From Caulobacter sp. FWC26 (lineage in GTDB: Bacteria > Pseudomonadota > Alphaproteobacteria > Caulobacterales > Caulobacteraceae): 64,000 nucleotides of DNA. The position numbers were made by a program, and so were the translations under genes. Shown here piece by piece: positions 1 through 64,000 of this stretch; the stretch's first letter is position 1, and every line of letters begins with the position of its first letter. The notes below the pieces were generated by a model. The model made no database searches and was not told the DNA's origin. It saw nothing but the letters and a program-made list of their open reading frames with translations. The DNA is taken from the NCBI RefSeq assembly GCF_002742645.2, contig NZ_CP033875.1, positions 868,001 to 932,000 on the forward strand. The letters run 5' to 3'.

Positions 1-152
1 CGGATTTCCTCCACCGAGGCGAAGGGCAGGGTGATCCCGTTGCGCTTGGCCAGCTCGAACATCAGCTCGGGCTCGAGGCTGCCCTCGATGTGCATATGCA
101 GCTCGGCCTTGGGCAGGCCACGAACGAAGTCGGCGAAGGCGGTGTCGGTCAT
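1..152 (-). CDS. add: Adenosine deaminase, N-terminal part (runs off the window)
   Basis: Only the first 50 codons are inside the window. The reverse-strand translation begins [19 protein letters not shown] and continues [10 protein letters not shown]. This is the N-terminal signature of adenosine/adenine deaminases of the amidohydrolase superfamily. The HMH pair supplies two zinc ligands at the start of the TIM barrel. The enzyme hydrolyses adenosine (or adenine) to inosine (or hypoxanthine) and ammonia in purine salvage. An in-frame ATG two codons upstream (158) is an alternative start, and neither start has a clear Shine-Dalgarno sequence. Adenosine versus adenine specificity cannot be decided from this fragment. 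Confidence 0.8.
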
Positions 153-344
153 GGGCATGTCATCGGGCGTGCGCGCGGCGGGGTCAAGGCGGTGATGGTT
201 AGGCTGGCGCGTCTGTATGCGGATGTCCACGTCGTCTCCGGCGGGATTTACTGTGGCGCGCGATTCAGTTTCATTGGTGATCGGTCGTCGAACGGCGTTT
301 CTCCATATCGGAGCGCGATCCGCGTGCGCCTTCTCGGGGGAACG
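153..344. other. Intergenic region between divergent add and amidohydrolase
   Basis: This is a 192-bp divergent spacer that must carry the promoters of both neighbours. It contains one GANTC site (GATTC in GCGCGATTCAG near 262). I see no convincing -35/-10 pair, hairpin or small gene. Confidence 0.4.
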
Positions 345-1364
345 ATGCGATTCAGATCCATACTAATGGCGCTTGCTGGCGCCGCTCTGTTAGCCGCTCC
401 GGCCCGCGCGGCCGACCCGATCATCGACATGCACCTGCATGCCTTGCCCGCCGACAGTCAGGGTCCGCCGCCTCTGGCCATGTGCACGCCGATCAATCCC
501 ATGCCGACCTGGGATCAGCGCCAGCCCTGGACGGACGGCCTTATGGGGATGTTCAAGCACCCGACTTGCGCCGACCCGATCTGGTCGCCGACCAGCGAGG
601 ATGAGATCCGCGACAAGACCCTGGCGATCATGCGGAAGCGCAACATCATCGGGGTCGTCAGCGGTTCCTACAAGCGCGTGATGGCGTGGCAGGCCTTGGC
701 CCCCGACCGGGTGCTCCCGGGCCTGATCCCGGCCGACGCCGAGTTAGGCAAGCCCAAGGTGATGCTGGAGGAGTTCGCTCAGGCCAAGGCGGCCGGCAAG
801 CTGGCGGTGATCGGCGAGCTGGGCTTCGAGTACGAGGGCATAGCGCCGAACGATCCGCGTCTGGAAAACCTCTGGGCCACCGCCGAGGCCCTCGACTTGC
901 CGGTGGCGATCCATATCGGCCCCGGCCCGCCCGGCATGGCCTACGTCCCGGGCTCCGGCTACCGCGCCCGGCTCAGCAGTCCGCTGTTGCTGGAGGATGT
1001 GCTGGTCAAGCATCCCAAGTTGCGCGTCAACGTCATGCACGCCGGCTTTCCGATGCTCGACGACACTCTGGCCCTGCTCTACGCCCATCCGCAGGTCTAT
1101 TTGGACACCGGCGTGATCGTCTACACGCAGCCCCGCCCGGCCTTCTATCGTTACCTGCAGGCGCTGGTGGACGCGGGCTTCGGCGAGCGGATCATGTTCG
1201 GTTCCGACCAGATGGTATGGCCTGAAACGATCGAGCGCTCGATCGCTGTGATCGAGGAGGCTCCGTTTCTGTCTGCTGAACAGAAGCGGGATATCCTCTA
1301 CAACAATGCCGCGCGGTTCCTGCGGTTGGATGAGGCGACAAAGGCCAAGCATCGTACGATGTAG
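345..1364 (+). CDS. Exported amidohydrolase-2 family metal-dependent hydrolase
   Basis: 339 aa. The ATG at 345 follows GGGGGAACG and gives a clean signal peptide (charged MRFR, hydrophobic residues 6-18, likely cleavage after ARA at about 22), so longer readings of the frame are not used. The mature protein opens with the amidohydrolase metal motif DMHLH (His30, His32). Later come AIHIG (about 189), NVMHAGFP (about 230) and FGSDQ (about 285), matching the remaining metal ligands of the amidohydrolase-2 (PF04909) TIM barrel. The substrate cannot be read from sequence; relatives act on lactones or decarboxylate aromatic acids. The export signal implies a periplasmic role. A GC hairpin directly follows the stop. 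Confidence 0.75.
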
Positions 1365-1389
1365 CCGGCCGCTCTTTGGAGCGACCGGC
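1364..1389. terminator. GC-rich hairpin between convergent genes
   Basis: GCCGGCCGCTC and GAGCGACCGGC pair around a TTTG loop with one G-U-type mismatch. It begins at the last base of the amidohydrolase stop codon and sits 13 bp from the stop of the convergent lipoprotein gene. There is no T-run, so it may be a weak bidirectional terminator or only a 3'-end stabiliser. Confidence 0.45.
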
Positions 1390-1401
1390 GGCTGATGCAA
1401 C

Positions 1402-1701
1402 CTAGTGGGCGGCGTCCTTAGCCTTCTCGCCGGCCTTCTCGGCGGCGTCACCGGCCTTTTCGGCGGCCTTGCCAGCGGCGGCGGCGGCGTCGCCTGCAGC
1501 TTCCATTGACGCTTCGGTTCCCGCTGCAGCGGCGTCAGCCGTTGCGTTTGCCGCCTGGGTCGCGGCCTGGGACGCGGCAGCGGCCTGACTGGCGGCGGCC
1601 GCGCTTTCGACGGTGGCCTCCTGGGCCTTCTCGGCCTTGTTCTCGCAGGCCATCAACGTCAGGCCCATAGCGGCAACGGCCGCGATCGTTACGATACGCA
1701 T
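1402..1701 (-). CDS. Small Ala/Lys/Glu-rich lipoprotein
   Basis: 99 aa. The ATG at 1701 has a strong GGGAGGAGA Shine-Dalgarno 5 nt upstream. Residues 1-18 form a lipoprotein signal ending in the lipobox LMAC with Cys19. The rest is low complexity: Ala-rich stretches then repeated AEKAGE/KA units, predicted to be one long amphipathic helix or coiled coil. The composition resembles small Lpp-like or entericidin-like lipoproteins, but I do not recognise a named family. It is probably anchored in the inner face of the outer membrane. It is convergent with the amidohydrolase across a hairpin. Confidence 0.75.
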   Translation of the reverse strand: MRIVTIAAVAAMGLTLMACENKAEKAQEATVESAAAASQAAAASQAATQAANATADAAAAGTEASMEAAGDAAAAAGKAAEKAGDAAEKAGEKAKDAAH

Positions 1702-1777
1702 CAGCGTCTCCTCCCAGCCCCGGCCTAGCGCCGGGCAAGGGAGTAATCCGAACGTCGCCATTGGGTTGCCAAGCTTG

Positions 1778-2674
1778 TCACGACATCGGGTTGGCCGGCG
1801 GCGGCGGACCTTCGGGCAGCGGGATGAACTCGTCGTGGTCGAGGTCGGGCAGCTTCATGCGGCCGGCCTTCCAGTCGGCCTTGGCCTGTTCGATACGGTC
1901 CTTGGACGAGGAGACGAAATTCCACTCGATAAAGCGCGGGCCCACCGGCTCGCCGCCCAGGAGCATCACCGTAGAGCGCTCCAGGGCCTTGAAGACGATC
2001 GTCTCCCCCGGAGCGAACACGGCCATCTGGGCTTCGCCGAGCTCTCGGCCATCGACCTCGACGCGGCCCGCAGCGATGTAGGCGGCCCGCTCGGGATATT
2101 CAGCCGGAAGCGCGGCGGTGACACCGGGCTCCAGTTCCCAGTGCACATAAAAGAGCGGGGAAAACACCGGCACGGTCGACTTGGCGCCGAACGCCTCGCC
2201 GGCGATCAGCCGGGCCTTCAGCCCCCCGCTTTCATAATAGGGCAGATCGGCCGAGCCCTCGTGATGGGTGAAGCTGGGCGCGACTTCCTCGAACTCTTTG
2301 GGCAGGGCGACCCAGGCCTGCATGCCGTCCATGCGGCCGCCGCGCTCGCGCAGCCCCTCGAAGCGTTCGGAGTGGGTGATGCCCGAGCCGGCGGTCATCC
2401 AGTTGACCTCGTTCGGCTTGATCACGGCCAGCGAGCCCACGCTGTCGCGGTGAGTGATCTCGCCCTCGAACAGATAGGTCAAGGTCGAAAGGCCGATATG
2501 CGGGTGCGGGCGCACGTCGGCGCTCTTGGCGAAGCCGGGGTCGAACGCCGCCGGGCCCATGTGGTCCAGGAAGGTGAATGGACCGACCATACGATGCGCG
2601 TGAAACGGCAGCACACGCCCGACCTCGAAGTTGCCGAGGTCTTTGCGGCGGGCGTCGAAGACGAGATCGATCAT
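1778..2674 (-). CDS. Pirin family protein
   Basis: 298 aa, normal pirin length, with two cupin domains. The N-terminal cupin keeps all four metal ligands known from human pirin: His57 and His59 in RPHPHIG, and His101 and Glu103 in GSGITHSER. The C-terminal half has the LLGGEP and FIEWNFVSS signatures of the family. Bacterial pirins are cytoplasmic Fe-binding proteins; some have quercetinase activity and others modulate enzymes such as pyruvate dehydrogenase. Nothing here tells which. The gene stands alone, 110 bp downstream of the Lrp gene on the same strand. Confidence 0.88.
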   Translation of the reverse strand: MIDLVFDARRKDLGNFEVGRVLPFHAHRMVGPFTFLDHMGPAAFDPGFAKSADVRPHPHIGLSTLTYLFEGEITHRDSVGSLAVIKPNEVNWMTAGSGITHSERFEGLRERGGRMDGMQAWVALPKEFEEVAPSFTHHEGSADLPYYESGGLKARLIAGEAFGAKSTVPVFSPLFYVHWELEPGVTAALPAEYPERAAYIAAGRVEVDGRELGEAQMAVFAPGETIVFKALERSTVMLLGGEPVGPRFIEWNFVSSSKDRIEQAKADWKAGRMKLPDLDHDEFIPLPEGPPPPANPMS

Positions 2675-2784
2675 GGGAACTCCGGCGGTGAGGTGGCGCG
2701 GAGTTTAGCGGGGAGTTATGGTCGGTGCTTGGATAAAAGCGGCGGCGCTGTCGCTCCCCACAAGGCGGGAAAGCGACTTTCGCC

Positions 2785-3282
2785 TCAGCTCAGAGGGCTG
2801 ACATACGGGCTGATCAGGCCCAGCGGCACGGCGGTGGAGTTCTTGACGCCCCGGATCACGATGCGGCTTTCGATGTTCGACACCAGGCCCAGCGACAGCA
2901 GCTTGTCGCGCAGGAACTCGTCGAAGGCGCGCATGTCGCGGGTGACGATCCGCATTTCGTAGTCGGCCGCGCCGGTCACGGTGGCGCACTGGACGACCTC
3001 GGCCCACTTGCCGACTGCCTGTTCGAAGGTGTCGAGGTTTTCCTTGGTCGGCAGCGAAAGCTTCACGGTGCAGTACACCTCGAAGCCCAGGCCCAGCTTT
3101 TCACGGTCCAGAATGGTGACGCGGCGCTGGATCACGCCGGCGTCTTCCAGGCGCTTGATCCGGCGCCAGCAGGGGCTGGACGACAGACCGACGCGTTCGG
3201 CGATCTCCGCGACGGACAGTCCGGCGTCGTGTTGGATCAGATCCAGAATCTTGGCATCCACGGCGTCGAGTTGTTCGGACAA
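2785..3282 (-). CDS. Lrp/AsnC family regulator, divergent from indolepyruvate oxidoreductase
   Basis: 165 aa. The frame is open far upstream, but the start is set by GGGGGGAGGAATTTC followed by TTG at 3282; no ATG has a usable ribosome site. An N-terminal winged helix-turn-helix (residues about 8-55, with GLSSSPCWRRIKRLEDAGVI) is followed by a RAM ligand-binding domain. These regulators form octameric discs that respond to amino acids. The gene is divergent from the indolepyruvate oxidoreductase across 142 bp containing a 9+9 inverted repeat, so it probably controls that gene and itself, most plausibly sensing an aromatic or branched amino acid. Confidence 0.88.
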   Translation of the reverse strand: MSEQLDAVDAKILDLIQHDAGLSVAEIAERVGLSSSPCWRRIKRLEDAGVIQRRVTILDREKLGLGFEVYCTVKLSLPTKENLDTFEQAVGKWAEVVQCATVTGAADYEMRIVTRDMRAFDEFLRDKLLSLGLVSNIESRIVIRGVKNSTAVPLGLISPYVSPLS

Positions 3283-3307
3283 GAAATTCCTCCCCCCAGA
3301 GGGCGTT

Positions 3308-3333
3308 GGCGCTTTGATTTTGCGCAAAGCGCC
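3308..3333. promoter_or_regulatory. Inverted repeat, candidate Lrp operator
   Basis: GGCGCTTTG (3308-3316) and CAAAGCGCC (3325-3333) form a perfect 9-bp inverted repeat around an 8-bp spacer. It lies between the divergent Lrp gene (start 3282) and indolepyruvate oxidoreductase (start 3425), 26 bp upstream of the regulator start. Its position fits an autoregulatory and target operator. Confidence 0.5.
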
Positions 3334-3350
3334 CCTGAGTCGGGCACGCC

Positions 3351-3380
3351 TTGGGCAAACATTTTCCGCGCTTCTATAAG
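3351..3380 (+). promoter_or_regulatory. Possible promoter of indolepyruvate oxidoreductase
   Basis: TTGGGC at 3351-3356 and TATAAG at 3375-3380 are 18 bp apart, the latter in an AT-rich stretch 45 bp before the ATG at 3425. The candidate Lrp operator lies just upstream. This is a sequence-only guess at a sigma-70-type promoter. Confidence 0.35.
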
Positions 3381-3424
3381 ATATTGCGTAGCGGGCGAGA
3401 AGACCCGGGAGGAAAATTTTTGCC

Positions 3425-6400
3425 ATGCGGCACTCGGAAGTCACTCTCGACGACAAATATGTGCTCGAAGATGGTCGCGCCTTCATCACCGGCGTGCAGG
3501 CCCTTCTCCGCGTCTTGCTGGATCGCAAGCGCCTCGACCGCAAGGCGGGGTTGAACACGGGCGGCTACCTGTCGGGCTATCGCGGGTCGCCCTTGGGCGG
3601 GCTCGACCAGCAGGCCGCGCGCATCAAGAAGCTTCTCACCGCGCATGATGTCGTCTTCCAGGAAGGCCTGAACGAAGACCTCGCCGCGACCGCCGTCTGG
3701 GGCAGCCAGCAGGCCAACCTGTTCCCGGGCGCGCTTTATGATGGCGTGTTCGGCATGTGGTACGGCAAGGCGCCCGGCGTCGACCGCACCGGCGATGTCT
3801 TCAAGCACGCCAACTTCGCCGGGACCTTCCCGACCGGCGGGGTCCTGGCGGTGGCTGGCGACGACCACGCCTGCAAGAGCTCGACCCTCCCGTCGCAATC
3901 GGAATTCGCCTTCCAGGACTTCGAGATGCCGGTGCTGTCGCCGGCCGACGTGCAAGAGGTGCTCGACTACGGCCTGCTCGGCATTTCGATGTCGCGGTTC
4001 TCGGGCCTGTGGACGGGCATGATCGCCCTGGCCGACACCATGGACTCCGGCGTGACCATCGACGTCTCGCTGGACCGCCACCAGATCGTGGTCCCCGAGT
4101 TCGCGTTCCCGCCAGGCGGCCTGGGCATCCGCCAGAAGGACCAGCCGATGGAGAAGGAGCGGCGCATGCGGCTCCACAAGATCCCGGCGGCGTTGGCCTT
4201 CGCGCGCGCCAACCATATCGACCGCGTGGTGCTGGGCGCCTCGCATGTGAAGGTCGGCAAGGCGCGCCTCGGCATCGTTTGCCAGGGGCAGGCCTATAAA
4301 GACGTGCTGGAGGCCTTCACGGCCATGGGCATGACCTTGCAGGAAGCCGCCGACCTGGGCGTTTCGATCTATAAGGTCGGCATGCCCTGGCCGCTGGAGC
4401 CGCTGGGCCTGCGCGCCTTCGCCGCCGGCCTCGAGACCCTGATGGTCATCGAGCACAAGCGCGCCCTGATCGAACCGCAAGCCCGCGCCGCGCTCTACGA
4501 TCTTCCCGCCCAGGCGCGGCCGCGCGTGATCGGCAAGACCGACGAGAAGGGCGGCCCGCTGTTGTCGGAGCTGGGCTCGCTGTCGGTCGCCGAAATCGCG
4601 CTCGCCATCTATGACCGCCTGCCTCAAGGGCCGCACATGGAGCGGGCGCAGGCCTATCTGAACCGCGTCAGCGCCGCCGGCGTCGCCGCCGTCAGCCTCG
4701 CCGCCGACCAGGCCCGCAAGCCGTTCTTCTGCTCGGGCTGTCCGCACAACACCTCGACCAAGCTGCCCGAGGGCTCGCGCGCTCTGGCCGGCATCGGCTG
4801 CCACTACATGGCCGGGTTCAACGACCCGATGACCGACCTCAACACCCACATGGGCGGCGAGGGTCTGACCTGGGTGGGCGCCGCGCCGTTCACCCGCGAA
4901 AAGCACGTGTTCCAGAACCTGGGCGACGGCACCTACAACCACTCGGGTTCCTTGGCCATTCGCGGCGCCGTCGCGGCCGGGACCAACATCACCTACAAGC
5001 TGCTCTATAACGACGCCGTCGCCATGACCGGCGGCCAGCGCGCCGAGAGCGGCTTCACCCCCGCCCAGATCACCCGCCAACTGGCGGCCGAGGGCGTCAA
5101 GAAGACCGTCATCGTCGTCGATGACCTCAAGCGCTACGAGGGCGTCAACGATCTGGCGCCGGGCGTCGAGATCTTTCCGCGCTCGGACCTGATGCGTGTG
5201 CAGGAGATGCTGCGCGAGACGCCCGGGACCACGGTGCTTCTGTATGATCAGACCTGCGCCACCGAGAAGCGCCGTCGCCGCAAGCGCGGCTCGATGCCCA
5301 AGGCGACCCAGCGGGTCTTCATCAACCCGCTGGTCTGCGAGGGTTGCGGCGACTGCTCGGTGAAGTCCAACTGCGTGTCGGTCGAGCCGCTGGCCACCGA
5401 GTTTGGCCGCAAGCGCAAGATCAACCAGTCGTCCTGTAACCAGGACTACTCCTGCGTCGAGGGCTTCTGCCCCTCGTTCATCACCCTGGAAGGCGCCGAA
5501 AGCGCCCAGTCCAAGAAGACCCCTGCGGCCCTGACCGCCGAGTCGACGCCGCTGCCCGAGTTCGAGCCGCTGACCGGCGTGCGCAAGATCTTGTTCACGG
5601 GCGTGGGCGGGACGGGCGTCACCACGGTCGCCTCGATCCTGGCCATGGCCGCCCACATCGACGGCCGCGCCGGCAGCGTGGTCGACATGACGGGTCTGGC
5701 CCAAAAGGGCGGCTCGGTGTTCAGCCACGTCAAGATCGGCGAGACCGAGGAGACGATCGTCGGCGGCCGCGTGCCTGCCGCCAGCACCGATGTGCTGATC
5801 GCTTGTGATCTTCTCGTGGCAGCCAGCCCCGAGGGCCTGTCCCTTTACGCCAAGGACCGCACGCGCGCCTTCGGCAACAGCGACTTTGCGCCCACGGCCG
5901 ACTTCGTCACCAGCCGCGACGTGCGCTTCGACAGCGGGGCCATGGCGCGCCGCGTGAAGGGCGCGACCCGGACCTTCGACGCCTGCCCGGCCCAGCGTTT
6001 GGCTGAGACCGAGTTCGGCGACGCCATCTACGCCAACATGATCATGGTGGGCTTCGCCTGGCAGCGCGGCGTGATCCCGCTGTCCAGCCGCGCGGTCTAT
6101 CGGGCGATCAAGCTGAACGGCGTCGACGCCGAGGCCAACCTCCAGGCCTTCGAGCTGGGTCGCCGGGTGGCCCACGATCCGTCGACCCTGAAGGTCAAGG
6201 AAGACGCCACCCCGACGCCCGAGACCATGCCGTTGGACGCTCTGATCGCCCACCGCATCGCTCAGCTGACGGCCTATCAGAACGCCGCCTACGCCCAGCG
6301 CTATGCGGACAAGGTGGCCAAGGTCCGCAGCGCCGAAACCGCCGTGTCCGGCGAGGACGGCGCCCTGCCGCTGACCCGCGCGGCGGCGGTGAACCTCTAC

Positions 6401-6862
6401 AAGCTGATGGCCTACAAGGACGAGTACGAGGTCGCGCGCCTCTATACCGACGGCCGTTTCGCGGCCGAGCTGGCGGGTACCTTCAAGGGCGGCAAGGCCA
6501 AGGTGTGGCTGGCCCCGCCGCTGCTGGCCCCCAAGGCCGCCGACGGCAAGCCCAAGAAGATCGCCTTCGGCGGCTGGATGCTGGACCTGGCCTTCCCGAT
6601 GCTGGCCAAGCTGAAGGGCCTGCGCGGCACGGCGCTCGACATCTTCGGCAAGACCGAGGAGCGGCGCATGGAGCGCGGCCTGATCGCGTCCTACGAGACC
6701 GGTCTGGACCGTCTCGCGGCGGGGCTTTCGCCGGAGAGCGTGCCGCTGGCCGTGAAGATCGCCGAGATCCCCCAGCAGATCCGCGGCTTCGGTCACGTGA
6801 AGGAGGCCTCGGTGAAGGTCGCCAAGGCGGCCGAGGAGAAGCTGTGGGCGCAGTGGGGGTAG
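3425..6862 (+). CDS. Indolepyruvate ferredoxin oxidoreductase, single-chain
   Basis: 1145 aa. It oxidatively decarboxylates arylpyruvates (indolepyruvate and related 2-oxo acids from aromatic amino acid transamination) to acyl-CoA, passing electrons to ferredoxin. The N-terminal two thirds are the thiamine-diphosphate part; VFQNLGDGTYNHSG near residue 500 is the TPP-binding region. A cysteine-rich iron-sulfur segment follows (about 637-680: CEGCGDCSVKSNC, then CNQDYSC). Next is the gamma domain with the nucleotide-type loop TGVGGTGVTT (about 723) and a C-terminal DUF6537-like region. Archaeal enzymes split this over IorA and IorB; the fused form is common in proteobacteria. A Shine-Dalgarno GGGAGG lies 12 nt before the ATG. 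It is divergent from an Lrp-type regulator. Confidence 0.92.
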   Translation: MRHSEVTLDDKYVLEDGRAFITGVQALLRVLLDRKRLDRKAGLNTGGYLSGYRGSPLGGLDQQAARIKKLLTAHDVVFQEGLNEDLAATAVWGSQQANLFPGALYDGVFGMWYGKAPGVDRTGDVFKHANFAGTFPTGGVLAVAGDDHACKSSTLPSQSEFAFQDFEMPVLSPADVQEVLDYGLLGISMSRFSGLWTGMIALADTMDSGVTIDVSLDRHQIVVPEFAFPPGGLGIRQKDQPMEKERRMRLHKIPAALAFARANHIDRVVLGASHVKVGKARLGIVCQGQAYKDVLEAFTAMGMTLQEAADLGVSIYKVGMPWPLEPLGLRAFAAGLETLMVIEHKRALIEPQARAALYDLPAQARPRVIGKTDEKGGPLLSELGSLSVAEIALAIYDRLPQGPHMERAQAYLNRVSAAGVAAVSLAADQARKPFFCSGCPHNTSTKLPEGSRALAGIGCHYMAGFNDPMTDLNTHMGGEGLTWVGAAPFTREKHVFQNLGDGTYNHSGSLAIRGAVAAGTNITYKLLYNDAVAMTGGQRAESGFTPAQITRQLAAEGVKKTVIVVDDLKRYEGVNDLAPGVEIFPRSDLMRVQEMLRETPGTTVLLYDQTCATEKRRRRKRGSMPKATQRVFINPLVCEGCGDCSVKSNCVSVEPLATEFGRKRKINQSSCNQDYSCVEGFCPSFITLEGAESAQSKKTPAALTAESTPLPEFEPLTGVRKILFTGVGGTGVTTVASILAMAAHIDGRAGSVVDMTGLAQKGGSVFSHVKIGETEETIVGGRVPAASTDVLIACDLLVAASPEGLSLYAKDRTRAFGNSDFAPTADFVTSRDVRFDSGAMARRVKGATRTFDACPAQRLAETEFGDAIYANMIMVGFAWQRGVIPLSSRAVYRAIKLNGVDAEANLQAFELGRRVAHDPSTLKVKEDATPTPETMPLDALIAHRIAQLTAYQNAAYAQRYADKVAKVRSAETAVSGEDGALPLTRAAAVNLYKLMAYKDEYEVARLYTDGRFAAELAGTFKGGKAKVWLAPPLLAPKAADGKPKKIAFGGWMLDLAFPMLAKLKGLRGTALDIFGKTEERRMERGLIASYETGLDRLAAGLSPESVPLAVKIAEIPQQIRGFGHVKEASVKVAKAAEEKLWAQWG

Positions 6863-6883
6863 GGGCGACGTCGATCCAATAGA

Positions 6884-7013
6884 CCGACTTCCCGGCGAAC
6901 GCCGGGGCCCAGATTCATCCGGGGCGGCTGGGGATGATGCGCCATCACACGGCGCTTATCGGATAGCCGCAGGTGGGTTCGATCTGGATCCCGGCGTTCG
7001 CCGGGAAGGTCGG
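6884..7013. repeat. Intergenic palindrome family A, copy 1 (carries GANTC)
   Basis: The left arm contains TTCCCGGCGAACGCCGGGG then CCCAGATTC. The right arm is the reverse complement, GATCTGGATCCCGG then CGTTCGCCGGGAA. The arms enclose about 65 bp. GATTC in the left arm is a CcrM (GANTC) site. Three further copies are at 41925, 42942 and 44219. Here it follows the indolepyruvate oxidoreductase stop. Confidence 0.8.
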
Positions 7014-7052
7014 ACTGTGGATGGAAGCTGGGGGCTGCTTTCGATCCACACT

Positions 7053-7160
7053 TGCCCCCTCCGCGCCTTCGGCGCTCCTCCCCCGGAGGGGGAAGAAGGG
7101 TGCTGGCCTTCTGCCCCCTATGGGGGCGGACGACCATACGAATCATGGTCCGGTGGGGGC
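7053..7160. repeat. Intergenic repeat family B, copy 1
   Basis: It starts TTGCCCCCTCCG, has a CCCCCGGAGGGGG hairpin followed by AAGAAGG, then TGCCCCCTATGGGGGCGGACGACC and ends GGTGGGGGC. The same architecture recurs at 58879 and 60736. Together with the family A copy it fills the 339-bp gap between 6863 and 7201, where I see no gene. Confidence 0.75.
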
Positions 7161-7201
7161 CTGCAGTCTGACCCCAAGCCGTCGTCCCAAACGTCAGCCT
7201 C

Positions 7202-8371
7202 TCACCGCACAAACGGCACCTTCACCGTTCCATAGGTCGCCGCGCGCCAGAGCCACTCCAGCGGGCCGTAGTGGAAGCGCTTGAACCACAAGGTCGCCAG
7301 CACGCCCTGGATCACCAGGAAGCCGAGGCCCAGCCATAAGGCCGTTGCCTGCGGCAGCCATTTCCAGGCTCCCAGGCCAAAGCCGTAGAACACCGGAACC
7401 CAGATCAGCGACTGCAGGACATAGAAGGTCAGGGTCATCCGGCCCATCGGGGCCAGGCGTTCCAGCAGCTTCCGGCCAACGCCCTGATAGGCCTCGACGA
7501 TCAGAAGCACATAGACGCCCATCACCGAAACGTCGAACCAGCCGCCCATCAGGTTGCCCAGCAGCTTGCGCGCCATCGGGGCGGCGGTCGCGTCGGGCAG
7601 CAAGGCGGCCAGTGGGGCTTGGCCAAAGCGGGCCAAGAGCGCGACCACGGTCAGCGCGACCAAGGCGCGGCGGCGCTGGCGGACGAACCGTTCCGGCGCG
7701 TCGAACACCCCGGCGCGGCCCAGGCTCAGGCCGATCAGGAACAGGGCCAGGATCTGGAAGAGACGGCCCGTCTCGATGAAGAACCACCACTTGAAGCTCT
7801 GACCCTGCCAGACGTTCCAGGTCAGCATCTGCTCCAGCGGCGCGGTGCGGTAGAAGGCCGGGCCGGTGTCGCCCCAGTGATGCGGCGCGGCGTTGGCCCA
7901 GGTCGCGCCCGTCGCGGCGCTGATGATCTGGAAGGCCAGCAGGGGCTGGGCCAGCAGGATCGCCGCGACCGCCAGGATCACCTTGTTGCTTGCCCGATAG
8001 AACGGGATCAGCAGCAGGCCCAGCGGCGCCAGCACCATCAGGATGTCGCCGCGATAGACGAGGCTATGGGCCAGGCCGATCAGGGCCAGCACCACCATCC
8101 GCCAGGCGAACCGGCCCGAGAAATTGGTCCCCCGCCGATCGGCCTTGTCCATCAGCAGGAAGAAGCTGAGGCCAAAGCACAGGGTCAGCAGGCTGAACGC
8201 CTTGCCCATGAAGAAGGTGGTGAAGATCGTGTGGGTCAGGTTCTGGTTCGGCGCGGCCCAGTAGATCTCGTACTGCTCGAACATGTGGACCATGTAGACG
8301 CCGATCAGGGCGAAGGCCCGCAGCGTGTCGATCAGCAGATTGCGCGCAGGCGCGGCCGGCGTGCCGTCCAT
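7202..8371 (-). CDS. DUF418 (YeiB-like) integral membrane protein
   Basis: 389 aa, with about ten hydrophobic segments spread over the chain. The N-terminal NLLIDTLRAFALIGVYMVHMF is the typical heparan-alpha-glucosaminide-acyltransferase-like opening of this family. The C-terminal DUF418 block ends FHYGPLEWLWRAATYG, its diagnostic motif. YeiB-type proteins sit in the inner membrane; their biochemical function is not established, though the fold suggests acyl transfer. A GAGAAG precedes the ATG. It is transcribed divergently from the flavoenzyme at 8500, and family A/B repeats lie just beyond its 3' end. Confidence 0.85.
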   Translation of the reverse strand: MDGTPAAPARNLLIDTLRAFALIGVYMVHMFEQYEIYWAAPNQNLTHTIFTTFFMGKAFSLLTLCFGLSFFLLMDKADRRGTNFSGRFAWRMVVLALIGLAHSLVYRGDILMVLAPLGLLLIPFYRASNKVILAVAAILLAQPLLAFQIISAATGATWANAAPHHWGDTGPAFYRTAPLEQMLTWNVWQGQSFKWWFFIETGRLFQILALFLIGLSLGRAGVFDAPERFVRQRRRALVALTVVALLARFGQAPLAALLPDATAAPMARKLLGNLMGGWFDVSVMGVYVLLIVEAYQGVGRKLLERLAPMGRMTLTFYVLQSLIWVPVFYGFGLGAWKWLPQATALWLGLGFLVIQGVLATLWFKRFHYGPLEWLWRAATYGTVKVPFVR

Positions 8372-8499
8372 CTTCTCATTCCCCCCGGGTGCGACGTCTG
8401 GGCGTCGAGCCGCCAGACCATGCCTTGCCTGTTAGCGCTGTCAATAAGGGCGGGGTCGTCGCGACTGGCGGATCGGATCGCCTCGTCTAAGGTGGGCGC

Positions 8500-9618
8500 A
8501 TGAGCGATTTCGATTTTGACGCGGTGGTGGTGGGCGCCGGTGCGGTGGGGCTGGCCTGCGGCTACGCCCTTGCCCGGCGCGGGCTGGTGGTTGCGGTCCT
8601 CGAGGAGCAGAGCCGCATCGGCGAGGGTGTATCGTCTCGCAATTCCGAGGTCATTCACGGCGGGCTCTACTATCCGACCGGCTCACTGAAGGCGAAACTG
8701 TGCGTCCAGGGGCGACGGGCGCTGTACGCCTTCTGCGACGCCCATAAGGTTCCCTACAAGAAGTGCGGCAAGCTGGTGGTGGCGACCTCCGAGGACGAGA
8801 TCGCGCGGCTGGACGCCATCTGGGACCAAGCCCTGGCCAATGATGTCGAAGGCATGGAGCGCCTGACCGGCGCGCAGGCGCGGGCGCTGGAGCCTGGCCT
8901 CAACGCCCATGCGGCGCTGCTGTCGCCCGAAAGCGGCGTGTTCGCTAGCCACGACTACATGCTGGCCTTGCAGGGTGAGATCGAAGCCGCAGGCGGGGCG
9001 GTGGTGGTGTCGACGCCGTTCGAGGCCGCCACGCCTCTGGCCGGCGGCGGATTCCGAGCTCGCGCCGGTGGCGCGGAACCGACCGACCTGACCTGCCGGC
9101 TGCTGGTCACAGCGCCGGGTCTGTCATCACAGGCGGTTGCGGCGCGGATCGAGGGCTTTCCCGCCGAGGGGATCCCGAAAGCTCACTTTGGCAAGGGCGT
9201 CTATTTCCGGCTGGCCGGCAGAGCGCCGTTCCAGCGTCTGATCTACCCGCCGCCGATCCACGGGGCGCTGGGAACGCACTATCGTAACGACATGGGCGGT
9301 CAGGCGGTGTTCGGCCCGGATCTGGAGTACGTCGCCGCCCCGGACTATTCGATCGACCCCGCCAAGGCCGACGCTTTCGCCGCCTATATCCGTAAGTTCT
9401 GGCCCGGCCTGCCCGCCGACAAGCTGGTCCCTGACTATGCTGGGGTAAGGCCCAAGCTGCATGGTCCTGATGAACCACAGCCCGACTTCCAGTTGCAGGG
9501 CGTGGAAGATCACGGTCTTGCCGGCCTGATGGCCCTGTTCGGCATCGAAAGTCCGGGCCTCACCAGCTCGCTGGCGATCGGCGAGACGGTGGCCGAGCGG
9601 CTGGCTCGGACCGCCTGA
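8500..9618 (+). CDS. FAD-dependent oxidoreductase, L-2-hydroxyglutarate dehydrogenase-like
   Basis: 372 aa. The N-terminal FAD-binding Rossmann motif is VVGAGAVGLACGYALARRG (about 11-29). The block SSRNSEVIHGGLYYPTGSLK is diagnostic of the LhgO/L2HGDH branch of the DAO family. The C-terminal part keeps YAGVRPKL and GIESPGLTSS. It probably oxidises L-2-hydroxyglutarate or a similar 2-hydroxy acid to the 2-oxo acid, feeding electrons to the membrane quinone pool. A GGTGG Shine-Dalgarno precedes the ATG. At 372 aa it is slightly shorter than E. coli LhgO (422 aa), so substrate identity is inferred. Confidence 0.82.
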   Translation: MSDFDFDAVVVGAGAVGLACGYALARRGLVVAVLEEQSRIGEGVSSRNSEVIHGGLYYPTGSLKAKLCVQGRRALYAFCDAHKVPYKKCGKLVVATSEDEIARLDAIWDQALANDVEGMERLTGAQARALEPGLNAHAALLSPESGVFASHDYMLALQGEIEAAGGAVVVSTPFEAATPLAGGGFRARAGGAEPTDLTCRLLVTAPGLSSQAVAARIEGFPAEGIPKAHFGKGVYFRLAGRAPFQRLIYPPPIHGALGTHYRNDMGGQAVFGPDLEYVAAPDYSIDPAKADAFAAYIRKFWPGLPADKLVPDYAGVRPKLHGPDEPQPDFQLQGVEDHGLAGLMALFGIESPGLTSSLAIGETVAERLARTA

Positions 9619-9721
9619 CGCTGGCCTTCCACCGCAAGCGGATCGCCAGCCCAAGCTCCCGCGTTGACACGGCGGACGTGCGCCACGATGGTCGCGGCCC
9701 GTAAGCCTCCCGGAGTTCGCC

Positions 9722-10771
9722 TTGACCACCATCCTGCACGCCATGCTGGGCAAGGGCCTGGGCGGTCTTGAGCAGGTTTTCCTCGACTACCAGCCGATCC
9801 TTGAGGCCTGGGCCGTGCGACGCGGCGGCCAGTGTGTCGGCGTGGTGCGCAAGGGCGGCAAGGTTGCGGCGGCTCAGGCGAGCCGGACGCCGCCGCTCGA
9901 GGTAATGCCCGCGCTGACGGACTGGGATCCAATCACCGTCGGCGCCGCCCGTGCGTTGGTCAAGCGCCTTCGTCCATCGCTGATCCTCAGCCACGGCCAG
10001 CGCCCGGCGCGGGTGTTCGACAAGGTCGCGCCGGCGGACGTGGTTCGCGCCGTCTGCCTGCATAAGCCCTCCTTCGACCTTACACCGGGCGCGCATTATG
10101 TGTGCGTCGGCCAGCATCTGGCGGCCCTGGCCATCGCGCGCGGCGCGCCGGAGGACCACGTCTGGTTCGTCCCCAACGCCGTTCAGCCGCCTCGGGCCGA
10201 AGCCGCTCCGTTTACGAGAGGCGATGGGCCGGTCCGCATCGTGGCCGCCGGACGGCTGCATCCCAAGAAGGGCTTCGACATCCTGATCCACGCGATCGCA
10301 AAACTGCGTGCCTGGGACTATGAGGTGACGTGCGAAATCGCCGGGGAGGGCGATGCGCGCGCCGGGCTGGAGGGCTTGATCCGCGAGCTCGACCTGGAAT
10401 CCTGCGTCACACTGAAGGGCTGGACCGAGGATGTTCAAGGCTTTCTCGCGACGGGCGACCTGTTCGCCTTTCCGTCGCACCAGGAAGGCTTTCCACTGAC
10501 CCTGCTTGAGGCGATGTCCGTGGGCCTGCCGGTTGTGGCCAGCGAGATCGAAGGCCCTCTGGAGATTCTGACCGACGGCGTCGATGGCCGGCTCGTGCCC
10601 GACGACGATCCGGACCGTCTGGCCGAGGCTCTCGCCGAACTGATCAGCGATCGCGACACCGCGCGGCGCCTGGCCGGAGCGGCGCGGCGCCTGGTGTTGA
10701 CCCAGTACAGCCCGGATGAACTCAAACGTCGCTTGGAAGCTGCGCTGGACGGAATGACATCCCGGACTTGA
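9722..10771 (+). CDS. Glycosyltransferase family 4 (GT-B fold)
   Basis: 349 aa. A TTG start at 9722 follows CCCGGAG. Starting at the next ATG would remove the beta strand before the conserved glycine-rich loop (LHAMLGKGLGGLEQVF), so the TTG is preferred. The C-terminal domain has the GT4 nucleotide-sugar site: VAAGRLHPKKGFDILIHA (about 177-194) and the E-x7-E motif HQEGFPLTLLEAMSVGLPVVAS (about 255). It transfers a sugar from an activated donor with retention, probably onto a surface polysaccharide or lipid. It stands alone, so the acceptor is unknown. Confidence 0.88.
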   Translation: MTTILHAMLGKGLGGLEQVFLDYQPILEAWAVRRGGQCVGVVRKGGKVAAAQASRTPPLEVMPALTDWDPITVGAARALVKRLRPSLILSHGQRPARVFDKVAPADVVRAVCLHKPSFDLTPGAHYVCVGQHLAALAIARGAPEDHVWFVPNAVQPPRAEAAPFTRGDGPVRIVAAGRLHPKKGFDILIHAIAKLRAWDYEVTCEIAGEGDARAGLEGLIRELDLESCVTLKGWTEDVQGFLATGDLFAFPSHQEGFPLTLLEAMSVGLPVVASEIEGPLEILTDGVDGRLVPDDDPDRLAEALAELISDRDTARRLAGAARRLVLTQYSPDELKRRLEAALDGMTSRT

Positions 10772-10816
10772 TGCGAAGCGCGCTTGGGCGTATGACCCCC
10801 CCTCCGTCCTGGCTAT

Positions 10817-10893
10817 GGCTGGGTAGCTCAGATGGTTAGAGCGGTGGATTCATAACCCACAGGTCGGCGGTTCGATCCCGCCCCCCGCCACCA
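10817..10893 (+). tRNA. tRNA with CAU anticodon (Met elongator, or Ile2)
   Basis: 77 nt including encoded CCA. It has a D-arm GCTCAGATGGTTAGAGC, an anticodon loop TTCATAA (CAU), variable AGGTC and T-arm GGCGG-TTCGATC-CCGCC. The first pair is G1-C72, so it is not the initiator. The acceptor stem GGCTGGG/CCCCGCC has a T4:C69 mismatch and the anticodon stem GTGGA/CCCAC has A31:C39. A methionine elongator is most likely; a lysidine-modified isoleucine tRNA also carries CAU and cannot be excluded. Confidence 0.88.
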
Positions 10894-10963
10894 GGACGGA
10901 CTGAATTTTCCTAGAAAATCAATGTCGAAACCGCTGCAGCTCGCGCTGCCCGCTTGGTCGCCT

Positions 10964-11950
10964 TTATCGGGCGGGGGCCAGGGCTGCGTGCGTGGTGGAA
11001 GACGAGGACGCGTCCACGGTCGCAACGCTGACGCCCTCGCGCAGGCGGCGGCTTTTCAGATAAGCCAGAAGACGCGCGGGGTGATCGGTCTGAATGATGC
11101 TGGCGCCCTGGTCGATCAGGCGACCCCAAGAGACGTCCGGATCGCGCAACGCGCGCCGGTCGCCGGCGAGGCCCACGAAGCTCTTCCAGCTGCTCATGCC
11201 CAGGGTGTTGATCCAGACACGAACGCGAGCGGCTCCCGCCGCGTCGCGAACCGCAGCGAAGCCTTTCGCCCGCAGGCCGCGCGTTTCGACCGCCGCAATC
11301 GGGCGGGTCCCCGAAGCCTGCCGGGTGATGACCTCGCCCAGCTGCCTCGAATGGCGCGCAGCCCTTTCGCCGACCATCGGCATGAAGGCGACGTCTCGAT
11401 AAAGCGGCTGATCGACGATGGGAGACATGCCCTCCTTCGCCCTGGCCTTGAATAACACCCATTCGCTAGCGTCGACGTCGCGCGCGACATCGGCCGCCTG
11501 GGCGGCGAACGGACCCTTCAAGTGCAGGGTCACCATGACGCGGCCCCGCGCGGCGCGCAGGAAGGCCTCCAGCGTCGGTGGCGCTTCGTTTCCGCCCTTG
11601 AGCCGGAGCGCTTGGAATTGGGCCAGGGTCAGCTTGGACACAGGGCCGTCGCCATCGGTCGTCCGATCAACGCTAGGATCATGCATGATCACCAGTGCGC
11701 CATCCTTGGTGCGGCGCACATCGGTCTCGACCATATCGACGCCGAGGTCGATGCAGCGCTGCAAGGCCTCCAACGAATTTTCTGGCGCGGTCGACGCGAA
11801 GCCCTGGTCCGGAGCGGCGGCATGGCAACCGCGATGGGCCACGACCATCACCCCGGCGGCGGGATTGTAGAGCCGATCACGGAACGTGGCGGCCCCCGCC
11901 GGTGTGGCGGCGGCGAGGAGCAAGGCGAGGGTCGTCGTCAGGAGGCGCAT
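10964..11950 (-). CDS. Secreted glycerophosphodiester phosphodiesterase
   Basis: 328 aa from the ATG at 11950; this start exposes a signal peptide (MRLLTTTLALLLAAATPAGA), whereas a start 13 codons upstream would bury it. GDPD catalytic features are in place: VVAHRGC (general His), PENSLEAL, the metal pair ETDVRRTKDG and the second His in IMHDPSVDRTTDG. A C-terminal QTDHPARLLAYL completes the barrel. It hydrolyses glycerophosphodiesters to glycerol-3-phosphate and an alcohol in the periplasm, a phosphate and glycerol scavenging role. No transporter lies nearby. Confidence 0.88.
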   Translation of the reverse strand: MRLLTTTLALLLAAATPAGAATFRDRLYNPAAGVMVVAHRGCHAAAPDQGFASTAPENSLEALQRCIDLGVDMVETDVRRTKDGALVIMHDPSVDRTTDGDGPVSKLTLAQFQALRLKGGNEAPPTLEAFLRAARGRVMVTLHLKGPFAAQAADVARDVDASEWVLFKARAKEGMSPIVDQPLYRDVAFMPMVGERAARHSRQLGEVITRQASGTRPIAAVETRGLRAKGFAAVRDAAGAARVRVWINTLGMSSWKSFVGLAGDRRALRDPDVSWGRLIDQGASIIQTDHPARLLAYLKSRRLREGVSVATVDASSSSTTHAALAPAR

Positions 11951-12040
11951 GGTCGGAAAGGTCTCCGCGCCGCCGTATGCGCGATTCATGCGACAACAAA
12001 GCGGCGGTTCCGCCTCAGGCCCGTGACGCCTTCGGCGATT

Positions 12041-12499
12041 TCAACCCGCCACCGGAAACACCCGGGTCTGCTTGACCACCCCGTAGGCGAAGCTGGTGTC
12101 GATCGAGGCGATGCCGGGAATGGCGTGCAGCTTGCGGCGCATGAAATCCTCATAGGCCTCCAGGCTGTCGACGATGACCCGCAGCAGGTAGTCGTCGCCT
12201 CCCGCCAGCAGGAAGCAGTCGAGGATCTGGTCGATCCGCGCCACCGCCGCCTCGAACCCCTTGATCAAATCCTGTCCATGGCGATCCAGACGCACCCGAA
12301 CAAAGACGGTGATGGGCAGGCCGTAGGCTTTCTGATCGACCAAGGCGGTATAGCCGGTGATCACACCCTCCGCCTCGAGGTTGCGAACCCGCCTCAGGCA
12401 AGGCGAGGGCGACAGGTTAACCCGTTCGGCCAGCTCCTGATTGGTGAGGCGGCCGTCCTTCTGGAGTTCGCGGATAATCTGGCGATCCTTGGCGTCCAC
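12041..12499 (-). CDS. Lrp/AsnC family regulator, divergent from methionine gamma-lyase
   Basis: 152 aa. A GTG start at 12499 is chosen because AGGAG lies 7 nt upstream; a TTG nine codons earlier opens a longer frame but lacks a ribosome site and would overlap the operator. The N-terminal HTH (DAKDRQIIRELQKDGRLTNQ, LSPSPCLRRVRNLE) is followed by a RAM domain with GGDDYLLRVIV. The gene is divergent from a methionine gamma-lyase, the same arrangement as mdeR-mdeA in Pseudomonas putida, so it is probably the methionine-responsive activator of that gene. Confidence 0.87.
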   Translation of the reverse strand: MDAKDRQIIRELQKDGRLTNQELAERVNLSPSPCLRRVRNLEAEGVITGYTALVDQKAYGLPITVFVRVRLDRHGQDLIKGFEAAVARIDQILDCFLLAGGDDYLLRVIVDSLEAYEDFMRRKLHAIPGIASIDTSFAYGVVKQTRVFPVAG

Positions 12500-12516
12500 G
12501 GCGGTCTCCTGAGCAG

Positions 12517-12550
12517 AATCTGCCAATATGAAAGCTCAGTATGGCAGATT
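12517..12550. promoter_or_regulatory. Perfect 9+9 inverted repeat, candidate Lrp operator
   Basis: AATCTGCCA (12517-12525) and TGGCAGATT (12542-12550) are exact reverse complements separated by 16 bp. It sits in the 105-bp gap between the Lrp start (12499) and the methionine gamma-lyase start (12605), inside an AT-rich patch. Confidence 0.6.
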
Positions 12551-12604
12551 TCGCAATTCCAGGCGCTGCGCTCTGCGCCACAGTGGCGTCAAAGGGAGCG
12601 GCAC

Positions 12605-13810
12605 ATGCGCGACGACCAGACCGGCTTTTCCACGCGGGCGATCCATGCGGGCTATGATCCCGCCGAGGAGCAGGGCGCGTTGACCCCGCCGCTGCACCTG
12701 ACCTCGACCTTCGCCTTCGAGAGCGCCGAGGCGGGCGGCGAGATGTTCGCCGGAACTCGGCCGGGGCACTTCTACTCGCGCATCTCCAACCCGACGACCG
12801 ACCTTCTGGAGCGCCGCCTCGCCAGCCTGGAAGGCGCCGAGGCGGCGGTCGCCACGGCTTCCGGCATGGGGGCGATCACCGCGACCCTGTGGAGCTTTCT
12901 GCGGGCCGGCGACGAGGTCATCACGGACCAGACCCTCTACGGCTGCACCTTCGCGTTCCTGCGTGACGGGCTCACGCGGTTCGGCGTGACGGTGAAGCAG
13001 GTCGACATGACCCAGCCTGAGGCGCTGGCGGCCGCTATCACTGACCAGACCCGGATTGTCTATTTCGAGACGCCGGCCAATCCGAACATGCGTCTGGTCG
13101 ACATCGCCGCGATCACGCGGATCGCCCACGGCGCGGGCGCCAAGGTGGTGGTCGACAACACCTATGCGACGCCCTGCCTGACGCGGCCCTTAGCGCTGGG
13201 CGCCGACATCGTCGTGCATTCGGCGACCAAGTATCTGGGCGGCCACGGTGATCTGGTCGGCGGCTTGGCCGCTGGCGGCGTCGAGGACATGGCCCGCGTG
13301 CGCCTATGTGGCGTGAAGGACATGACCGGCGCGGTGATGTCGCCGTTCACCGCCTTCCTGGTCCTTCGGGGCCTCAAGACGCTGTCGCTGCGCATGGCGC
13401 GTCATAGCCAGAGCGCTCAGGTCGTGGCGCGGTGGCTGGAAGAGCACCCAGCCGTGTCGCAGGTCTTCTATCCTGGCCTGCAGAGCTTCCCGCAGCGGGA
13501 CCTGGCCTCGCGACAGATGGCTTCGGGCGGCGGCATGATGGCGTTCGAGCTGAAGGGGGGGCATGCGGCGGGGGTCGCGATGATGAACCGACTGGAACTG
13601 ATCCGCCGCGCGGTGTCGCTGGGCGACGCCGAAACGCTGATCCAGCATCCGGCCAGCATGACCCACTCGCCCTACACCCCTGAGGAACGCGCCGCTGCGG
13701 GCATCGGGGAGGGCATGGTCCGTCTGTCCGTGGGCCTTGAGGATGTCGCCGACATCCTGGCCGACCTGTCGATGGCGCTTGAGCCCTTGAAGATCACCGA
13801 GCGCGCCTAG
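12605..13810 (+). CDS. Methionine gamma-lyase (Cys/Met metabolism PLP enzyme)
   Basis: 401 aa. The ATG at 12605 follows GGGAGC; the frame is open upstream but only by chance. PLP features: PPLHLTSTFAFES, the N-terminal YSRISNPT and the Schiff-base lysine in HSATKYLGGHGDLVGG. LYGCTF places a Cys at residue 114, equivalent to Cys116 of methionine gamma-lyase, where cystathionine gamma-synthases and beta-lyases usually have other residues. The enzyme splits methionine into methanethiol, 2-oxobutyrate and ammonia. The divergent Lrp gene supports methionine catabolism. Cystathionine or homocysteine gamma-lyase activity remains possible. Confidence 0.83.
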   Translation: MRDDQTGFSTRAIHAGYDPAEEQGALTPPLHLTSTFAFESAEAGGEMFAGTRPGHFYSRISNPTTDLLERRLASLEGAEAAVATASGMGAITATLWSFLRAGDEVITDQTLYGCTFAFLRDGLTRFGVTVKQVDMTQPEALAAAITDQTRIVYFETPANPNMRLVDIAAITRIAHGAGAKVVVDNTYATPCLTRPLALGADIVVHSATKYLGGHGDLVGGLAAGGVEDMARVRLCGVKDMTGAVMSPFTAFLVLRGLKTLSLRMARHSQSAQVVARWLEEHPAVSQVFYPGLQSFPQRDLASRQMASGGGMMAFELKGGHAAGVAMMNRLELIRRAVSLGDAETLIQHPASMTHSPYTPEERAAAGIGEGMVRLSVGLEDVADILADLSMALEPLKITERA

Positions 13811-13943
13811 GCTAGGCGACCGAGGCGCACAGGTCTGTGTCAGACACCGCGCAGTCACTCCCGCAGGGGGAAGCGCGTTAACCTTTCCTGCAAAAATCTT
13901 ACATCTGCACGGCCGATTAACCGCGACGTGCGTTTATCCCCTC

Positions 13944-14297
13944 ATGACGAGGCGCGCGTCGGACGCGGAACATGATCGAAGGACGGCCGTCCGCATCCAG
14001 ACTCAGAGGTCCGGCAAGATCCTGTGCGGCGCCTTTGCATGGGATTGCGTGATCCGGGATCTTTCCAGCCAGGGCGCGCGGGTTCAGATGCTGACGGGGG
14101 CGGCCCCTGCGGGGCAGATTCAGCTCGTAGATCTCGTCGCGGGCCTGGCGCATGACGCGTCGGTCGTGTGGCAACGGGATCGCGAACTGGGCCTCAAGAT
14201 CATGCGAACCTATGACCTGCGCGGCCTGGCGCCGGCGGCGGCGGGCACCGCCAAGCGTATCTGGAGCGCTTCGCGATCCGAGGCGTCGGCAGGGTAG
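13944..14297 (+). CDS. PilZ domain protein (c-di-GMP binding candidate)
   Basis: 117 aa, a single PilZ domain. The c-di-GMP motif pair is visible: an arginine-rich segment (DRRTAVRIQTQRSGKI) and the D-x-S-x-x-G block IRDLSSQGARV, followed by a beta barrel with VVWQRDRELGLKI. It would act as a small cytoplasmic c-di-GMP receptor. No clear Shine-Dalgarno precedes the ATG, so the start is the least certain part. A strong intrinsic terminator follows 13 bp after the stop. An EAL phosphodiesterase at 30966 shows c-di-GMP is used here. Confidence 0.82.
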   Translation: MTRRASDAEHDRRTAVRIQTQRSGKILCGAFAWDCVIRDLSSQGARVQMLTGAAPAGQIQLVDLVAGLAHDASVVWQRDRELGLKIMRTYDLRGLAPAAAGTAKRIWSASRSEASAG

Positions 14298-14310
14298 AGG
14301 CGCAAAAAAA

Positions 14311-14346
14311 GAGAGCTCCGATCCTCAGATCGAAGCTCTCCTTTTT
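14311..14346. terminator. Bidirectional intrinsic terminator
   Basis: GAGAGCTCCGATC and GATCGAAGCTCTC form a 13-bp stem with one mismatch around CTCA. It is preceded by seven A and followed by five T, so it can terminate both the PilZ gene (+) and the convergent XRE gene (-). Confidence 0.9.
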
Positions 14347-14375
14347 AGTGCAGGGCCGGCTAATGGTAACCAGGC

Positions 14376-14807
14376 TTAGGCTTGGTCGCGCGACGCCTCG
14401 TCAGCCATGGCGCGGACGAGATCCAGCACTTGGCGCCGGACGCGACCACGACCGATGCGCGGGAAAACTTCGGCCAGTTCCAAGCCTTCCGGGGTCGTCA
14501 GGAACTCCTGGACCACCTTCTCGGCGCGCAGGCTGGCGTCATCGACCTCGGCGCCGCTCATCGGATCAGCCAGGCCGTCAAAGAAAAACGACACCGGGAC
14601 CTGAAGGGTCTTGGCGATCTCGTAAAGCTTGCTGGCGCTGACGCGGTTGGCGCCGCGCTCGTACTTCTGAACTTGCTGGAAGGTCAGCCCCAGGGAATCA
14701 GCCAATTGCTCCTGGCTCACGCCCAAGAGCTTCCGGCGCATGCGAACACGTCCGCCCACATGCAGGTCCACGGGGTTGGGGCGACGGCCTTCGGTTTCTT
14801 CGCTCAT
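14376..14807 (-). CDS. XRE/Cro-CI family regulator
   Basis: 143 aa from the ATG at 14807, preceded by a purine-rich GGCGGAAGAAAAG. The helix-turn-helix covers residues about 16-70 (VRMRRKLLGVSQEQLADSLG, TFQQVQKYERGANRVS), followed by a linker and a short helical C-terminal tail. The HTH plus SFFFDGL continuation is a widespread alphaproteobacterial subtype with no assigned role that I can name. It lies about 200 bp downstream of the acyl-homoserine-lactone synthase on the same strand. No overlap suggests co-translation, but it could share a transcript. Confidence 0.85.
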   Translation of the reverse strand: MSEETEGRRPNPVDLHVGGRVRMRRKLLGVSQEQLADSLGLTFQQVQKYERGANRVSASKLYEIAKTLQVPVSFFFDGLADPMSGAEVDDASLRAEKVVQEFLTTPEGLELAEVFPRIGRGRVRRQVLDLVRAMADEASRDQA

Positions 14808-15008
14808 CTTTTCTTCCGCCTCCAACGGTTGTCCCGAGAACATGGCACGACCGTTGCGTTGGTGAAAGCCAAGCGCCCCTGGCGCGGCGTTACGTCGCGA
14901 TGGTGGCGCTTCCTTCCCTGGTTCGGAAGCTAACGGTCGGAAAGACGATTCGCCGCCAACCAGAACTTGATCAGCGCCCGCTTCGCGCGAGTGCGGGCGG
15001 CCTCGACC

Positions 15009-15836
15009 TTAGGCGTTCAGAGTTCTCACCTCGGGCATGGAGGCTGAGCGGCTGTCCCAGATTCGCCGGGCTCGGCCCGTGTTGTCGTGCAGGCGATACA
15101 GGGTTTCGGCGGCCAGGACCTCGTCCCGCTCAGCGCCTGTGACCAGTTGCGGAGTCATCGCGCGCGTGACCTGGCGTTGGACCGCCGCGAGATCGCCGAA
15201 GGCCATCAAGTCCAGGCTGTCCACTTCGTATCCGACGGGCGACTCGCGGCCGATGGCCTCCAGAACACGATCTAGCAAACCCTGCGAGATCGCGATCTCC
15301 GAGCCGGCCACCACGCCATGCGGATACGGTCGGGGGATCCCGACCAGGCGCGTGTCGATCGGGGAGTTGAGGATGCCGGGATAAAGCTGCATGTCGATCA
15401 TCCCCACGAAGCGCGTCACGCCGTGGCGGAGGGCCAGTTCGAACGCGGCGGCCCAGCACTCGAACACGCGCTCGCCTCGGCCGGGACCCTTGCGCCGGCG
15501 GTAAGCCTCCGTGGTGAACAGGCGCGTGGCCTCCCACACGTCGGCGCCCTTCTTGGGCGTCTCGCCGGGCGCGATGAGATGGGCGAACTTGTCGGCCAGC
15601 ATGCAGCGATCGTCGGTCGGACGCAGGCGCAGGCCGACCTCGAGCTGCATCTCGGCGTTGAATCCGAGCAGATAGATGGCTCGATGATCGTCGTAGTCGT
15701 CGACCTCGCCGCCATCCAGCACCACAAGATCCACCCAGCCGGACTTCTCGACGCACTGCTTGCGGCGTTCCTCGTGCATCGCCCAGAGCTGGGGTCCGTA
15801 GAGGTGACGATTTTCGGACGTGATGATGTGGATCAT
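15009..15836 (-). CDS. LuxI-type acyl-homoserine-lactone synthase
   Basis: 275 aa. Autoinducer-synthase features: N-terminal MHEERRKQCVEKSGW (conserved Arg and Trp of the SAM/acyl-ACP pocket), the acidic DDYDDHRAIYLL, EVGLRLRPT and VWEATRL (the W-E-x-x-R strand). The middle (FECWAAAFELALRHGVTRFVGM) matches the acyl-chain side. It makes an N-acyl-L-homoserine lactone from SAM and an acyl carrier. Typical LuxI proteins are about 190-220 aa; this one has roughly 60-75 extra C-terminal residues of unknown role. A LuxR-type gene at 16298 and an 18-bp palindrome 59 bp upstream complete a quorum-sensing unit. The acyl chain cannot be predicted. Confidence 0.82.
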   Translation of the reverse strand: MIHIITSENRHLYGPQLWAMHEERRKQCVEKSGWVDLVVLDGGEVDDYDDHRAIYLLGFNAEMQLEVGLRLRPTDDRCMLADKFAHLIAPGETPKKGADVWEATRLFTTEAYRRRKGPGRGERVFECWAAAFELALRHGVTRFVGMIDMQLYPGILNSPIDTRLVGIPRPYPHGVVAGSEIAISQGLLDRVLEAIGRESPVGYEVDSLDLMAFGDLAAVQRQVTRAMTPQLVTGAERDEVLAAETLYRLHDNTGRARRIWDSRSASMPEVRTLNA

Positions 15837-15894
15837 GGCCTGCCCCAGAGCTGTGAACTGGAGGCATTAAGGCCCGGCGGGGCCCCGGCCGCCG

Positions 15895-15912
15895 ATAGGC
15901 CAAACGGCCTAT
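15895..15912. promoter_or_regulatory. lux-box-like palindrome upstream of luxI
   Basis: ATAGGCC-AAAC-GGCCTAT is a perfect 7-4-7 inverted repeat. It is 59 bp upstream of the LuxI start (15836) and 58 bp upstream of the divergent DUF962 start (15970). Size and position fit a LuxR-family binding site. The sequence differs from the Vibrio lux box, as is usual in alphaproteobacteria. Confidence 0.55.
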
Positions 15913-15969
15913 GCGCCCGAACGTGCGAGGCGCTTGCCATGGATCCGGGGAGGGCGCAGCCTAGCCGTT

Positions 15970-16296
15970 ATGGACAGCGCCCCCTCCACCCGCGTCGCCG
16001 AGCGCCACCAGAGCTTTGCGGCGTTCTATCCGTTCTACATTTCCGAGCACGCCCATCCTGTCAGCCGACGCCTGCACGTGGTGGGTACGAGTCTGGTGAT
16101 CGTCTTCTTGGTTCTGGGATTGGGGCTGGATTGGCGCTTCTTCGTCGCTGCGCCGCTGACCGGCTACGGCTTCGCCTGGGTCGGTCACTTCGTGTTCGAA
16201 AAGAACCGTCCGGCGACCTTCAAGTATCCGGTCTACAGCTTGATGGGCGATTTCCGGCTTTGGTTCGAGACTGTGACTGGGCGACGCAAGTTCTAA
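15970..16296 (+). CDS. DUF962 / Mpo1-like membrane protein
   Basis: 108 aa. The chain has the family opening FAAFYPFYISEHAHPVSRRL, two central hydrophobic helices (VGTSLVIVFLVLGLGL and FFVAAPLTGYGFAWVGHFVF) and the conserved HFVFEKNRPATFKYP motif. The His residues in EHAHP, RRLH and GHF match the Fe-binding histidines of yeast Mpo1, a 2-hydroxy fatty acid dioxygenase. Bacterial homologues are common but mostly uncharacterised. The gene sits between luxI and luxR on the opposite strand, ends one base before the luxR stop, and may share the lux-box region with luxI. Confidence 0.82.
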   Translation: MDSAPSTRVAERHQSFAAFYPFYISEHAHPVSRRLHVVGTSLVIVFLVLGLGLDWRFFVAAPLTGYGFAWVGHFVFEKNRPATFKYPVYSLMGDFRLWFETVTGRRKF

Positions 16297-16297
16297 T

Positions 16298-17026
16298 CTA
16301 GAGCTTGCTGAACAAGCCCAGTTCACCGGCCTTCAGCACCGCTTCCTGGCGCTTGACGACGCCCAGGCGCTTCTTGGCCGCCTCGACATGGTGATGCACC
16401 GTTCGGGGCGACAGCTCGAGGATGGCGCCGATCTCCCAGTCGGTCTTGCCGCGACTGGCCCAGTAGAGGCATTGGGCCTGCCGCTCGGAGATGACGCCGT
16501 AGTCTGGATTGTCGTCCTGCAGTTCCCAGTGCTTGAGCATGATGGTGCCGAACACGGTGGCGAGGCTTTCGATCACGGCGCGCGCGGCCGGATCGGTGTC
16601 CGGGGCCTCCGTCGACATCCGTATCAGCACCTCCTGGCCGGCGGGCCCGAAGACCCGGACGACATAGCCGTCGTTCATGCCCAGGTCCGAGGCCTCGCCC
16701 CACATCGATTGTGCACGACTGTCGCCGATGGGCTTGGCGTCCGTCCAGGCGAAGGAGCGCGGCGAGCGCAGCAGCAGCTTCACGCAGGGATCATGGACGA
16801 CGTAGCGCTGGCCCCAATAGCGCTGGTCCCAGACCTCGAAGTCCTGGCGGCTCAGCGTGGGCGGTTCCTTGCCGTAGTGCTCGGCGTTGACCAGCGTGGC
16901 GCAGAACTTGTCATACCCGAAGGCGGCGATGGCTTGCGCGAACGCGATCTCAACATCTTCCGCCGTGCGCAGATGTGGGGCCTGGCTCAAGAACGCCCAA
17001 GCCTGTTGTTCCGCCGTCGTCAGCAC
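16298..17026 (-). CDS. LuxR-type autoinducer-binding transcriptional regulator
   Basis: 242 aa. A GTG start at 17026 follows CGGAG. The N-terminal autoinducer-binding domain carries the conserved pocket residues of the TraR/LuxR group: W-x3-Y-x7-DP in WGQRYVVHDP, Trp in SFAW and Gly in LGMNDGY. The C-terminal GerE helix-turn-helix (about 180-240) reads ISERQAQCLYWASRGKT, then EIGAILELSPRTVHHHVEAA. This is a true acyl-homoserine-lactone receptor rather than a generic HTH-LuxR protein. It is separated from luxI by the opposite-strand DUF962 gene and probably binds the palindrome at 15895. Confidence 0.9.
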   Translation of the reverse strand: MLTTAEQQAWAFLSQAPHLRTAEDVEIAFAQAIAAFGYDKFCATLVNAEHYGKEPPTLSRQDFEVWDQRYWGQRYVVHDPCVKLLLRSPRSFAWTDAKPIGDSRAQSMWGEASDLGMNDGYVVRVFGPAGQEVLIRMSTEAPDTDPAARAVIESLATVFGTIMLKHWELQDDNPDYGVISERQAQCLYWASRGKTDWEIGAILELSPRTVHHHVEAAKKRLGVVKRQEAVLKAGELGLFSKL

Positions 17027-17101
17027 GCCTTGCTCCGTACGCTACCGTCCGCAAGCTAAGGTCAGTTCGTCGGAAAGAAAACTGTGGCGGAAGCTCGCGG
17101 T

Positions 17102-17152
17102 CTAGAGCGTGACGCCGAAAGTGGGAGCCGGCTTCGGCACGGGTCACGCTCT
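17102..17152. repeat. Intergenic palindrome family D, element 1
   Basis: AGAGCGTGAC (17104-17113) and GTCACGCTCT (17143-17152) enclose a nested GCCGAA/TTCGGC pair. It is the type of long imperfect palindrome scattered in alphaproteobacterial genomes, located upstream of luxR and downstream of the kinase-like gene. Confidence 0.65.
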
Positions 17153-17163
17153 GGTGTTTACTC

Positions 17164-17214
17164 TAGAGCCTTGTTATCGCGTCAAACGATTCCGTTTTGA
17201 CGCGCAAGGCTCTA
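17164..17214. repeat. Intergenic palindrome family D, element 2 (carries GANTC)
   Basis: The outer arms TAGAGCCTTG (17164-17173) and CAAGGCTCTA (17205-17214) enclose inner arms CGCGTCAAA and TTTGACGCG. A GATTC (CcrM-type site) lies near the tip. The right outer arm includes the TAG stop codon of the kinase-like gene. It may also act as a 3'-end hairpin for that gene. Confidence 0.65.
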
Positions 17215-18735
17215 CGCGGCCGCTTCGGCGTCTTCGTCCGCGAGCAGAGCGTTCAGCACCATGGCGAGGCGCTCGGGCTTGATCGGTTTCTCGACCACGT
17301 CCTGCATGCCCGCAGCGAGGTAGGTCTGCACGTCGGCCGGGTCGGCGTTGGCGGTGAGGGCCACGATCGGGGCCGAGCCGCACCGTCCTCCCAACTCGCG
17401 GATCGCGCGCGTCGCCGCGACGCCGTCCATGCGTGGCATCTTGATGTCCATCAGGATCAGGTCGTAGCGACCGCCCTTGGCCATCTCCACGGCCTCCAGG
17501 CCATCGACGGCCTGTTCGGAGGTGCAGTCGAACATGTCGCAAAGCGCTTCGGCGACCATCCGGTTCGTCGCGTTGTCGTCGACGATGAGAATGTGCGCCG
17601 CGCGTCCGCCTGCTGTTTCGGGCGCGTCTTGCGCGGCCGCCTCGGCGGCGGCGGCTTCCAGGGACAGACTGAAGCCGACCGTAAGACCCGCCCCCCGATT
17701 GGCTTCGGCGACCAGTTGACCGCCCATGGCGCCGATGACCTTCCGGGCTAGCGCCATGCCTACGCCCAACGCCATTTCGCTACGGTCCTGCGCGCCGACC
17801 TCGCCCAAGGGATCGCTGACGCGGGCCAGACGGTCTTCGGCTAGTCCGCCGGCGTTGTCGCGCAACTGGCAGTCCAGCGTGATCCGTTCGCCTTCGCCCC
17901 GCCCGGTGAGGCGAACTTCGGTCATGCCGCGCCCGGCCGATAGCGCATTCTCGATGAGGATGTCGATGACCTGAAGTAGGCGCTCGCCGTCCACCTGGAC
18001 GCCGCACTCGGGTTCGCCGTCGTAGGACACCAGCAGGGTCGAGCCGCCCTCCTGCGCCCGATGGGCCCAGCGCGCTTCGACCGCGTCGGCTAGATCGCGG
18101 AGACGGGTCGGGTTGGAGGACAGGGATAGTCCGCCATGGACCGAACGATGCAGATCCACCGCGCGGCCGACCGTCGCGCTCATGTCGCGGCTGGTGTCGC
18201 CGATGGCGCGCACGAAGGCTGCGGCGTCGGGTGTCAGGCGTTGTTGCTCAAGGCGCTCGGTGATTGCCAGCACGCCGTCCAGATGGGCGCCAATATCGAC
18301 AGCCATGCGCTCCACCATCGCCATGGCGTCGTTGGCCTCGCGCTGGCGCCGGCGATGCGATGTCAGGAGTGAGCCCAGTCCGCCGACGCCCGCGTAGCGC
18401 CCGTCGGCGTCGACGGCGACATAGGCGGTGCGAAAGATCGGCGTCGGGCTGTCGGCAAGGGAATTTACGAACGCGTCGGCGTTGGTGTCGATCAGAACCT
18501 TGCGCGGTGCGGTGTCCATGATCTCGGCGATGGGCCGCTCGGCGAGATCGGCGCCAGCCACGCGCATCATGCCCTGCAGAACGTCCCGATAAACGAGGCC
18601 CACGGGCATGTCGTTTTCGACCACGGGCAGCGCGGCGAGCGTCGGATCGGCGTCGAACATCGCAGCCACGGCCGCGCTCGGCGTCGCCGATGCGATCGGC
18701 GCGACAGGATCGATCAGACGGGAAAGCGTTTCCAT
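17212..18735 (-). CDS. CBS-like plus histidine-kinase-like plus receiver hybrid lacking the phospho-acceptor His
   Basis: 507 aa from the ATG at 18735 (a TTG five codons earlier is the alternative). Residues about 1-125 resemble a paired CBS sensor (LPVVENDMPVGLVYRD, YVAVDADGRYAGVGGL). The dimerisation helix AVDIGAHLDGVLAITERL aligns with a kinase H-box, but Val146 stands where the phospho-acceptor His should be. The ATPase domain keeps N-box (LIENAL), G1-like DNAGG and G2 GVGMALARK. A complete receiver follows (IVDDN, LMDIKMPRMDG, LTAN, EKPIKP). It probably acts as a pseudokinase or phosphatase/scaffold. It is next to luxR on the same strand. Confidence 0.75.
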   Translation of the reverse strand: METLSRLIDPVAPIASATPSAAVAAMFDADPTLAALPVVENDMPVGLVYRDVLQGMMRVAGADLAERPIAEIMDTAPRKVLIDTNADAFVNSLADSPTPIFRTAYVAVDADGRYAGVGGLGSLLTSHRRRQREANDAMAMVERMAVDIGAHLDGVLAITERLEQQRLTPDAAAFVRAIGDTSRDMSATVGRAVDLHRSVHGGLSLSSNPTRLRDLADAVEARWAHRAQEGGSTLLVSYDGEPECGVQVDGERLLQVIDILIENALSAGRGMTEVRLTGRGEGERITLDCQLRDNAGGLAEDRLARVSDPLGEVGAQDRSEMALGVGMALARKVIGAMGGQLVAEANRGAGLTVGFSLSLEAAAAEAAAQDAPETAGGRAAHILIVDDNATNRMVAEALCDMFDCTSEQAVDGLEAVEMAKGGRYDLILMDIKMPRMDGVAATRAIRELGGRCGSAPIVALTANADPADVQTYLAAGMQDVVEKPIKPERLAMVLNALLADEDAEAAA

Positions 18736-18873
18736 GCGGCGCTTCGTCAACGGCTCGGGGCCGCCAACTTGCCCCGTGCGCCCTTGCGGAGTCGTTAAGG
18801 TGACAACGCACGGACCTTAGGAATCGGGCCTGCCGGGCCTTATCGGTCCCTTAAGGGGGGCGACCAAGCAAAC

Positions 18874-18898
18874 GGGGCGGCGGATTGACCGCCGCCCC
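18874..18898. terminator. Hairpin downstream of the TonB-dependent receptor
   Basis: GGGGCGGCGG and CCGCCGCCCC form a perfect 10-bp stem with loop ATTGA. On the minus strand it is followed by GTTTGCTT and lies 25 bp after the receptor stop codon. Confidence 0.75.
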
Positions 18899-18923
18899 TC
18901 CATGTCCGCTTGGCGAGCTGGGC

Positions 18924-21755
18924 TTACCAGGACTTGGTGATCGCGATGCCGTACAGACGCGGCTCGGCGGTGATCACGTTGGTGAACAGACCCGAGCTGT
19001 CGTCGGTGGTGTAGGCGTCGACGATCGGCGTCTTGTTGCCGATGTTCTTGACATAGGCGTCGATGGAGACACCCCACTCAGGCTTTTCTACCTTCAGCGT
19101 GATGTTGCCGTTGTCCCAGGACTTCAGCAGATCGTAGGCGGTGTTGTAGACGCGAGCATATTGCTTGCTCTGGCGGTAGTAGTCTCCGCGCAGGGTCGCC
19201 GACCAGCCGCCGGACAGCTCGAAGGTGTACTGGGCGCCCACCGAGGTGGTCCAGTGCGGGGAGTTCGGCAGTTCGTTACCCGACAGGTTCGCCGCCGTAC
19301 CTTCCAGCGAATAGCCGGCCCCGTAGGCGTAGAGCCCCGTGGCGTTGGCCAGGAACGCCGCCGTGGCCGCCGGCAGGCCCGCGCCGCCGGCCGCAGCCGG
19401 AGCCGCCAGGAAGCCCTGATAAGCTGCGGCGCCCGAACAGGCGAAAGGCAGGGTCGCACCTGCGCCCGCGCCGAGGATCGTGGCGACGCCCGCCGTGGTG
19501 AGCACGCAGTTGGCGCCGACCGACGAGGCGTTCGGACCCACCTTTACCACGGTGTAGGCGGCGTTCGACTGGGTGCGGTTCATGGTGTCGATCGAGCTGA
19601 CGCCGTCGCCGATCTTGGTCTTCAGGTAACCGATATTGGCGTTCAGACGCAGGTTGCGGACCGGCGACCAGATCGATTCCAGCTCGAAGCCGTGGACCTT
19701 GGCGTCGACGTTCTCGTTCACCGAGGTGCGGTTCACGATCTTCGAGATCTGGTACCCCTTGTAGTCGTACGAGAAGGCGGTCGCGTTGAAGAGCAGGCTG
19801 CCCCCCAGCATCGTGTTCTTGGTGCCGACCTCGATCGCGTTGACGAATTCAGGTTCGAAGGTCTGCTTGATGCCGACCGAGTTGGCCGGCACGCCCGGGT
19901 TGATGCCGCCGCCCTTGTAGCCCTTCGAATAGAAGGCATAGAGCAGCGTATCGTCCGTGAAGCCCAGATGCGCCTTGTAGTCGACGCCGGCCCGGCCGGT
20001 GGTCTCGTTGAAGCGCGCGCGCTGGTCAGGATTGGTGGGGTTCAGGGTCAGGCCGTAGCCCGGCGCCAGGAGCACGGTCGAGTAGTTCTTGACCGCCTTC
20101 TTGTCGCGGGTCTGGCGCAGGCCCAGGGTGAACTTCAGGTCGTCGTTGACCTGATAGTAGACCTCGCCCAGCAGAGCGTCCGACACTAGGTTATAGGGCG
20201 TGCGGTTGTCATAGTAGTTGTGGCCGTCGCCGGTCGGGTTGGCCGAGGTGTCGATCCCGATGCAGTTGGCGGTGGTCGCCGGGTTGCAGGTCGGGTTGCC
20301 CGTGCGCTGGAAGTTCAGGGCCATCGACGACAGGGTCAGCGAGTTGCCGATCACGTAGTAGTCGGTCAGCGTGCGATAGGTGAAGTGGATGCCGCCGACG
20401 GTGAAGTTCAGCGGACCGTCAAAGGCCGACTGCAGGCGGAATTCCTGGCTGAACTGCTCGGAGCGGCCCGATGAGACGTCGATGGTGGTGAACTTGTTGG
20501 TGCGGCCGACCTGCGGGTCGGTGAAGAAGCCGCCCGGCGTGAACGGTGTGTTGTTGAACGGAACCGCAGCGACGTTACGGTTGTAGTCCTGCTTGGTGAA
20601 CACGTCGCCCTTGCCGTACGACGTCATCGACGTGAAGGTCAGCTCGTCGGTGATGTCGTAGTTCAGGGTGAACTGGTAGGTGTTGGACTTCGACTGATAG
20701 AGCGGATCCAGCGCGGTCTCGATCTCGCGCAGGTTGGTCGAGGTGGTGTCGCCGGCGTTCACGTCCCCCGAGGTGAAGCCGAAGATATTGCCGAGCAGGC
20801 CGGTCAGCGAGCCCGACGTGTTCACCGTTCCATAGGCGGCGGGCGTGTAAAGCGAGCCCGGCAGACAGCCTTGTGTGAGGAAGACGCGTGACGCGCCGGT
20901 GGGCACGCCGCCGACGGTCGCCGGACCGTTGTCCTTGTTGCAGAGCTGCTTGCCGGTACGGGCGCGGCTGTCGTCTTCGTGGAAGCGTTCCCACAGGAAG
21001 TTGGTGCGCAGCTTCTCAGTGGGGTTGAACATCACCTGGACGCGGGTTGAGTACAGATCCCGGTCGTCGACCTTGTGCCCGTTGAAGGTGTTGGTCACGA
21101 AGCCGTCGCGCTTCAGGGTGGTCCCCGCCAGGCGCACGGCCAGCTTGTCGCCGAAGATCGGCACGTTCACCATGCCGCGCAGCTTCATCGAGTTGTAGTT
21201 GCCGTATTCGGCGCGAACGTTCGCTTCGAACATGTCGGTCGGCTTGGCGGTGATCACGTTGACCACGCCGCCGGTGGCGTTACGGCCGTACAGCGTGCCT
21301 TGCGGGCCGCGCAGCACTTCGACGCGCTCGACATCGTAGAACTCGGCTTCGAACAGATTGCCCGACTGCTGCGGGGCGTTGTTCATGTGAACGCCGACGC
21401 CCTGGTCAGCCGAAGCGCCGACGGCTTTGGCCCCGATGCCGCGGATCTGGAAGTTGAAGCTGTTGGTGAAGTTGCTCTTGGCGAAGGTGACGTTCGGGAT
21501 CGCGAGCTGCAGGTTGGGGCCGCCGTCGATCTTCTGCGCTTCCAGGGTGTCCTGGCTGAACGCCGACACCGCGATCGGCACGTCCTGCAGCGCTTCTTCC
21601 TTCTTCTGGGCGGTGACGACCAGCTCTTCGATGACGGTCGTGTTCTGCTGAGCGGGCTTGGCCTGCTGGGCGAACGCGGGGACGGCGAAACCGGAGATCG
21701 CGACCGCCGAAGCGCCCATGACCAGCAGGCTCCGCATACGCAGAGTTTGCGACAT
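18924..21755 (-). CDS. TonB-dependent outer-membrane receptor
   Basis: 943 aa. A signal peptide (residues 1-29, ending PAFA) is followed by a TonB-box region (IEELVVTAQK), a plug domain (DVPIAVSAFS, IRGIGAK, RVEVLRGPQGTLYGRNATGG) and a 22-strand-type barrel that ends in a C-terminal Trp (ITKSW) recognised by the BAM machinery. It takes up a large or scarce substrate across the outer membrane using TonB energy. The AQKKEEALQDVPIAVSA plug is common in Caulobacterales and sphingomonads. No SusD, sigma/anti-sigma pair or catabolic cluster adjoins it, so the substrate is unknown. A hairpin terminator follows. Confidence 0.93.
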   Translation of the reverse strand: MSQTLRMRSLLVMGASAVAISGFAVPAFAQQAKPAQQNTTVIEELVVTAQKKEEALQDVPIAVSAFSQDTLEAQKIDGGPNLQLAIPNVTFAKSNFTNSFNFQIRGIGAKAVGASADQGVGVHMNNAPQQSGNLFEAEFYDVERVEVLRGPQGTLYGRNATGGVVNVITAKPTDMFEANVRAEYGNYNSMKLRGMVNVPIFGDKLAVRLAGTTLKRDGFVTNTFNGHKVDDRDLYSTRVQVMFNPTEKLRTNFLWERFHEDDSRARTGKQLCNKDNGPATVGGVPTGASRVFLTQGCLPGSLYTPAAYGTVNTSGSLTGLLGNIFGFTSGDVNAGDTTSTNLREIETALDPLYQSKSNTYQFTLNYDITDELTFTSMTSYGKGDVFTKQDYNRNVAAVPFNNTPFTPGGFFTDPQVGRTNKFTTIDVSSGRSEQFSQEFRLQSAFDGPLNFTVGGIHFTYRTLTDYYVIGNSLTLSSMALNFQRTGNPTCNPATTANCIGIDTSANPTGDGHNYYDNRTPYNLVSDALLGEVYYQVNDDLKFTLGLRQTRDKKAVKNYSTVLLAPGYGLTLNPTNPDQRARFNETTGRAGVDYKAHLGFTDDTLLYAFYSKGYKGGGINPGVPANSVGIKQTFEPEFVNAIEVGTKNTMLGGSLLFNATAFSYDYKGYQISKIVNRTSVNENVDAKVHGFELESIWSPVRNLRLNANIGYLKTKIGDGVSSIDTMNRTQSNAAYTVVKVGPNASSVGANCVLTTAGVATILGAGAGATLPFACSGAAAYQGFLAAPAAAGGAGLPAATAAFLANATGLYAYGAGYSLEGTAANLSGNELPNSPHWTTSVGAQYTFELSGGWSATLRGDYYRQSKQYARVYNTAYDLLKSWDNGNITLKVEKPEWGVSIDAYVKNIGNKTPIVDAYTTDDSSGLFTNVITAEPRLYGIAITKSW

Positions 21756-22225
21756 TGAATTCCCTCCCTGAACGCAAGCGGCGCCTTATGGGTGGCGCCT
21801 GCGAGCGTCGATGTTTCCTCGGCGCCGTACTGTTTTCACCGCGTGGGCGTACGGCGAGCCCCTCGCAGCATTGGGAGATTGCATACTTGCGTTTGAAGGC
21901 TGTCAACTGGCCAAAATGTAAGTGAACAGCGATAGGTTACGGCTTTTCACTTTCCGGGAGGTGGTGTTCTCCTGGAGCGCGTAAGTTCTGAGGCGATTAG
22001 AAGAACCGGTTTGTGATTTCCCTTGCGTAAGTGAGTGGGTGGCGGCGGTTCCTTGGCTAGCCAACGCTAAGCTTATCATTAGTTCGTAGGCGAAAGAGTT
22101 CGCTGGAATTAGTCGGCGGAGTATTGGGATGGTCGCTGACGTGCGCGGCGAGCGGTTCCGAGCTCGACGGTCCTCGTGTAGAGAAGGGCCATGTTCCCCC
22201 TTTTCATGGAAGTCGAGAGGCCCGC
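21756..22225. other. 470-bp divergent intergenic region, TonB receptor / queC
   Basis: This spacer is more AT-rich than its surroundings, especially 21900-22120. It must hold both promoters. I see no ORF with coding character, no tRNA and no clear riboswitch fold. A possible promoter for the receptor is listed separately. Confidence 0.4.
21880..21906 (-). promoter_or_regulatory. Possible promoter of the TonB receptor
   Basis: On the minus strand TTGACA (21901-21906) is followed 15 bp later by TATGCA (21880-21885), 125 bp before the receptor ATG. The spacing is short for sigma-70, so this is tentative. Confidence 0.3.
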
Positions 22226-22954
22226 ATGAGCCCCCGTGAGCGCCAGGCGGCCCTGGTTCTGTTTTCCGGCGGCCAGGACAGCAGCGTCTGCCTGGCCTGG
22301 GCGCTGCAGCGCTATGATCGTGTCGAGACGGTCGGCTTCGACTACGGTCAGCGCCACGCGATCGAGATGGAGGCCCGCCAGGCGGTGCGTCGTGAGATCG
22401 CCGCCGGCTTTCCGCAATGGGCCGAGCGCCTGGGCGAGGATCACGTCCTCGATATCCGGAGCTTCGGCCAGGTCGCCCAGTCGGCCCTGACGGCGGACCG
22501 CGCCATCGAGATGACCGAGCGCGGCCTGCCCTCGACCTTCGTGCCGGGGCGCAATCTGGTGTTCCTGATCTACGCGGCCGCCTTGGCGGACCGGCGGGGC
22601 GTCGACGCCTTGGTCGGCGGCATGTGCGAGACCGACTTCTCGGGCTATCCCGACTGCCGTCGCGACACGCTGGACGCCATGCAGAGCGCCCTGAACCTCG
22701 GCATGGACCGCGACTTCCGCATCGAGACGCCGCTGATGTGGCTGACCAAGGCCCAGACCTGGGGGCTCGCCAAGCAACTCGGCGGCGAGGACCTGGTCCG
22801 GCTGATCGTCGAGGAAAGCCACACCTGCTATCAGGGCGAACGCGGCGAACTGCATGCGTGGGGGCATGGCTGCGGGACCTGCCCCGCGTGCGAGCTTCGC
22901 GAAAAGGGCTATGTCGAGTGGGACGCGGCGGGGCGCGAGGCGCTGGCCCAATGA
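22226..22954 (+). CDS. queC: 7-cyano-7-deazaguanine (preQ0) synthase
   Basis: 242 aa. The ATG at 22226 follows GAGAGG; the longer open frame has no start support. The ATP-pyrophosphatase P-loop [14 protein letters not shown] is at about 10-23, followed by [16 protein letters not shown] and [15 protein letters not shown]. The zinc-binding cysteines are in [10 protein letters not shown] at the C-terminus. QueC converts 7-carboxy-7-deazaguanine to preQ0 with ammonia and ATP. It overlaps queE by four bases (ATGA), and queD follows, forming a queuosine-precursor cluster. FolE and QueF are not in the window. Confidence 0.95.
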
Positions 22955-23583
22955 CCTACTCCGTCAAGGAGGTCTTCCTCACCCTGCAGGGCGAGGGCGG
23001 GCAGGCGGGCAAGGCGGCGGTGTTCTGCCGCTTCTCCGGCTGCAACCTGTGGAGCGGGCGCGAGCAGGATCGGGCCAAGGCCGTCTGCACCTTCTGCGAC
23101 ACCGACTTCGTTGGGACCGACGGTGAGAACGGCGGCAAGTTCGCCACCGCCGAGGACCTGGCGGCCGCGGTCGAGGCGCAGTGGCGCGGCGGTCCAGATG
23201 ATCGTCTGGTCGTCTGCACCGGCGGCGAGCCGTTCCTGCAACTGGATGAGGCCGCCATCGCGGCGCTGCACGCCCGTGGATTCCAGATTGCGGTCGAGAC
23301 CAATGGCACCCTCCAGGCGCCGGCCGGGGTCGACTGGATCTGCGTCAGCCCCAAGGCCGACGCCCCAGTCGTTCAGACCTCGGGCCAGGAACTGAAGCTG
23401 GTGTTTCCGCAGGAGAAGGCCATGCCCGAGCGCTTCGCGGGCCTCGATTTCGAGCGCTTCTATCTTCAGCCGATGGACGGTCCGGACCGCGACGCAAACA
23501 CGCAATTGGCCGTGGCCTATTGCCTTTCGCACCCACAATGGCGTTTAAGCGTCCAAACGCACAAATATCTCGGCCTGCCCTGA
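22951..23583 (+). CDS. queE: 7-carboxy-7-deazaguanine synthase (radical SAM)
   Basis: 210 aa. The ATG overlaps the queC stop (ATGA), indicating translational coupling. The iron-sulfur motif is the QueE form C-x14-C-x2-[12 protein letters not shown] through CTFCDTDF. It is preceded by [13 protein letters not shown] and followed by the SAM-binding [15 protein letters not shown] and WICVSPK. The enzyme contracts 6-carboxy-5,6,7,8-tetrahydropterin to 7-carboxy-7-deazaguanine. About 70 bp separate it from queD. Confidence 0.95.
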
Positions 23584-23655
23584 CGGATAAGGCGCGCGAC
23601 TTGGTGACAGGGTCGTTGCGCTAGAGCCTCCCAGGCCTAGTCAAAGAAGCAACAG

Positions 23656-24021
23656 ATGAAGCCCGTCTTCGAGATCACGAAGGCCGCGTATTTCGACGCG
23701 GCCCACTACATCGAGCAAGGTCCGTCCGACCATCGCTATCGCCGCCTGCACGGCCATTCGTTCAAGGTCGAGGCCAGCGTGCGCGGCCCCATGCAGGAGG
23801 CCGGGTGGGTCGCCGATCTCGACCGGCTCGACGTCGCCCTGAAGGCCGTCGCCGCCGAGCTGGATCACGGCCTGCTGAATGACAAGCCCGGTCTGGAAGT
23901 CCCGACGCTGGAGCGCCTGTGCCTCTATTTCGCCGAGCGGCTGACGGCCAGTTTCCCGGGCCTGTCGCGGGTGGTGCTGTCGCGTCCGACGATCGGCGAG
24001 ACCTGTTCGCTGGCGCTGTAG
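23656..24021 (+). CDS. queD: 6-carboxytetrahydropterin synthase-like protein, catalytic Cys replaced
   Basis: 121 aa. Zinc ligands are present: His17 in FDAAH, and His32 and His34 in LHGHSF. The Asp-His pair of the active site is in ELDHGLLND, and the C-terminal GETCSL matches the family. The catalytic cysteine of E. coli QueD (Cys27 in HKCGRLHGH) aligns with Tyr28 here (HRYRRLHGH). Position after queC-queE strongly suggests it makes 6-carboxytetrahydropterin from dihydroneopterin triphosphate, possibly with a different proton shuttle. Another pterin-related reaction is the alternative. Confidence 0.82.
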   Translation: MKPVFEITKAAYFDAAHYIEQGPSDHRYRRLHGHSFKVEASVRGPMQEAGWVADLDRLDVALKAVAAELDHGLLNDKPGLEVPTLERLCLYFAERLTASFPGLSRVVLSRPTIGETCSLAL

Positions 24022-24027
24022 GGCGGG

Positions 24028-24270
24028 CTACTCTTCTTCCTCGCGGTGGTCGCGAGGGGCGTTCTTGTCGCTGTCACCGGGGATGATCGCCTTACCTGTG
24101 GCGACAACCGCCTTGCCGCCGACCTTGGCTGCGCCGCCCACGACCGCGCCCGTGACCCCGATCGCGGTTCCGGCGACCGTGCCGACGGCCGCTGCGGCCA
24201 TGCAACTGGCCTGGGTCAGGGACAGAGCGCCCAGAAGCAGAGCGATCGGGGCAAGGCGGCGGAGGGTCAT
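24028..24270 (-). CDS. Small exported glycine-zipper-like protein
   Basis: 80 aa. Residues 1-22 look like an export signal (MTLRRLAPIALLLGALSLTQ), followed by SCMAAAAVG, where Cys could serve as a weak lipobox cysteine. Residues 27-58 are Gly/Ala/Val-rich with regularly spaced glycines (GTVAGTAIGVTGAVVGGAAK), compatible with a membrane-inserting helical hairpin. The tail is highly charged (DHREEEE). I do not recognise a family. It is convergent with queD, 6 bp apart. Confidence 0.65.
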   Translation of the reverse strand: MTLRRLAPIALLLGALSLTQASCMAAAAVGTVAGTAIGVTGAVVGGAAKVGGKAVVATGKAIIPGDSDKNAPRDHREEEE

Positions 24271-24318
24271 GGCGAAACTCGTCAGGCGCTGTTCACCCTC
24301 TTCTAGACGCGGAATGGT

Positions 24319-24861
24319 TTACAGTCTGCGCGTCGGATGGCCGCGTTCCAGATCGGCCTCGTCCAGATAGACCCGTTCGCTGTCCTCGGCCCGGCGTCGG
24401 GGACCGCGATAGCGAGGGTCGTCGCGTCTGCGGCGATCCGGCCCGAAATAGTCCGCCGTGCGTATGAACGGGCGGGGGTTCTCGATCAGCAGGGTCAGGC
24501 GATGGACCAGGCCACGCGCCGTAATGGGCTTGGCCAGGAACTCATTGACCCCCGCGTCGCGGGCCTCGCGCACCCTGCGCTCGGTGGAATGGCCGGTGAT
24601 CATGACAATGGGGCAGAAAGGATTGGGGCTGTCGGGTGATCGCCGCAAGAGGTTCACGAACTCGACGCCGTCGAGACCGCTCATGGAGAGGTCGGTCAGC
24701 ACCACGTCGATATAGGTCGAGCGCATGGTCGCCAGCGCCTCGGCTCCGTCCCGCGCTTCATGAATGTGGCGCACGCCGATCGCGCGCAGCATCTCGATCA
24801 GCAGGATCCGCATGTGCTGGTTATCTTCGACCAGCATGACCTTCAGGAGGTCGAATCGCAC
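24319..24861 (-). CDS. Single-domain response regulator with basic C-terminal tail
   Basis: 180 aa. A GTG start at 24861 follows GGGAGG. The receiver domain (1-125) is complete: acidic pocket VEDN, phospho-acceptor Asp in VVLTDLSMSGLDG, switch Thr in MITGHS and Lys in LAKPIT. There is no output domain; instead a tail of about 50 residues is rich in Arg (GPDRRRRDDPRYRGPRRR). Such CheY-like proteins act through protein contacts. No kinase gene adjoins; the histidine-less hybrid at 17212 is on the same strand but 5.6 kb away. Confidence 0.87.
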   Translation of the reverse strand: MRFDLLKVMLVEDNQHMRILLIEMLRAIGVRHIHEARDGAEALATMRSTYIDVVLTDLSMSGLDGVEFVNLLRRSPDSPNPFCPIVMITGHSTERRVREARDAGVNEFLAKPITARGLVHRLTLLIENPRPFIRTADYFGPDRRRRDDPRYRGPRRRAEDSERVYLDEADLERGHPTRRL

Positions 24862-25037
24862 GCTAAGCCTCCCTTGGGTCTTCGCGTTTTAAGCAACCAT
24901 GGCGCGCAAATTGTTTCACGGCCGCCACGTGGGCGCAGACGCTTAGCGGTCTGCGAGCGACCAGGTCAAGTTGGAACGTCCAACAAAATCAGTGCCATTA
25001 CACGAGTCTGGGGTGGCTTGACGCGTTGGGCGCCGTC
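24862..25037. other. Intergenic region upstream of the response regulator
   Basis: 176 bp. It contains a small inverted repeat GTTGGA-ACG-TCCAAC (24970-24984) and one GANTC site (GAGTC, near 25005). No gene is visible. Confidence 0.35.
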
Positions 25038-26156
25038 TCAGCGACTCTCGCCCAGCGGGAAGGCGTCCCGTCCCGTCTGGCCACGATGGCGGAGGAAAGC
25101 GTCGGCCAGGACGCAAGCGGTCATCGCCTCGACCACGGGGACCCCCCGGATGCCGACGCAGGGGTCATGGCGACCCTTGGTGCGCAGGTCGATCTCTTCA
25201 CCGGCCTCGTTGACCGTCTGGCGCGGGATCAAGATGGAGGAGGTCGGCTTGAACGCGACGCGCGCGACGACGGATTGCCCGGTCGAGATGCCGCCCAGAA
25301 TCCCGCCGGCGTGATTGGACTGGAAAACAGGCTGGCCGTGTTCCCCCATCCGCATGGTGTCGGCGTTTTCCTCGCCCGTCAGCGCCGCGCTGTCGAAGCC
25401 GTCGCCGATCTCGACGCCCTTGGCGGCGTTGATCGACATCAGGGCCGAGGCCAGTTCGGCGTCGAGCTTGCCATACAGCGGCGCGCCCCATCCGGCGGGA
25501 ACGCCCGTGGCCTCGACCTCGACGACAGCGCCGGTGGAGGAGCCGGCCTTGCGGATCCTCTCAAGGTGCTCCTCCCAGACAGGTACGATCGCCGCGTCGG
25601 GCGCCCAGTAGGGGTTCTGCTCGGTTTGAGCCCAGTCCCAGTTGGACCGATCGATCTTGTGCGGTCCGATCTGAACCAGAGCCGCGCGCACGGTCACCCC
25701 CGGAATGATCAACCGCGCCACCGCGCCGGCCGCCACCCGCGCGGCGGTCTCGCGCGCTGAACTGCGCCCGCCGCCGCGATAGTCGCGCACGCCGTACTTG
25801 GCGAAATAGGCATAGTCGGCGTGGCCGGGCCGGAAGGCCTGGGCGATCTCCGAATAGTCCTTGGAACGCTGGTCGGTGTTCTCGATCATCAGGCTGATCG
25901 GCGTGCCGGTCGTGCGCTGGCCGTTCGAGCGTTCGTCCTCGAACACCCCCGACAGGATGCGCACCGCGTCCGGCTCCTGGCGCTGGGTGACGAATTTGCC
26001 GCTGCCCGGGCGGCGCTTGTCGAGAAACGCCTGGATCATCTCCGCCGTCAGCGCGATTCCGGGAGGGCAGCCGTCGACGACGCAGCCGAGCGCCGGACCA
26101 TGGCTTTCGCCCCAGGTGGTGACGCGGAACAGGTGACCAAAGGTGTTGTGCGACAT
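25038..26156 (-). CDS. aroC: Chorismate synthase
   Basis: 372 aa from the ATG at 26156 ([20 protein letters not shown]). The usual signatures are present: [33 protein letters not shown], the FMN-site block [20 protein letters not shown], and the C-terminal [18 protein letters not shown]. It converts EPSP to chorismate with reduced FMN, the last step of the shikimate pathway. It is an unlinked single gene, as in most alphaproteobacteria. The frame continues 15 codons upstream, but without a ribosome site and against family alignment. Confidence 0.97.
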
Positions 26157-26201
26157 GGCCCGGCTTCTAGCGGAAAGCACGCCAGGGGGCAAAAGCGGCA
26201 A

Positions 26202-26228
26202 GATCCTCCCCCGTCAAAGGGGAGGATC
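26202..26228. terminator. Hairpin after the pectate lyase gene
   Basis: GATCCTCCCC (26202-26211) and GGGGAGGATC (26219-26228) form a perfect 10-bp stem. It is 4 bp beyond the pectate lyase stop and 45 bp upstream of aroC. Only a weak T-rich stretch follows on the minus strand, so termination may be partial. Confidence 0.6.
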
Positions 26229-26232
26229 GGGG

Positions 26233-27591
26233 CTATCCCCGCGCCTTCGCCGCATCGGCGAGGTAAAGCTCTAGGTTCGTCCAGCCCGAACCATCCTTGG
26301 CCAACGCCGCGCCGTCGGCCAGCTTGGGGTTCAGGCCGCGCGTCTTCTCCCAGGCGTCTGGCATGCCGTCGCCGTCGGTGTCGGTTAGCGCCTTGCCTGC
26401 GGGCAGAACCGGCCAGCCGCCGACGTCCTCCTGGGTGTTGATCACCTTGCCGGTGCGCGTGCGAACGCCCTCGACGATGCGGCGATCGACCGGATCGCGC
26501 CACACCGAGGCCCCGGCGTCGGCCAGCACTCGCTCATAGGCCTTATCGGCGCTTTCCGGCGTCACCGGCGCGACGTCGAGCGGGGCGGTCAAACGATAGC
26601 CGGCCGGTTCGGGAATGGTAAAGGTCACCAGGCTCCACGGATCGGCGGGAACCACGCCGTCCATGCTGTTGCCGGCGAAGTAGCCCTTGGCCTCCAGATT
26701 GCTCTCCTGGAAGATCACACGCTTGCCGGTGTTTGGGCCGGGCACATAGGCATTGTCGACGAAGTTGTAGGCCGCGCGCGTGGCCGTGTCGGCGTTGTAG
26801 CCGGCATAGCCCTTGCCCCAGTTGTAGAAGACGTTGGAGCGGAAATCGAACAGGGGTCCGACGGGGTCCTTGTCCGGTCCGTCGTAGTTCCCGGGCCTTG
26901 GCATGCGGGCCATGTGGTTGGCCCATAGGTTGTGGTGAAAGCTGATCCGGCTGCCCTGGCCGCCTCGGATCAGGCTGCCATAGCCGTGGTCGCCCTTGAC
27001 GTGGATCGAGTGCGCCAGGCTCTCGGCGATGATCGACCACTGGACAGTCAGGTCATGGAACCCCTGGCCTGCCTCAGTGTAGCGGGCAGAGGCCGACAGG
27101 GTCTCGTCCACAGACCAACTGGCCGAGACGTGATCCAGGATGATCCGCCGGCCGCCGCTGATCCAGATCGCATCGCCCTCGACCTTGCTCTCAGCGCCCA
27201 GGCGCGAGCGGATGAAGCGGATGACGACATCGTCCGCGCCGATCACCAGGGTCTGGTCGCGCAGGGTGATGCCGCCGCCCGGCGCGGTCTGGCCGGCGAT
27301 GGTGATGCGCGGGTGGCTGATCTTCAAAGGTGACTTCAGCTGGATCGTCCCGGCGACGTCGAACACCACCGTGCGCGGCCCCTTGGCCTCGACCGCCGCG
27401 CGGAGCGAGCCCGGCCCGGCGTCGTTCAGGTTGGTGACCCGCAAAACCGCGCCGCCGCGCCCGCCGAGACTCAAGCGTCCCGCCCCCTCGGCGCCGGGAA
27501 ACGCGACGAGCTCGCCGGCGAGCGCCGGCGAGGCGACGAACATCATCAGGGCGAACGCGCCCGTGACGGCGTGAAGTCGGCGGTCTCGCAT
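26233..27591 (-). CDS. Secreted pectate lyase-like protein
   Basis: 452 aa from the ATG at 27591 with GAGGG upstream; this start reveals a signal peptide ending in SPALA at about 25. The mature N-terminus FPGAEGAGRLSLGGRGG, then VTNLNDAGPGSLRAAV and ITIAGQTAPGGGITLRDQ, match right-handed beta-helix pectate lyases. Helix rungs with Asn/His ladders follow (ILDHVSASWSVDETLS, FHHNLWANHMARMPRPG). Near the end a calcium-type repeat DTDGDGMPDAWE is visible. It should cleave pectate by beta-elimination outside the inner membrane. It fits a plant-debris-degrading oligotroph. Confidence 0.86.
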   Translation of the reverse strand: MRDRRLHAVTGAFALMMFVASPALAGELVAFPGAEGAGRLSLGGRGGAVLRVTNLNDAGPGSLRAAVEAKGPRTVVFDVAGTIQLKSPLKISHPRITIAGQTAPGGGITLRDQTLVIGADDVVIRFIRSRLGAESKVEGDAIWISGGRRIILDHVSASWSVDETLSASARYTEAGQGFHDLTVQWSIIAESLAHSIHVKGDHGYGSLIRGGQGSRISFHHNLWANHMARMPRPGNYDGPDKDPVGPLFDFRSNVFYNWGKGYAGYNADTATRAAYNFVDNAYVPGPNTGKRVIFQESNLEAKGYFAGNSMDGVVPADPWSLVTFTIPEPAGYRLTAPLDVAPVTPESADKAYERVLADAGASVWRDPVDRRIVEGVRTRTGKVINTQEDVGGWPVLPAGKALTDTDGDGMPDAWEKTRGLNPKLADGAALAKDGSGWTNLELYLADAAKARG

Positions 27592-27686
27592 GGCGTTTCC
27601 CTCGAAGACATCGGCGATCAAGCCGCCGTCGGGTCTGCCGCGAAAATGCCGAGCGGAGCCGCTTTTGTCCACCGGTGTCATTGGCC

Positions 27687-29015
27687 CTACATGATGACGT
27701 TCAGCACCATTCGCTGGGCGGCGCCTGACTCGTAGTTCGTGAGTTCCAGCGTCTTGATCGATCCACGGGGAAGGTTGCTCGGATCAAAGCCAGCCGGGGG
27801 CGTGGCTCCGTTGAGCAAGATGCGTGTCGCAGCGGTGTTCGGGCGGAGTTTGAGTTTCACGTCGCCCGAATAGATGGTCCTATCGATGGGCGCTCCGAAC
27901 CTGTCCTTGGCTTGCGGTGGCCGGACGCGGCGCACTTCGTCGGCGACGATGTCAATCAGCAGCCCGTCATCGTCGCTGATCGTGCTGTGGGCGTAGCTCG
28001 CGCGGTCGATTTTCTTTTGCGCCAGCGCCATTGCGCCGCCGGCCGTCAGCGTGGCGATCAGGACCGCGAGGGCTCCGAGGGCCGCCTTGCGGGCAGTGCT
28101 CGCGGGCGCTTGGGGTTTGGCAATGGCCTCTAGACGCATGGCGATTGATCTCCTCGATTTGCCGGTGAAGGCTGGTTGAAGCTCTGGCGTGCTTTGTGCG
28201 CGTAGAGCGCGGACCAGGTTTTCGGCGTAGCGACGTCGCGCGCGAGCGTCGGCGCCCTCGAGGGCTATGCCGTCACATCGTTCCTCGCGAACGGCCGCCG
28301 CGCGGATGTGCAGCGCGCCCTGGGGCGCCGCCATCCAAAACAACCCGGCCGACAAGCCCTCGATCAGGAGCCGCCAGTTGTCGTGGCGTTTGAGGTGAGC
28401 CAGCTCGTGGACGCAGATTGGTAGGAGTTGCTCAGTCTCCAACTGCCGGCTCAGGTCGGCGGGAAGCAGGATCACGGGTTTGAAAAGGCCCGCGAGAAGG
28501 GGCTGTTGAACGTCTTCACTGAGGCGAACGTCGGGCCAGACGCAGCCAAGCCGCCGGGCCGCGTCGCGCACCGCGAGGGTAAGATCAGGCTGCGCGGGGA
28601 TAGCGTCGCGGACAATGGCCCTCAGGCGCAACAGTCCGATGACCTGCCGCGCCACCGCGACGACAAGCCCGCCGAACGCCCCGAGAACAAGCCCCCGCGC
28701 CAGGACCTCAGAGATCTCAGGGACGAGCGGGGCGGCCTCGGAGACCTGGCTGAAAGCGGCTGTGGCCCCGACGGCCATGTTGCTGACAAGGGTGATCTTC
28801 TGGACCGGAGCGGTCAGCGATCCGGGCATCAGCGCGGCGCCGACCGTGAGGGCCAGAGCGGACGGGGCGAGGGCCGTGGCGAAGCCCCATACCCGGTCGC
28901 GCGGCCCCGGATCGCGGGTGAGCTTGTCTGAGAGCGTCCCCAACGCCCAGCCCAGACCCGCAGCGGGCCAGGCGACCAGCAAGCCAAGCGCCGCAGAGGC
29001 CAGCAGCGGGTTCAC
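27687..29015 (-). CDS. BlaR1/MecR1-like M56 membrane metalloprotease without a penicillin-sensor domain
   Basis: 442 aa. A GTG start at 29015 overlaps the blaI-like stop by four bases (GTGA), showing coupled translation. There are several N-terminal membrane helices, a zinc-protease motif VHELAHLKRHD (about 203) with downstream EERCDGIAL, a further helix (LGALAVLIATLTAGGAMAL) and a periplasmic tail of about 120 residues. In BlaR1 the tail is a penicillin-binding sensor with an SxxK serine; here it is too short and shows no such fold. By analogy, the protease inactivates the BlaI-type repressor on a signal, but the ligand is unknown. Confidence 0.85.
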   Translation of the reverse strand: MNPLLASAALGLLVAWPAAGLGWALGTLSDKLTRDPGPRDRVWGFATALAPSALALTVGAALMPGSLTAPVQKITLVSNMAVGATAAFSQVSEAAPLVPEISEVLARGLVLGAFGGLVVAVARQVIGLLRLRAIVRDAIPAQPDLTLAVRDAARRLGCVWPDVRLSEDVQQPLLAGLFKPVILLPADLSRQLETEQLLPICVHELAHLKRHDNWRLLIEGLSAGLFWMAAPQGALHIRAAAVREERCDGIALEGADARARRRYAENLVRALRAQSTPELQPAFTGKSRRSIAMRLEAIAKPQAPASTARKAALGALAVLIATLTAGGAMALAQKKIDRASYAHSTISDDDGLLIDIVADEVRRVRPPQAKDRFGAPIDRTIYSGDVKLKLRPNTAATRILLNGATPPAGFDPSNLPRGSIKTLELTNYESGAAQRMVLNVIM

Positions 29016-29386
29016 GCGTCATCCTCCGGCTTGGTGGTGTTCAGCAGCGCCTCCAGTTCCTGGATCTCCGTCTCCGACAGAATCTGGCTGCCTGAGAAGG
29101 CCGAAGCTGGCAGGCGTCCATCGATCTCGAGCAGGCTGCGAAGGCGGTTCAGCACGCCACCGATGACATGCACCTTGGCCTTTTTGGCTTCGTACACCGC
29201 CAGGCCGTGCACAGAGCGGCGGGTCAGCAGGCCCTTGGCCACCATGCGCTCCAGCACGGTACGGGTGGTCGAGCCGCTCCAACCCAATTCGGGCTCGATG
29301 GCAGCCTGCGCCTCGCGGGCGCTCATCGCGCCGCCCCGCCAGAAGGCTTTGAGCACTTCCAGCTCCAAGTCCGACGGTTCGGTCAT
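29012..29386 (-). CDS. BlaI/MecI/CopY family repressor
   Basis: 124 aa from the ATG at 29386 with AAGGAGG 8 nt upstream. The winged helix is at residues 4-75 (DLELEVLKAFWRGGAMSARE, then STTRTVLERMVAKGLLTRR), followed by a helical dimerisation tail. It represses by dimer binding to TACA/TGTA half sites and is relieved by cleavage by its BlaR partner, whose gene overlaps its stop codon. Two copies of the operator core lie upstream: one directly before this gene and one before the divergent gene at 29527. Confidence 0.93.
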   Translation of the reverse strand: MTEPSDLELEVLKAFWRGGAMSAREAQAAIEPELGWSGSTTRTVLERMVAKGLLTRRSVHGLAVYEAKKAKVHVIGGVLNRLRSLLEIDGRLPASAFSGSQILSETEIQELEALLNTTKPEDDA

Positions 29387-29401
29387 CCCGTGCCTCCTTG
29401 A

Positions 29402-29426
29402 TGTAGCGAGTACGCTACAAATGTAG
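29402..29426. promoter_or_regulatory. BlaI-type operator upstream of the repressor gene
   Basis: TGTAGCG-AGTA-CGCTACA (29402-29419) overlaps CTACA-AA-TGTAG (29415-29426). The core TACAAATGTA (29416-29425) matches the known BlaI/MecI half-site pattern. It lies 16-40 bp upstream of the repressor ATG. Confidence 0.7.
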
Positions 29427-29491
29427 TCGACTCGCGTCAAGTGTGGTGAGTCCGGTTTGGGGGTGGCATTCAGGCGCGTTCGTTTTACGTC

Positions 29492-29515
29492 TGTAGTGCA
29501 AGATTACAAATGTAA
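29492..29515. promoter_or_regulatory. Second BlaI-type operator, before the divergent gene
   Basis: TTACA-AA-TGTAA (29504-29515) contains the same 10-mer TACAAATGTA (29505-29514) as the first operator, 89 bp away. An extra TGTA half site is at 29492-29495. It is 12 bp before the GTG start of the gene at 29527. Confidence 0.68.
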
Positions 29516-29526
29516 GTTCTTGGGCC

Positions 29527-30009
29527 GTGAATCCCATTCATCCTGAAAAACCGCCGCGCGACCGCCGCTCCGCCCGTCGGTGGCGAAGTGTGGGGCTCGC
29601 CCTCGGTTTCTTGGCGGTGCTGATCGTGGGCGCTCAGATCGTGGCGCGCCACGATCGCGCCGAGCAGACCCGTAGAGATCTGACCTGGCGGCGGCTTGCT
29701 GGCCCTTCATGTCCGCCGCTTGACCCGAAAGTCTTCCGCGCCATGACGCGGTATCCTCAGGCGACTCCTTACGACGATGTGCTGTATCGGCGCTTTGGTG
29801 GGGCGATGACCTGCACTCATCTGGTCGATCGTATCAACGGCGCAAAGGTCCGATATCAGGTATGCAAGTTCAGCGCGCCCGAATATCTGGCTGTAGCCCA
29901 AGGGGGCGCGGAACGTTTCTACGACCTGTCCAACGGCCGGTCCGCCGCCGTCACCGTGAACGGCGGGCAAGTTCGCTGCGTTGCTATCGCGCCATTCGCG
30001 ATGAAATAG
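29527..30009 (+). CDS. Uncharacterised single-pass membrane protein, predicted BlaI target
   Basis: 160 aa, GTG start. A basic N-terminus (RDRRSARRWR) precedes one hydrophobic helix (VGLALGFLAVLIVGAQIVA, about 22-40), placing about 120 residues in the periplasm. That part has four cysteines (PSCPPLD, MTCTHL, YQVCKF, VRCVAI), enough for two disulfides. I find no family match from memory, and it does not resemble a beta-lactamase. A BlaI-type operator 12 bp upstream suggests repression by the adjacent BlaI-like protein. It could be the effector or co-sensor of that system. No good Shine-Dalgarno is visible, so the start is uncertain. Confidence 0.62.
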   Translation: MNPIHPEKPPRDRRSARRWRSVGLALGFLAVLIVGAQIVARHDRAEQTRRDLTWRRLAGPSCPPLDPKVFRAMTRYPQATPYDDVLYRRFGGAMTCTHLVDRINGAKVRYQVCKFSAPEYLAVAQGGAERFYDLSNGRSAAVTVNGGQVRCVAIAPFAMK

Positions 30010-30031
30010 GCCTTGCCTCTCCTTCTATAAC

Positions 30032-30057
30032 ATAGCTAGCTATATAGCACGCTATAT
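30032..30057. promoter_or_regulatory. Overlapping palindromes, candidate MarR operator
   Basis: ATAGCTAGCTAT (30032-30043) is a perfect 12-bp palindrome. ATATAGC-AC-GCTATAT (30042-30057) is a perfect 16-bp one. They end 13 bp before the MarR-GNAT start in an AT-rich patch and probably cover its promoter. Confidence 0.65.
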
Positions 30058-30070
30058 TGAGGGGGCGGCG

Positions 30071-31030
30071 ATGGACGTAGATCTTCTGGCGGGCTTGGGC
30101 GTCGGGTTTCTCGGCAGCCGGCTGAAGCGCCTGGCCGAGCGGATGCAGGCCGATGCGGCCGAGGTGGCGCGGTCGTTGGCGCTACCGGTGCAGCCGGCGC
30201 AGATGTCGCTGCTGATGGCGATCCGCATGCATGAGCCGATCGCGGTGGGCGAACTGGCCGAGCGCCTGCAATTGGCCCAGCCCACGGTCACCCGCGCGCT
30301 TGGGCCCTTGGAGCGGGACGGCTTCATCGAGACGCGCCGGACGCCGGGCGATCAGCGCTCCAAACGGCTGGTGTTCACCGACAAGGGGCGAGCGTTGATG
30401 GCACGGATCCAGACCGAGCTCTTGCCCCGTATCGAGCCGGCGGCGGCTGAACTGGTCGCCGGACTCGCCGGCGACTTCATGCTGGGCCTTTCTCAGGCGG
30501 AGGCGCGGCTGGCGGAGCGATCCTTGCTGACCCGCGCCCAAATGGCGGGACGTCCGATGATCTGGGCGCGCGACTTCTCCGACGATCTCGCAGAGGCTTT
30601 CTATCGGATCAACGCCGAGTGGATTCAGGAGATGTTCGCCCTGGAGGACAACGACATTGCGCTGTTGTCGAAGCCTCGAGACCTGATCCTTGACCGGGGC
30701 GGTGTGGTGCTGTTCGCCGAAACGGCCGACCTTGGCGTCGTGGGAACCTGCGCCCTGATGGTCTCCAAGGACGGCTGGGTCGAGCTGACCAAGATGGGCG
30801 TGCTCAAGAGCGCGCGTGGGCTTAAGGCGGGCGAGTTCCTGCTGGCCAAGACCCTCGAACGGGCGGCGAGTCTCGGCATGGACAGGATCTATCTACTGAC
30901 CAACCGCAAGTGCGCCGCCGCTATCCATCTCTATGAGAAGCTGGGCTTCGTCCACGACGAGGAGATCATGCGGAAATTCGGGGCGCGCTATCAGCGCTGT
31001 GACGTGGCGATGTCGTATCGCCCGCAGTGA
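30071..31030 (+). CDS. MarR family regulator fused to a GNAT acetyltransferase
   Basis: 319 aa. Residues about 10-140 form a MarR winged helix (PVQPAQMSLLMAIRMHEPIA, QPTVTRALGPLERDGFIE, RTPGDQRSKRLVFTDKGRA). Residues about 165-315 are a GNAT domain with the acetyl-CoA loop region (MGVLKSARGLKAGEFLLAKT) and the C-terminal LTNRKCAAAIHLYEKLGF. Such two-domain proteins occur widely; the transferase substrate is generally unknown. Two tight palindromes right upstream suggest autorepression. Its last 65 bp overlap the convergent EAL gene. Confidence 0.86.
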   Translation: MDVDLLAGLGVGFLGSRLKRLAERMQADAAEVARSLALPVQPAQMSLLMAIRMHEPIAVGELAERLQLAQPTVTRALGPLERDGFIETRRTPGDQRSKRLVFTDKGRALMARIQTELLPRIEPAAAELVAGLAGDFMLGLSQAEARLAERSLLTRAQMAGRPMIWARDFSDDLAEAFYRINAEWIQEMFALEDNDIALLSKPRDLILDRGGVVLFAETADLGVVGTCALMVSKDGWVELTKMGVLKSARGLKAGEFLLAKTLERAASLGMDRIYLLTNRKCAAAIHLYEKLGFVHDEEIMRKFGARYQRCDVAMSYRPQ

Positions 31031-31775
31031 TCGCGGTCAGGTCGGGCGTCGCCAGCCCCTGAAACATGGGTTTCGCGATTACGTAGCCCTGGATGTAGTC
31101 GACGCCCAGGTCGCGCAATGCGGCGAGTTCGTCGATCGTCTCCACGCCCTCGCAGATGGCAAGCGCGTCGAGCTCGCTGAGCATTTTCAATAGGTTTGAG
31201 ACGATTACGCGCTTGCCGCGATCGCGGTCGATGCCGCGGATCAGCTCCATATCCAGCTTGACTATGTCTGGCTGGTATTGGGCCAGCAGGTTCAAGCCCG
31301 CATAGCCTGCGCCGAAGTCATCGATCGCCGTCTTGAATCCCATGGCCCGATAGGTGCGCAGGATGTTCAGCACATGCTGGATGTCCAGCTTCTCGTTTTC
31401 GGTGAACTCGAAGATCAGGCGATTGAGCGGAAAGCCCGTCCGCATGGCGGTCGCCAGCGTCAGGCGAATACAGGCGCGCGGTTCGTAGACCGCGTTCGGC
31501 ATGAAGTTGATGGAGAGATGGGCGTCTGTTTTCGGGAGATCCAGCGTGGTGGCCAGCTCGATCGCTTTGACCCGGCACTGCTGGTCGAACACATAGCGGT
31601 TCTGATCCGAAATCGTTGACAGAACCGTCCCCGCGCCCTGGCCTTCAGGACCACGCGCCAAGGCCTCATAGGCGAAGACCTTGCCGGAGCACAGGTTGAT
31701 GATGGGCTGGAAGGCCATCGAGAACGGCGTCTCGAAGTCCTGACCATCCCGGCACCCGGCGCATGCTTTGGACAC
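30966..31775 (-). CDS. EAL-domain c-di-GMP phosphodiesterase
   Basis: 269 aa. A GTG start at 31775 follows AGGGG. Every catalytic motif of an active EAL enzyme is present: EALARG, NFMPNA, FEFTENE, IDDFGAGYAGL, VKLDMELI, EGVET and IQGYVIAKP. The short N-terminus has a CAGC pair but no recognisable sensor. It hydrolyses c-di-GMP to pGpG in the cytoplasm. The 3' end overlaps the convergent MarR-GNAT gene by 65 bp, so high transcription of one may interfere with the other. Confidence 0.9.
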   Translation of the reverse strand: MSKACAGCRDGQDFETPFSMAFQPIINLCSGKVFAYEALARGPEGQGAGTVLSTISDQNRYVFDQQCRVKAIELATTLDLPKTDAHLSINFMPNAVYEPRACIRLTLATAMRTGFPLNRLIFEFTENEKLDIQHVLNILRTYRAMGFKTAIDDFGAGYAGLNLLAQYQPDIVKLDMELIRGIDRDRGKRVIVSNLLKMLSELDALAICEGVETIDELAALRDLGVDYIQGYVIAKPMFQGLATPDLTAITAGDTTSPRHSADSAPRISA

Positions 31776-31862
31776 GGTCTACCCCTAGAATTTAAAAGGA
31801 AATCAGGGATGACCGAAAAAGATGAAGCCAGACTTAGTGCGCCTGCGACAGTCTGCCGCGCC

Positions 31863-33181
31863 TCAGTCCACTTTCGACAGCACGGCCCGGAGGGTCTCGA
31901 CCATCCGGTCGATATGGTCCTTCTCCAGAATCAGCGGCGGCGACAGGGCGATGATGTCGCCGGTGACGCGGATCAGAAGGCCTTGGTCGAAGCAGGTTTC
32001 GAACACCTCCATCGCGCGGGCGGTGGGCGCGCCGGGACGCGGCTCCAGCTCGATGCCCGCGACTAAACCAAGGTTGCGGATGTCGACGACGTGGCGGGCG
32101 TCGGCGAGGCTATGCAGGGCCTCTTGCCAATAGTTCTCCAGGCTGGCGGCGCGGGCGAAGAGGTCGTCCTCGCGATAGGTCTCCAGTGTCGCGAGACCGG
32201 CGGCGCAGGCCAGCGGGTGGGCCGAATAGGTATAGCCGTGGAAGAGCTCGATCGGGGCGTCTGCGCCGTCCATCATCGCGTCGTAGATCTTGCCCGAGGC
32301 GGCGACCGCGCCGCAGGGGACTGCCGCGTTGGTCAGGCCCTTGGCCATGCAGATCATGTCCGGCGTGACCCCAAAACGGTCGGCGGCGAACGGGGCGCCG
32401 ACACGGCCAAAGCCGGTGATGACCTCATCGAAGATCAGCAGGATGTCGTGCTTGTCGCAGATAGCTCGCAGGCGCTCCAGATAGCCCTTCGGGGGATAAG
32501 CACGCCGGTAGAGCCCGCGACCGGTTCGACGATCACGGCCGCGATGTTGGAAGCGTCGTGCAGCGCCACGATCCGTTCCAGGTCGTTGGCCAGGTGCGCG
32601 CCGTGCTCGGGCTGGCCTTTGGCGAACTGGTTGCCGGGTAGGCCATGGGTGTGAGGCAGGTGGTCGACGCCGGTCAGCAGGCTGCCGAAGTACATCCGGT
32701 TCTTGGGAATCCCGCCCACCGAGATGCCGCCGAAACCCACGCCGTGATAGCCGCGCTCGCGCCCGATCAGCCGGGTCTTGGTCCCCTTGCCGCGCGCGCG
32801 GTGATAGGCGAGCGCAATCTTCAGCGCCGTGTCGACCGACTCCGAGCCCGAGTTGGTGAAGAAGATCCGGTCCAGGCCCTGCGGGGTGATCTGGGCCAGG
32901 CGTGAAGCGAACTGAAACGCCAGCGGGTGGCCCATGTTGAAGCAGGGCGCGTAGTCCATCTCCGCCGCCTGCTTCTGGATCGCCTCGCGGATCTTGGGCC
33001 GGTCATGGCCGGCGTTGACGCACCACAGTCCGGACGTCGCGTCCAGCACCTCGCGGCCTTCGGGCGTGCGGTACCACATGCCGCTGGCCGAGGAGAGCAT
33101 CCGGGGGTGGGCCTTGAACCGCCGGTTGGGCGTGAACGGCATCCAGAAGGCGTCGAGGTCGTTGGCGCCGAAATCGGGCAT
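31863..33181 (-). pseudogene. Class-III aminotransferase (beta-alanine/omega-amino acid:pyruvate type), frameshifted
   Basis: The start is at 33181 (MPDFGANDLDAFWMPFTPN) after AAGGA. The N-terminal piece keeps TSGLWCVNAGH, FFTNSGSESVDTALKIA and VEPVAGSTGVL, then leaves frame. The C-terminal piece resumes with the PLP-lysine block MICMAKGLTNAAVP and runs to 31863. Adding one base to the G5 run at 32491-32495 restores IPPKGYLERLRAICDKHDI and then DEVITGFG, about 439 aa in all, the family length. It is therefore a one-base deletion or a sequencing error in a homopolymer. It is divergent from the GntR gene, with the shared operator between. The intact enzyme would move an amino group from an omega-amino acid or diamine to pyruvate. 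Confidence 0.85.
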
Positions 33182-33206
33182 GGGCGGGATCCTTGCGAGC
33201 GCTTGC

Positions 33207-33220
33207 ATTGTGATCGCAAT
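33207..33220. promoter_or_regulatory. GntR-type operator, copy 1
   Basis: ATTGTGATCGCAAT is a near-perfect palindrome between the divergent aminotransferase (start 33181) and GntR (start 33259) genes. The same sequence with two changes recurs at 33964. Confidence 0.65.
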
Positions 33221-33258
33221 TGGGGGCCAAATGGCAAGGCCTTCCTGGAAACCCGCGC

Positions 33259-33930
33259 ATGAAGACCCGCCGGCCGCTCGCCGATTCCACAGCCGTCCAC
33301 GACCAGGTGTACGAGGCGATCCGGCAGGCTCTGATCACCGGGCGCATCGCGCCGGGCAAGGGCGTCTCGCTGCGCAGTCTCGCCGCCGAACTGGGCGTGT
33401 CGCCGATGCCCGTGCGCGACGCGGTGAGACGGCTGGTGGCGGAACGCGCCCTGGCGATCAACCCGGCCAACAAGCGCCTGTCCGTGCCCTCGCTGACGGC
33501 CGACCGCCTGGAGCAGTTGTCGATGGCCCGCCTTTGGGTCGAGCCTGAATTGGCCGCGCGAGCAGCGGCCCGAGCTGACACCGGGCTCGTGCGTCAGCTC
33601 CAGGCCATCGACGCCGACCTCGACGAGGCGCTTCGCTTGGGGGACGTGGACCGCTACATGGCCGCCAACCATGCGTTCCACTTCGCGCTCTATGAGCGGG
33701 CGGACGCCGAGGTCCTGCTGGCCATGGCGGGTGGTCTTTGGTTGCAGATCGGACCGTTCATGCGTGTGGTCTTCGGTCGGGTCGGCGCCGACGTGCTGGT
33801 CGCCGACCGTCATGCCGAAGCGATCGAGGCCATCAGGGCCGGGGACGTCGACGGCGCCCGCCGCGCCATCGCCGCTGACCTTTCCGAAGGCATGGAGAAG
33901 ATGCGCGTCGCCGTCGAGGCCGCCCTGTAA
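33259..33930 (+). CDS. GntR family (FCD domain) regulator of the polyamine island
   Basis: 223 aa from the ATG at 33259; the frame continues 13 codons upstream into the operator, so this start is preferred. The N-terminal winged helix (VHDQVYEAIRQALITGRIAP, VSLRSLAAELGVSPMPVRDA) is followed by an all-helical FCD effector domain (ANHAFHFALYERAD, ADRHAEAIEAIRAGD) with the His/Asp residues that usually bind a metal. It is flanked by the class-III aminotransferase and PuuC-like genes, each with the same palindrome upstream. It probably represses both until a polyamine-derived acid or gamma-glutamyl intermediate binds. Confidence 0.88.
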   Translation: MKTRRPLADSTAVHDQVYEAIRQALITGRIAPGKGVSLRSLAAELGVSPMPVRDAVRRLVAERALAINPANKRLSVPSLTADRLEQLSMARLWVEPELAARAAARADTGLVRQLQAIDADLDEALRLGDVDRYMAANHAFHFALYERADAEVLLAMAGGLWLQIGPFMRVVFGRVGADVLVADRHAEAIEAIRAGDVDGARRAIAADLSEGMEKMRVAVEAAL

Positions 33931-33963
33931 GTCAGGCGCTTGACACGGCCGGTGGCTCGGAAA

Positions 33964-33977
33964 ACTGTGATCACAAT
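33964..33977. promoter_or_regulatory. GntR-type operator, copy 2
   Basis: ACTGTGATCACAAT matches the 33207 copy at 12 of 14 positions and contains the perfect palindrome TGTGATCACA. It lies 17 bp before the PuuC-like GTG, so a bound regulator would block the promoter or translation start region. Confidence 0.65.
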
Positions 33978-33994
33978 TATTGGGATTTTGTTGC

Positions 33995-35485
33995 GTGACC
34001 CTTCCCGCCGACATCGCCGAGCGCCTTGCCAGGCTCGCGCCGCCCAGCCGGGCGGTGATCGACGGCGACTTGGTCGAGGCCGCATCGGGCGCGACCTTCC
34101 ACAACGTGTCGCCTCGCAACGGGCAGGTGCTGAACCTCGTGACGGCCTGCCAGGCGGAGGACGTCGAGCGCGCCGTCGCTGGCGCCCGCGCGGCGTTTGA
34201 GGACGGCCGTTGGCGCGACCAGGTGCCCCGCCAGAAGAAGGCGGTGCTGTTCCGCCTAGCCGAACTGATGGAACGCGACGCCGACGAACTGGGGCTGCTG
34301 GAGAGTCTGGATGTCGGCAAGCCGATCAGCGACGCCCGGAACGTCGACATCCCGCTCGCGATCAACACCTGTCGCTGGTACGCCGAAGCGCTGGACAAGG
34401 TCTATGGCGAGGTGGGCGCCTCGCCTGCGGATCGGCTGAGCTATGCTGTTCACGAGCCGCTCGGGGTGATCGGCGCGATCGTGCCGTGGAATTTCCCGCT
34501 GCACATGGCGATGTGGAAGGTCGCCCCGGCCCTTGCCATGGGCAATTCGGTCGTGCTGAAGCCCGCCGAGCAGTCGCCGCTGAGCGCGTTGAAGCTGGGC
34601 GAGCTGGCGCTCGAGGCCGGGCTGCCGCCGGGCGTTCTGAACGTCGTGCCGGGCCTGGGCGGCGTCGCCGGCGAGGCGCTGGCGTTGTCGATGGATGTCG
34701 ACATGATCGCCTTCACGGGCTCTGGCCCCGTGGGCCGGCGGCTGATGGAGTATTCGGCCCGCTCGAACCTCAAGCGTGTGTCGCTCGAGCTCGGCGGTAA
34801 GTCGCCGCAGATCGTCTTCGCCGACTGCCCTGACCTGGAGGCCGCCGCCCAGGCCGCCGCCTGGGGCGTGTTCTATAACCAGGGTGAGGTCTGCACCGCC
34901 GCTTCGCGCCTATTGGTCGAGGCCTCGATCAAGGACGCGTTCCTGGAGCGCGTGGTCGAGGTCGCCAAAAGCATGCGGATGGGCGATCCGCTCGATCCCT
35001 CGACCCAATTCGGCGCCATGGTCAGCGAGCGGCAGATGAACACCGCGCTCGACTATATCGCCACCGCCGACAGCCAGGGCGCGCGGCGCGTGCTGGGCGG
35101 TCAGCGCGTGCGCCAGGAGACCGGCGGATTCTATGTTGAGCCGACGATCTTCGATCAGGTCAGGCCAGACCACACCCTCGCCCGGGAAGAGGTGTTCGGC
35201 CCGGTCCTTGGCGTGATGAGCTTTGAGTCCGAGGGCGAGGCGATGCGTCTGGCCAATGACACCGTCTATGGTCTTGCTGCGGGGCTCTGGACCGCCGATG
35301 TCAGCCGAGCGCTGCGGGGGGCGCGGCGGTTGAAGGCGGGGCTTGTCTGGGTGAACGGCTGGGACGCCTGCGACATCACCATGCCGTTTGGCGGCTTCAA
35401 GCAGTCAGGCTTTGGCCGTGACCGAAGCCTTCATGCGTTGCACAAGTACGCCGACCTGAAGTCGGTGTCCGTGACGCTGAGGTGA
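33995..35485 (+). CDS. Aldehyde dehydrogenase, PuuC-like (gamma-glutamyl-aminobutyraldehyde)
   Basis: 496 aa from the GTG at 33995; a TTG five codons upstream is the alternative. The ALDH features are complete: PWNFPLHMAMWKVAPALAMG, KPAEQSPLSAL, FTGSGPVGRR, the catalytic Glu in LELGGKSP, the catalytic Cys in NQGEVCTAAS and the C-terminal PFGGFKQSGFGRD. Closest by pattern to PuuC/betaine-aldehyde-type enzymes that oxidise omega-amino aldehydes with NAD(P). In this cluster it should oxidise gamma-glutamyl-gamma-aminobutyraldehyde to gamma-glutamyl-GABA. First gene of a run ending at 39664. Confidence 0.85.
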   Translation: MTLPADIAERLARLAPPSRAVIDGDLVEAASGATFHNVSPRNGQVLNLVTACQAEDVERAVAGARAAFEDGRWRDQVPRQKKAVLFRLAELMERDADELGLLESLDVGKPISDARNVDIPLAINTCRWYAEALDKVYGEVGASPADRLSYAVHEPLGVIGAIVPWNFPLHMAMWKVAPALAMGNSVVLKPAEQSPLSALKLGELALEAGLPPGVLNVVPGLGGVAGEALALSMDVDMIAFTGSGPVGRRLMEYSARSNLKRVSLELGGKSPQIVFADCPDLEAAAQAAAWGVFYNQGEVCTAASRLLVEASIKDAFLERVVEVAKSMRMGDPLDPSTQFGAMVSERQMNTALDYIATADSQGARRVLGGQRVRQETGGFYVEPTIFDQVRPDHTLAREEVFGPVLGVMSFESEGEAMRLANDTVYGLAAGLWTADVSRALRGARRLKAGLVWVNGWDACDITMPFGGFKQSGFGRDRSLHALHKYADLKSVSVTLR

Positions 35486-35490
35486 CCTGA

Positions 35491-36936
35491 ATGACCGCCC
35501 TGAAACTTGTTGAATCCGAAGCCTTCATCGATGGACGGTGGGTGCGTGGCGATAAGGCCTTCGAGGTGCTGAATCCCGCCGACGGGACCGTTGTCGCCAC
35601 CGTCGCTGACCTTGGCGCCGACGAGACGACGCAGGCGATCGAGGCCGCCCATCGCGCCTTGCCAGCCTGGGCCGCCAGGACCGCCAAAGAGCGCGGTGCG
35701 ATCCTGCGTCGGTGGAGCGATCTGATGCTGGCCCACGCCGACGATCTGGCGCGATTGATGACGGCCGAGCAAGGCAAGCCGCTGTCCGAGGCCAAGGGCG
35801 AGGTGACCTACGGCGCGGCGTTCATCGACTGGTTCGCCGACGAGGCCAAGCGCGCCTACGGCCACACGATCCCGACGCCCATGCCGGGCAAGCGCCTGGC
35901 CTCGATCAAGCAGCCCGTGGGCGTCTGCGCGGCCATCGCGCCGTGGAACTTCCCTATCGCCATGATCACCCGCAAGGTTGGTCCGGCCCTCGCGGCCGGC
36001 TGTACGGTGGTGGTCAAGCCGGCCGCCGAGACGCCGCTTTGCGCGCTCGCCATCGCGCGTCTCGCCATCGAGGCAGGCGTGCCGGGCGGGGTGCTGAACA
36101 TCGTCACGACCACTCGCTCCGCAGAGGTCGGCAAGGTGCTGTGCGACGACAGTCGGGTGCGGAAGCTGTCGTTCACCGGCTCTACGCCGATCGGTAAGGT
36201 GCTGTACGAGCAGTGCGCCGGCACCATGAAGAAGCTGTCCCTGGAGCTCGGGGGCAACGCGCCCTTCATCGTCTTCGACGACGCCGATCTGGAGGCCGCC
36301 GTCGACGGCGCGATCGCCAGCAAGTACCGCAACGCCGGCCAGACCTGCGTGTGCGCCAACCGCCTGATCGTGCAGTCCGGCATCCACGACGCCTTCGCCG
36401 CACGCCTGGCCGAAAAGGTCGCCGCGCTGAAGGTTGGGCCTGGTACGGGCGAGGGCGTGCAAATTGGCCCGCTGATCAATGAGAAGGCCCTGACCAAGGT
36501 TGTGGGTCTGGTCAGCGGCGCCATGCAGGGCGGGGCCGAGGTGCTGACCGGCGGCGACGTCCACGGCCTGGGCGGGCTGTTCTACCAGCCGACCGTGCTG
36601 GTCGGCGCGAAGCCCGAGATGCGGATCTTCCAGGAGGAGATCTTCGGTCCCGTCGCGCCGATCGTGAAGTTCGAGACCGAGGCCGAGGCGGTCGAGCTGG
36701 CCAACGCCACGCCCTTCGGTTTGGCTGCTTACTTCTACAGCCGCGACGTGGGCCGCTGCTGGCGCGTGGCCGAGCAGATCGAGGCCGGCATGGTCGGGAT
36801 CAACGAAGGCCTGATCTCCACCGAGGTCGCGCCCTTCGGTGGGGTCAAGGAGTCGGGTCTGGGGCGTGAAGGCGCTTCCGAAGGGCTCGATGAGTATCTG
36901 GAGACCAAGTACCTGTGTTTCGGTGGGGTAGGATGA
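35491..36936 (+). CDS. gabD: Succinate-semialdehyde dehydrogenase
   Basis: 481 aa, the standard GabD length. Motifs: PWNFPIAMITRKVGPALAAG, VVKPAAETPLCALA, FTGSTPIGK, LELGGNAPFIVFDDAD and the double-Cys active site QTCVCANR typical of SSADH. Also IFGPVAPIVKF and VAPFGGVKESGLGREG. It oxidises succinate semialdehyde to succinate, the exit of GABA into the TCA cycle. It begins 5 bp after the PuuC-like stop. Its stop overlaps the next aminotransferase start (ATGA), so the three genes are one operon. Confidence 0.93.
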   Translation: MTALKLVESEAFIDGRWVRGDKAFEVLNPADGTVVATVADLGADETTQAIEAAHRALPAWAARTAKERGAILRRWSDLMLAHADDLARLMTAEQGKPLSEAKGEVTYGAAFIDWFADEAKRAYGHTIPTPMPGKRLASIKQPVGVCAAIAPWNFPIAMITRKVGPALAAGCTVVVKPAAETPLCALAIARLAIEAGVPGGVLNIVTTTRSAEVGKVLCDDSRVRKLSFTGSTPIGKVLYEQCAGTMKKLSLELGGNAPFIVFDDADLEAAVDGAIASKYRNAGQTCVCANRLIVQSGIHDAFAARLAEKVAALKVGPGTGEGVQIGPLINEKALTKVVGLVSGAMQGGAEVLTGGDVHGLGGLFYQPTVLVGAKPEMRIFQEEIFGPVAPIVKFETEAEAVELANATPFGLAAYFYSRDVGRCWRVAEQIEAGMVGINEGLISTEVAPFGGVKESGLGREGASEGLDEYLETKYLCFGGVG

Positions 36937-38285
36937 TCGCCGACCTCGCCCCATCGCTCTCTGACCTCCTCGCCGCCGAGCGCGCCCGCTTCACGGCCGA
37001 GCATCCGCGCTCGGTCGCTATGGCCAAGGCGGCGGGCGCCCACTGGCGCGGCGGCGCGCCGATGCACTGGATGAACGATTGGGCCAGCCCATCGCCCATC
37101 TTCGCCGCTCAGGGCGTCGGGGCACAGATCACCGACGTTGACGGCAAGCTCTATGACGACTTCTGCCTGGGCGATACGCCGTCGATGTTCGGGCATGGCG
37201 ATCCGTCGGTCGCCGCCGCTGTCGCCGATCAAGTCAAGCGCGGCGCGGGCTTCATGCTGCCGACGCCGTCCGCCGCCATCGTTGGCAAGCTCTTGGCTGA
37301 ACGCTTCGGCCTGCCGCTATGGCAGACAGCGACCACAGCCAGCGACGCCAATCGGGCGGCGATCCGCTGGGCGCGGGCGGTCACCGGCCGGCCCGTGATC
37401 CTGGTGTTCGACGGCTGCTACCACGGCATGGTCGACGACGCCTTCGTGGTGCTGAAGGACGGCGCACCGGTGATGAAGCCGGGTCTGCTGGGACAGGTCC
37501 AGGACCTGACCGCCACCACCCGCGTCGTGCCCTTCAACGACCTCGCCGCCTTGGAAGCCGCTCTGGCGCCCGGCGATGTCGCCGCCGTCCTCGCCGAGCC
37601 GGTGATGACCAACTGCGGGATGATCCTGCCCGAGCCCGGCTTCCTGGAGGCGTTGCGTCGCCTGACGCGCGAGGCTGGAACCCTGCTGGTCATCGACGAG
37701 ACCCACACCATCTCGACCGGCCCCGGCGGCTATACGCGGGTCCACGGCCTGGAGCCCGACGTCTTCGTTCTGGGCAAGGCGGTCGCGGGCGGCGTGCCGG
37801 CGGCCGTCTGGGGCGTCACCGCTGAGCTCTCGGCGCGGATGGACGAAGCCCAAGCCAGGATCGGTTCTGGCCAATCGGGTATCGGGACCACCTTGTCGGG
37901 CAACGCCCTGGCCATGGCCGCGATGCGGGCCATGCTGACCGAGGTGATGACCGAGACGGCCTATGAGAAAATGCTGGCGGGCGCTGAACGCTTAGTAGAC
38001 GGCCTTTGTGGCGTGGTCGCGAGGCGCGGGCTGTCCTGGTCGGTGGTCCATCTCGGGGCCCGGGTGGAGCTGGTCTTCGCCGACCCGCCGCCGAAAAACG
38101 CCGCCCAGATGCGGAAAGTGCTGGACCACGAGGCGGTGGAAGCGCTGCACTTGTGGCTGATCAACCGGGGCGTGCTGATCGCGCCCTTCCACAACATGAT
38201 GCTGGTCTCGCCCGTCACCGAAGACGCGGCGATCGACCGACTGGTCGCGGCCGTCGATGGCTTCGCGGCGGCGATGGGGGAATGA
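36933..38285 (+). CDS. Class-III aminotransferase, glutamate-1-semialdehyde-aminomutase-like
   Basis: 450 aa, starting in the gabD stop (ATGA). PLP-site features: TTASDANRAAIRWARAVTGR, VFDGCYHGM, the Asp of VIDETHT and the Schiff-base Lys in VFVLGKAVAGG. The core resembles the HemL subgroup of class III rather than GabT or SpuC, but it lies in a catabolic operon between gabD and a gamma-glutamylpolyamine synthetase. So it more likely transaminates GABA or a related omega-amino acid than makes aminolevulinate. Its stop overlaps the next gene. Confidence 0.8.
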   Translation: MIADLAPSLSDLLAAERARFTAEHPRSVAMAKAAGAHWRGGAPMHWMNDWASPSPIFAAQGVGAQITDVDGKLYDDFCLGDTPSMFGHGDPSVAAAVADQVKRGAGFMLPTPSAAIVGKLLAERFGLPLWQTATTASDANRAAIRWARAVTGRPVILVFDGCYHGMVDDAFVVLKDGAPVMKPGLLGQVQDLTATTRVVPFNDLAALEAALAPGDVAAVLAEPVMTNCGMILPEPGFLEALRRLTREAGTLLVIDETHTISTGPGGYTRVHGLEPDVFVLGKAVAGGVPAAVWGVTAELSARMDEAQARIGSGQSGIGTTLSGNALAMAAMRAMLTEVMTETAYEKMLAGAERLVDGLCGVVARRGLSWSVVHLGARVELVFADPPPKNAAQMRKVLDHEAVEALHLWLINRGVLIAPFHNMMLVSPVTEDAAIDRLVAAVDGFAAAMGE

Positions 38286-39664
38286 TGAGCGCTGTAGCCG
38301 ACATCCAGGAATGCCGCGACTTTCTCGCCGCTAACCCGCAGGTGAGGTTCGTCGAGGTGTTCTTCACCAGCTTGACCGGCGTGCCGCGCGGCAAGCGACT
38401 GCGCGTGCATGAGTTGGAGGCGATCTACGAGTATGGCCGCTTCCTCCCCGGCTCGGTGCTGGTGGTCGACACCAACGGCGCTGACTGCGAGGACACGGGC
38501 CTGGTCTGGGAAGACGGCGACGCCGACCGCCGCGCGCGGCCCGTGCCCGGAACCCTGACCCTGGCGCCGTGGCTGGGGCCCGACGTCGCCCAAGTGATGC
38601 TGTCGCTGTACGAGCTGGACGGAACGCCCAACGATCTCGATCCCCGCCACGTGCTGCAACGCGTCCTCGACCGCTACGCCGCCGACGGTCTGACGCCGGT
38701 CGCGGCCTGCGAGCTGGAGTACTACCTCGTCGATCTTCAGCGTGGCCCGAATGGCGAGCTCCTGCCCGCCAAGTCGCTGCAGACCGGTCTGAGACCGACG
38801 GGCATCCAGGTCTACGGTCTGCCGGAGCTGGAGGCCCACGCCCCTTTCCTGCGCGAACTGTGGGACGTGGCCGACACGATCGGTGTGCCGCTTGAGGGGG
38901 CGATCTCGGAGTTCGCACCGGCTCAGGTGGAACTGACGCTCAAGCACAAGCCCGACACCCTGCGCGCGGCTGATGACGCGGTGCTTTACAAGCGCGCGGC
39001 CAAGGGCGTGGCTCTACGTCACGGGATGGAGGCCACCTTCATGGCCAAGCCCTGGAGCGACCGCGCCGGCAACGGCTTCCACGTCCATCTCAGCGTCAAC
39101 GACGCGGCCGGCAACAATCTCTGCGCCAGCGAGGACCCCGAGGGCTCGGCGCTTCTCAAGCATGCCATCGGCGGCATGAAGGTGCTGCTGGGCGAGGGGA
39201 TGGCGATCCTTGCGCCGAACGCCAACAGCTATCGCCGGTTCAAAGCCAACAGCTACGCCCCGGTGGCGCCGACCTGGGGTGTGAACAACCGCACGGTCAG
39301 CCTGCGCGTGCCGGCCGGTCCGCCCAAGACCCGCCACGTCGAACACCGCGTGGCTGGCGCCGACGGCAATCCGTATCTCGTCCTCGCTGTGCTGCTGGCC
39401 AGCGCCCACCACGGCATCACGAACAAGCTGGACCCCGGTCCGGCAGTGATCGGAGACGGCTACGCCGCAGCCGCCAAGGAGAACATTCGGCTGCCCAACA
39501 ACTGGTTCGCGGCCGTGGACCTGTTCGAGCAGTCGACGGTGCTGCGCGACTATCTCGGCGATCGTTTCGTGGACATGTTTGTCTCCGTGAAGCGCACCGA
39601 ACAGGCGCGGTTCTTCGAGGTCGTCACCGAACTGGATTTCGATTGGTATCTCCGTAACGCCTGA
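38285..39664 (+). CDS. Glutamine-synthetase-family gamma-glutamylpolyamine ligase, first copy
   Basis: 459 aa. Two adjacent ATGs (38282 and 38285) overlap the previous stop; the second has better spacing from GGGGGA. GS catalytic-domain motifs: the ELEYYLVD metal site, NGFHVHLSV, the ATP-site NANSYRRFKANSYAP and the HRVAGADGNPYL arginine/glutamate block. Sequence and length fit the PuuA/GlnA-like enzymes that ligate glutamate to putrescine or other amines with ATP, rather than ammonia-assimilating GlnA; the adenylylation loop of GlnA is not apparent. A second GS-like gene lies at 46523, so the two may differ in amine specificity. Confidence 0.87.
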   Translation: MSAVADIQECRDFLAANPQVRFVEVFFTSLTGVPRGKRLRVHELEAIYEYGRFLPGSVLVVDTNGADCEDTGLVWEDGDADRRARPVPGTLTLAPWLGPDVAQVMLSLYELDGTPNDLDPRHVLQRVLDRYAADGLTPVAACELEYYLVDLQRGPNGELLPAKSLQTGLRPTGIQVYGLPELEAHAPFLRELWDVADTIGVPLEGAISEFAPAQVELTLKHKPDTLRAADDAVLYKRAAKGVALRHGMEATFMAKPWSDRAGNGFHVHLSVNDAAGNNLCASEDPEGSALLKHAIGGMKVLLGEGMAILAPNANSYRRFKANSYAPVAPTWGVNNRTVSLRVPAGPPKTRHVEHRVAGADGNPYLVLAVLLASAHHGITNKLDPGPAVIGDGYAAAAKENIRLPNNWFAAVDLFEQSTVLRDYLGDRFVDMFVSVKRTEQARFFEVVTELDFDWYLRNA

Positions 39665-39743
39665 TGGGCGCGGCGATGTAGCGTGAAGTCAGCCTTGGGC
39701 TTGGGCCCTGCATTCAACGAAGCGATAGGGGAGTTTCGAGACG

Positions 39744-40850
39744 ATGAGCACGATCACCCAGCGAGGACTCAACAAGGCGGGCCTGAGCCGCCGCTCGCTC
39801 CTGACCGCCACCGGCGCCGCCGCGATCGGCCTGACGTTCACCGCCTGCGGTGAGAAGCCCAACGCTACGCCCGGTGGCGAGGAGCCCAAGCTGAACTTCT
39901 ACAACTGGGACACCTACATCGGCGAAACCACCCTGGGCGACTTCAAGAAGGCGACCGGAATCGACGTGAACATGAGCCTGTTCGCGACCAATGACGAACT
40001 GTTCGCCAAGCTCAAGGCGGGCAACCCGGGCTTCGATGTCGTGGTGCCGTCGAACGAGTTCGTGACGCGGATGAGCCAGGGCGGCCTTTTGGAGCCGCTG
40101 GACCACGCCAAGATCCCCAACATGAAGAACATCGACCCGTCGTTCCTCAATCCGGACTTCGACCCGGGGCGGAAGTACTCGATGCCCTATACCTGGCTGT
40201 TGTTGGGCATCGGCTATCGCAAGAGCAAGGTCCAGGGCGTGCCCGACAGCTGGAAGTGGCTGCTCGACAGCGACAAGTACAAGGGCCGGATCACTCTGCT
40301 GTCGGAAAGCGCTGACCTGGTGCGCCTGTCCGCGAAGTATCTGGGCCACTCGGTCAACAATATCCCCGAAGATATGCTGCCGAAGATCGAGCAGATGCTG
40401 ATCAAGCAGAAGCCGTTCGTGAAGGCGTTCCATGACGACAACGGTCAGGATCTGCTGGCCTCGGGCGAAGTCGATCTGGTGCTCGAGTACAACGGCGATA
40501 TCGCCCAGGTGATGAAGGACGACCCGGACATCGGCTTTGTCGTGCCTAAGGAGGGGTCTCTGATCAACTCCGACACCCTGTGCATTCCCAAGGGCGCTCC
40601 GCGGCCGAACAACGCTCACGCCTTCATCAACTACCTGCTCGACGCGCAGGCCGGGGCCGAGATCAGCAAGACGATCCTGTACCCGACCCCCAATGCAGCG
40701 GCCAAGGCGCTGATGCCGGACGATTACAAGAACAACCCCGTGATCTTCCCGCCCGCCGACGTCATGGCCAAGTGCGAGTACGGCGCGTTCGAGGGCGCGG
40801 AGAAGGCCAGCCAATACGAGGAACTGATCACCCGGGTGCGGGCGGCTTAA
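39744..40850 (+). CDS. Polyamine ABC transporter substrate-binding protein (PotD/PotF type)
   Basis: 368 aa. The N-terminus combines a twin-arginine motif (LSRRSLLTATGAAAIGL, Arg16-Arg17) with a lipobox LTFTAC (Cys35), so it is probably a Tat-exported lipoprotein held in the inner membrane facing the periplasm. The mature part starts LNFYNWDTYIGETTL, the PotD/PotF hallmark, and continues FDVVVPSNEF, SMPYTWLLLGIGY and GDIAQVMKDD. It binds putrescine or spermidine-like amines for the permease genes that follow. A 154-bp gap with a repeat separates it from the first permease, which may favour higher expression of this component. Confidence 0.92.
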   Translation: MSTITQRGLNKAGLSRRSLLTATGAAAIGLTFTACGEKPNATPGGEEPKLNFYNWDTYIGETTLGDFKKATGIDVNMSLFATNDELFAKLKAGNPGFDVVVPSNEFVTRMSQGGLLEPLDHAKIPNMKNIDPSFLNPDFDPGRKYSMPYTWLLLGIGYRKSKVQGVPDSWKWLLDSDKYKGRITLLSESADLVRLSAKYLGHSVNNIPEDMLPKIEQMLIKQKPFVKAFHDDNGQDLLASGEVDLVLEYNGDIAQVMKDDPDIGFVVPKEGSLINSDTLCIPKGAPRPNNAHAFINYLLDAQAGAEISKTILYPTPNAAAKALMPDDYKNNPVIFPPADVMAKCEYGAFEGAEKASQYEELITRVRAA

Positions 40851-40869
40851 GGACGCGACGAGGAAATAG

Positions 40870-40985
40870 TTCCTCCCTCGCGTTGCGGGGGAGGTGGCCC
40901 AGAGGGCCGGAGGGGGCAAGTTCGGTCAACCTCCAGCTAGCCCCCTCAGTCGCTCCGCGACAGCTCCCCCGCAGTGCGGGGGAGC
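40870..40985. repeat. Family B-like palindromic repeat between binding protein and permease
   Basis: CCTCCCTCGCG/TTGCGGGGGAGG, then GGCCCAGAGGGCC, AGGGGGCAAG, and a final CTCCCCCGCAGTGCGGGGGAG hairpin. It separates the abundant binding-protein gene from its permease and could stabilise the upstream mRNA. Confidence 0.65.
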
Positions 40986-41004
40986 ATCTTCAAGGACGAG
41001 CTCC

Positions 41005-41913
41005 ATGGAACAATCCTGGAAACAGGCGAAAGCCGTGTTCGCCACGGCGCTGGGACCGCCACTGGTGTGGCTGGTGCTGTTCTTCCTCGCGCCCATGGCG
41101 ATCGTCTGGGCCTACAGTTTCGGCCACAATGTCGGGCTGACCGACATCGCCATCTCGGGCACCTTCCACAACTACGCTCGCGCCATCGAGCCGCTGTACC
41201 TGAAGATCTTCCTGAAATCGGTCTGGGTCGCGGGTCTCACGACAGGCCTGTGCCTGGTCATCGGTTTCCCGGTGGCCCTGGCCATCACCTTCGCCTCGGA
41301 CAAGGCCAAGGCCTGGCTGCTGCTGCTGATCATGCTGCCGTTCTGGACGAACCTCCTGATCCGCACCTACGCCCTGATCGCCGTGCTGCGCACCGAGGGC
41401 TTTGTGAACCAGGGCCTCGAATGGCTGTGGAAGGGCGGTGGCGCCCTGGCGACGCTGGTCGGTCTACAGCCCCTGGGCGACTTCCAGCCCCTGGAGCTGC
41501 TGCACAACAATTTCGCGGTGATCCTGGGGCTCGTTTACGTGCACCTGCCTTTCATGGTGCTGCCGCTCTATTCGGCGCTGGATCGCCTGGACAAGTCGCT
41601 TCTGGAGGCCAGCCTGGACCTCGGCGCCGGGCATCTACGGACGATCTTCAAGGTCGTCGTGCCGCTGGCGATCCCGGGCATCGCCTCGGGGGTGTTGATC
41701 ACCTTCATTCCGGCCCTGGGCGCCTATCTGACCCCGGACCTGCTGGGCGGTCCCGACAGCCAGATGATCGCCAACATCATCGAACGCCAGTTCAAGCGCG
41801 CCAACGACTGGCCGTTCGGTGCGGCCATGTCCTTCTTGCTGATGTACCTGACCTTCATCGCTATCGCGATCCAGGCCGTGCTGAACAAGAAGACGCCGGA
41901 GGCCAAGGGATGA
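41005..41913 (+). CDS. Polyamine ABC transporter permease (PotB/PotH type)
   Basis: 302 aa from the ATG at 41005 (AAGGACGAGCTCC before it). Six membrane helices, starting with PPLVWLVLFFLAPMAIVW. The inner-membrane coupling motif of binding-protein-dependent permeases is EASLDLGAGHLRTIFKVVVP, followed by LAIPGIASGVLITFIPALGAYLTP. It pairs with the PotC-like permease to form the channel for the PotA-like ATPase. The stop overlaps an ATG that begins a family A repeat. Confidence 0.93.
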   Translation: MEQSWKQAKAVFATALGPPLVWLVLFFLAPMAIVWAYSFGHNVGLTDIAISGTFHNYARAIEPLYLKIFLKSVWVAGLTTGLCLVIGFPVALAITFASDKAKAWLLLLIMLPFWTNLLIRTYALIAVLRTEGFVNQGLEWLWKGGGALATLVGLQPLGDFQPLELLHNNFAVILGLVYVHLPFMVLPLYSALDRLDKSLLEASLDLGAGHLRTIFKVVVPLAIPGIASGVLITFIPALGAYLTPDLLGGPDSQMIANIIERQFKRANDWPFGAAMSFLLMYLTFIAIAIQAVLNKKTPEAKG

Positions 41914-41924
41914 GCGCCTTCAAT

Positions 41925-42050
41925 CCGACCTTCCCGGCGAATGCCGGGACCCAGATTCAGCCCAAGCGTTTTGGGTGTTCGCGCTTCTCGATACTGCCCG
42001 CTGATCCAGCGTTCGTGTGTTCGATCTGGGCCCCGGCATTCGCCGGGGAA
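41925..42050. repeat. Intergenic palindrome family A, copy 2 (carries GANTC)
   Basis: The left arm is CCGACCTTCCCGGCGAATG then CCGGGACCCAGATTC (GATTC at 41954-41958). The right arm is GATCTGGGCCCCGG then CATTCGCCGGGGAA. It fills the gap between the two permease genes. Confidence 0.8.
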
Positions 42051-42069
42051 ACGGGGGAGGGGAATGCGC

Positions 42070-42927
42070 ATGGCTAAGCGAAGCGCCCCCGGCCCCCTAG
42101 AATACCTGCGCCGCTGGCAGATGCAGGCCTGGCTGGCGGCCGTGTTCATCTTCCTCTACGCGCCGCTGATCGCGCTGATGGCGTTCAGCTTCAACGACAG
42201 CAAGCGCAACATCGTCTGGAAGGGCTTCACGCTCAAATACTACGAAAAGCTGTTCAATAACTCGGCCTTGCTCGAGGCGTTCGGCAACAGCCTGACGATC
42301 GCGGCGGTGTCGACGGTGATCAGCCTGTTCCTGGGCGCGGCGGCGGCGCTGGCGCTCTGGCGGTTCCGCTTCCCCGGCAAGACAGCGATGGACGGGGCGA
42401 TGGCCCTGCCGATCGTAGTGCCCGAGATCTGCATGGGCGTGGCTATGCTGGTGTTCTTCGCCAAGGTCATGCCCTGGCCCCAGGGGATGCCCTGGCCGTT
42501 GAACCTGGGCGCGATCATCATCGCCCACGTGTCATTCTCATTCCCGTTCGTGGCGGTGGTCGTGCGCGCCCGCATGACCAGCTTCAACCGCGAGATGGAG
42601 GAGGCCGCCCGTGACCTGGGCGCGGGCGAGTTCCGCACCATCAAGGACGTTATCCTGCCCCACATGGCGCCGTCGCTGGTGGCCGGGGCGCTGCTGGCCT
42701 TCACGCTGAGCCTGGACGACTTCGTCATCACCTTCTTCACCGCGGGTCCCGACACGGTGACCTTCCCGGTGAAGGTCTATTCGATGGTCCGCTTCTCAGT
42801 GACGCCCGAGGTCAATGCGGCCTCGACCGTCCTGATCGTGCTGACCGTGCTGCTGACCGCAGCGGCGCTGAAACTGCAAGGCAATCCGGCCGCCACGGCG
42901 GGTCATGGGGCGGGGGACGGCAAATGA
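42070..42927 (+). CDS. Polyamine ABC transporter permease (PotC/PotI type)
   Basis: 285 aa. The ATG at 42070 is 9 nt from GGAGG; an in-frame ATG two codons earlier (42064) is the alternative. Six helices. N-terminal VFIFLYAPLIALMAFSFNDS and KGFTLKYYEKLF are typical of PotC/PotI. The coupling motif is EEAARDLGAGEFRTIKDVIL, followed by SLDDFVITFFTAGPDTVTFPV, a very conserved PotC block. It forms the heterodimeric channel with the upstream permease. Gaps on both sides contain family A palindromes. Confidence 0.93.
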   Translation: MAKRSAPGPLEYLRRWQMQAWLAAVFIFLYAPLIALMAFSFNDSKRNIVWKGFTLKYYEKLFNNSALLEAFGNSLTIAAVSTVISLFLGAAAALALWRFRFPGKTAMDGAMALPIVVPEICMGVAMLVFFAKVMPWPQGMPWPLNLGAIIIAHVSFSFPFVAVVVRARMTSFNREMEEAARDLGAGEFRTIKDVILPHMAPSLVAGALLAFTLSLDDFVITFFTAGPDTVTFPVKVYSMVRFSVTPEVNAASTVLIVLTVLLTAAALKLQGNPAATAGHGAGDGK

Positions 42928-42941
42928 GTGTTTCATCTCCG

Positions 42942-43049
42942 CCGATCTTCCCGGCGAATGCCGGGACCCAGATTCCGCCTGAGCTTTCGCCCTTCCTGGC
43001 TCCTTCCAGCCTTATGATCTGGACCCCGGCATTCGCCGGGGAGGTCGGG
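42942..43049. repeat. Intergenic palindrome family A, copy 3 (carries GANTC)
   Basis: The left arm is CTTCCCGGCGAATG then CCGGGACCCAGATTC (GATTC at 42971-42975). The right arm is GATCTGGACCCCGG then CATTCGCCGGGGAGG. It lies between the second permease and the ATPase gene. Confidence 0.8.
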
Positions 43050-43075
43050 ATTTTGTGTGTCGGGGGACATCCGCA

Positions 43076-44200
43076 ATGACCGCGCCAAAACCCATCATCA
43101 CCTTCGAGAACGTCACCAAGCGGTTCGGCAAGCTGGCCGCCGTCGACGACGTGTCGCTGACCGTCAATGAGGGCGAGTTCTTCGCCCTGCTTGGGCCGTC
43201 CGGCTGCGGCAAGACCACCCTGTTGCGGATGCTGGCCGGCTTCGAGACGCCGACCGAGGGACGAATCCTGATCGATGGCCAGGACATCTCCAACGTGCCG
43301 CCCAACAAGCGGCCGGTGAACATGGTGTTCCAGTCCTACGCCGTGTTCCCGCACATGACCGTGGCCGACAACGTCGCCTACGGCCTGGTGGTCGACAAGG
43401 TCGGCAAGGCCGAGCGCGAGGCCCGCGTGGCCGAGGCGCTGGAGTTGGTGCAACTGGGCGGTCTGGGCGAGCGCAAGCCTGATCAGCTTTCGGGGGGGCA
43501 ACGCCAGCGGGTGGCCTTGGCCCGCGCCCTGGTCAAGCGTCCCCGCGTGCTGCTGCTGGACGAGCCGCTGTCGGCCTTGGACGCCAAGCTGCGCGAACAG
43601 ATGCGCACCGAACTTTGCACCCTTCAGGAGAAGGTCGGCATTACCTTCATCATGGTCACCCACGACCAGGACGAGGCCCTGGCGCTCGCGACGCGCTGCG
43701 CTGTGATGAGCCGGGGCGTGCTGCAGCAGGTGGCCACGCCCAGCGACCTCTACGAGTTTCCCAACAGCCGCTTCGTCGCCGACTTTATCGGTCAGGTGAA
43801 CCTGTTCGAAGGCGTCTTGGCCGTCGATGAGCCGAGCCATGCGGTGATCAAGTCGCCGGACCTTCCGGTCGACATCTTCCTGGACCACGGCGTCACCGGC
43901 CCGCGCGGCGGCACGGTCTGGGCGGCGATCCGTCCCGAGAAGATCGAGCTGCACAAGAAGGAGGGTGACGAGGTCCCGAACCTCGGTGACGCGCCCAAGG
44001 GAACGAACGCCGTGCCAGGCGTGATCAAGCACGAGGCCTATCTGGGTGGTTCCTCGACCTACGAGGTCGAGATCGCCGGCGGTCGCCGGATCAAGGTCCA
44101 GCGCTCCAACCTGACCCGTTGGGACCAGGAAGACTTCAAGCTGGGCGAGACCGTCTGGCTGTGCTGGCACGCCTGTTCGCCGGCGGTGTTGCTGTCGTGA
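43076..44200 (+). CDS. Polyamine ABC transporter ATP-binding protein (PotA/PotG type)
   Basis: 374 aa from the ATG at 43076 after GGGGGA. Walker A is GPSGCGKTTLL, the Q-loop is MVFQSYAVFPHMTV, the ABC signature LSGGQRQRVALARAL, Walker B VLLLDEPLSALD and the switch His in MVTHDQDEALAL. A C-terminal TOBE regulatory domain (about 285-370) contains IRPEKIELHKK and YLGGSSTYEVEIAGG. It energises polyamine import by the two permeases before it. The cassette order binding protein-permease-permease-ATPase differs from E. coli potABCD, in which the ATPase comes first. Confidence 0.94.
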   Translation: MTAPKPIITFENVTKRFGKLAAVDDVSLTVNEGEFFALLGPSGCGKTTLLRMLAGFETPTEGRILIDGQDISNVPPNKRPVNMVFQSYAVFPHMTVADNVAYGLVVDKVGKAEREARVAEALELVQLGGLGERKPDQLSGGQRQRVALARALVKRPRVLLLDEPLSALDAKLREQMRTELCTLQEKVGITFIMVTHDQDEALALATRCAVMSRGVLQQVATPSDLYEFPNSRFVADFIGQVNLFEGVLAVDEPSHAVIKSPDLPVDIFLDHGVTGPRGGTVWAAIRPEKIELHKKEGDEVPNLGDAPKGTNAVPGVIKHEAYLGGSSTYEVEIAGGRRIKVQRSNLTRWDQEDFKLGETVWLCWHACSPAVLLS

Positions 44201-44218
44201 CCCATGTCTAGTCTCAAC

Positions 44219-44349
44219 CCGACCTTCCCGGCGAATGCCGGGACCCAGATTCAGCCTGAGCGTCGATCGACGTCGCGCTCACTTGATGCGCCAGCCCGTC
44301 TGAGCTCTGGACCTCCGATCTGGGCCCCGGCATTCGCCGGGGAAATCGG
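44219..44349. repeat. Intergenic palindrome family A, copy 4 (carries GANTC)
   Basis: The left arm is CCGACCTTCCCGGCGAATG then CCGGGACCCAGATTC (GATTC at 44248-44252). The right arm is GATCTGGGCCCCGG then CATTCGCCGGGGAAATCGG. It lies between the ATPase gene and puuD and ends 9 bp before the puuD ATG. Confidence 0.8.
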
Positions 44350-44358
44350 AGGTCTGGG

Positions 44359-45126
44359 ATGACCGCGCGCCCTGTCGCCGGGATCATCTGTTGCACCCGC
44401 ACGGTCGGGGTCGAGCCGGCCCAGGCAGTGATGAGCCGCTATGTCGACGCGACCATGGCCTATGGCGATGTGGCCGCGCTGTTGATCCCGTCGCTGCCGG
44501 GGCGGATGCGCGCGGCCGAGGTCGCTGAACGCCTGGATGGTTTGATGCTGACGGGTAGCCCCTCGAACCTCGATCCGGCCCTCTATGGCGAGGAGATCGG
44601 CGACGCGCCGGGCCCGTTCGACGCCGCTCGCGACGGCATGACCGCTGACCTGATCAAGGCGATGCTGGACCTGGGCAAGCCGGTGTTCGGGATCTGCCGG
44701 GGCTTTCAGGAAATCAATGTCGCGTTCGGCGGCACGCTGCGGCGGGACATGGCCGCGAGCTCCGACCTGATCGCGCACCACGCGCCAGACGAGGTCGACT
44801 TCAACGGCATGTTTGACCACATGCACGATGTCGGCCTGACGCCGGGCGGGGTCCTTGCGCGGGCGTTCGGCGCGGTCGAGGCGGTGGTGAACTCAGTCCA
44901 CTACCAGGGCGTCGACCGGCTGGGCGAGGGGCTCGCTGTCGAGGCCCGCGCCCCCGACGGCGTGGTCGAAGCCTTCTCCGCCACCGTCAACGGCGCCCCC
45001 GTGCTGGCCGTTCAGTGGCACCCCGAATGGAGGCCGGCGCAGAACCGGCAATCGCAGATTTTCTTTGAAATTTTCGGACGCGCCCTCAGAGGCGCGCCGC
45101 TCGTCGAGTCAGGAGCCGCCCCATGA
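44359..45126 (+). CDS. puuD: Gamma-glutamyl-GABA hydrolase (class-I glutamine amidotransferase-like)
   Basis: 255 aa, the usual PuuD length. The nucleophile elbow FGICRGFQEINV places Cys113 (Cys114 in E. coli PuuD), and the His-Glu pair is in VQWHPEW. Also LDGLMLTGSPSNLDPALYG and VNSVHYQGVDRLGEGL, both typical of PuuD/peptidase C26. It releases GABA and glutamate from gamma-glutamyl-GABA. A family A palindrome ends just before the ATG. Its stop overlaps the next start by four bases. Confidence 0.92.
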   Translation: MTARPVAGIICCTRTVGVEPAQAVMSRYVDATMAYGDVAALLIPSLPGRMRAAEVAERLDGLMLTGSPSNLDPALYGEEIGDAPGPFDAARDGMTADLIKAMLDLGKPVFGICRGFQEINVAFGGTLRRDMAASSDLIAHHAPDEVDFNGMFDHMHDVGLTPGGVLARAFGAVEAVVNSVHYQGVDRLGEGLAVEARAPDGVVEAFSATVNGAPVLAVQWHPEWRPAQNRQSQIFFEIFGRALRGAPLVESGAAP

Positions 45127-46526
45127 ACGCCCCCATCCGCAACCACGACATCGCCGAGCTCAAGCGCCTCGACCTGGCTCACCATCTGCCGGCCCAGGCT
45201 GATCACAAGGTCATCGCCGAGCTGGGCGGCAGCCGTATCGTGACCCGCGCCGACGGCTGCTACATCACCGACGGCGACGGCCATCGCATCCTCGACGGCA
45301 TGGCCGGCCTTTGGTGCGTGAACGTCGGTTACGGGCGCAAGGAGCTGGCCGAGGCGGCGTACGAGCAGATGCTGGAGCTGCCGTACTACAACACCTTCTT
45401 CAAGACCGCGACGCCGCCGGCCGTGACCCTGGCGGCCAAGATCGCGCAGAAGATGGGCGGCCACCTGACCCACGTCTTCTACAACGCGTCGGGGTCCGAG
45501 GCGAACGACACGGTCTTCCGCCTGGTCCGTCACTACTGGAAGCTCAAGGAACAGCCGCAGCGGACGGTCTTCATCAGCCGCTGGAACGCCTATCACGGCT
45601 CGACCGTGGCCGGCGTGTCGCTGGGCGGCATGAAGCACATGCATGCGCAGGGCGACTTGCCGATCCCGGGCGTCGAGCATGTGGCCCAGCCCTATTACTT
45701 CGGCGAGGGCTTCGGCGAAGACCCCGCCGCCTTCCGCGACCGGTGCGTCAAGGAAATTGAGGACAAGATCCTGGAGGTCGGCCCCGAGAACGTCGCGGCC
45801 TTCATCGGCGAACCGGTGCAGGGCGCGGGCGGGGTGATCATCCCTCCCGACGGATACTGGCCCGCCGTCGAGGCCCTCTGCCGCAAATACGGGATCCTCT
45901 TGGTCTGCGACGAGGTGATCTGCGGCTTCGGGCGCCTGGGCCAGTGGTTCGGTCACCAGCATTACGGGATCAAGCCGGATCTGATCGCCATGGCAAAGGG
46001 CCTGTCGTCCGGCTACCTGCCGATCTCGGCGGTCGGCGTGGCCGACCATATCGTCGCCGAGCTTCGCGAGAAGGGCGGCGACTTCATCCACGGCTTTACC
46101 TATTCGGGCCACCCGACCTGCGCGGCCGTGGCGCTGAAGAACATCGAGATCATGGAGCGCGAGGATCTGATCACGCGCACCCGCGAGGACACCGGCCCCT
46201 ATTTGGCCAAGGCCCTGGCTGGCCTGAACGACCATCCGCTGGTCGGCGAGACCCGATCGCTGGGTCTGATCGGCGCGGTCGAGATCGTCCGCGAAAAGGG
46301 GACCAACCATCGCTTCCTCGACAAGGAGGGCGAGGCCGGGCCGATCGTTCGCGACATCTGTATCAAGAACGGCCTGATGGTCCGCGCCATCCGCGACACC
46401 ATCGTCTGCTGCCCGCCGCTGATCGTCAGCCACGCCGAGATAGACGAACTGGTCGGGATCATCGGCAAGTCCTTGACCGAAGCCGAGCCCATCCTCCGCG
46501 CGCTGAAGCCGGAGGCGGCGTCATGA
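45123..46526 (+). CDS. Class-III polyamine:pyruvate aminotransferase (SpuC-like)
   Basis: 467 aa, starting in the puuD stop (ATGA). Features: LDGMAGLWCVNVGYGRKELA, the PLP-phosphate site NASGSEANDTVFRLVRHYW, CDEVICGFGRLG (Asp to the pyridine N) and the Schiff-base Lys in LIAMAKGLSSGYLPI. This matches SpuC/YgjG-like enzymes that transaminate putrescine, cadaverine or spermidine to aldehydes with pyruvate. It offers a direct alternative to the gamma-glutamyl route. It is the intact counterpart of the frameshifted gene at 31863 and overlaps the next GS-like gene. Confidence 0.9.
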   Translation: MNAPIRNHDIAELKRLDLAHHLPAQADHKVIAELGGSRIVTRADGCYITDGDGHRILDGMAGLWCVNVGYGRKELAEAAYEQMLELPYYNTFFKTATPPAVTLAAKIAQKMGGHLTHVFYNASGSEANDTVFRLVRHYWKLKEQPQRTVFISRWNAYHGSTVAGVSLGGMKHMHAQGDLPIPGVEHVAQPYYFGEGFGEDPAAFRDRCVKEIEDKILEVGPENVAAFIGEPVQGAGGVIIPPDGYWPAVEALCRKYGILLVCDEVICGFGRLGQWFGHQHYGIKPDLIAMAKGLSSGYLPISAVGVADHIVAELREKGGDFIHGFTYSGHPTCAAVALKNIEIMEREDLITRTREDTGPYLAKALAGLNDHPLVGETRSLGLIGAVEIVREKGTNHRFLDKEGEAGPIVRDICIKNGLMVRAIRDTIVCCPPLIVSHAEIDELVGIIGKSLTEAEPILRALKPEAAS

Positions 46527-47920
46527 AGCCGAAGCACAACAAGGCCAAGCGCGACCAGATCCTGGATCGCGGCGTCTCGACGATCGAGGAGGCCAAGGAC
46601 TGGTTCGCGCGCCAGCACATCGAGGAGATCGAGTGCGTGGTGCCCGATCTGGCCGGCGTGGCGCGCGGCAAGATCATGCCGGTGCGCAAGTTCCTCGGCT
46701 CGCCGTCGATGAATTTGCCGCTGGCGGTGTTCTACCAGACCATCACCGGCGACTTCCCCGAGTTCGAGGGCGCGGTGAACGCCGTCCAGTCCGACACCGA
46801 CATCTTCCTGACCCCGGACTTCGCGACCCTGGCCGCCGTGCCCTGGGCGCAGGATCCGACCGCCCAGGTCATCCACGACGCCTTCCACCCCGACGGCCGT
46901 CCCGTAGAGGAGGCGCCGCGCCAAGTGCTTCGACGGGTTCTGGCGCTCTATGCCGAAAAGGGCTGGAGCCCCATCGTAGCGCCGGAGATCGAGTTCTATC
47001 TCGTCGATCGCAACACCGATCCGGACTATCCGCTGAAGCCGCCGATCGGGCGTTCGGGGCGTCCCGAGACGGGCCGGCAAGGCTACTCGATCAGTGCGGT
47101 CAACGAGTTCGACGCGCTGTTCGAGGACATGTACGAATACTCCGAGCGCCAGGGGCTGGAGATCGACACCCTGATCCACGAAAGCGGCGTGGCGCAGATG
47201 GAGATCAACCTGCAGCACGGCCATCCGCTGGAACTGGCCGACCAGGTGTTCATGATGAAGCGTACGATCCGCGAGGCGGCGCTGGAGCATGAGATCTACG
47301 CCACCTTCATGGCCAAGCCGATGGCCAACGAGCCCGGCAGCGCCATGCACATCCACCAGTCGATCGTCGACAAGAAGGGGCGCAACCTGTTCTCGGACGA
47401 GGACGGCGCGGAGTCGGCGCTGTTCCATGGCTTCATCGCCGGCCAGCAGACCTATCTGCCGGCGATCATGGCCATCCTGGCGCCGTACGTGAACAGCTAT
47501 CGCCGCATCTCGCGCGACAGCGGCGCGCCGGTGAACACCCAGTGGGGCTACGACAACCGCACCTGCGGCCTGCGCGTGCCGCCATCGGGGCCGGCCAACC
47601 GCCGGGTCGAGAACCGCATCCCGTCGTCGGACGCCAATCCGTACCTGGCGATCGCCGCGTCGCTGGCGGCTGGCTATCTGGGCATGGTCCAGGGGCTCAA
47701 GCCCAGCGAGCCGGTGGCGATCGACGCCGGCGCGCGGGGGATCGAGCTGCCGCGCAGCCTGTCGGACTCGCTACGCCTGTTCGTCGCCTGCCAGCCGCTG
47801 GTCGAGATCCTGGGCCCGACCTTCTGCGCCGCCTATGACCGGGTGAAGCAGGCCGAGTACGAAACCTTCATGCGCACCATCAGCCCCTGGGAGCGGGAGT
47901 TCCTGCTGCTGAATGTGTGA
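46523..47920 (+). CDS. puuA: Glutamine-synthetase-family gamma-glutamylputrescine synthetase, second copy
   Basis: 465 aa, starting in the preceding stop (ATGA). GS motifs: EIEFYLVD, ESGVAQMEINLQHG, the SAMHIHQSIVD ammonia/amine-site strand, YVNSYRRISRDSGAP and NRIPSSDANPYLA. An N-terminal beta-grasp segment carries VVPDLAGVARGKIMP. It should ligate glutamate to putrescine, the entry step of the Puu pathway. The first GS-like copy at 38285 diverges clearly (RVEHRVAG versus RVENRIPSS), so they are not recent duplicates. The PuuB-like oxidase gene follows after a repeat. Confidence 0.9.
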   Translation: MKPKHNKAKRDQILDRGVSTIEEAKDWFARQHIEEIECVVPDLAGVARGKIMPVRKFLGSPSMNLPLAVFYQTITGDFPEFEGAVNAVQSDTDIFLTPDFATLAAVPWAQDPTAQVIHDAFHPDGRPVEEAPRQVLRRVLALYAEKGWSPIVAPEIEFYLVDRNTDPDYPLKPPIGRSGRPETGRQGYSISAVNEFDALFEDMYEYSERQGLEIDTLIHESGVAQMEINLQHGHPLELADQVFMMKRTIREAALEHEIYATFMAKPMANEPGSAMHIHQSIVDKKGRNLFSDEDGAESALFHGFIAGQQTYLPAIMAILAPYVNSYRRISRDSGAPVNTQWGYDNRTCGLRVPPSGPANRRVENRIPSSDANPYLAIAASLAAGYLGMVQGLKPSEPVAIDAGARGIELPRSLSDSLRLFVACQPLVEILGPTFCAAYDRVKQAEYETFMRTISPWEREFLLLNV

Positions 47921-47928
47921 GCTTGTGA

Positions 47929-48048
47929 TCACCTTCTCCCAGAGGGAGAAGGAGGGACCCGCGCCCAAGGCGTGGGAGGATGAGGGGTTGCAGCGGTGAC
48001 TGACCAAACCCCTCACCCCTGCCCCTCTCCCTATGGGAGAGGGAATTG
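47929..48048. repeat. Family B-like palindromic repeat reaching into the PuuB reading frame
   Basis: ACCTTCTCCCAGAGGGAGAAGG hairpin, then GCGCCCAAGGCGT, TGAGGGGTT and its complement AACCCCTCA, then CCCCTCTCCCTATGGGAGAGGG. The last part lies inside the predicted coding region of the next gene. Confidence 0.65.
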
Positions 48049-49276
48049 GTACGCCGCCACCGCTCCTGAATTCCCGGGCCTTCTGTCGCTTGAGGGCGAT
48101 GTCCAAACCGAAGTCTGTATCGTCGGCGCAGGCTTCACGGGCCTCGGCGCGGCGATGGCCTTGGGGGAGAAGGCCGTCGTTCTCGAAGCCGACCGCGTCG
48201 GCTGCGCCGCTACGGGGCGCAACGGCGGTCAGGTCCATACCGGCCAGCGGCGCGACCAGACGTGGCTGGAGCAAGCCGTCGGGCGCGACGACGCCATGGC
48301 CCTGTGGCGGCTGGCCGAGGATGCTCGCGCCCACTTCAAGACCCTGACGGACGTCATTGCCTGCGACTGGCGCCCAGGCATGATCCACGCGCGCCACAAG
48401 CCCCACGGCGAGGGCGAGGACGCCGCCTATGTCGCGTTGATGGCCGAGCGTTATGGCTACGACCAGCTGGAGCTCATCGGCGAGGCCGATCTTGCCCATG
48501 AGCTGGGGACCGACGTCTATTTCGGCGGCCTCATGGATCGCGGCGGCGGTCACGTCCATCCGCTGAAGCTGGCCCAAGGCATGGCGGCCCGGGCCAGGGC
48601 GGCCGGCGCGATGATCTATGAGCGCACCCGCGCCCGGACCTGGCGTCGCGAGGGCGGCAAGATCGTGGTCGAGATCGCGACCGGCCGCGTGACCTGCGAC
48701 CGGCTGATCCTCAGCGGCGATGGCCAGCTCAACGCCATGGCCGGGACGGCGCAAGCGCGGGTCATGCCGATCAACAACTTCATCGCGGTCACCGCGCCTT
48801 TGGGGCGCTTGGCCGACGAGATCATCCGCTCGAACGCGGCCGTCTCGGACAGCCGCTTCGTCGTCAACTATTTCCGCAAGACGCCGGACGGACGGCTCTT
48901 GTTTGGAGGCGGCGAGAACTACCGCCCCGGCTTCCCGAGCGACATTGCCGCTCTCGTCCGCAAGAACCTCGCCAAGGTCTATCCGCGCCTGGCGGGGGTC
49001 GAGATCACCCACGCCTGGGGCGGAACGCTGGGGATAACGCTCAGCCGCATGCCCTTTGTCAGCGAGATCGCGCCGGGGGTGCGGGTCGCCTCCGGCTATT
49101 CGGGGCAAGGTGTGATGCTGGCCCCCTATGTCGGCAAGCTATTGGCGGAGGGGGACGCCCAGGTCTCGGACCTGATGGCGCGTGTCCCGACCCCGCCGTT
49201 CCCGGGCGGTCGCTGGCTGCGTTGGCCGCTGACCGTAGCGGGGCTTAGCTGGTACGCGCTGCGGGATCGGTTGTGA
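47996..49276 (+). CDS. puuB: Gamma-glutamylputrescine oxidase-like FAD oxidoreductase
   Basis: 426 aa from a GTG at 47996. The core starts with NWYAATAPEFPGL (the S/N-W/Y-AATA motif of this family), then the FAD site VCIVGAGFTGLGAAMALGEK, VGCAATGRNGGQVHTGQRR and a C-terminal GYSGQGVMLAPYVGKLL. It oxidises gamma-glutamylputrescine to the aldehyde for the PuuC-like enzyme, releasing ammonia and peroxide. The first 17 or so codons are read from a palindromic repeat, and no other in-frame start precedes the conserved core, so the exact start is uncertain. Last gene of the polyamine island. Confidence 0.87.
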   Translation: MTDQTPHPCPSPYGRGNWYAATAPEFPGLLSLEGDVQTEVCIVGAGFTGLGAAMALGEKAVVLEADRVGCAATGRNGGQVHTGQRRDQTWLEQAVGRDDAMALWRLAEDARAHFKTLTDVIACDWRPGMIHARHKPHGEGEDAAYVALMAERYGYDQLELIGEADLAHELGTDVYFGGLMDRGGGHVHPLKLAQGMAARARAAGAMIYERTRARTWRREGGKIVVEIATGRVTCDRLILSGDGQLNAMAGTAQARVMPINNFIAVTAPLGRLADEIIRSNAAVSDSRFVVNYFRKTPDGRLLFGGGENYRPGFPSDIAALVRKNLAKVYPRLAGVEITHAWGGTLGITLSRMPFVSEIAPGVRVASGYSGQGVMLAPYVGKLLAEGDAQVSDLMARVPTPPFPGGRWLRWPLTVAGLSWYALRDRL

Positions 49277-49284
49277 GGCTAGCC

Positions 49285-49420
49285 TGCCTTCCTCCCCCAT
49301 GGGGGGAGGGGGACCGGCGAACGCCGGTGGAGGGGGCTCCCGCCGCCGCACGCTTGCGCGACCCCCTCCGTCACGCTGCGTATTCGCAGCGCGCCACCTC
49401 CCCCTAATGGGGAGGAAGGT
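49285..49420. repeat. Family B-like palindromic repeat after puuB
   Basis: CCTTCCTCCCCCATGGGGGG, ACCGGCGAACGCCGGTGGAG, then ACCCCCTCCGTCACGCTGCG and a CACCTCCCCCTAATGGGGAGG hairpin. The GGCGAACGCC core is shared with family A. It fills most of the 189-bp gap before the sulfotransferase gene. Confidence 0.65.
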
Positions 49421-49465
49421 TCGTACGCATTGACACCTCCACCCGGACCCCGCTCTCCTGACCGC

Positions 49466-51484
49466 ATGACCATGACGACCGCTCCCGCCGCCAGTCTCGC
49501 CGACGCCTTCGCGCACGCCGAGCGGTTGTTGGAGACCGATCCGCGCCTGGCCGCCGAACAGGCGCGGGCGATCCTGGAGGTCGTCCCGCGCCACGCCGAC
49601 ACTACACGCCTGCTGGCCGCCGCCTTGCGCCTGTCCGGCGACGCCGAGGGCGGGCTGGCGACCATCGCGCCGCTGACCCAGGCCCTGCCGAACCTGCCGT
49701 TGGCCCAGCTGGAGCTGGCCCTGTGTCTGGAGCGTCTGGGCCGTACCGCCGAGGCCGCGCGCGCCTTTGACCGCGCCAGCGCGCTGGAGCCTCGCCTGTC
49801 CGAAGCCTGGCGAGGCCTGTCCGAGAGTCTGGAGCTTCTGGGTGATCGCCAGGGCGCTGAACGCGCGCTGGCCCGTCAGCTCCGCGCCTCGACCCATGAC
49901 CCGCTGCTGATCGAGGCGGCCACGGCGCTGTCTGAGAATCGGCTGGGCGAGGCCGAACGAGTGCTGCGCGAGCGCCTGAAAGCCGACGCCGGCGACGTCG
50001 CAGCGATCCGCATGCTGGCCGAGACCGGCGCGCGCCTGGGACGCTACGCCGACGCCGAGGCGCTGCTGACCCGCTGCGTGGAGCTGGCGCCCAACTTCGC
50101 CGCCGCCCGCCACAACCTGGCGACCATGCTCTACCGCCAGAACAAGAACCTCGAGGCCCTGGCGCAGATCGAGATGCTGGTGGCCAAGGACGCGCGTCAT
50201 CCGGGCTACGCCAACCTTTATGCGGCGATCCTGGCGCGGCTGGGCGAATATGATCGCGCGATCGCCGTCTACGATCAGGTTCTGGCGGACTATCCCAACC
50301 AGCCCAAGGGCTGGATGAGCTACGGCCACGCCCTCAAGACGGTAGGCCGCCAGGCCGACAGCGTCGCGGCCTATCGCAAGGCTCTGGATCTGGCCCCGAC
50401 CCTGGGTGAGGTCTGGTGGAGCCTGGCCAACCTCAAGACCGTCAAGTTCACGGCGGAAGACCTGGCCGCCATGCGCCAGGCGCTGGAGGCCGAGGGGCTT
50501 TCGGACGATGACCGTCTGCATCTCCACTACGCCTTGGGCAAGGCGCATGAGGACGCCGAGGCTTGGGACGCGTCGTTCGCCCACTACGCGGCCGGCGCGG
50601 CGATCCGGCGCGAACAGCTGGAGTATGATCCGGAGGAAAACACCGCCGACACCGTGCGCACCAAGGCGGTGTTCTCGCCGGCCTTCATCGCGGCGCGGGC
50701 GGGGCAGGGCTGTGCGGCGCCCGATCCGATCTTCGTCGTGGGCCTGCCGCGTTCGGGGTCGACGCTGGTGGAGCAGATCCTGGCCAGTCACTCGCTGGTC
50801 GAGGGGACGATGGAACTGCCTGACTTGATCGTCATGGCGCGCCGCCTCGGGGGCAAGACCGCCAAGCGCGCCGAGTCGACCTATCCCGAAAGCCTCGCCG
50901 ATCTGTCGCCCGAAGACCTCAAGGCGTTGGGCGAGGAGTTCATCGAACGCACCCGCATTCAGCGCAAGACCGACAAGCCGTTCTTCATCGACAAGATGCC
51001 GAACAACTTCGCGCACACCGGGCTGATCCACCTGATCCTGCCCAACGCCAAGATCATCGACGCGCGGCGCCACCCGCTGGGCTGCTGCTTCTCGGGCTTC
51101 AAGCAGCACTTCGCGCGCGGCCAGGCGTTCAGCTACGACCTGACGGACATCGGCCGGTACTATGCCGACTATGTGGACCTGATGGCCCACTTCGACGCGG
51201 TCCTGCCGGGGCGGGTGCATCGGGTGATCTACGAGCGGCTGATCGAGGATCCTGAAACGCAGATCCGCGCTTTGCTCGACCACTGCGGCCTGCCATTCGA
51301 GGAGGCCTGCCTGTCGCCCCACGAGAATGACCGCGCGGTGCGAACCGCCAGTTCAGAACAGGTCCGCCGTCCGATCTTCAAGGACGCCGTTGAGCACTGG
51401 CAGAAATTCGAATCGCATCTGGGACCGCTCAAGCAGTCGCTGGGAGCGGTGCTCAATGCGTACCCAGGTACGCCTGTTATTTGA
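49466..51484 (+). CDS. TPR-repeat sulfotransferase
   Basis: 672 aa. Residues about 10-400 are tandem tetratricopeptide repeats (for example YANLYAAILARLGEYDRAIA, and WMSYGHALKTVGRQADSVAA). Residues about 420-660 are a sulfotransferase domain: the PAPS 5'-phosphosulfate loop VGLPRSGSTLVEQILASH and the 3'-phosphate motif IIDARRHPLGCCFSGF. It should transfer sulfate from PAPS to a glycan, lipid or protein tyrosine. The start is uncertain (ATG at 49466 or 49472, no Shine-Dalgarno). It is followed 130 bp later by a TonB-dependent receptor on the same strand, suggesting a functional pair. Confidence 0.85.
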   Translation: MTMTTAPAASLADAFAHAERLLETDPRLAAEQARAILEVVPRHADTTRLLAAALRLSGDAEGGLATIAPLTQALPNLPLAQLELALCLERLGRTAEAARAFDRASALEPRLSEAWRGLSESLELLGDRQGAERALARQLRASTHDPLLIEAATALSENRLGEAERVLRERLKADAGDVAAIRMLAETGARLGRYADAEALLTRCVELAPNFAAARHNLATMLYRQNKNLEALAQIEMLVAKDARHPGYANLYAAILARLGEYDRAIAVYDQVLADYPNQPKGWMSYGHALKTVGRQADSVAAYRKALDLAPTLGEVWWSLANLKTVKFTAEDLAAMRQALEAEGLSDDDRLHLHYALGKAHEDAEAWDASFAHYAAGAAIRREQLEYDPEENTADTVRTKAVFSPAFIAARAGQGCAAPDPIFVVGLPRSGSTLVEQILASHSLVEGTMELPDLIVMARRLGGKTAKRAESTYPESLADLSPEDLKALGEEFIERTRIQRKTDKPFFIDKMPNNFAHTGLIHLILPNAKIIDARRHPLGCCFSGFKQHFARGQAFSYDLTDIGRYYADYVDLMAHFDAVLPGRVHRVIYERLIEDPETQIRALLDHCGLPFEEACLSPHENDRAVRTASSEQVRRPIFKDAVEHWQKFESHLGPLKQSLGAVLNAYPGTPVI

Positions 51485-51614
51485 CCATCTGCCCAACACC
51501 TCGCCATTTCTGCAACACTCACAGGAATTGACGACAAACCGGAAATTCAAACTTGCCCACCGATTAGGCGCGGGTCGAACATCGTTCCCTCAAAGCCGCA
51601 AGGGGAGCGACTGA
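51485..51614. other. Leader of the second TonB receptor
   Basis: 130 bp. It contains TTGACG at 51528-51533, which could be a -35 element, but no matching -10 element is convincing. A strong AAGGGGAG Shine-Dalgarno precedes the ATG at 51615. Confidence 0.35.
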
Positions 51615-53981
51615 ATGTCGTCGGGATCGGTTCGTCTAAAGAAAGCGGGGGTCTACTCCGCCGCGTTGTTGGCCAGCAGCATGTTGTCGGGCGTCGCCTA
51701 CGCCCAGGCGCAGTCCAGCCAGAACACCGCGCTTGAGGAGGTGGTGGTCACCGCCCAGAAGCGCAGCGAGAATCTGCAGGACGTGCCGGTCAGCATCCAG
51801 GCGCTGGGCGGGGAGAAGCTGGAGCAACTGCAGGTCAGCGCGTTCGGCGACTATGTGAAGTATCTGCCGAGCGTGTCGTTCACCAGCTCGGGTCCTGGCT
51901 TCGGTCAGGTCTATATGCGCGGCGTGGCCAGCGGCGGCGACGGCAACCATTCCGGTTCGCTGCCCAGCGTCGGCGTTTATCTGGACGAGCAGCCGGTCAC
52001 CACCATCCAGGGCGCGCTGGACATCCACGTCTATGACGTCGCCCGGGTCGAGGCCCTGGCCGGTCCGCAAGGCACGCTGTACGGCGCCAGCTCACAGGCC
52101 GGTACGCTGCGGATCATCACCAACAAGCCTTCGACGGCCGGCTTCGCCGCCGGCGTCGACGCGGAGTTGAACCAGGTCGCGCACGGCGATACGGGGCATG
52201 CGCTGGAAGGCTTCGTGAACATGCCGCTGTCGGACAAGGTCGCGGTTCGTCTCGTCGGCTGGGATGTCCGCGACGGCGGCTATATCGACAACGTGGCGGG
52301 CACGCGGACCTATACGCGCGGCGACACCAACCCGGCCAACGACTATACGATCAACAACAAGGCGCGGGTGCGCGACGACTATAACTCCGTCTACACGCAA
52401 GGCGGTCGCGCGGCGCTACGCGTCGAGCTGGACGACAACTGGGTCGTCACGCCGCAGGTGATGGGTCAGGTCCAGAAGTCGAACGGCTCGTTCTCCTACG
52501 ACCCCAAGGTCGGCGACCTTAAGGTCAAGCGCTTCTATCCGGAAAGCGCCAAGGACAAGTGGTACCAGGCGGCGATGACCATCGAGGGCCAGGTGGCCAA
52601 TCTCGACGTCACCTATTCAGGCTCGTTCCTGAAGCGGAAGACGGAGACGAACTCCGACTACACCGACTATTCCTACTTCTATGATCAGGTCGGCTACGGC
52701 TTCTACTGGACCGACAACGCCGGCAACCTGGTCAACCCGTCCCAGTTCATCCAAGGCCTGGACGACTACAAGAAGGAAAGCCACGAAATCCGTATCGCCT
52801 CGCCGCAGGATCAAAAGCTGCGGTTCGTGGTCGGCGGCTTCTACCAGAAGCAAACCCACGACATCTTCCAGAACTACCGGATCGCCGACATCGGCAGCAG
52901 CATCTCGGTGCCTGGCTATACCGGCACCATCTGGCTGACCAAGCAGCAGCGCGTCGATCGCGACAAGGCGGTGTTCGGTCAGGCCGAATACGACATCACC
53001 GACAAGCTGATGCTGACGGCCGGCATCCGCTTCTTCAAGGCGCACAACACGCTGATCGGCTTCTACGGCTATGGAAAGGGCTACGGCTCCACCGGCGAGA
53101 AGGCGTGCTTCAAGGCGGCGGTGGTTCCGGGTTCGCCCTGCACCAACCTCGACAAGGGCGTGAAGGAAAGCGGCAACGTTCCCAAGGTGACGCTGACCTA
53201 CAAGTTCGACGACGCCAAGCTGATCTACGCCACCTATTCCAAGGGCTTCCGCCCGGGCGGCATCAATCGGCGCAGCACCCTGCCGCCTTATCAGGCTGAC
53301 TACCTGAAGAACTACGAAGCCGGCTGGAAGACCACGTGGCTGAACAACAGCTTCCGCTGGAACGGCGCGGTGTTCATGGAAGACTGGAAGAACTTCCAGT
53401 TCTCGATCCTGGGGGCCAACGGCCTGACCGAGATCAAGAACGCCAACCAGGCCCGCATCAAGGGTATTGAAAGCGACATCACCTGGGTTCCGGTCCAGGG
53501 TCTGACGATCAATGCGGCGGCGGCCTATACCGACGCCAAGCTCACCGCCAACTACTGCGGCTTCACCGACACCGCCGGCAATCCGGTCACCACCTGCGCG
53601 ACCCCGCAGGCGCCGGACGGCACCTCGCTGCCCGTGACGCCGAAGTTTAAGGCCAACCTCACGGCCCGGTATGACTTCAGCTGGGGCGATTGGGACAACT
53701 ACGTGCAGGGCTCGATCGTCGGCCAGAGCGCGAGCTGGACCGACTTGCGGCTTTCCGACCGCGCAGCGTTTGGCAAGCAGAAGGGCTGGGAAACGTTCGA
53801 CGTTTCGGGTGGCATGGAGAAGGACGGTCTGTCGATCGGACTCTATGTGAAGAACCTGTTCGACAAGCGCGCCAGCCTGGACCGAAACGCCCAGTGCGCA
53901 ACGAGCGTCTGCGGAACGCAGTACTACATCACGCCGAACCAGCCCCGTACCCTTGGGGTCAAGGTGGGCAAGGCGTTCTAG
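51615..53981 (+). CDS. TonB-dependent outer-membrane receptor, second
   Basis: 788 aa. Signal peptide to about residue 30 (SGVAYA), TonB-box-like LEEVVVTAQKR, plug domain (DVPVSIQALGG, VYMRGVASGG, RVEALAGPQGTLYGASSQAG) and a barrel ending in GVKVGKAF with a terminal Phe. In the plug the common RVEVLRGPQGT is altered to RVEALAGPQGT. It takes up an unknown substrate, often oligosaccharides or polyphenols in this subfamily. The TPR-sulfotransferase gene immediately upstream may act on the same substrate class. A strong intrinsic terminator follows. Confidence 0.93.
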   Translation: MSSGSVRLKKAGVYSAALLASSMLSGVAYAQAQSSQNTALEEVVVTAQKRSENLQDVPVSIQALGGEKLEQLQVSAFGDYVKYLPSVSFTSSGPGFGQVYMRGVASGGDGNHSGSLPSVGVYLDEQPVTTIQGALDIHVYDVARVEALAGPQGTLYGASSQAGTLRIITNKPSTAGFAAGVDAELNQVAHGDTGHALEGFVNMPLSDKVAVRLVGWDVRDGGYIDNVAGTRTYTRGDTNPANDYTINNKARVRDDYNSVYTQGGRAALRVELDDNWVVTPQVMGQVQKSNGSFSYDPKVGDLKVKRFYPESAKDKWYQAAMTIEGQVANLDVTYSGSFLKRKTETNSDYTDYSYFYDQVGYGFYWTDNAGNLVNPSQFIQGLDDYKKESHEIRIASPQDQKLRFVVGGFYQKQTHDIFQNYRIADIGSSISVPGYTGTIWLTKQQRVDRDKAVFGQAEYDITDKLMLTAGIRFFKAHNTLIGFYGYGKGYGSTGEKACFKAAVVPGSPCTNLDKGVKESGNVPKVTLTYKFDDAKLIYATYSKGFRPGGINRRSTLPPYQADYLKNYEAGWKTTWLNNSFRWNGAVFMEDWKNFQFSILGANGLTEIKNANQARIKGIESDITWVPVQGLTINAAAAYTDAKLTANYCGFTDTAGNPVTTCATPQAPDGTSLPVTPKFKANLTARYDFSWGDWDNYVQGSIVGQSASWTDLRLSDRAAFGKQKGWETFDVSGGMEKDGLSIGLYVKNLFDKRASLDRNAQCATSVCGTQYYITPNQPRTLGVKVGKAF

Positions 53982-54003
53982 CCTGTTGTGGGTAGCGTAA
54001 CGG

Positions 54004-54031
54004 GGGGCGGTCCATCGGGCCGCCCCTTTTT
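54004..54031 (+). terminator. Intrinsic terminator of the second TonB receptor
   Basis: GGGGCGGTCC and GGGCCGCCCC pair (one G-U) around ATC and are followed by TTTTT. It starts 23 bp after the receptor stop. Confidence 0.92.
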
Positions 54032-54056
54032 GTTCTCGGGGGGAAGCTGAATCGCG

Positions 54057-55358
54057 ATGACGTCCCTGAAATCCAAGCCTCTGGGCATTTGGATGTGCGC
54101 CGCCCTCGTGGTCGGCAACATGATCGGCTCGGGCGTGTTCATGCTGCCCGCCTCCCTGGCGCCCTACGGCTGGAACGCCGTCATCGCCTGGCTACTGACC
54201 ATCGGCGGCTCGTTATGCCTGGCTTACGTGTTCGCCAAGCTGGCGGGCGCCTTTCCGCGCGCCGGCGGACCCTTCGCCTATACCGAGGAAGCGTTCGGGC
54301 GCGCGCCGGGCTTTCTGGTGGCGTGGTCCTATTGGATCTCGGTTTGGGTCTCCAACGCGGCCATCGCCATCGCGGCGGTGAGCTACCTCAGCGTCTTCAT
54401 GCCCGCCATCGCCAAGACGCCGGGCCTGGCGGCGCTGCTGACCGTGGCGGTGGTGTGGGCGGCGACGGCGATCAACTGCGCCGGGGCGCGGTCGGCGGGG
54501 TGGATTCAGCTGGTCACCACGATCTTGAAACTGATCCCGCTGATCGCGGTGGCGGGCCTGGCCTTTAGCGTGCTACACGCCAAGGGGGGCGCAGCGATTG
54601 CGCCGTTCGAACCCTCGGCCTTGTCCGGCGGCTCCATCACTGCGGCTGCGGCGCTGACGCTTTGGGCGCTGCTCGGGGTGGAGACCGCGACTATTCCGGC
54701 CGACAAGGTCAAGGATCCCGCGCGCACCATTCCCCGGGCCACCCTGGCTGGCACTGCGTTCGCAGGCCTTGTCTATCTGGTCGTCTCGTCGGGCGTCCTG
54801 CTTCTGACCCCCACCGCCGTGCTGCAGGGGTCCAACGCGCCGTTCGTTGATTTCGTGACCTATCATGGCGGCGGAGACTTCCGGCTTGTTCTGGCGGCCT
54901 TCGCCGCGATCAGTGCGCTGGGCGCGCTCAACGGCTGGTCGCTGATCCAGGGGGAACTGCCCGCCGCCATGGCCCGCGAAGGGGTGTTTCCGGCCTGGTT
55001 CGGCAAGACCACCGCCAACGGCACGCCGGTTCGCTCGCACGTGGCGTCGAGCGCGCTCGTCACGATCCTGGTGCTGATGAACTACGCCAAGTCGATGGCC
55101 GACGCCTTCACCTTCATGGCCCTTTTGGCCACCGCCGCGTCCCTCTTCGCCTATCTCTTCTGTTCCCTGGCGGTGCTGCGGCTTATGCAACAGGGGCGCA
55201 TGGCGCCGTCCAAGGGGCTGGGCTTGGTGGCGGCCGTCGCGGCGGTCTATTCGGCCTGGACCTTCTATGGCGCCGGGTGGTCCGTGACCTTCTGGGGGCT
55301 GGTGCTGCTGGCCGCCGGCGTCCCGATCTACTGGCTGATGCGGAGAGCCGCCCGATGA
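54057..55358 (+). CDS. APC-superfamily amino-acid permease or antiporter (AdiC/CadB-like)
   Basis: 433 aa, about 12 membrane helices. The unwound-helix substrate motif is VVGNMIGSGVFMLPASLAPYG, the GSG signature of AdiC/CadB/PotE-type basic amino acid carriers. Further blocks are FPRAGGPFAYTEEAFG, FLVAWSYWISVWVSNAAI and LWALLGVETATIPADKVKDP. It probably moves a cationic amino acid or its amine across the inner membrane. It is translationally coupled (ATGA overlap) to an amidohydrolase of the Xaa-Arg/Lys dipeptidase type, which supports an arginine/lysine substrate. Confidence 0.88.
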   Translation: MTSLKSKPLGIWMCAALVVGNMIGSGVFMLPASLAPYGWNAVIAWLLTIGGSLCLAYVFAKLAGAFPRAGGPFAYTEEAFGRAPGFLVAWSYWISVWVSNAAIAIAAVSYLSVFMPAIAKTPGLAALLTVAVVWAATAINCAGARSAGWIQLVTTILKLIPLIAVAGLAFSVLHAKGGAAIAPFEPSALSGGSITAAAALTLWALLGVETATIPADKVKDPARTIPRATLAGTAFAGLVYLVVSSGVLLLTPTAVLQGSNAPFVDFVTYHGGGDFRLVLAAFAAISALGALNGWSLIQGELPAAMAREGVFPAWFGKTTANGTPVRSHVASSALVTILVLMNYAKSMADAFTFMALLATAASLFAYLFCSLAVLRLMQQGRMAPSKGLGLVAAVAAVYSAWTFYGAGWSVTFWGLVLLAAGVPIYWLMRRAAR

Positions 55359-56650
55359 TGTCTCGCCTCGTTTGCGCCGCCGCCTTGGCCGCGCTGGTTC
55401 CGGCCGTCGCCTCGGCCCAGGTCACCTATGTTCGCGCGGGCAAGCTGATCGACCCCCAGGCCGGCAAGGTGCTGACCGATCAGATGCTCCGCATCGAAGG
55501 CGATCGCATCGTCTCGGTAGGCCCCTGGAAGGGGGCGCCGAAGGAGGGGGCCAAGGACGCGAAGGTCGTCGACTGGTCGGGCCTGACCGTCCTGCCGGGC
55601 CTGATCGACATGCACACGCACATGGTCGACGACGAGCAGAGCGAGAACATCGCCCTGCCGCTGCTGCGCACGGCGGCGCAGCAGGCCTATATCGGCGCGG
55701 GCCACGCCCGCTTGACCTTGATGGCCGGCTTCACCAGCGTGCGCGATGTCGGCGTCTGGCGGGCGCTGAGCGATGCGGCTCTTCGCGACGCCATCAACGA
55801 GGGACTCGTGCCGGGACCCCGAATGTCCGTCGCCGGCGCCTATGTCACCGCGCCGGGCGGGGGCGGGGAGATCACCGGCGTCGCGTCCGACGTGGCGATT
55901 CCCGCCGAGATGCGGCGCGGCGTGGTCGATGACGCCGCCGACGTCCACAAGAAGGTCCGCGCGCTGCTGGTCGGCGGCGCCGACTTCGTCAAGCTGATCG
56001 CCACCGGCGCGGTGCTCACCGAGGGCACCGAACCTGGCCAACTGGAACTCTCCGAGGATGAGATCCGCGCCGCCGTCGCGGAGGCCGCCAAGCGGGGGAC
56101 CTATGTCACCGCCCACGCCCATGGCGCGGAGGGGATCAAGATCGCCGTCCGCGCCGGCGTCCGGTCGATCGAGCACGGCTCGCTGATCGACGACGAGGGG
56201 ATCGCCCTGATGAAGGCCAAGGGCGCCTTCCTGGTGGCTGACATCTATAACGGCGACTTCATCGACACCTATGGCCGCGAGCACGGCTGGCCGGCGGGCA
56301 TGATCCGCAAGAACCGCGAGACCACCGACGCCCAGCGCGAAGGCTTCCGAAAGGCGGTCAAGGCCGGGGTCAAGATCGCCTACGGCACCGACGCCGGCGT
56401 CTATCCGCACGGCTGGAACGCTCGCCAGATGCCCTACATGGTCAAGTACGGCATGACCCCGATGCAGGCGATCCAGTCGGCGACCACGGTGGCGGCCGAG
56501 CTGATGGGCAAGACCGGGCAGGTCGGCTGCGACGCGGCCGGCTGCTACGCCGATCTGATCGCGGTGAAGGGCGATCCGCTGTCGGACATCTCGACCCTGA
56601 CCCAGGTGGCCAAGGTCATGAAGGGCGGAACGATGGTGAAGGACGATTGA
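55355..56650 (+). CDS. Secreted amidohydrolase, prolidase-like Xaa-Arg/Lys dipeptidase candidate
   Basis: 431 aa, starting in the permease stop; a second ATG directly follows. The signal peptide ends at VASA (about 21). Zinc-site motifs of the binuclear amidohydrolases: GLIDMHTHMVDD (H-x-H), the bridging Lys in ADFVKLIATGAV, VTAHAHG, SIEHGS and Asp in YGTDAGVYPHG. Proteins of this group were long annotated as prolidases, but characterised members including one from Caulobacter hydrolyse dipeptides ending in Arg or Lys. It would free basic amino acids in the periplasm for the coupled permease. The assignment of specificity is by analogy. Confidence 0.83.
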   Translation: MMSRLVCAAALAALVPAVASAQVTYVRAGKLIDPQAGKVLTDQMLRIEGDRIVSVGPWKGAPKEGAKDAKVVDWSGLTVLPGLIDMHTHMVDDEQSENIALPLLRTAAQQAYIGAGHARLTLMAGFTSVRDVGVWRALSDAALRDAINEGLVPGPRMSVAGAYVTAPGGGGEITGVASDVAIPAEMRRGVVDDAADVHKKVRALLVGGADFVKLIATGAVLTEGTEPGQLELSEDEIRAAVAEAAKRGTYVTAHAHGAEGIKIAVRAGVRSIEHGSLIDDEGIALMKAKGAFLVADIYNGDFIDTYGREHGWPAGMIRKNRETTDAQREGFRKAVKAGVKIAYGTDAGVYPHGWNARQMPYMVKYGMTPMQAIQSATTVAAELMGKTGQVGCDAAGCYADLIAVKGDPLSDISTLTQVAKVMKGGTMVKDD

Positions 56651-56760
56651 GGCGTCGCGCGTCATTCGTTGTGCGCTGCAGCGCAATTTCGTTGTGCGAC
56701 CGCAAAACAACTGTCATGACGCGGTGAGTAAGTGTCCGCTGAGTTGTCCAAGGAGGTCGC

Positions 56761-56994
56761 ATGACCGAGAATCACTACTACGTCCGTCCCGTCGCCGGCG
56801 TGTGGCATGTGACCTGGAACGACTCGGCCGAACTGATCGGCGCCTACTCGTCGCAGCATGAAGCCGAGGCCCTGGCCCAGTTGCTGGCCCGCCACATGCG
56901 CGCCCAAGGCCGCAAGGCGGACGTCCACACGGCCGAGGCCGAGGCGCGTACGCCCTCGTGGGGTCGCAACCGCGCCGCCAATCAGGCCGCTTAG
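56761..56994 (+). CDS. Small DUF2188-like protein
   Basis: 77 aa with an excellent AAGGAGG Shine-Dalgarno 6 nt before the ATG. The segment HYYVRPVAGVWHVTWNDSAE then SSQHEAEALAQLLARHM has the beta-beta-beta-alpha pattern of the DUF2188 group (VxPxxxGWxV, then a helix with xAxxxA). The tail is basic and Ala-rich. The function is unknown; relatives are small cytoplasmic proteins, some stress-linked. It is convergent with the TetR gene, overlapping it by 4 bp. Confidence 0.72.
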   Translation: MTENHYYVRPVAGVWHVTWNDSAELIGAYSSQHEAEALAQLLARHMRAQGRKADVHTAEAEARTPSWGRNRAANQAA

Positions 56995-57575
56995 AGCCAG
57001 CCTTCGACCGCGCGGGTCACGACCGCGCGGGCCTCGTCCGGACTGAAGGTCGCCGGATCCAGGCACAGCTCCAGCCATAGCCCGTCCACCGTCGCCGTCA
57101 GGGCGATGGCGGCCAGACGCGTGTCGCGCGCGCCCGCATCGGCCAGTAGAGCCTCCAGCCGGGCGCGGAAATCGGCATAGGAGGCCGCGTGGATCGCGGC
57201 CATGCGCGGCTTGGTCTTGACCAGTGACCAGAACCCGATCCACGCGGCCAGCAGCCGTTCGTCCAGCACCGGCGGCGCGAAGCTCGCGCCTAGATAGGCC
57301 AGCAGTCGCGCGCGCGGCGTGTCTTCTGCGGTCGCCAAGGCCGCGTCCAGGGCGGCGTCGATACGCTGCGACACGGCCTCGTAGGCCGCCGCGATCAGGT
57401 CATCGACACCTTCGAAATAGTGGCGCAGCAGGCCCGGCGAGACTCCGGCCTCGGCGCAGATCGTCCGCACGCTGGTCCCGCCCACGCCCTCGCGCGCCAA
57501 CACGGTCTCGGCGGCGGCCACCAGCGCCTGCCGACGGACGTCGGGCGCCTCGCGGGTGAAGGCGGCGCGGGTCAT
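56991..57575 (-). CDS. TetR/AcrR family regulator (BetI-like)
   Basis: 194 aa from the ATG at 57575; a TTG eight codons upstream opens a slightly longer frame. The TetR helix-turn-helix covers residues about 10-55 (RRQALVAAAETVLAREGVGG, TSVRTICAEAGVSPGLLRHYF) with the BetI-style LLRHYF recognition helix. The C-terminal ligand domain contains LAAWIGFWSLVKTKPRMAAI and TATVDGLWLELCLDP, both typical of BetI. It is the third gene of a likely operon with the PYROXD2-like and Rieske genes, so it probably controls that operon through the 14-bp palindrome at 60704. Confidence 0.87.
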   Translation of the reverse strand: MTRAAFTREAPDVRRQALVAAAETVLAREGVGGTSVRTICAEAGVSPGLLRHYFEGVDDLIAAAYEAVSQRIDAALDAALATAEDTPRARLLAYLGASFAPPVLDERLLAAWIGFWSLVKTKPRMAAIHAASYADFRARLEALLADAGARDTRLAAIALTATVDGLWLELCLDPATFSPDEARAVVTRAVEGWL

Positions 57576-57603
57576 CGTCTGACCAATCTCGCCAGACAAG
57601 CTG

Positions 57604-57710
57604 TGTCATCCCGGACGGCCGAAGGCCGATCCGGGACCCAGGGGCGGCTTCCCCAGAGGTTCTTCACCCCCTGGATCCCGGCTCTCCGCTGCGCTCCGGC
57701 CGGGATGACA
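57604..57710. repeat. Intergenic palindrome family C
   Basis: TGTCATCCCGG at the left and CCGGGATGACA at the right form the outer arms. Inside are GGCCGAAGGCC and an interrupted repeat GGGACCCAGGGG/CCCCCTGGATCCC. It separates the Rieske gene (3' end) from the TetR gene. Confidence 0.8.
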
Positions 57711-57735
57711 CGATGATTCTGCCGAGGTGATCGCC

Positions 57736-58878
57736 TCACCATCCCTCCGGCGGCTTTGGCATCCGGCTTTCCGGGATCAAAGCGCGCATCTTGCGACCGA
57801 AGCTGCGCAAGCTGACCTCGCTGGTCGCCAGCGGGCCGGCGGTAAAGGTGCGCGAGGCCATGCCCTGCTGCACGCGGGCCACCAGCTCGGTATCCTCGGC
57901 GTTGACCTGCCGGTTGATGCGCCAGTTCAGATAGCGGGCGGCCTTCATCTCGCGCCGCTCGTCCGGCAGGGCGTAGGCGATCTCACGGATCATCGTCTGT
58001 TCGGCCGAGATCGGGATGAACTGCATGAAGTCCACCTGGTCCGGATAGATGTCGAAGGCGAAGTTCGGCCAGAGCTTGAAGTAGGTCCACAGCCGCTTGC
58101 GGTCTTCGGGCAGGTGCGCAACATCGGGCAGCAAGTCCTGATAGAGGCGCTCGGACGGGCTCTCGGACGGCTCGTCGATCAGTTGGCCCCACATCTTGTC
58201 GACATAGGCCTCCGCCTCGACCCCGTAGCCCTTGCCGAACAGCCGGGTCAGGCCCGGATGTGCGACCGGGATGTGCAGGCCGTCCGAATAGTTATCGCTG
58301 ATGTTCTTCCAGTTCACCGCGCGCGGCCGCAGCGTGACGCGGCCAAACGGCTGAAGCTCCTCGAAGCGGTAGTGCGCCACCTCGTCCTCGTAGGGCGCCA
58401 TCATGGTCGCCACCGAGGGGCCGTCGCCCTCGATGCGGACAAAGACGAAACCGCGCCAGATTTCGGTTTCGATGGAGGCAAGACCCTCCTTGGCCATGTC
58501 GAGGGCTGGATAATCATCGCGCATCGGCACGCCGATCAGCCGGCCTTCCAGATCATAGGTCCAGGCGTGGTAGGGGCAGACAATCCGTCCGCCGCAGCGG
58601 CCGACCGGTCCGTCCAGCAGCCGCGCCCCGCGATGGCGGCACACATTGGCGAAGGCGCGCACGCCGCCGTCCTTGCTGCGCACGACCACCAGGCTTTCGC
58701 CGATGAAGTCGAAGGTGTGAAAGTCGCCGGCCTTGGGGATGTCGTTCAGATGGCAGACGATCTGCCACGACGGGCGGAACACCTTGTCCTGCTCTTCCTT
58801 GAAGAACCGCTCGCTGGTGTAGATCCAGCCGGGCAGACCCCAGTCGGAGAGGGGGTCATGGTTGGAGATCTGGGTCAC
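57736..58878 (-). CDS. Rieske-type ring-hydroxylating oxygenase, alpha subunit
   Basis: 380 aa, GTG start. The Rieske [2Fe-2S] ligands are Cys80/His82 in NVCRHRGARL and Cys101/His104 in VCPYHAWTYD. The mononuclear iron site is in NYSDGLHIPVAHPG (His, His) with a bridging Asp and a more C-terminal acid. It resembles single-component alpha subunits that demethylate or hydroxylate small quaternary amines or aromatic acids. No ferredoxin or reductase gene lies in the window, so electrons must come from elsewhere. It lies downstream of the PYROXD2-like gene and upstream of a BetI-like regulator. The start borders a family B repeat. Confidence 0.88.
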   Translation of the reverse strand: MTQISNHDPLSDWGLPGWIYTSERFFKEEQDKVFRPSWQIVCHLNDIPKAGDFHTFDFIGESLVVVRSKDGGVRAFANVCRHRGARLLDGPVGRCGGRIVCPYHAWTYDLEGRLIGVPMRDDYPALDMAKEGLASIETEIWRGFVFVRIEGDGPSVATMMAPYEDEVAHYRFEELQPFGRVTLRPRAVNWKNISDNYSDGLHIPVAHPGLTRLFGKGYGVEAEAYVDKMWGQLIDEPSESPSERLYQDLLPDVAHLPEDRKRLWTYFKLWPNFAFDIYPDQVDFMQFIPISAEQTMIREIAYALPDERREMKAARYLNWRINRQVNAEDTELVARVQQGMASRTFTAGPLATSEVSLRSFGRKMRALIPESRMPKPPEGW

Positions 58879-59018
58879 TTGCCCCCTCCGCGCGGAGCCT
58901 GTCCGCGGGCGCGCGCTGCGCGCGACCCGGGGGCGCTCCTCCCCCGTAGGGGGAAGAAGGTGGCCTTCTGCCCCCTTTGGGGGCGGACGACCTCGCGGAG
59001 CGAGGTCAGGTGGGGGGC
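58879..59018. repeat. Intergenic repeat family B, copy 2
   Basis: TTGCCCCCTCCGCGCGGAG, a CTCCCCCGTAGGGGGAAGAAGG hairpin, TGCCCCCTTTGGGGGCGGAC and GACCTCGCGGAGCGAGGTCAGG. The last two blocks are essentially identical in copy 3 at 60736. It separates two genes of one likely operon. Confidence 0.8.
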
Positions 59019-59038
59019 CTTCTGAGCTTGCCGCATGA

Positions 59039-60670
59039 TCACCGCCCCACCACCGACAGCTTCACGGCCGTGGCGAAGTCCTTGTCGCGCAGGATTTCGC
59101 GGGCGGCGTTGCGGCCCGGATTGCCCGAGACACCGCCGCCGGGGTGCGTGCCCGCGCCGCACATATAGAGGCCCGCGATCGGCGCGCGGTGGCTGGCGTG
59201 ACCCAGCAGCGGGCGTGTGGCCCACAGCTGATCCAGCGACATGTGGCCGTGCATGATGTCGCCGCCGATCAGGCCGAACTTCCGTTCCAGATCCAGCGGC
59301 GACAGGATCATCCGCCCCAGCACCGAGGCCTTGAAGCCCGGCGCCCATTGGTCGACCGTGTCGATGATCAGGTCGGCGGCGGCCTCGCGCGCGTCGTCCC
59401 AGGAACGACCATCGGGAAGCTCCGGTGCGAACTGCTGGCAGAACAGGCTGGCCACGTGCTGGCCGGGCGGGGCAAGGCTGGTGTCGAGGCTGGACGGAAT
59501 CAGCATCTCGACGATCGGGGCCTTGCTGATCCCATCGCCCTTCGCGTCGCGATAGGCCGCGTCCATGTAGTCGAGGCTCGGGGCGATCACGATGCCCGAT
59601 TGGTGATGCTCGGCGGTCTCCCTGCCCGGCAGGCATGTGAAGCTGGGCAGCTCCGACAGCGCCACGTTCATCCGGAAGGTGCCGGAGCCGTTCTTGTAAC
59701 CCTCGACCGCCTTGCGGAAGTCCGGGGTCAGGGCCGAGGGCGGCACCAGCTTCTTGTAGAGCAGGGCCGGGTTGACGTTGGCGCTGACGATCGGGGCCAT
59801 GATCTGGCGGCCGTCGACCAGCTGCACGCCGGTGGCCTTCTGGCCATCGACATGCACCGCCTCGACCGGGGCGTCGAGCAGGATCTCCACACCCGCCGCC
59901 TCGCAGGCCTTGGCCATGGCTTGGGTGATCGCGCCCATGCCGCCGACCGCGTGGCCCCAGGCGCCCTTCTTGCCGTTCACCTCGCCAAAGGTGTGGTGCA
60001 GCAGCACATAGGCCGACCCAGGCGTATCGGCGCTGGCGAAGTTGCCGACCACGGCGTCGAAGCCGAAGGCGGCCTTGACCGGCTCGCTCTCGAACCAGCT
60101 GTTCAGCACGTCGCGGGCGCTCTTGGTGAACAGGTCCAAGAGGTCGCGCTTGCGCTGGCGCGACAGAAAGGCCAGGCGTCCGCCCTGGCGCAGAGCGCGC
60201 AGCAGACCAGGCAGACCATCGCCCAGATTCGGCGGCGTTTCCTGGGCCAGGTCGCGCAGGATGTCACCGATCTCGTCCAGCATCGCGTAGTAGTCAGGCA
60301 GCACTTCGGCGTCGCGCCGGCTGTACTTGCGGAACTCCTCCTGGGTGCGCTCCAGCCCCCCGCCCAGCTTGATGTACTTGTCGTCGCTGATCGGCAGGAA
60401 GTTCGAGATCGGCCGTTCCAGGAAGGTCAGACCCAGCTCTCGCAGGCCCATGTCGGCGATCACGCGCGGGTTCAGCAGGCTGACCGTGTAGCTGGCCACC
60501 GAGTTGCGGAAGCCGGGGTGGAACTCTTCCGTCACCGCCGCGCCGCCAACGACGCCCCGCGCCTCGCAGACCGTGACCTTCAGCCCGGCCTTGGCCAGGT
60601 AGAAGGCGCAGACGAGGCCGTTATGGCCTCCGCCGATGATGACCGCGTCGCGGGCCTGGGTGACCGCCAT
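59039..60670 (-). CDS. FAD-dependent oxidoreductase, PYROXD2/phytoene-desaturase-like
   Basis: 543 aa. The dinucleotide fold is VIIGGGHNGLVCAFYLAKAG (about 10-29), with the second motif VCEARGVVGGAAVTEEFHPG. The C-terminal FAD block is GLYMCGAGTHPGGGVSGNPG. The family includes PYROXD2 and distant carotenoid desaturases, but the CrtI membrane-binding and carotenoid context are absent. Substrate unknown; in this operon with a Rieske oxygenase it could oxidise the same molecule. The promoter side has a perfect 14-bp palindrome at 60704. Confidence 0.86.
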   Translation of the reverse strand: MAVTQARDAVIIGGGHNGLVCAFYLAKAGLKVTVCEARGVVGGAAVTEEFHPGFRNSVASYTVSLLNPRVIADMGLRELGLTFLERPISNFLPISDDKYIKLGGGLERTQEEFRKYSRRDAEVLPDYYAMLDEIGDILRDLAQETPPNLGDGLPGLLRALRQGGRLAFLSRQRKRDLLDLFTKSARDVLNSWFESEPVKAAFGFDAVVGNFASADTPGSAYVLLHHTFGEVNGKKGAWGHAVGGMGAITQAMAKACEAAGVEILLDAPVEAVHVDGQKATGVQLVDGRQIMAPIVSANVNPALLYKKLVPPSALTPDFRKAVEGYKNGSGTFRMNVALSELPSFTCLPGRETAEHHQSGIVIAPSLDYMDAAYRDAKGDGISKAPIVEMLIPSSLDTSLAPPGQHVASLFCQQFAPELPDGRSWDDAREAAADLIIDTVDQWAPGFKASVLGRMILSPLDLERKFGLIGGDIMHGHMSLDQLWATRPLLGHASHRAPIAGLYMCGAGTHPGGGVSGNPGRNAAREILRDKDFATAVKLSVVGR

Positions 60671-60703
60671 GGTGTGCTCCCCTGAAGATGGGGAGAGTGT
60701 TGC

Positions 60704-60717
60704 TATACGATCGTATA
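60704..60717. promoter_or_regulatory. Perfect 14-bp palindrome upstream of the PYROXD2/Rieske/TetR operon
   Basis: TATACGATCGTATA, extendable with CTAT...ATAA, lies 34 bp before the ATG at 60670 and stands out in an otherwise GC-rich region. Size and symmetry fit a TetR-family operator overlapping the promoter. Confidence 0.65.
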
Positions 60718-60735
60718 ATAGGCAAGGGGCTTCAA

Positions 60736-60847
60736 TTGCCCCCTCCGGGCCTGCGGCCCTCCTTCCCCAGAGGGGGAAGAAGGTCGCGCAGTCTTTCTGC
60801 CCCCTCTGGGGGCGGACGACCTCGCGGAGCGAGGTCAGGTGGGGGCA
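60736..60847. repeat. Intergenic repeat family B, copy 3
   Basis: TTGCCCCCTCCGGGCCTGCGG, a hairpin CCCCAGAGGGGGAAGAAGG, TGCCCCCTCTGGGGGCGGAC and GACCTCGCGGAGCGAGGTCAGG, then TGGGGGCAAG. The right end contains the stop codon and last three codons of the RND permease on the minus strand. Confidence 0.8.
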
Positions 60848-63800
60848 AGCGTCTGCGCCTTCCCGCGCGCCGTCAGCCAGTACATCACCGGCGTGGCCAC
60901 CCGGCTCAGCAGCGTGCTGGTGATCAGGCCGCCGATGATGGCGATGGCCAGGGGCGAGTAGAGGCCCGAGCGCTCCAGGGCCAAGGGCAGCAGACCGCCG
61001 ATCGCCGTCACGCTGGTCAGCAGTACGGGCAGGAAACGGACCTCGCCGGCCTTCTCGATGGCGTCGTGCAGGTTCATGCCCTCGCGCCGCAGCTGCTCGG
61101 TGAAGTCGACCAGCAGGATCGAGTTCTTGATCTCGATGCCGATCAACGCGATCAGGCCGATCGTGGCGGTGAACGATAGCGAGTTGCCGGTCAGGGCCAG
61201 GGCCAGCACCGCGCCGAACACACCGAACGGGATGATGCCGGCGACCACCAGGGCGGTCTTGAACTTCTGGAACTCCAGGACCAGCACGGCCAGGATGCCG
61301 AAGATCGCCACGAGCACCGCCGCGCCCAGGCCTGCGAAGCTTTCCGACTGCGCCTCGGCCTGGCCGCCCAGCGACAGGCGATAGCCAGGCGGCATCGGGA
61401 CTTCCTTCTCCAGGCGCTGCACGATGTCCTCGGTCACCTTGGCCGTCAGATAGCCGGTCGCGACATAGCTGGTCACCGTCACCGTCCGCTCGCGGTCGAA
61501 GCGGTCGATGCGGGCCGGGCTCGAGCGCAGGGTCGGGGTGGCGATCGCGCCCAGCGGCGCGGCCTCGCCGTCGGCGGTCGGCACATAGACGCCGTTCAGG
61601 GCTGAAAGTGGATTGCGCGCCGCCCCGTCCACCTGCGCGGTCGGCAGGCGCACCCGCACGGCGTAGTCGTCACCGTCGGGATCGCGGAACCGCGCGGCCT
61701 CCTCGCCCGACAGCGCCAGACGCGTCACGCGGCGGGCGGCGCCGGCCGGCACGCCCAAGGCGGCGGCCTTCGCCTCGTCGACGCCGAGATCAAGGTCCGT
61801 ACGGTCCAGGCGCATCGGGTTGCTGACATCGCGCGCGCCGGGCGTGTCTTTCAGCACCGCCTCGGTCCGGGCGGCCAGGGCTTTTAGCACCTCGAGGTTC
61901 TGGCCGGTGATGCGGATGGCGATCGGGGCGTCGATCGGCGGGCCGTTCTCGAAAGCCACCACGGTGATCCGCGCGCCGGGGTACTTGCCGAAGTCGGCGC
62001 GAAGGGCGTCCAGAACCTTGTCGCTCTTGCCCGGCTTCCAGGCCTCGAAGCTGGCATAGACCTCGGCGAAGCTGTTGGAGCTCTCGCGCTGGCTCTTGTT
62101 GTAGAAAATCTGCGGGTTGCCACGGCCCAGATTGCTGGCGCGCCACAGGATTTCGGGCTCCTTGGCCAGGCGAGCGTCGACGAAGCGCAGCGCCTGATCG
62201 GTCCGCGCCAGCGACGCGCCGTCGGGCGTTTCGATCCGGATCAGAAACTGCGGTGTCTCGGCGGGCGGGAACAGCGAGCTGCCGATCACCTTCACCAGCG
62301 GAACCGTGGTGGCGCACAGGGCCAGCATCAGGGCCAGGGCCAGCCAGGGGCGGGCTAGCGAGGCGTGCAGGACGGGGCGATAAAAGCGCTGAATGCCGCC
62401 GTTCACCGCTCGCAGGATCGCATTGCCCTCGGGGTCGGAGTGCTTGTCCAGGATCCGACTAGCCAGAAATGGAATGATGGTGAGCGACACGAGCAGGGAT
62501 GCGCCCACCGTGCACAGCACCGTCACCGGCAGCGACTTGATGTAGGCGCCCGAGCCGGCGGGCAGGGCCATCAGCGGCAGGAAGGCCAGCATCAGGGTCG
62601 CCGTGCAGCCGACGACCGCCAGGCCGATTTGCCGCGCGCCATTGACGGCCGCCTCCGTGCGTTCTTCGCCCTCACGGATACGTCGGGCGATGTTCTCGGT
62701 GATGACGATACTGTCGTCGACCAGAAGGCCTAGCGCCAGCACGAAGCCGGCGATCGACAGCTGGTTCAGGGTGAACCCGAACGCCTGCAGCATCGACAGG
62801 CCGATCAGCAGGCTGAGCGGGATCGACACCATCACCACCACACCGGCGCGCGGTCCCAGCGGCAACAGGGTGATCAGCACCAAAACAAGCGCGATGCCGA
62901 AGTCGCGGAACAGGTTCTTGAGGCGATGCTTGACGTTCTCGGCCTGGAAGAAGGCGCGCTCCAGCTTCACCCCGGCGGGCAGGGCGCGCTCGTACTCGTC
63001 CAGGACCTTGCGGACTTCCTGGGTGATCTTGGCGACGTCCTGGCCGTCCTTCTGTTTGACGGTCACGAAGACGGCGCGTTTGCCGTTGAAGCGGGTGACG
63101 TGGGTGGGCTCCTGCTGGGCCCAGCCGATGGTGGCGACGTCCGAGACGCGCACCACCTTGCCGCCGATCGACCGCACGGGGGTGTCGCTGATGGTCTTCA
63201 GGTCGCGGAACGCGCCGCCGGACTTGACGTTGAAGCGCCGCTCTCCGGCCTGTACCGCGCCGATCGGCGCCTCGGCGCCGGCCGCGCGCAGGGCGTCGGT
63301 GACGGCGGTGGCGGGCAGCTTCAGGGCCGACAGCCGGGCCAGGTCCAGCGTCACCTGCACGTCCGACGGCGGCGCGCCCCAGTATTGCGCTTCACGCACG
63401 CCGGGCACGCGGTCCAGCCGTTCGCGAAGACGGTCGGCCACCTTTTCCAGGCGGCGCATCGGCAGGGTGTCGCTGGTCAACGCCACCTGCACGACAGACA
63501 CCTCGGTGGTGCGAGCGCGCTGGATGTCGAGGCGGGCCAGACCGGCGGGCAGATTGCCCCGGATGGCGTTCACCTCGCGGACCACCTGATCGTACTTGCG
63601 CTCGGGATCGACGTCCCAGGTGAAGTGAACCGAGACGACCGCCGCCCCGTCCAAGCTGACCGACTCGACCTTGTCGATATTGTCGAGCCCGTCGACCGCG
63701 TCCTCGATCGGATCGACGACCAGTTGCTCCATCTCCGAGGGCTCGGCGCCCGGCAGCACGGCGCGGACGACCACGATCGGAATGGGGAAGTGGGGGTCTT

Positions 63801-63912
63801 CCGAGCGTGGAATACTGGTGAAGGCGTTGATCCCCAGCATCACCAGGAGGCCAAACGCCACGAGCGTGAACTGCCAACGGCGAACCGCGAACGTCGAAAG
63901 ATCGAACTTCAC
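60835..63912 (-). CDS. RND-family efflux transporter permease
   Basis: 1025 aa, GTG start at 63912, 3 bp from the adaptor stop. Twelve membrane helices with two large periplasmic loops. Signatures: SIPRSEDPHFPIPIVVVRA, GFVLALGLLVDDSIVITENI (the proton-relay Asp pair in helix 4), ATLMLAFLPLMALPAGSG, and in the second half FTATIGLIALIGIEIKNSIL. It belongs to the RND group without a tight AcrB match. It exports drugs or small molecules with a membrane-fusion adaptor. The last three residues and the stop are read from a palindromic repeat. Confidence 0.92.
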   Translation of the reverse strand: MKFDLSTFAVRRWQFTLVAFGLLVMLGINAFTSIPRSEDPHFPIPIVVVRAVLPGAEPSEMEQLVVDPIEDAVDGLDNIDKVESVSLDGAAVVSVHFTWDVDPERKYDQVVREVNAIRGNLPAGLARLDIQRARTTEVSVVQVALTSDTLPMRRLEKVADRLRERLDRVPGVREAQYWGAPPSDVQVTLDLARLSALKLPATAVTDALRAAGAEAPIGAVQAGERRFNVKSGGAFRDLKTISDTPVRSIGGKVVRVSDVATIGWAQQEPTHVTRFNGKRAVFVTVKQKDGQDVAKITQEVRKVLDEYERALPAGVKLERAFFQAENVKHRLKNLFRDFGIALVLVLITLLPLGPRAGVVVMVSIPLSLLIGLSMLQAFGFTLNQLSIAGFVLALGLLVDDSIVITENIARRIREGEERTEAAVNGARQIGLAVVGCTATLMLAFLPLMALPAGSGAYIKSLPVTVLCTVGASLLVSLTIIPFLASRILDKHSDPEGNAILRAVNGGIQRFYRPVLHASLARPWLALALMLALCATTVPLVKVIGSSLFPPAETPQFLIRIETPDGASLARTDQALRFVDARLAKEPEILWRASNLGRGNPQIFYNKSQRESSNSFAEVYASFEAWKPGKSDKVLDALRADFGKYPGARITVVAFENGPPIDAPIAIRITGQNLEVLKALAARTEAVLKDTPGARDVSNPMRLDRTDLDLGVDEAKAAALGVPAGAARRVTRLALSGEEAARFRDPDGDDYAVRVRLPTAQVDGAARNPLSALNGVYVPTADGEAAPLGAIATPTLRSSPARIDRFDRERTVTVTSYVATGYLTAKVTEDIVQRLEKEVPMPPGYRLSLGGQAEAQSESFAGLGAAVLVAIFGILAVLVLEFQKFKTALVVAGIIPFGVFGAVLALALTGNSLSFTATIGLIALIGIEIKNSILLVDFTEQLRREGMNLHDAIEKAGEVRFLPVLLTSVTAIGGLLPLALERSGLYSPLAIAIIGGLITSTLLSRVATPVMYWLTARGKAQTLAPT

Positions 63913-63915
63913 GGC

Positions 63916-64000
63916 CTAGCGCCCCAGCCGGGTGGGATCGACCACGCTGACGGCCTCGCCGTCCGAGACGAAGCCCGCCCCGGCGGTGATGACCTGGGCG
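63916..64000 (-). CDS. RND efflux periplasmic adaptor, C-terminal end only
   Basis: Only the last 27 residues are in the window (ending FVSDGEAVSVVDPTRLGR then TAG at 63916-63918). The AGAGFVSDGEAVSVV pattern is typical of the C-terminal strand of RND membrane-fusion proteins. The gene is 3 bp upstream of the RND permease start, so the two are co-translated as a pump. Confidence 0.75.
   Translation of the reverse strand, partial: AQVITAGAGFVSDGEAVSVVDPTRLGR

Follow-up and report, generated by a model that had tools for sequence, protein, structure and literature searches.

Caulobacter is a model for bacterial cell-cycle control and, to our knowledge, is not usually regarded as a genus that talks through acyl-homoserine lactones (AHLs). 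The locus examined here, which lies in a window of 64,000 nucleotides of the Caulobacter sp. FWC26 genome (the whole stretch of DNA that was analysed), raises the question of whether a luxI gene and a luxR gene found close together could work as a quorum-sensing circuit, how widely the pair is shared within the genus, and what it might control. From comparison of sequences, we put at roughly 0.87 the probability that they form a working two-gene AHL circuit, in which LuxR together with its signal would bind a palindromic box and activate luxI. The pair is of the ordinary LuxI/LuxR kind, which is already known. As far as our literature search reaches, its genus-wide distribution, the single-site box with its fixed promoter, the repeated joint absence of both genes with a remnant, and the recurrent PraR-like neighbour are new; in the titles and starts of abstracts of the open literature, a search that leaves subscription journals mostly uncovered, we saw no description of the pair in Caulobacter.

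The luxI and luxR genes and their products

The luxI gene (15009-15836, minus strand) encodes a predicted AHL synthase of 275 amino acids. It passes the curated cut-off of PF00765 (43.6 vs 24 bits) and is the only gene of this family that we found in the 4.87 Mb genome, where a weak second LuxI match (C3:2823271) is 29% identical and contains a stop. The residues R25, W34, E44, D46, D49, R70, E102 and R105, which we take to correspond to the conserved active-site set R, W, E-x-D-x-x-D, R, E, R, are invariant among 15 aligned LuxI orthologues, namely that of the window and those of 14 of 19 related loci. Exceptions at often conserved sites are C28, occupied by F in BjaI and Y in RpaI, and T104, which is S or T among the orthologues.

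Among proteins of solved structure, the best matches of LuxI by phmmer were RpaI (E 1.7e-17) and BjaI (8.9e-16). A Foldseek search with a structure model of LuxI placed BjaI, RpaI and MesI first, at 25-28% identity in the fold alignments, a ranking that partly tracks sequence likeness. By both methods the CoA-dependent clade of BjaI and RpaI is thus nearest to LuxI, as a pairwise ranking rather than in a tree with ACP-type enzymes, and by analogy with these relatives acyl-CoA is probably the acyl donor. Both a CoA-using LuxI clade and an ACP-helix motif are described in PMC4234381. The C-terminal stretch of LuxI makes it some 60 amino acids longer than the BjaI and RpaI chains (213-221 residues) and matched no family in a Pfam search; since the model is poor, with a mean pLDDT of 52 from a shallow alignment of 15 rows, it gives no basis for judging this stretch.

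The luxR gene (16298-17026, minus strand) encodes a predicted autoinducer-binding transcription factor of 242 amino acids, in which an autoinducer-binding domain (PF03472, 67.6 bits) and a GerE helix-turn-helix (PF00196, 48 bits) both lie above their cut-offs; no other PF03472 gene was found in the genome. W66, Y70, D79, P80, W94 and G120 are invariant among 12 aligned orthologues (the window and 11 related loci), and we take them to be the pocket positions defined in work on TraR and RhlR, mapped via an alignment with RhlR. In TraR, nine residues conserved in LuxR-type proteins are W57, Y61, D70, P71, W85, G113, E178, L182 and G188. By the same mapping, eight of the nine are kept in LuxR and are invariant in the 12 aligned sequences, and position 183 is Q where TraR and RhlR have the conserved E178. 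The 16 solved matches of LuxR include RhlR, CviR, LasR, TraR, a quorum-sensing control repressor and SdiA.

These results bear out the preliminary description of this DNA, which had proposed a complete LuxI/LuxR pair within 2 kb, with the usual autoinducer-pocket residues, in a Caulobacter-like genome. One could still suppose that the locus is a decaying relic from which no signal is made, given that decay seems to occur elsewhere: in genome G215, the identity of luxI drops to 55-57%, R105 is replaced by G, and the GGEV stretch, which includes the catalytic Glu, is missing, with luxR and box intact. In the window, however, neither reading frame is interrupted and no catalytic position has been lost, and we regard a relic here as extremely improbable.

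A candidate lux box and the luxI promoter

Ahead of luxI lies a perfect 7-4-7 dyad (15895-15912; ATAGGCCAAACGGCCTAT, that is, ATAGGCC-N4-GGCCTAT), which is conserved on the luxI strand as TAGGCCGTTTGGCCTATCG and is separated from the luxI ATG by 58 nt. The preliminary description had noted this palindrome as a possible lux box. A perfect 7-4-7 dyad would be expected by chance in a gap of 133 bp with a probability of about 0.7% at one spacing, and with a higher one across all spacings, so the palindrome taken alone is not decisive evidence. Comparison across loci turns this weak evidence into strong evidence for a likely lux box. With at most two mismatches, the box precedes luxI not only in the window but also in all 19 related loci (LuxI relatives of 78-95% identity, 17 of the 19 titled Caulobacter), despite diverged 5' flanks; those of L034, L036, L037, L038 and L050 differ from ATAGGCCGTTTGGCCTAT by one or two mismatches. 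In an information profile of 30 loci, most box positions reach nearly 2 bits against about 0.3 bit in the 5' flank, and conservation continues past the dyad into a CG. Across the 31 luxI-carrying genomes described below, box and luxI lie 53-67 nt apart.

The presumed promoter is constrained in its spacing as well. From the box to the TA of a -10-like element the distance is exactly 25 nt in 30 of 30 loci, with a full TAAT or TAGT in 28; the window has TAAT (15866-15869, minus strand), the presumed -10 element of luxI. The region between box and -10 is likewise partly conserved in the 30 loci, the box not being the sole constrained run. Each of the 30 leaders has a GGGG run ahead of the start of luxI, and in the window (15843-15846, minus strand) it presumably forms the core of the ribosome-binding site. 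The site thus has the geometry of a lux box, an 18-20 bp dyad upstream of luxI in the -35 region, relative to an inferred transcription start. Classical lux boxes end in CTGT...ACAG, a pattern without a match in the window and from which the half-sites here differ; we therefore consider the palindrome a candidate that resembles a lux box in its working but lies outside its sequence class.

Because the box sits where a -35 element would be expected, with 35-36 nt from its centre to that of the -10-like hexamer, LuxR would most likely activate luxI rather than repress it, and in a class-II manner. A box so placed could serve to exclude RNA polymerase no less than to recruit it, and LuxR might instead repress luxI from this site until the signal relieves it, as with EsaR. 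We consider such repression improbable, though on grounds that are not decisive: the spacing, together with the lack of an obvious -35 besides the box, is what class-II activators would show, and EsaR does not appear by name among the 16 solved LuxR matches.

The palindrome could also belong to some other regulator, or act as an RNA hairpin. An XRE regulator gene adjoins luxI in 19 of 19 related loci and would be a natural candidate, and a 7-bp stem with a 4-nt loop could fold. Ten genomes lacking a LuxI orthologue, however, keep the XRE gene at 87-94% identity and do not keep the box. That the XRE gene stays where both genes are lost, with the box gone or decayed, indicates that the box goes with LuxR. 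As for a hairpin, the arm changes fall at positions 1 and 2 of the 5' arm and are unmatched in the 3' arm, and the CG is conserved beyond the dyad, a pattern not expected of a stem under selection. We hold either possibility to be highly unlikely. Nor did the suggestion that the box might also serve the divergent DUF962 gene withstand comparison. This Mpo1-like gene (PF06127; 15970-16296, plus strand) lies between luxR and luxI in the window, but 10 of the 19 box-keeping loci showed no such gene next to luxI, and 5 of 10 luxI-less loci retain it although their box is not intact. By these comparisons the box goes with luxI and luxR, and DUF962 is a neighbour outside the module. Upstream of luxR, a hybrid histidine kinase/receiver gene (HATPase_c and Response_reg; 17212-18750, minus strand) is a conserved neighbour that adjoins luxR in 17 of the 19 loci; in the remaining two, the sequence examined contains no luxR.

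In the circuit that we favour, LuxI would make an acyl-homoserine lactone, probably from acyl-CoA, which would accumulate with cell number and bind LuxR. A LuxR dimer would then occupy the single strong box at 15895-15912 and, from its position in place of the -35 element, would drive class-II activation of luxI, amounting to autoinduction.

The preliminary description had left the regulon open. It still is, although the field has narrowed, as no second strong box was seen in the genome. An exact match to the box occurs there once, and sites with up to two mismatches number 16, against 14 for the backward-read control, counts that give no regulon signal; a regulon sought by box search comes down to luxI alone. 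When 15 of these 16 sites were read, 14 lay inside predicted coding ORFs and one was the luxI box. The single site with one mismatch (C3:4276367) sits within a coding sequence that looks SDR-like by eye, and by mismatch search of this genome weaker sites are indistinguishable from chance. Either LuxR uses weaker, unseen sites or its output is indirect.

Control of the pair by CtrA, whose motif is TTAA-N7-TTAA, was also considered and rejected. In all 16 loci scanned, out of the 19 related ones, neither the 200 nt ahead of luxR nor the 300 nt ahead of luxI contain a site with up to one mismatch, and the sole site in the window, at 18840, is not near either gene.

Distribution, probable loss and remnants in Caulobacter

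Across 75 Caulobacter genomes, a LuxI orthologue is present in 31 (at least 57% identity, with G215 lowest and the rest at 74% or more), and a LuxR orthologue in exactly the same 31 (at least 79% over the aligned part). G245 was scored as negative; its only match, 72% to the first 29 LuxI residues, lies at a contig start. With at most one mismatch, the box occurs once in each of the 31 luxI-carrying genomes and once more as a stray site in G257, a genome that is 87% complete and has no luxI, while the pattern read backwards gave three matches in two of the 75 genomes. In seven of the 31 (G116, G164, G173, G191, G215, G242 and G284), luxR and luxI are far apart, and both genes and the box are kept. 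For G191 and G242, the evidence for this separation is that 3.6 kb or more of other sequence follows luxR; G233, in which luxR lies at a contig end and the distance may reflect only a contig break, was left out of the count.

The preliminary description had called AHL signalling untypical of Caulobacter. For the genus this no longer stands, with 31 of 75 genomes carrying a dedicated predicted AHL pair; what stands out instead is the named control Caulobacter vibrioides, in which neither PF00765 nor PF03472 was found. This species was one of 14 control genomes, a set assumed to be identical in each search; PF00765 was found in none of the 14, and PF03472 in E. coli only.

How did the pair come to be so unevenly spread? 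In a midpoint-rooted tree of flanking genes from 37 genomes or loci, 27 with the pair and 10 without, at least five state changes are needed (bootstrap range 5-6); in eight of its rows, fewer than half of the retained columns are filled, and the trees omit L040, L041 and L050, apparent duplicates of G126, G233 and G116. The luxI and luxR orthologues are jointly present or jointly absent in the rows of the tree and in the 75 genomes alike. The luxI-less loci studied come from 10 of the 44 genomes without an orthologue: among 21 such genomes searched with the XRE regulator, these 10 matched at 87-94% and the other 11 at 57-71% only.

In two of these ten loci, L186 and L187, luxI is gone, a broken remnant of luxR comprises its last ~20 codons, and the position expected for the box holds a decayed version. 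The luxR 3' remnant and decayed box show that the L186/L187 lineage once had the pair and lost it. The PopZ protein of G077, the genome of L187, is identical to the solved chain 6xry at all 133 residues that precede the tail of that chain, and that of G130, the genome of L186, differs from it at three positions. We take 6xry to be PopZ of C. crescentus, and most likely, then, the lineage matching the model species is one that lost the pair.

For the genus, we infer that the pair was inherited from a common Caulobacter ancestor and subsequently lost in several lineages. Repeated horizontal gain into one spot would account for the patchy presence, with its five or more changes on a midpoint-rooted tree, and for the absence of any luxR or box remnant from 8 of the 10 luxI-less loci; transfer of quorum-sensing genes has moreover been suggested for the alphaproteobacterial CaP clade (PMC10008586). 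Against it, comparison by eye of the LuxI and LuxR trees with the flanking-gene tree revealed no supported conflict, in trees where many forks are poorly supported and few are strong in LuxR. Furthermore, luxR and luxI flank DUF962 and thus lie at two spots, and the remnants in two luxI-less loci demonstrate loss there. Multiple gains therefore strike us as very unlikely. Close relatives that differ in the LuxI/LuxR module constitute a natural experiment, for which the single conserved box offers a ready reporter.

The neighbouring XRE regulator and comparison with known systems

A PraR-like neighbour offers a first guess at the output of the circuit. Directly downstream of luxI lies the XRE regulator gene (HTH_3; 14376-14807, minus strand), an associated gene with conserved upstream elements of its own. 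An XRE paralogue in this genome, 65% identical to the window protein, adjoins what by eye is a gene for SAM synthetase, the neighbour that identifies praR in PMC10790750, and on this basis we assign the window XRE to PraR's broad family. Among the best 30 of 85 listed LuxI family matches, loci that are related to one another, 10 have a PraR-like XRE within ~1.5 kb, against an expected 0.16 that derives from 1.52 hits per Mb in a background of 21 chosen genomes of one genus. Such a recurrent neighbour is a lead to the output. As a dedicated output, however, the window XRE was rejected and stays a lead only: its two upstream elements are each present in 8 of 10 luxI-less loci and it has ten paralogues in this genome, so that, judged by sequence, luxI is not needed for its expression. 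Between luxI and XRE, the gap varies in length across 20 loci of the window type and is little conserved except near XRE, and no conserved small ORF was seen there.

In Rhizobium leguminosarum, PraR serves as a quorum-sensing output via CinS (PMC4149787), and in Methylobacterium fujisawaense via MmaP (PMC10790750). The LuxI/LuxR module here might be a closed feedback loop, with its own luxI promoter as its one DNA target in the genome and its output passing through the PraR-like XRE regulator; the C-terminal stretch of LuxI might even take the part played by the small antirepressors CinS and MmaP. C. crescentus-like strains would then have retained the XRE gene after losing the circuit. We think such a route unlikely, if worth bearing in mind; were it true, the PraR-like regulator of those strains would be permanently uncoupled from cell number.

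Six other Caulobacter genomes (G221, G224, G230, G239, G278 and G300) carry a second LuxI type, whose LuxI is 33-35% and whose LuxR is 26-30% identical to the window pair. In contrast to the window type, it occurs in other genomes, has other box bases and places a small ORF before XRE, the order being luxR-luxI-small ORF-XRE in 6 of 6 loci. The small ORF, of 70-71 amino acids, overlaps the luxI stop and matched no family in a Pfam search. A dyad, ATRGGG-N6-CCCCAT (N7 in one), lies 69-72 nt ahead of luxI in all six.

As for known systems, the CoA-dependent enzymes closest to the window LuxI belong to BjaI/BjaR of Bradyrhizobium and RpaI/RpaR of Rhodopseudomonas, from which it differs by its low identity (25-28% in fold alignments) and its extra C-terminal stretch of about 60 amino acids. 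At rpaI, an inverted repeat is bound by the LuxR homologue, as cited in PMC10470506. A LuxR/LuxI pair accompanied by a PraR-like XRE is likewise found in CinR-CinI-CinS/PraR of R. leguminosarum and MmaR-MmaI-MmaP/PraR of M. fujisawaense. This likeness is one of neighbourhood, and the SAM-synthetase-linked XRE (the praR-type neighbourhood) is a different paralogue from that of the window. Compared with the CinS/PraR and MmaP/PraR modules, the window type is without a small antirepressor gene directly behind luxI; its XRE adjoins luxI itself, has upstream elements of its own and persists where luxI is absent.

Elements flanking luxI, luxR and the XRE gene

Upstream of the PraR-like XRE gene (window ~14811-14910, minus strand) lie two conserved elements, GCGACGTAACGCCGCG and ACAACCGTTGG, which are conserved both in loci that carry luxI and in loci that do not. 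Immediately 5' of luxI, the loci of one clade (L042-L049) have an inverted repeat with arms of 6-8 nt, such as GGCTGTCC...GGACAGCC, which overlaps the presumed ribosome-binding region of luxI and may possibly form an RNA hairpin.

On the far side of luxR, two short inverted-repeat-like elements lie at window 17102-17214, between luxR and the hybrid kinase/receiver gene; the pattern of each occurs once in a scan of the window, and neither element has an alignment in L032, the window's closest relative. The kinase gene itself (17212-18750) adjoins luxR in 17 of 19 loci, and Pfam found HATPase_c and receiver domains in its product, with no phospho-acceptor domain.

Altered or partial luxI and luxR sequences

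Two loci without luxI (L186 and L187) retain, between the kinase gene and the XRE gene, a broken 3' end of luxR and a decayed copy of the putative lux box (window 15895-15912), the rest of the locus being well conserved. The luxI of genome G215 lacks catalytic positions (the Glu stretch is absent and R105 is replaced by G), while the box is intact, as is luxR, 476 kb away; this genome is possibly a receptor-only intermediate. At the start of contig C1 of genome G245, otherwise without a LuxI orthologue, a 29-residue stretch shares 72% identity with the LuxI N-terminus.

A second LuxI type

In six Caulobacter genomes, a second LuxI type (L213-L218) has the gene order luxR-luxI-small ORF-PraR-like XRE, the small ORF encoding 70 or 71 amino acids and overlapping the luxI stop by 4 nt. 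A dyad, ATRGGG-N6-CCCCAT (spacer N7 in L217), lies 69-72 nt upstream of luxI at these loci.
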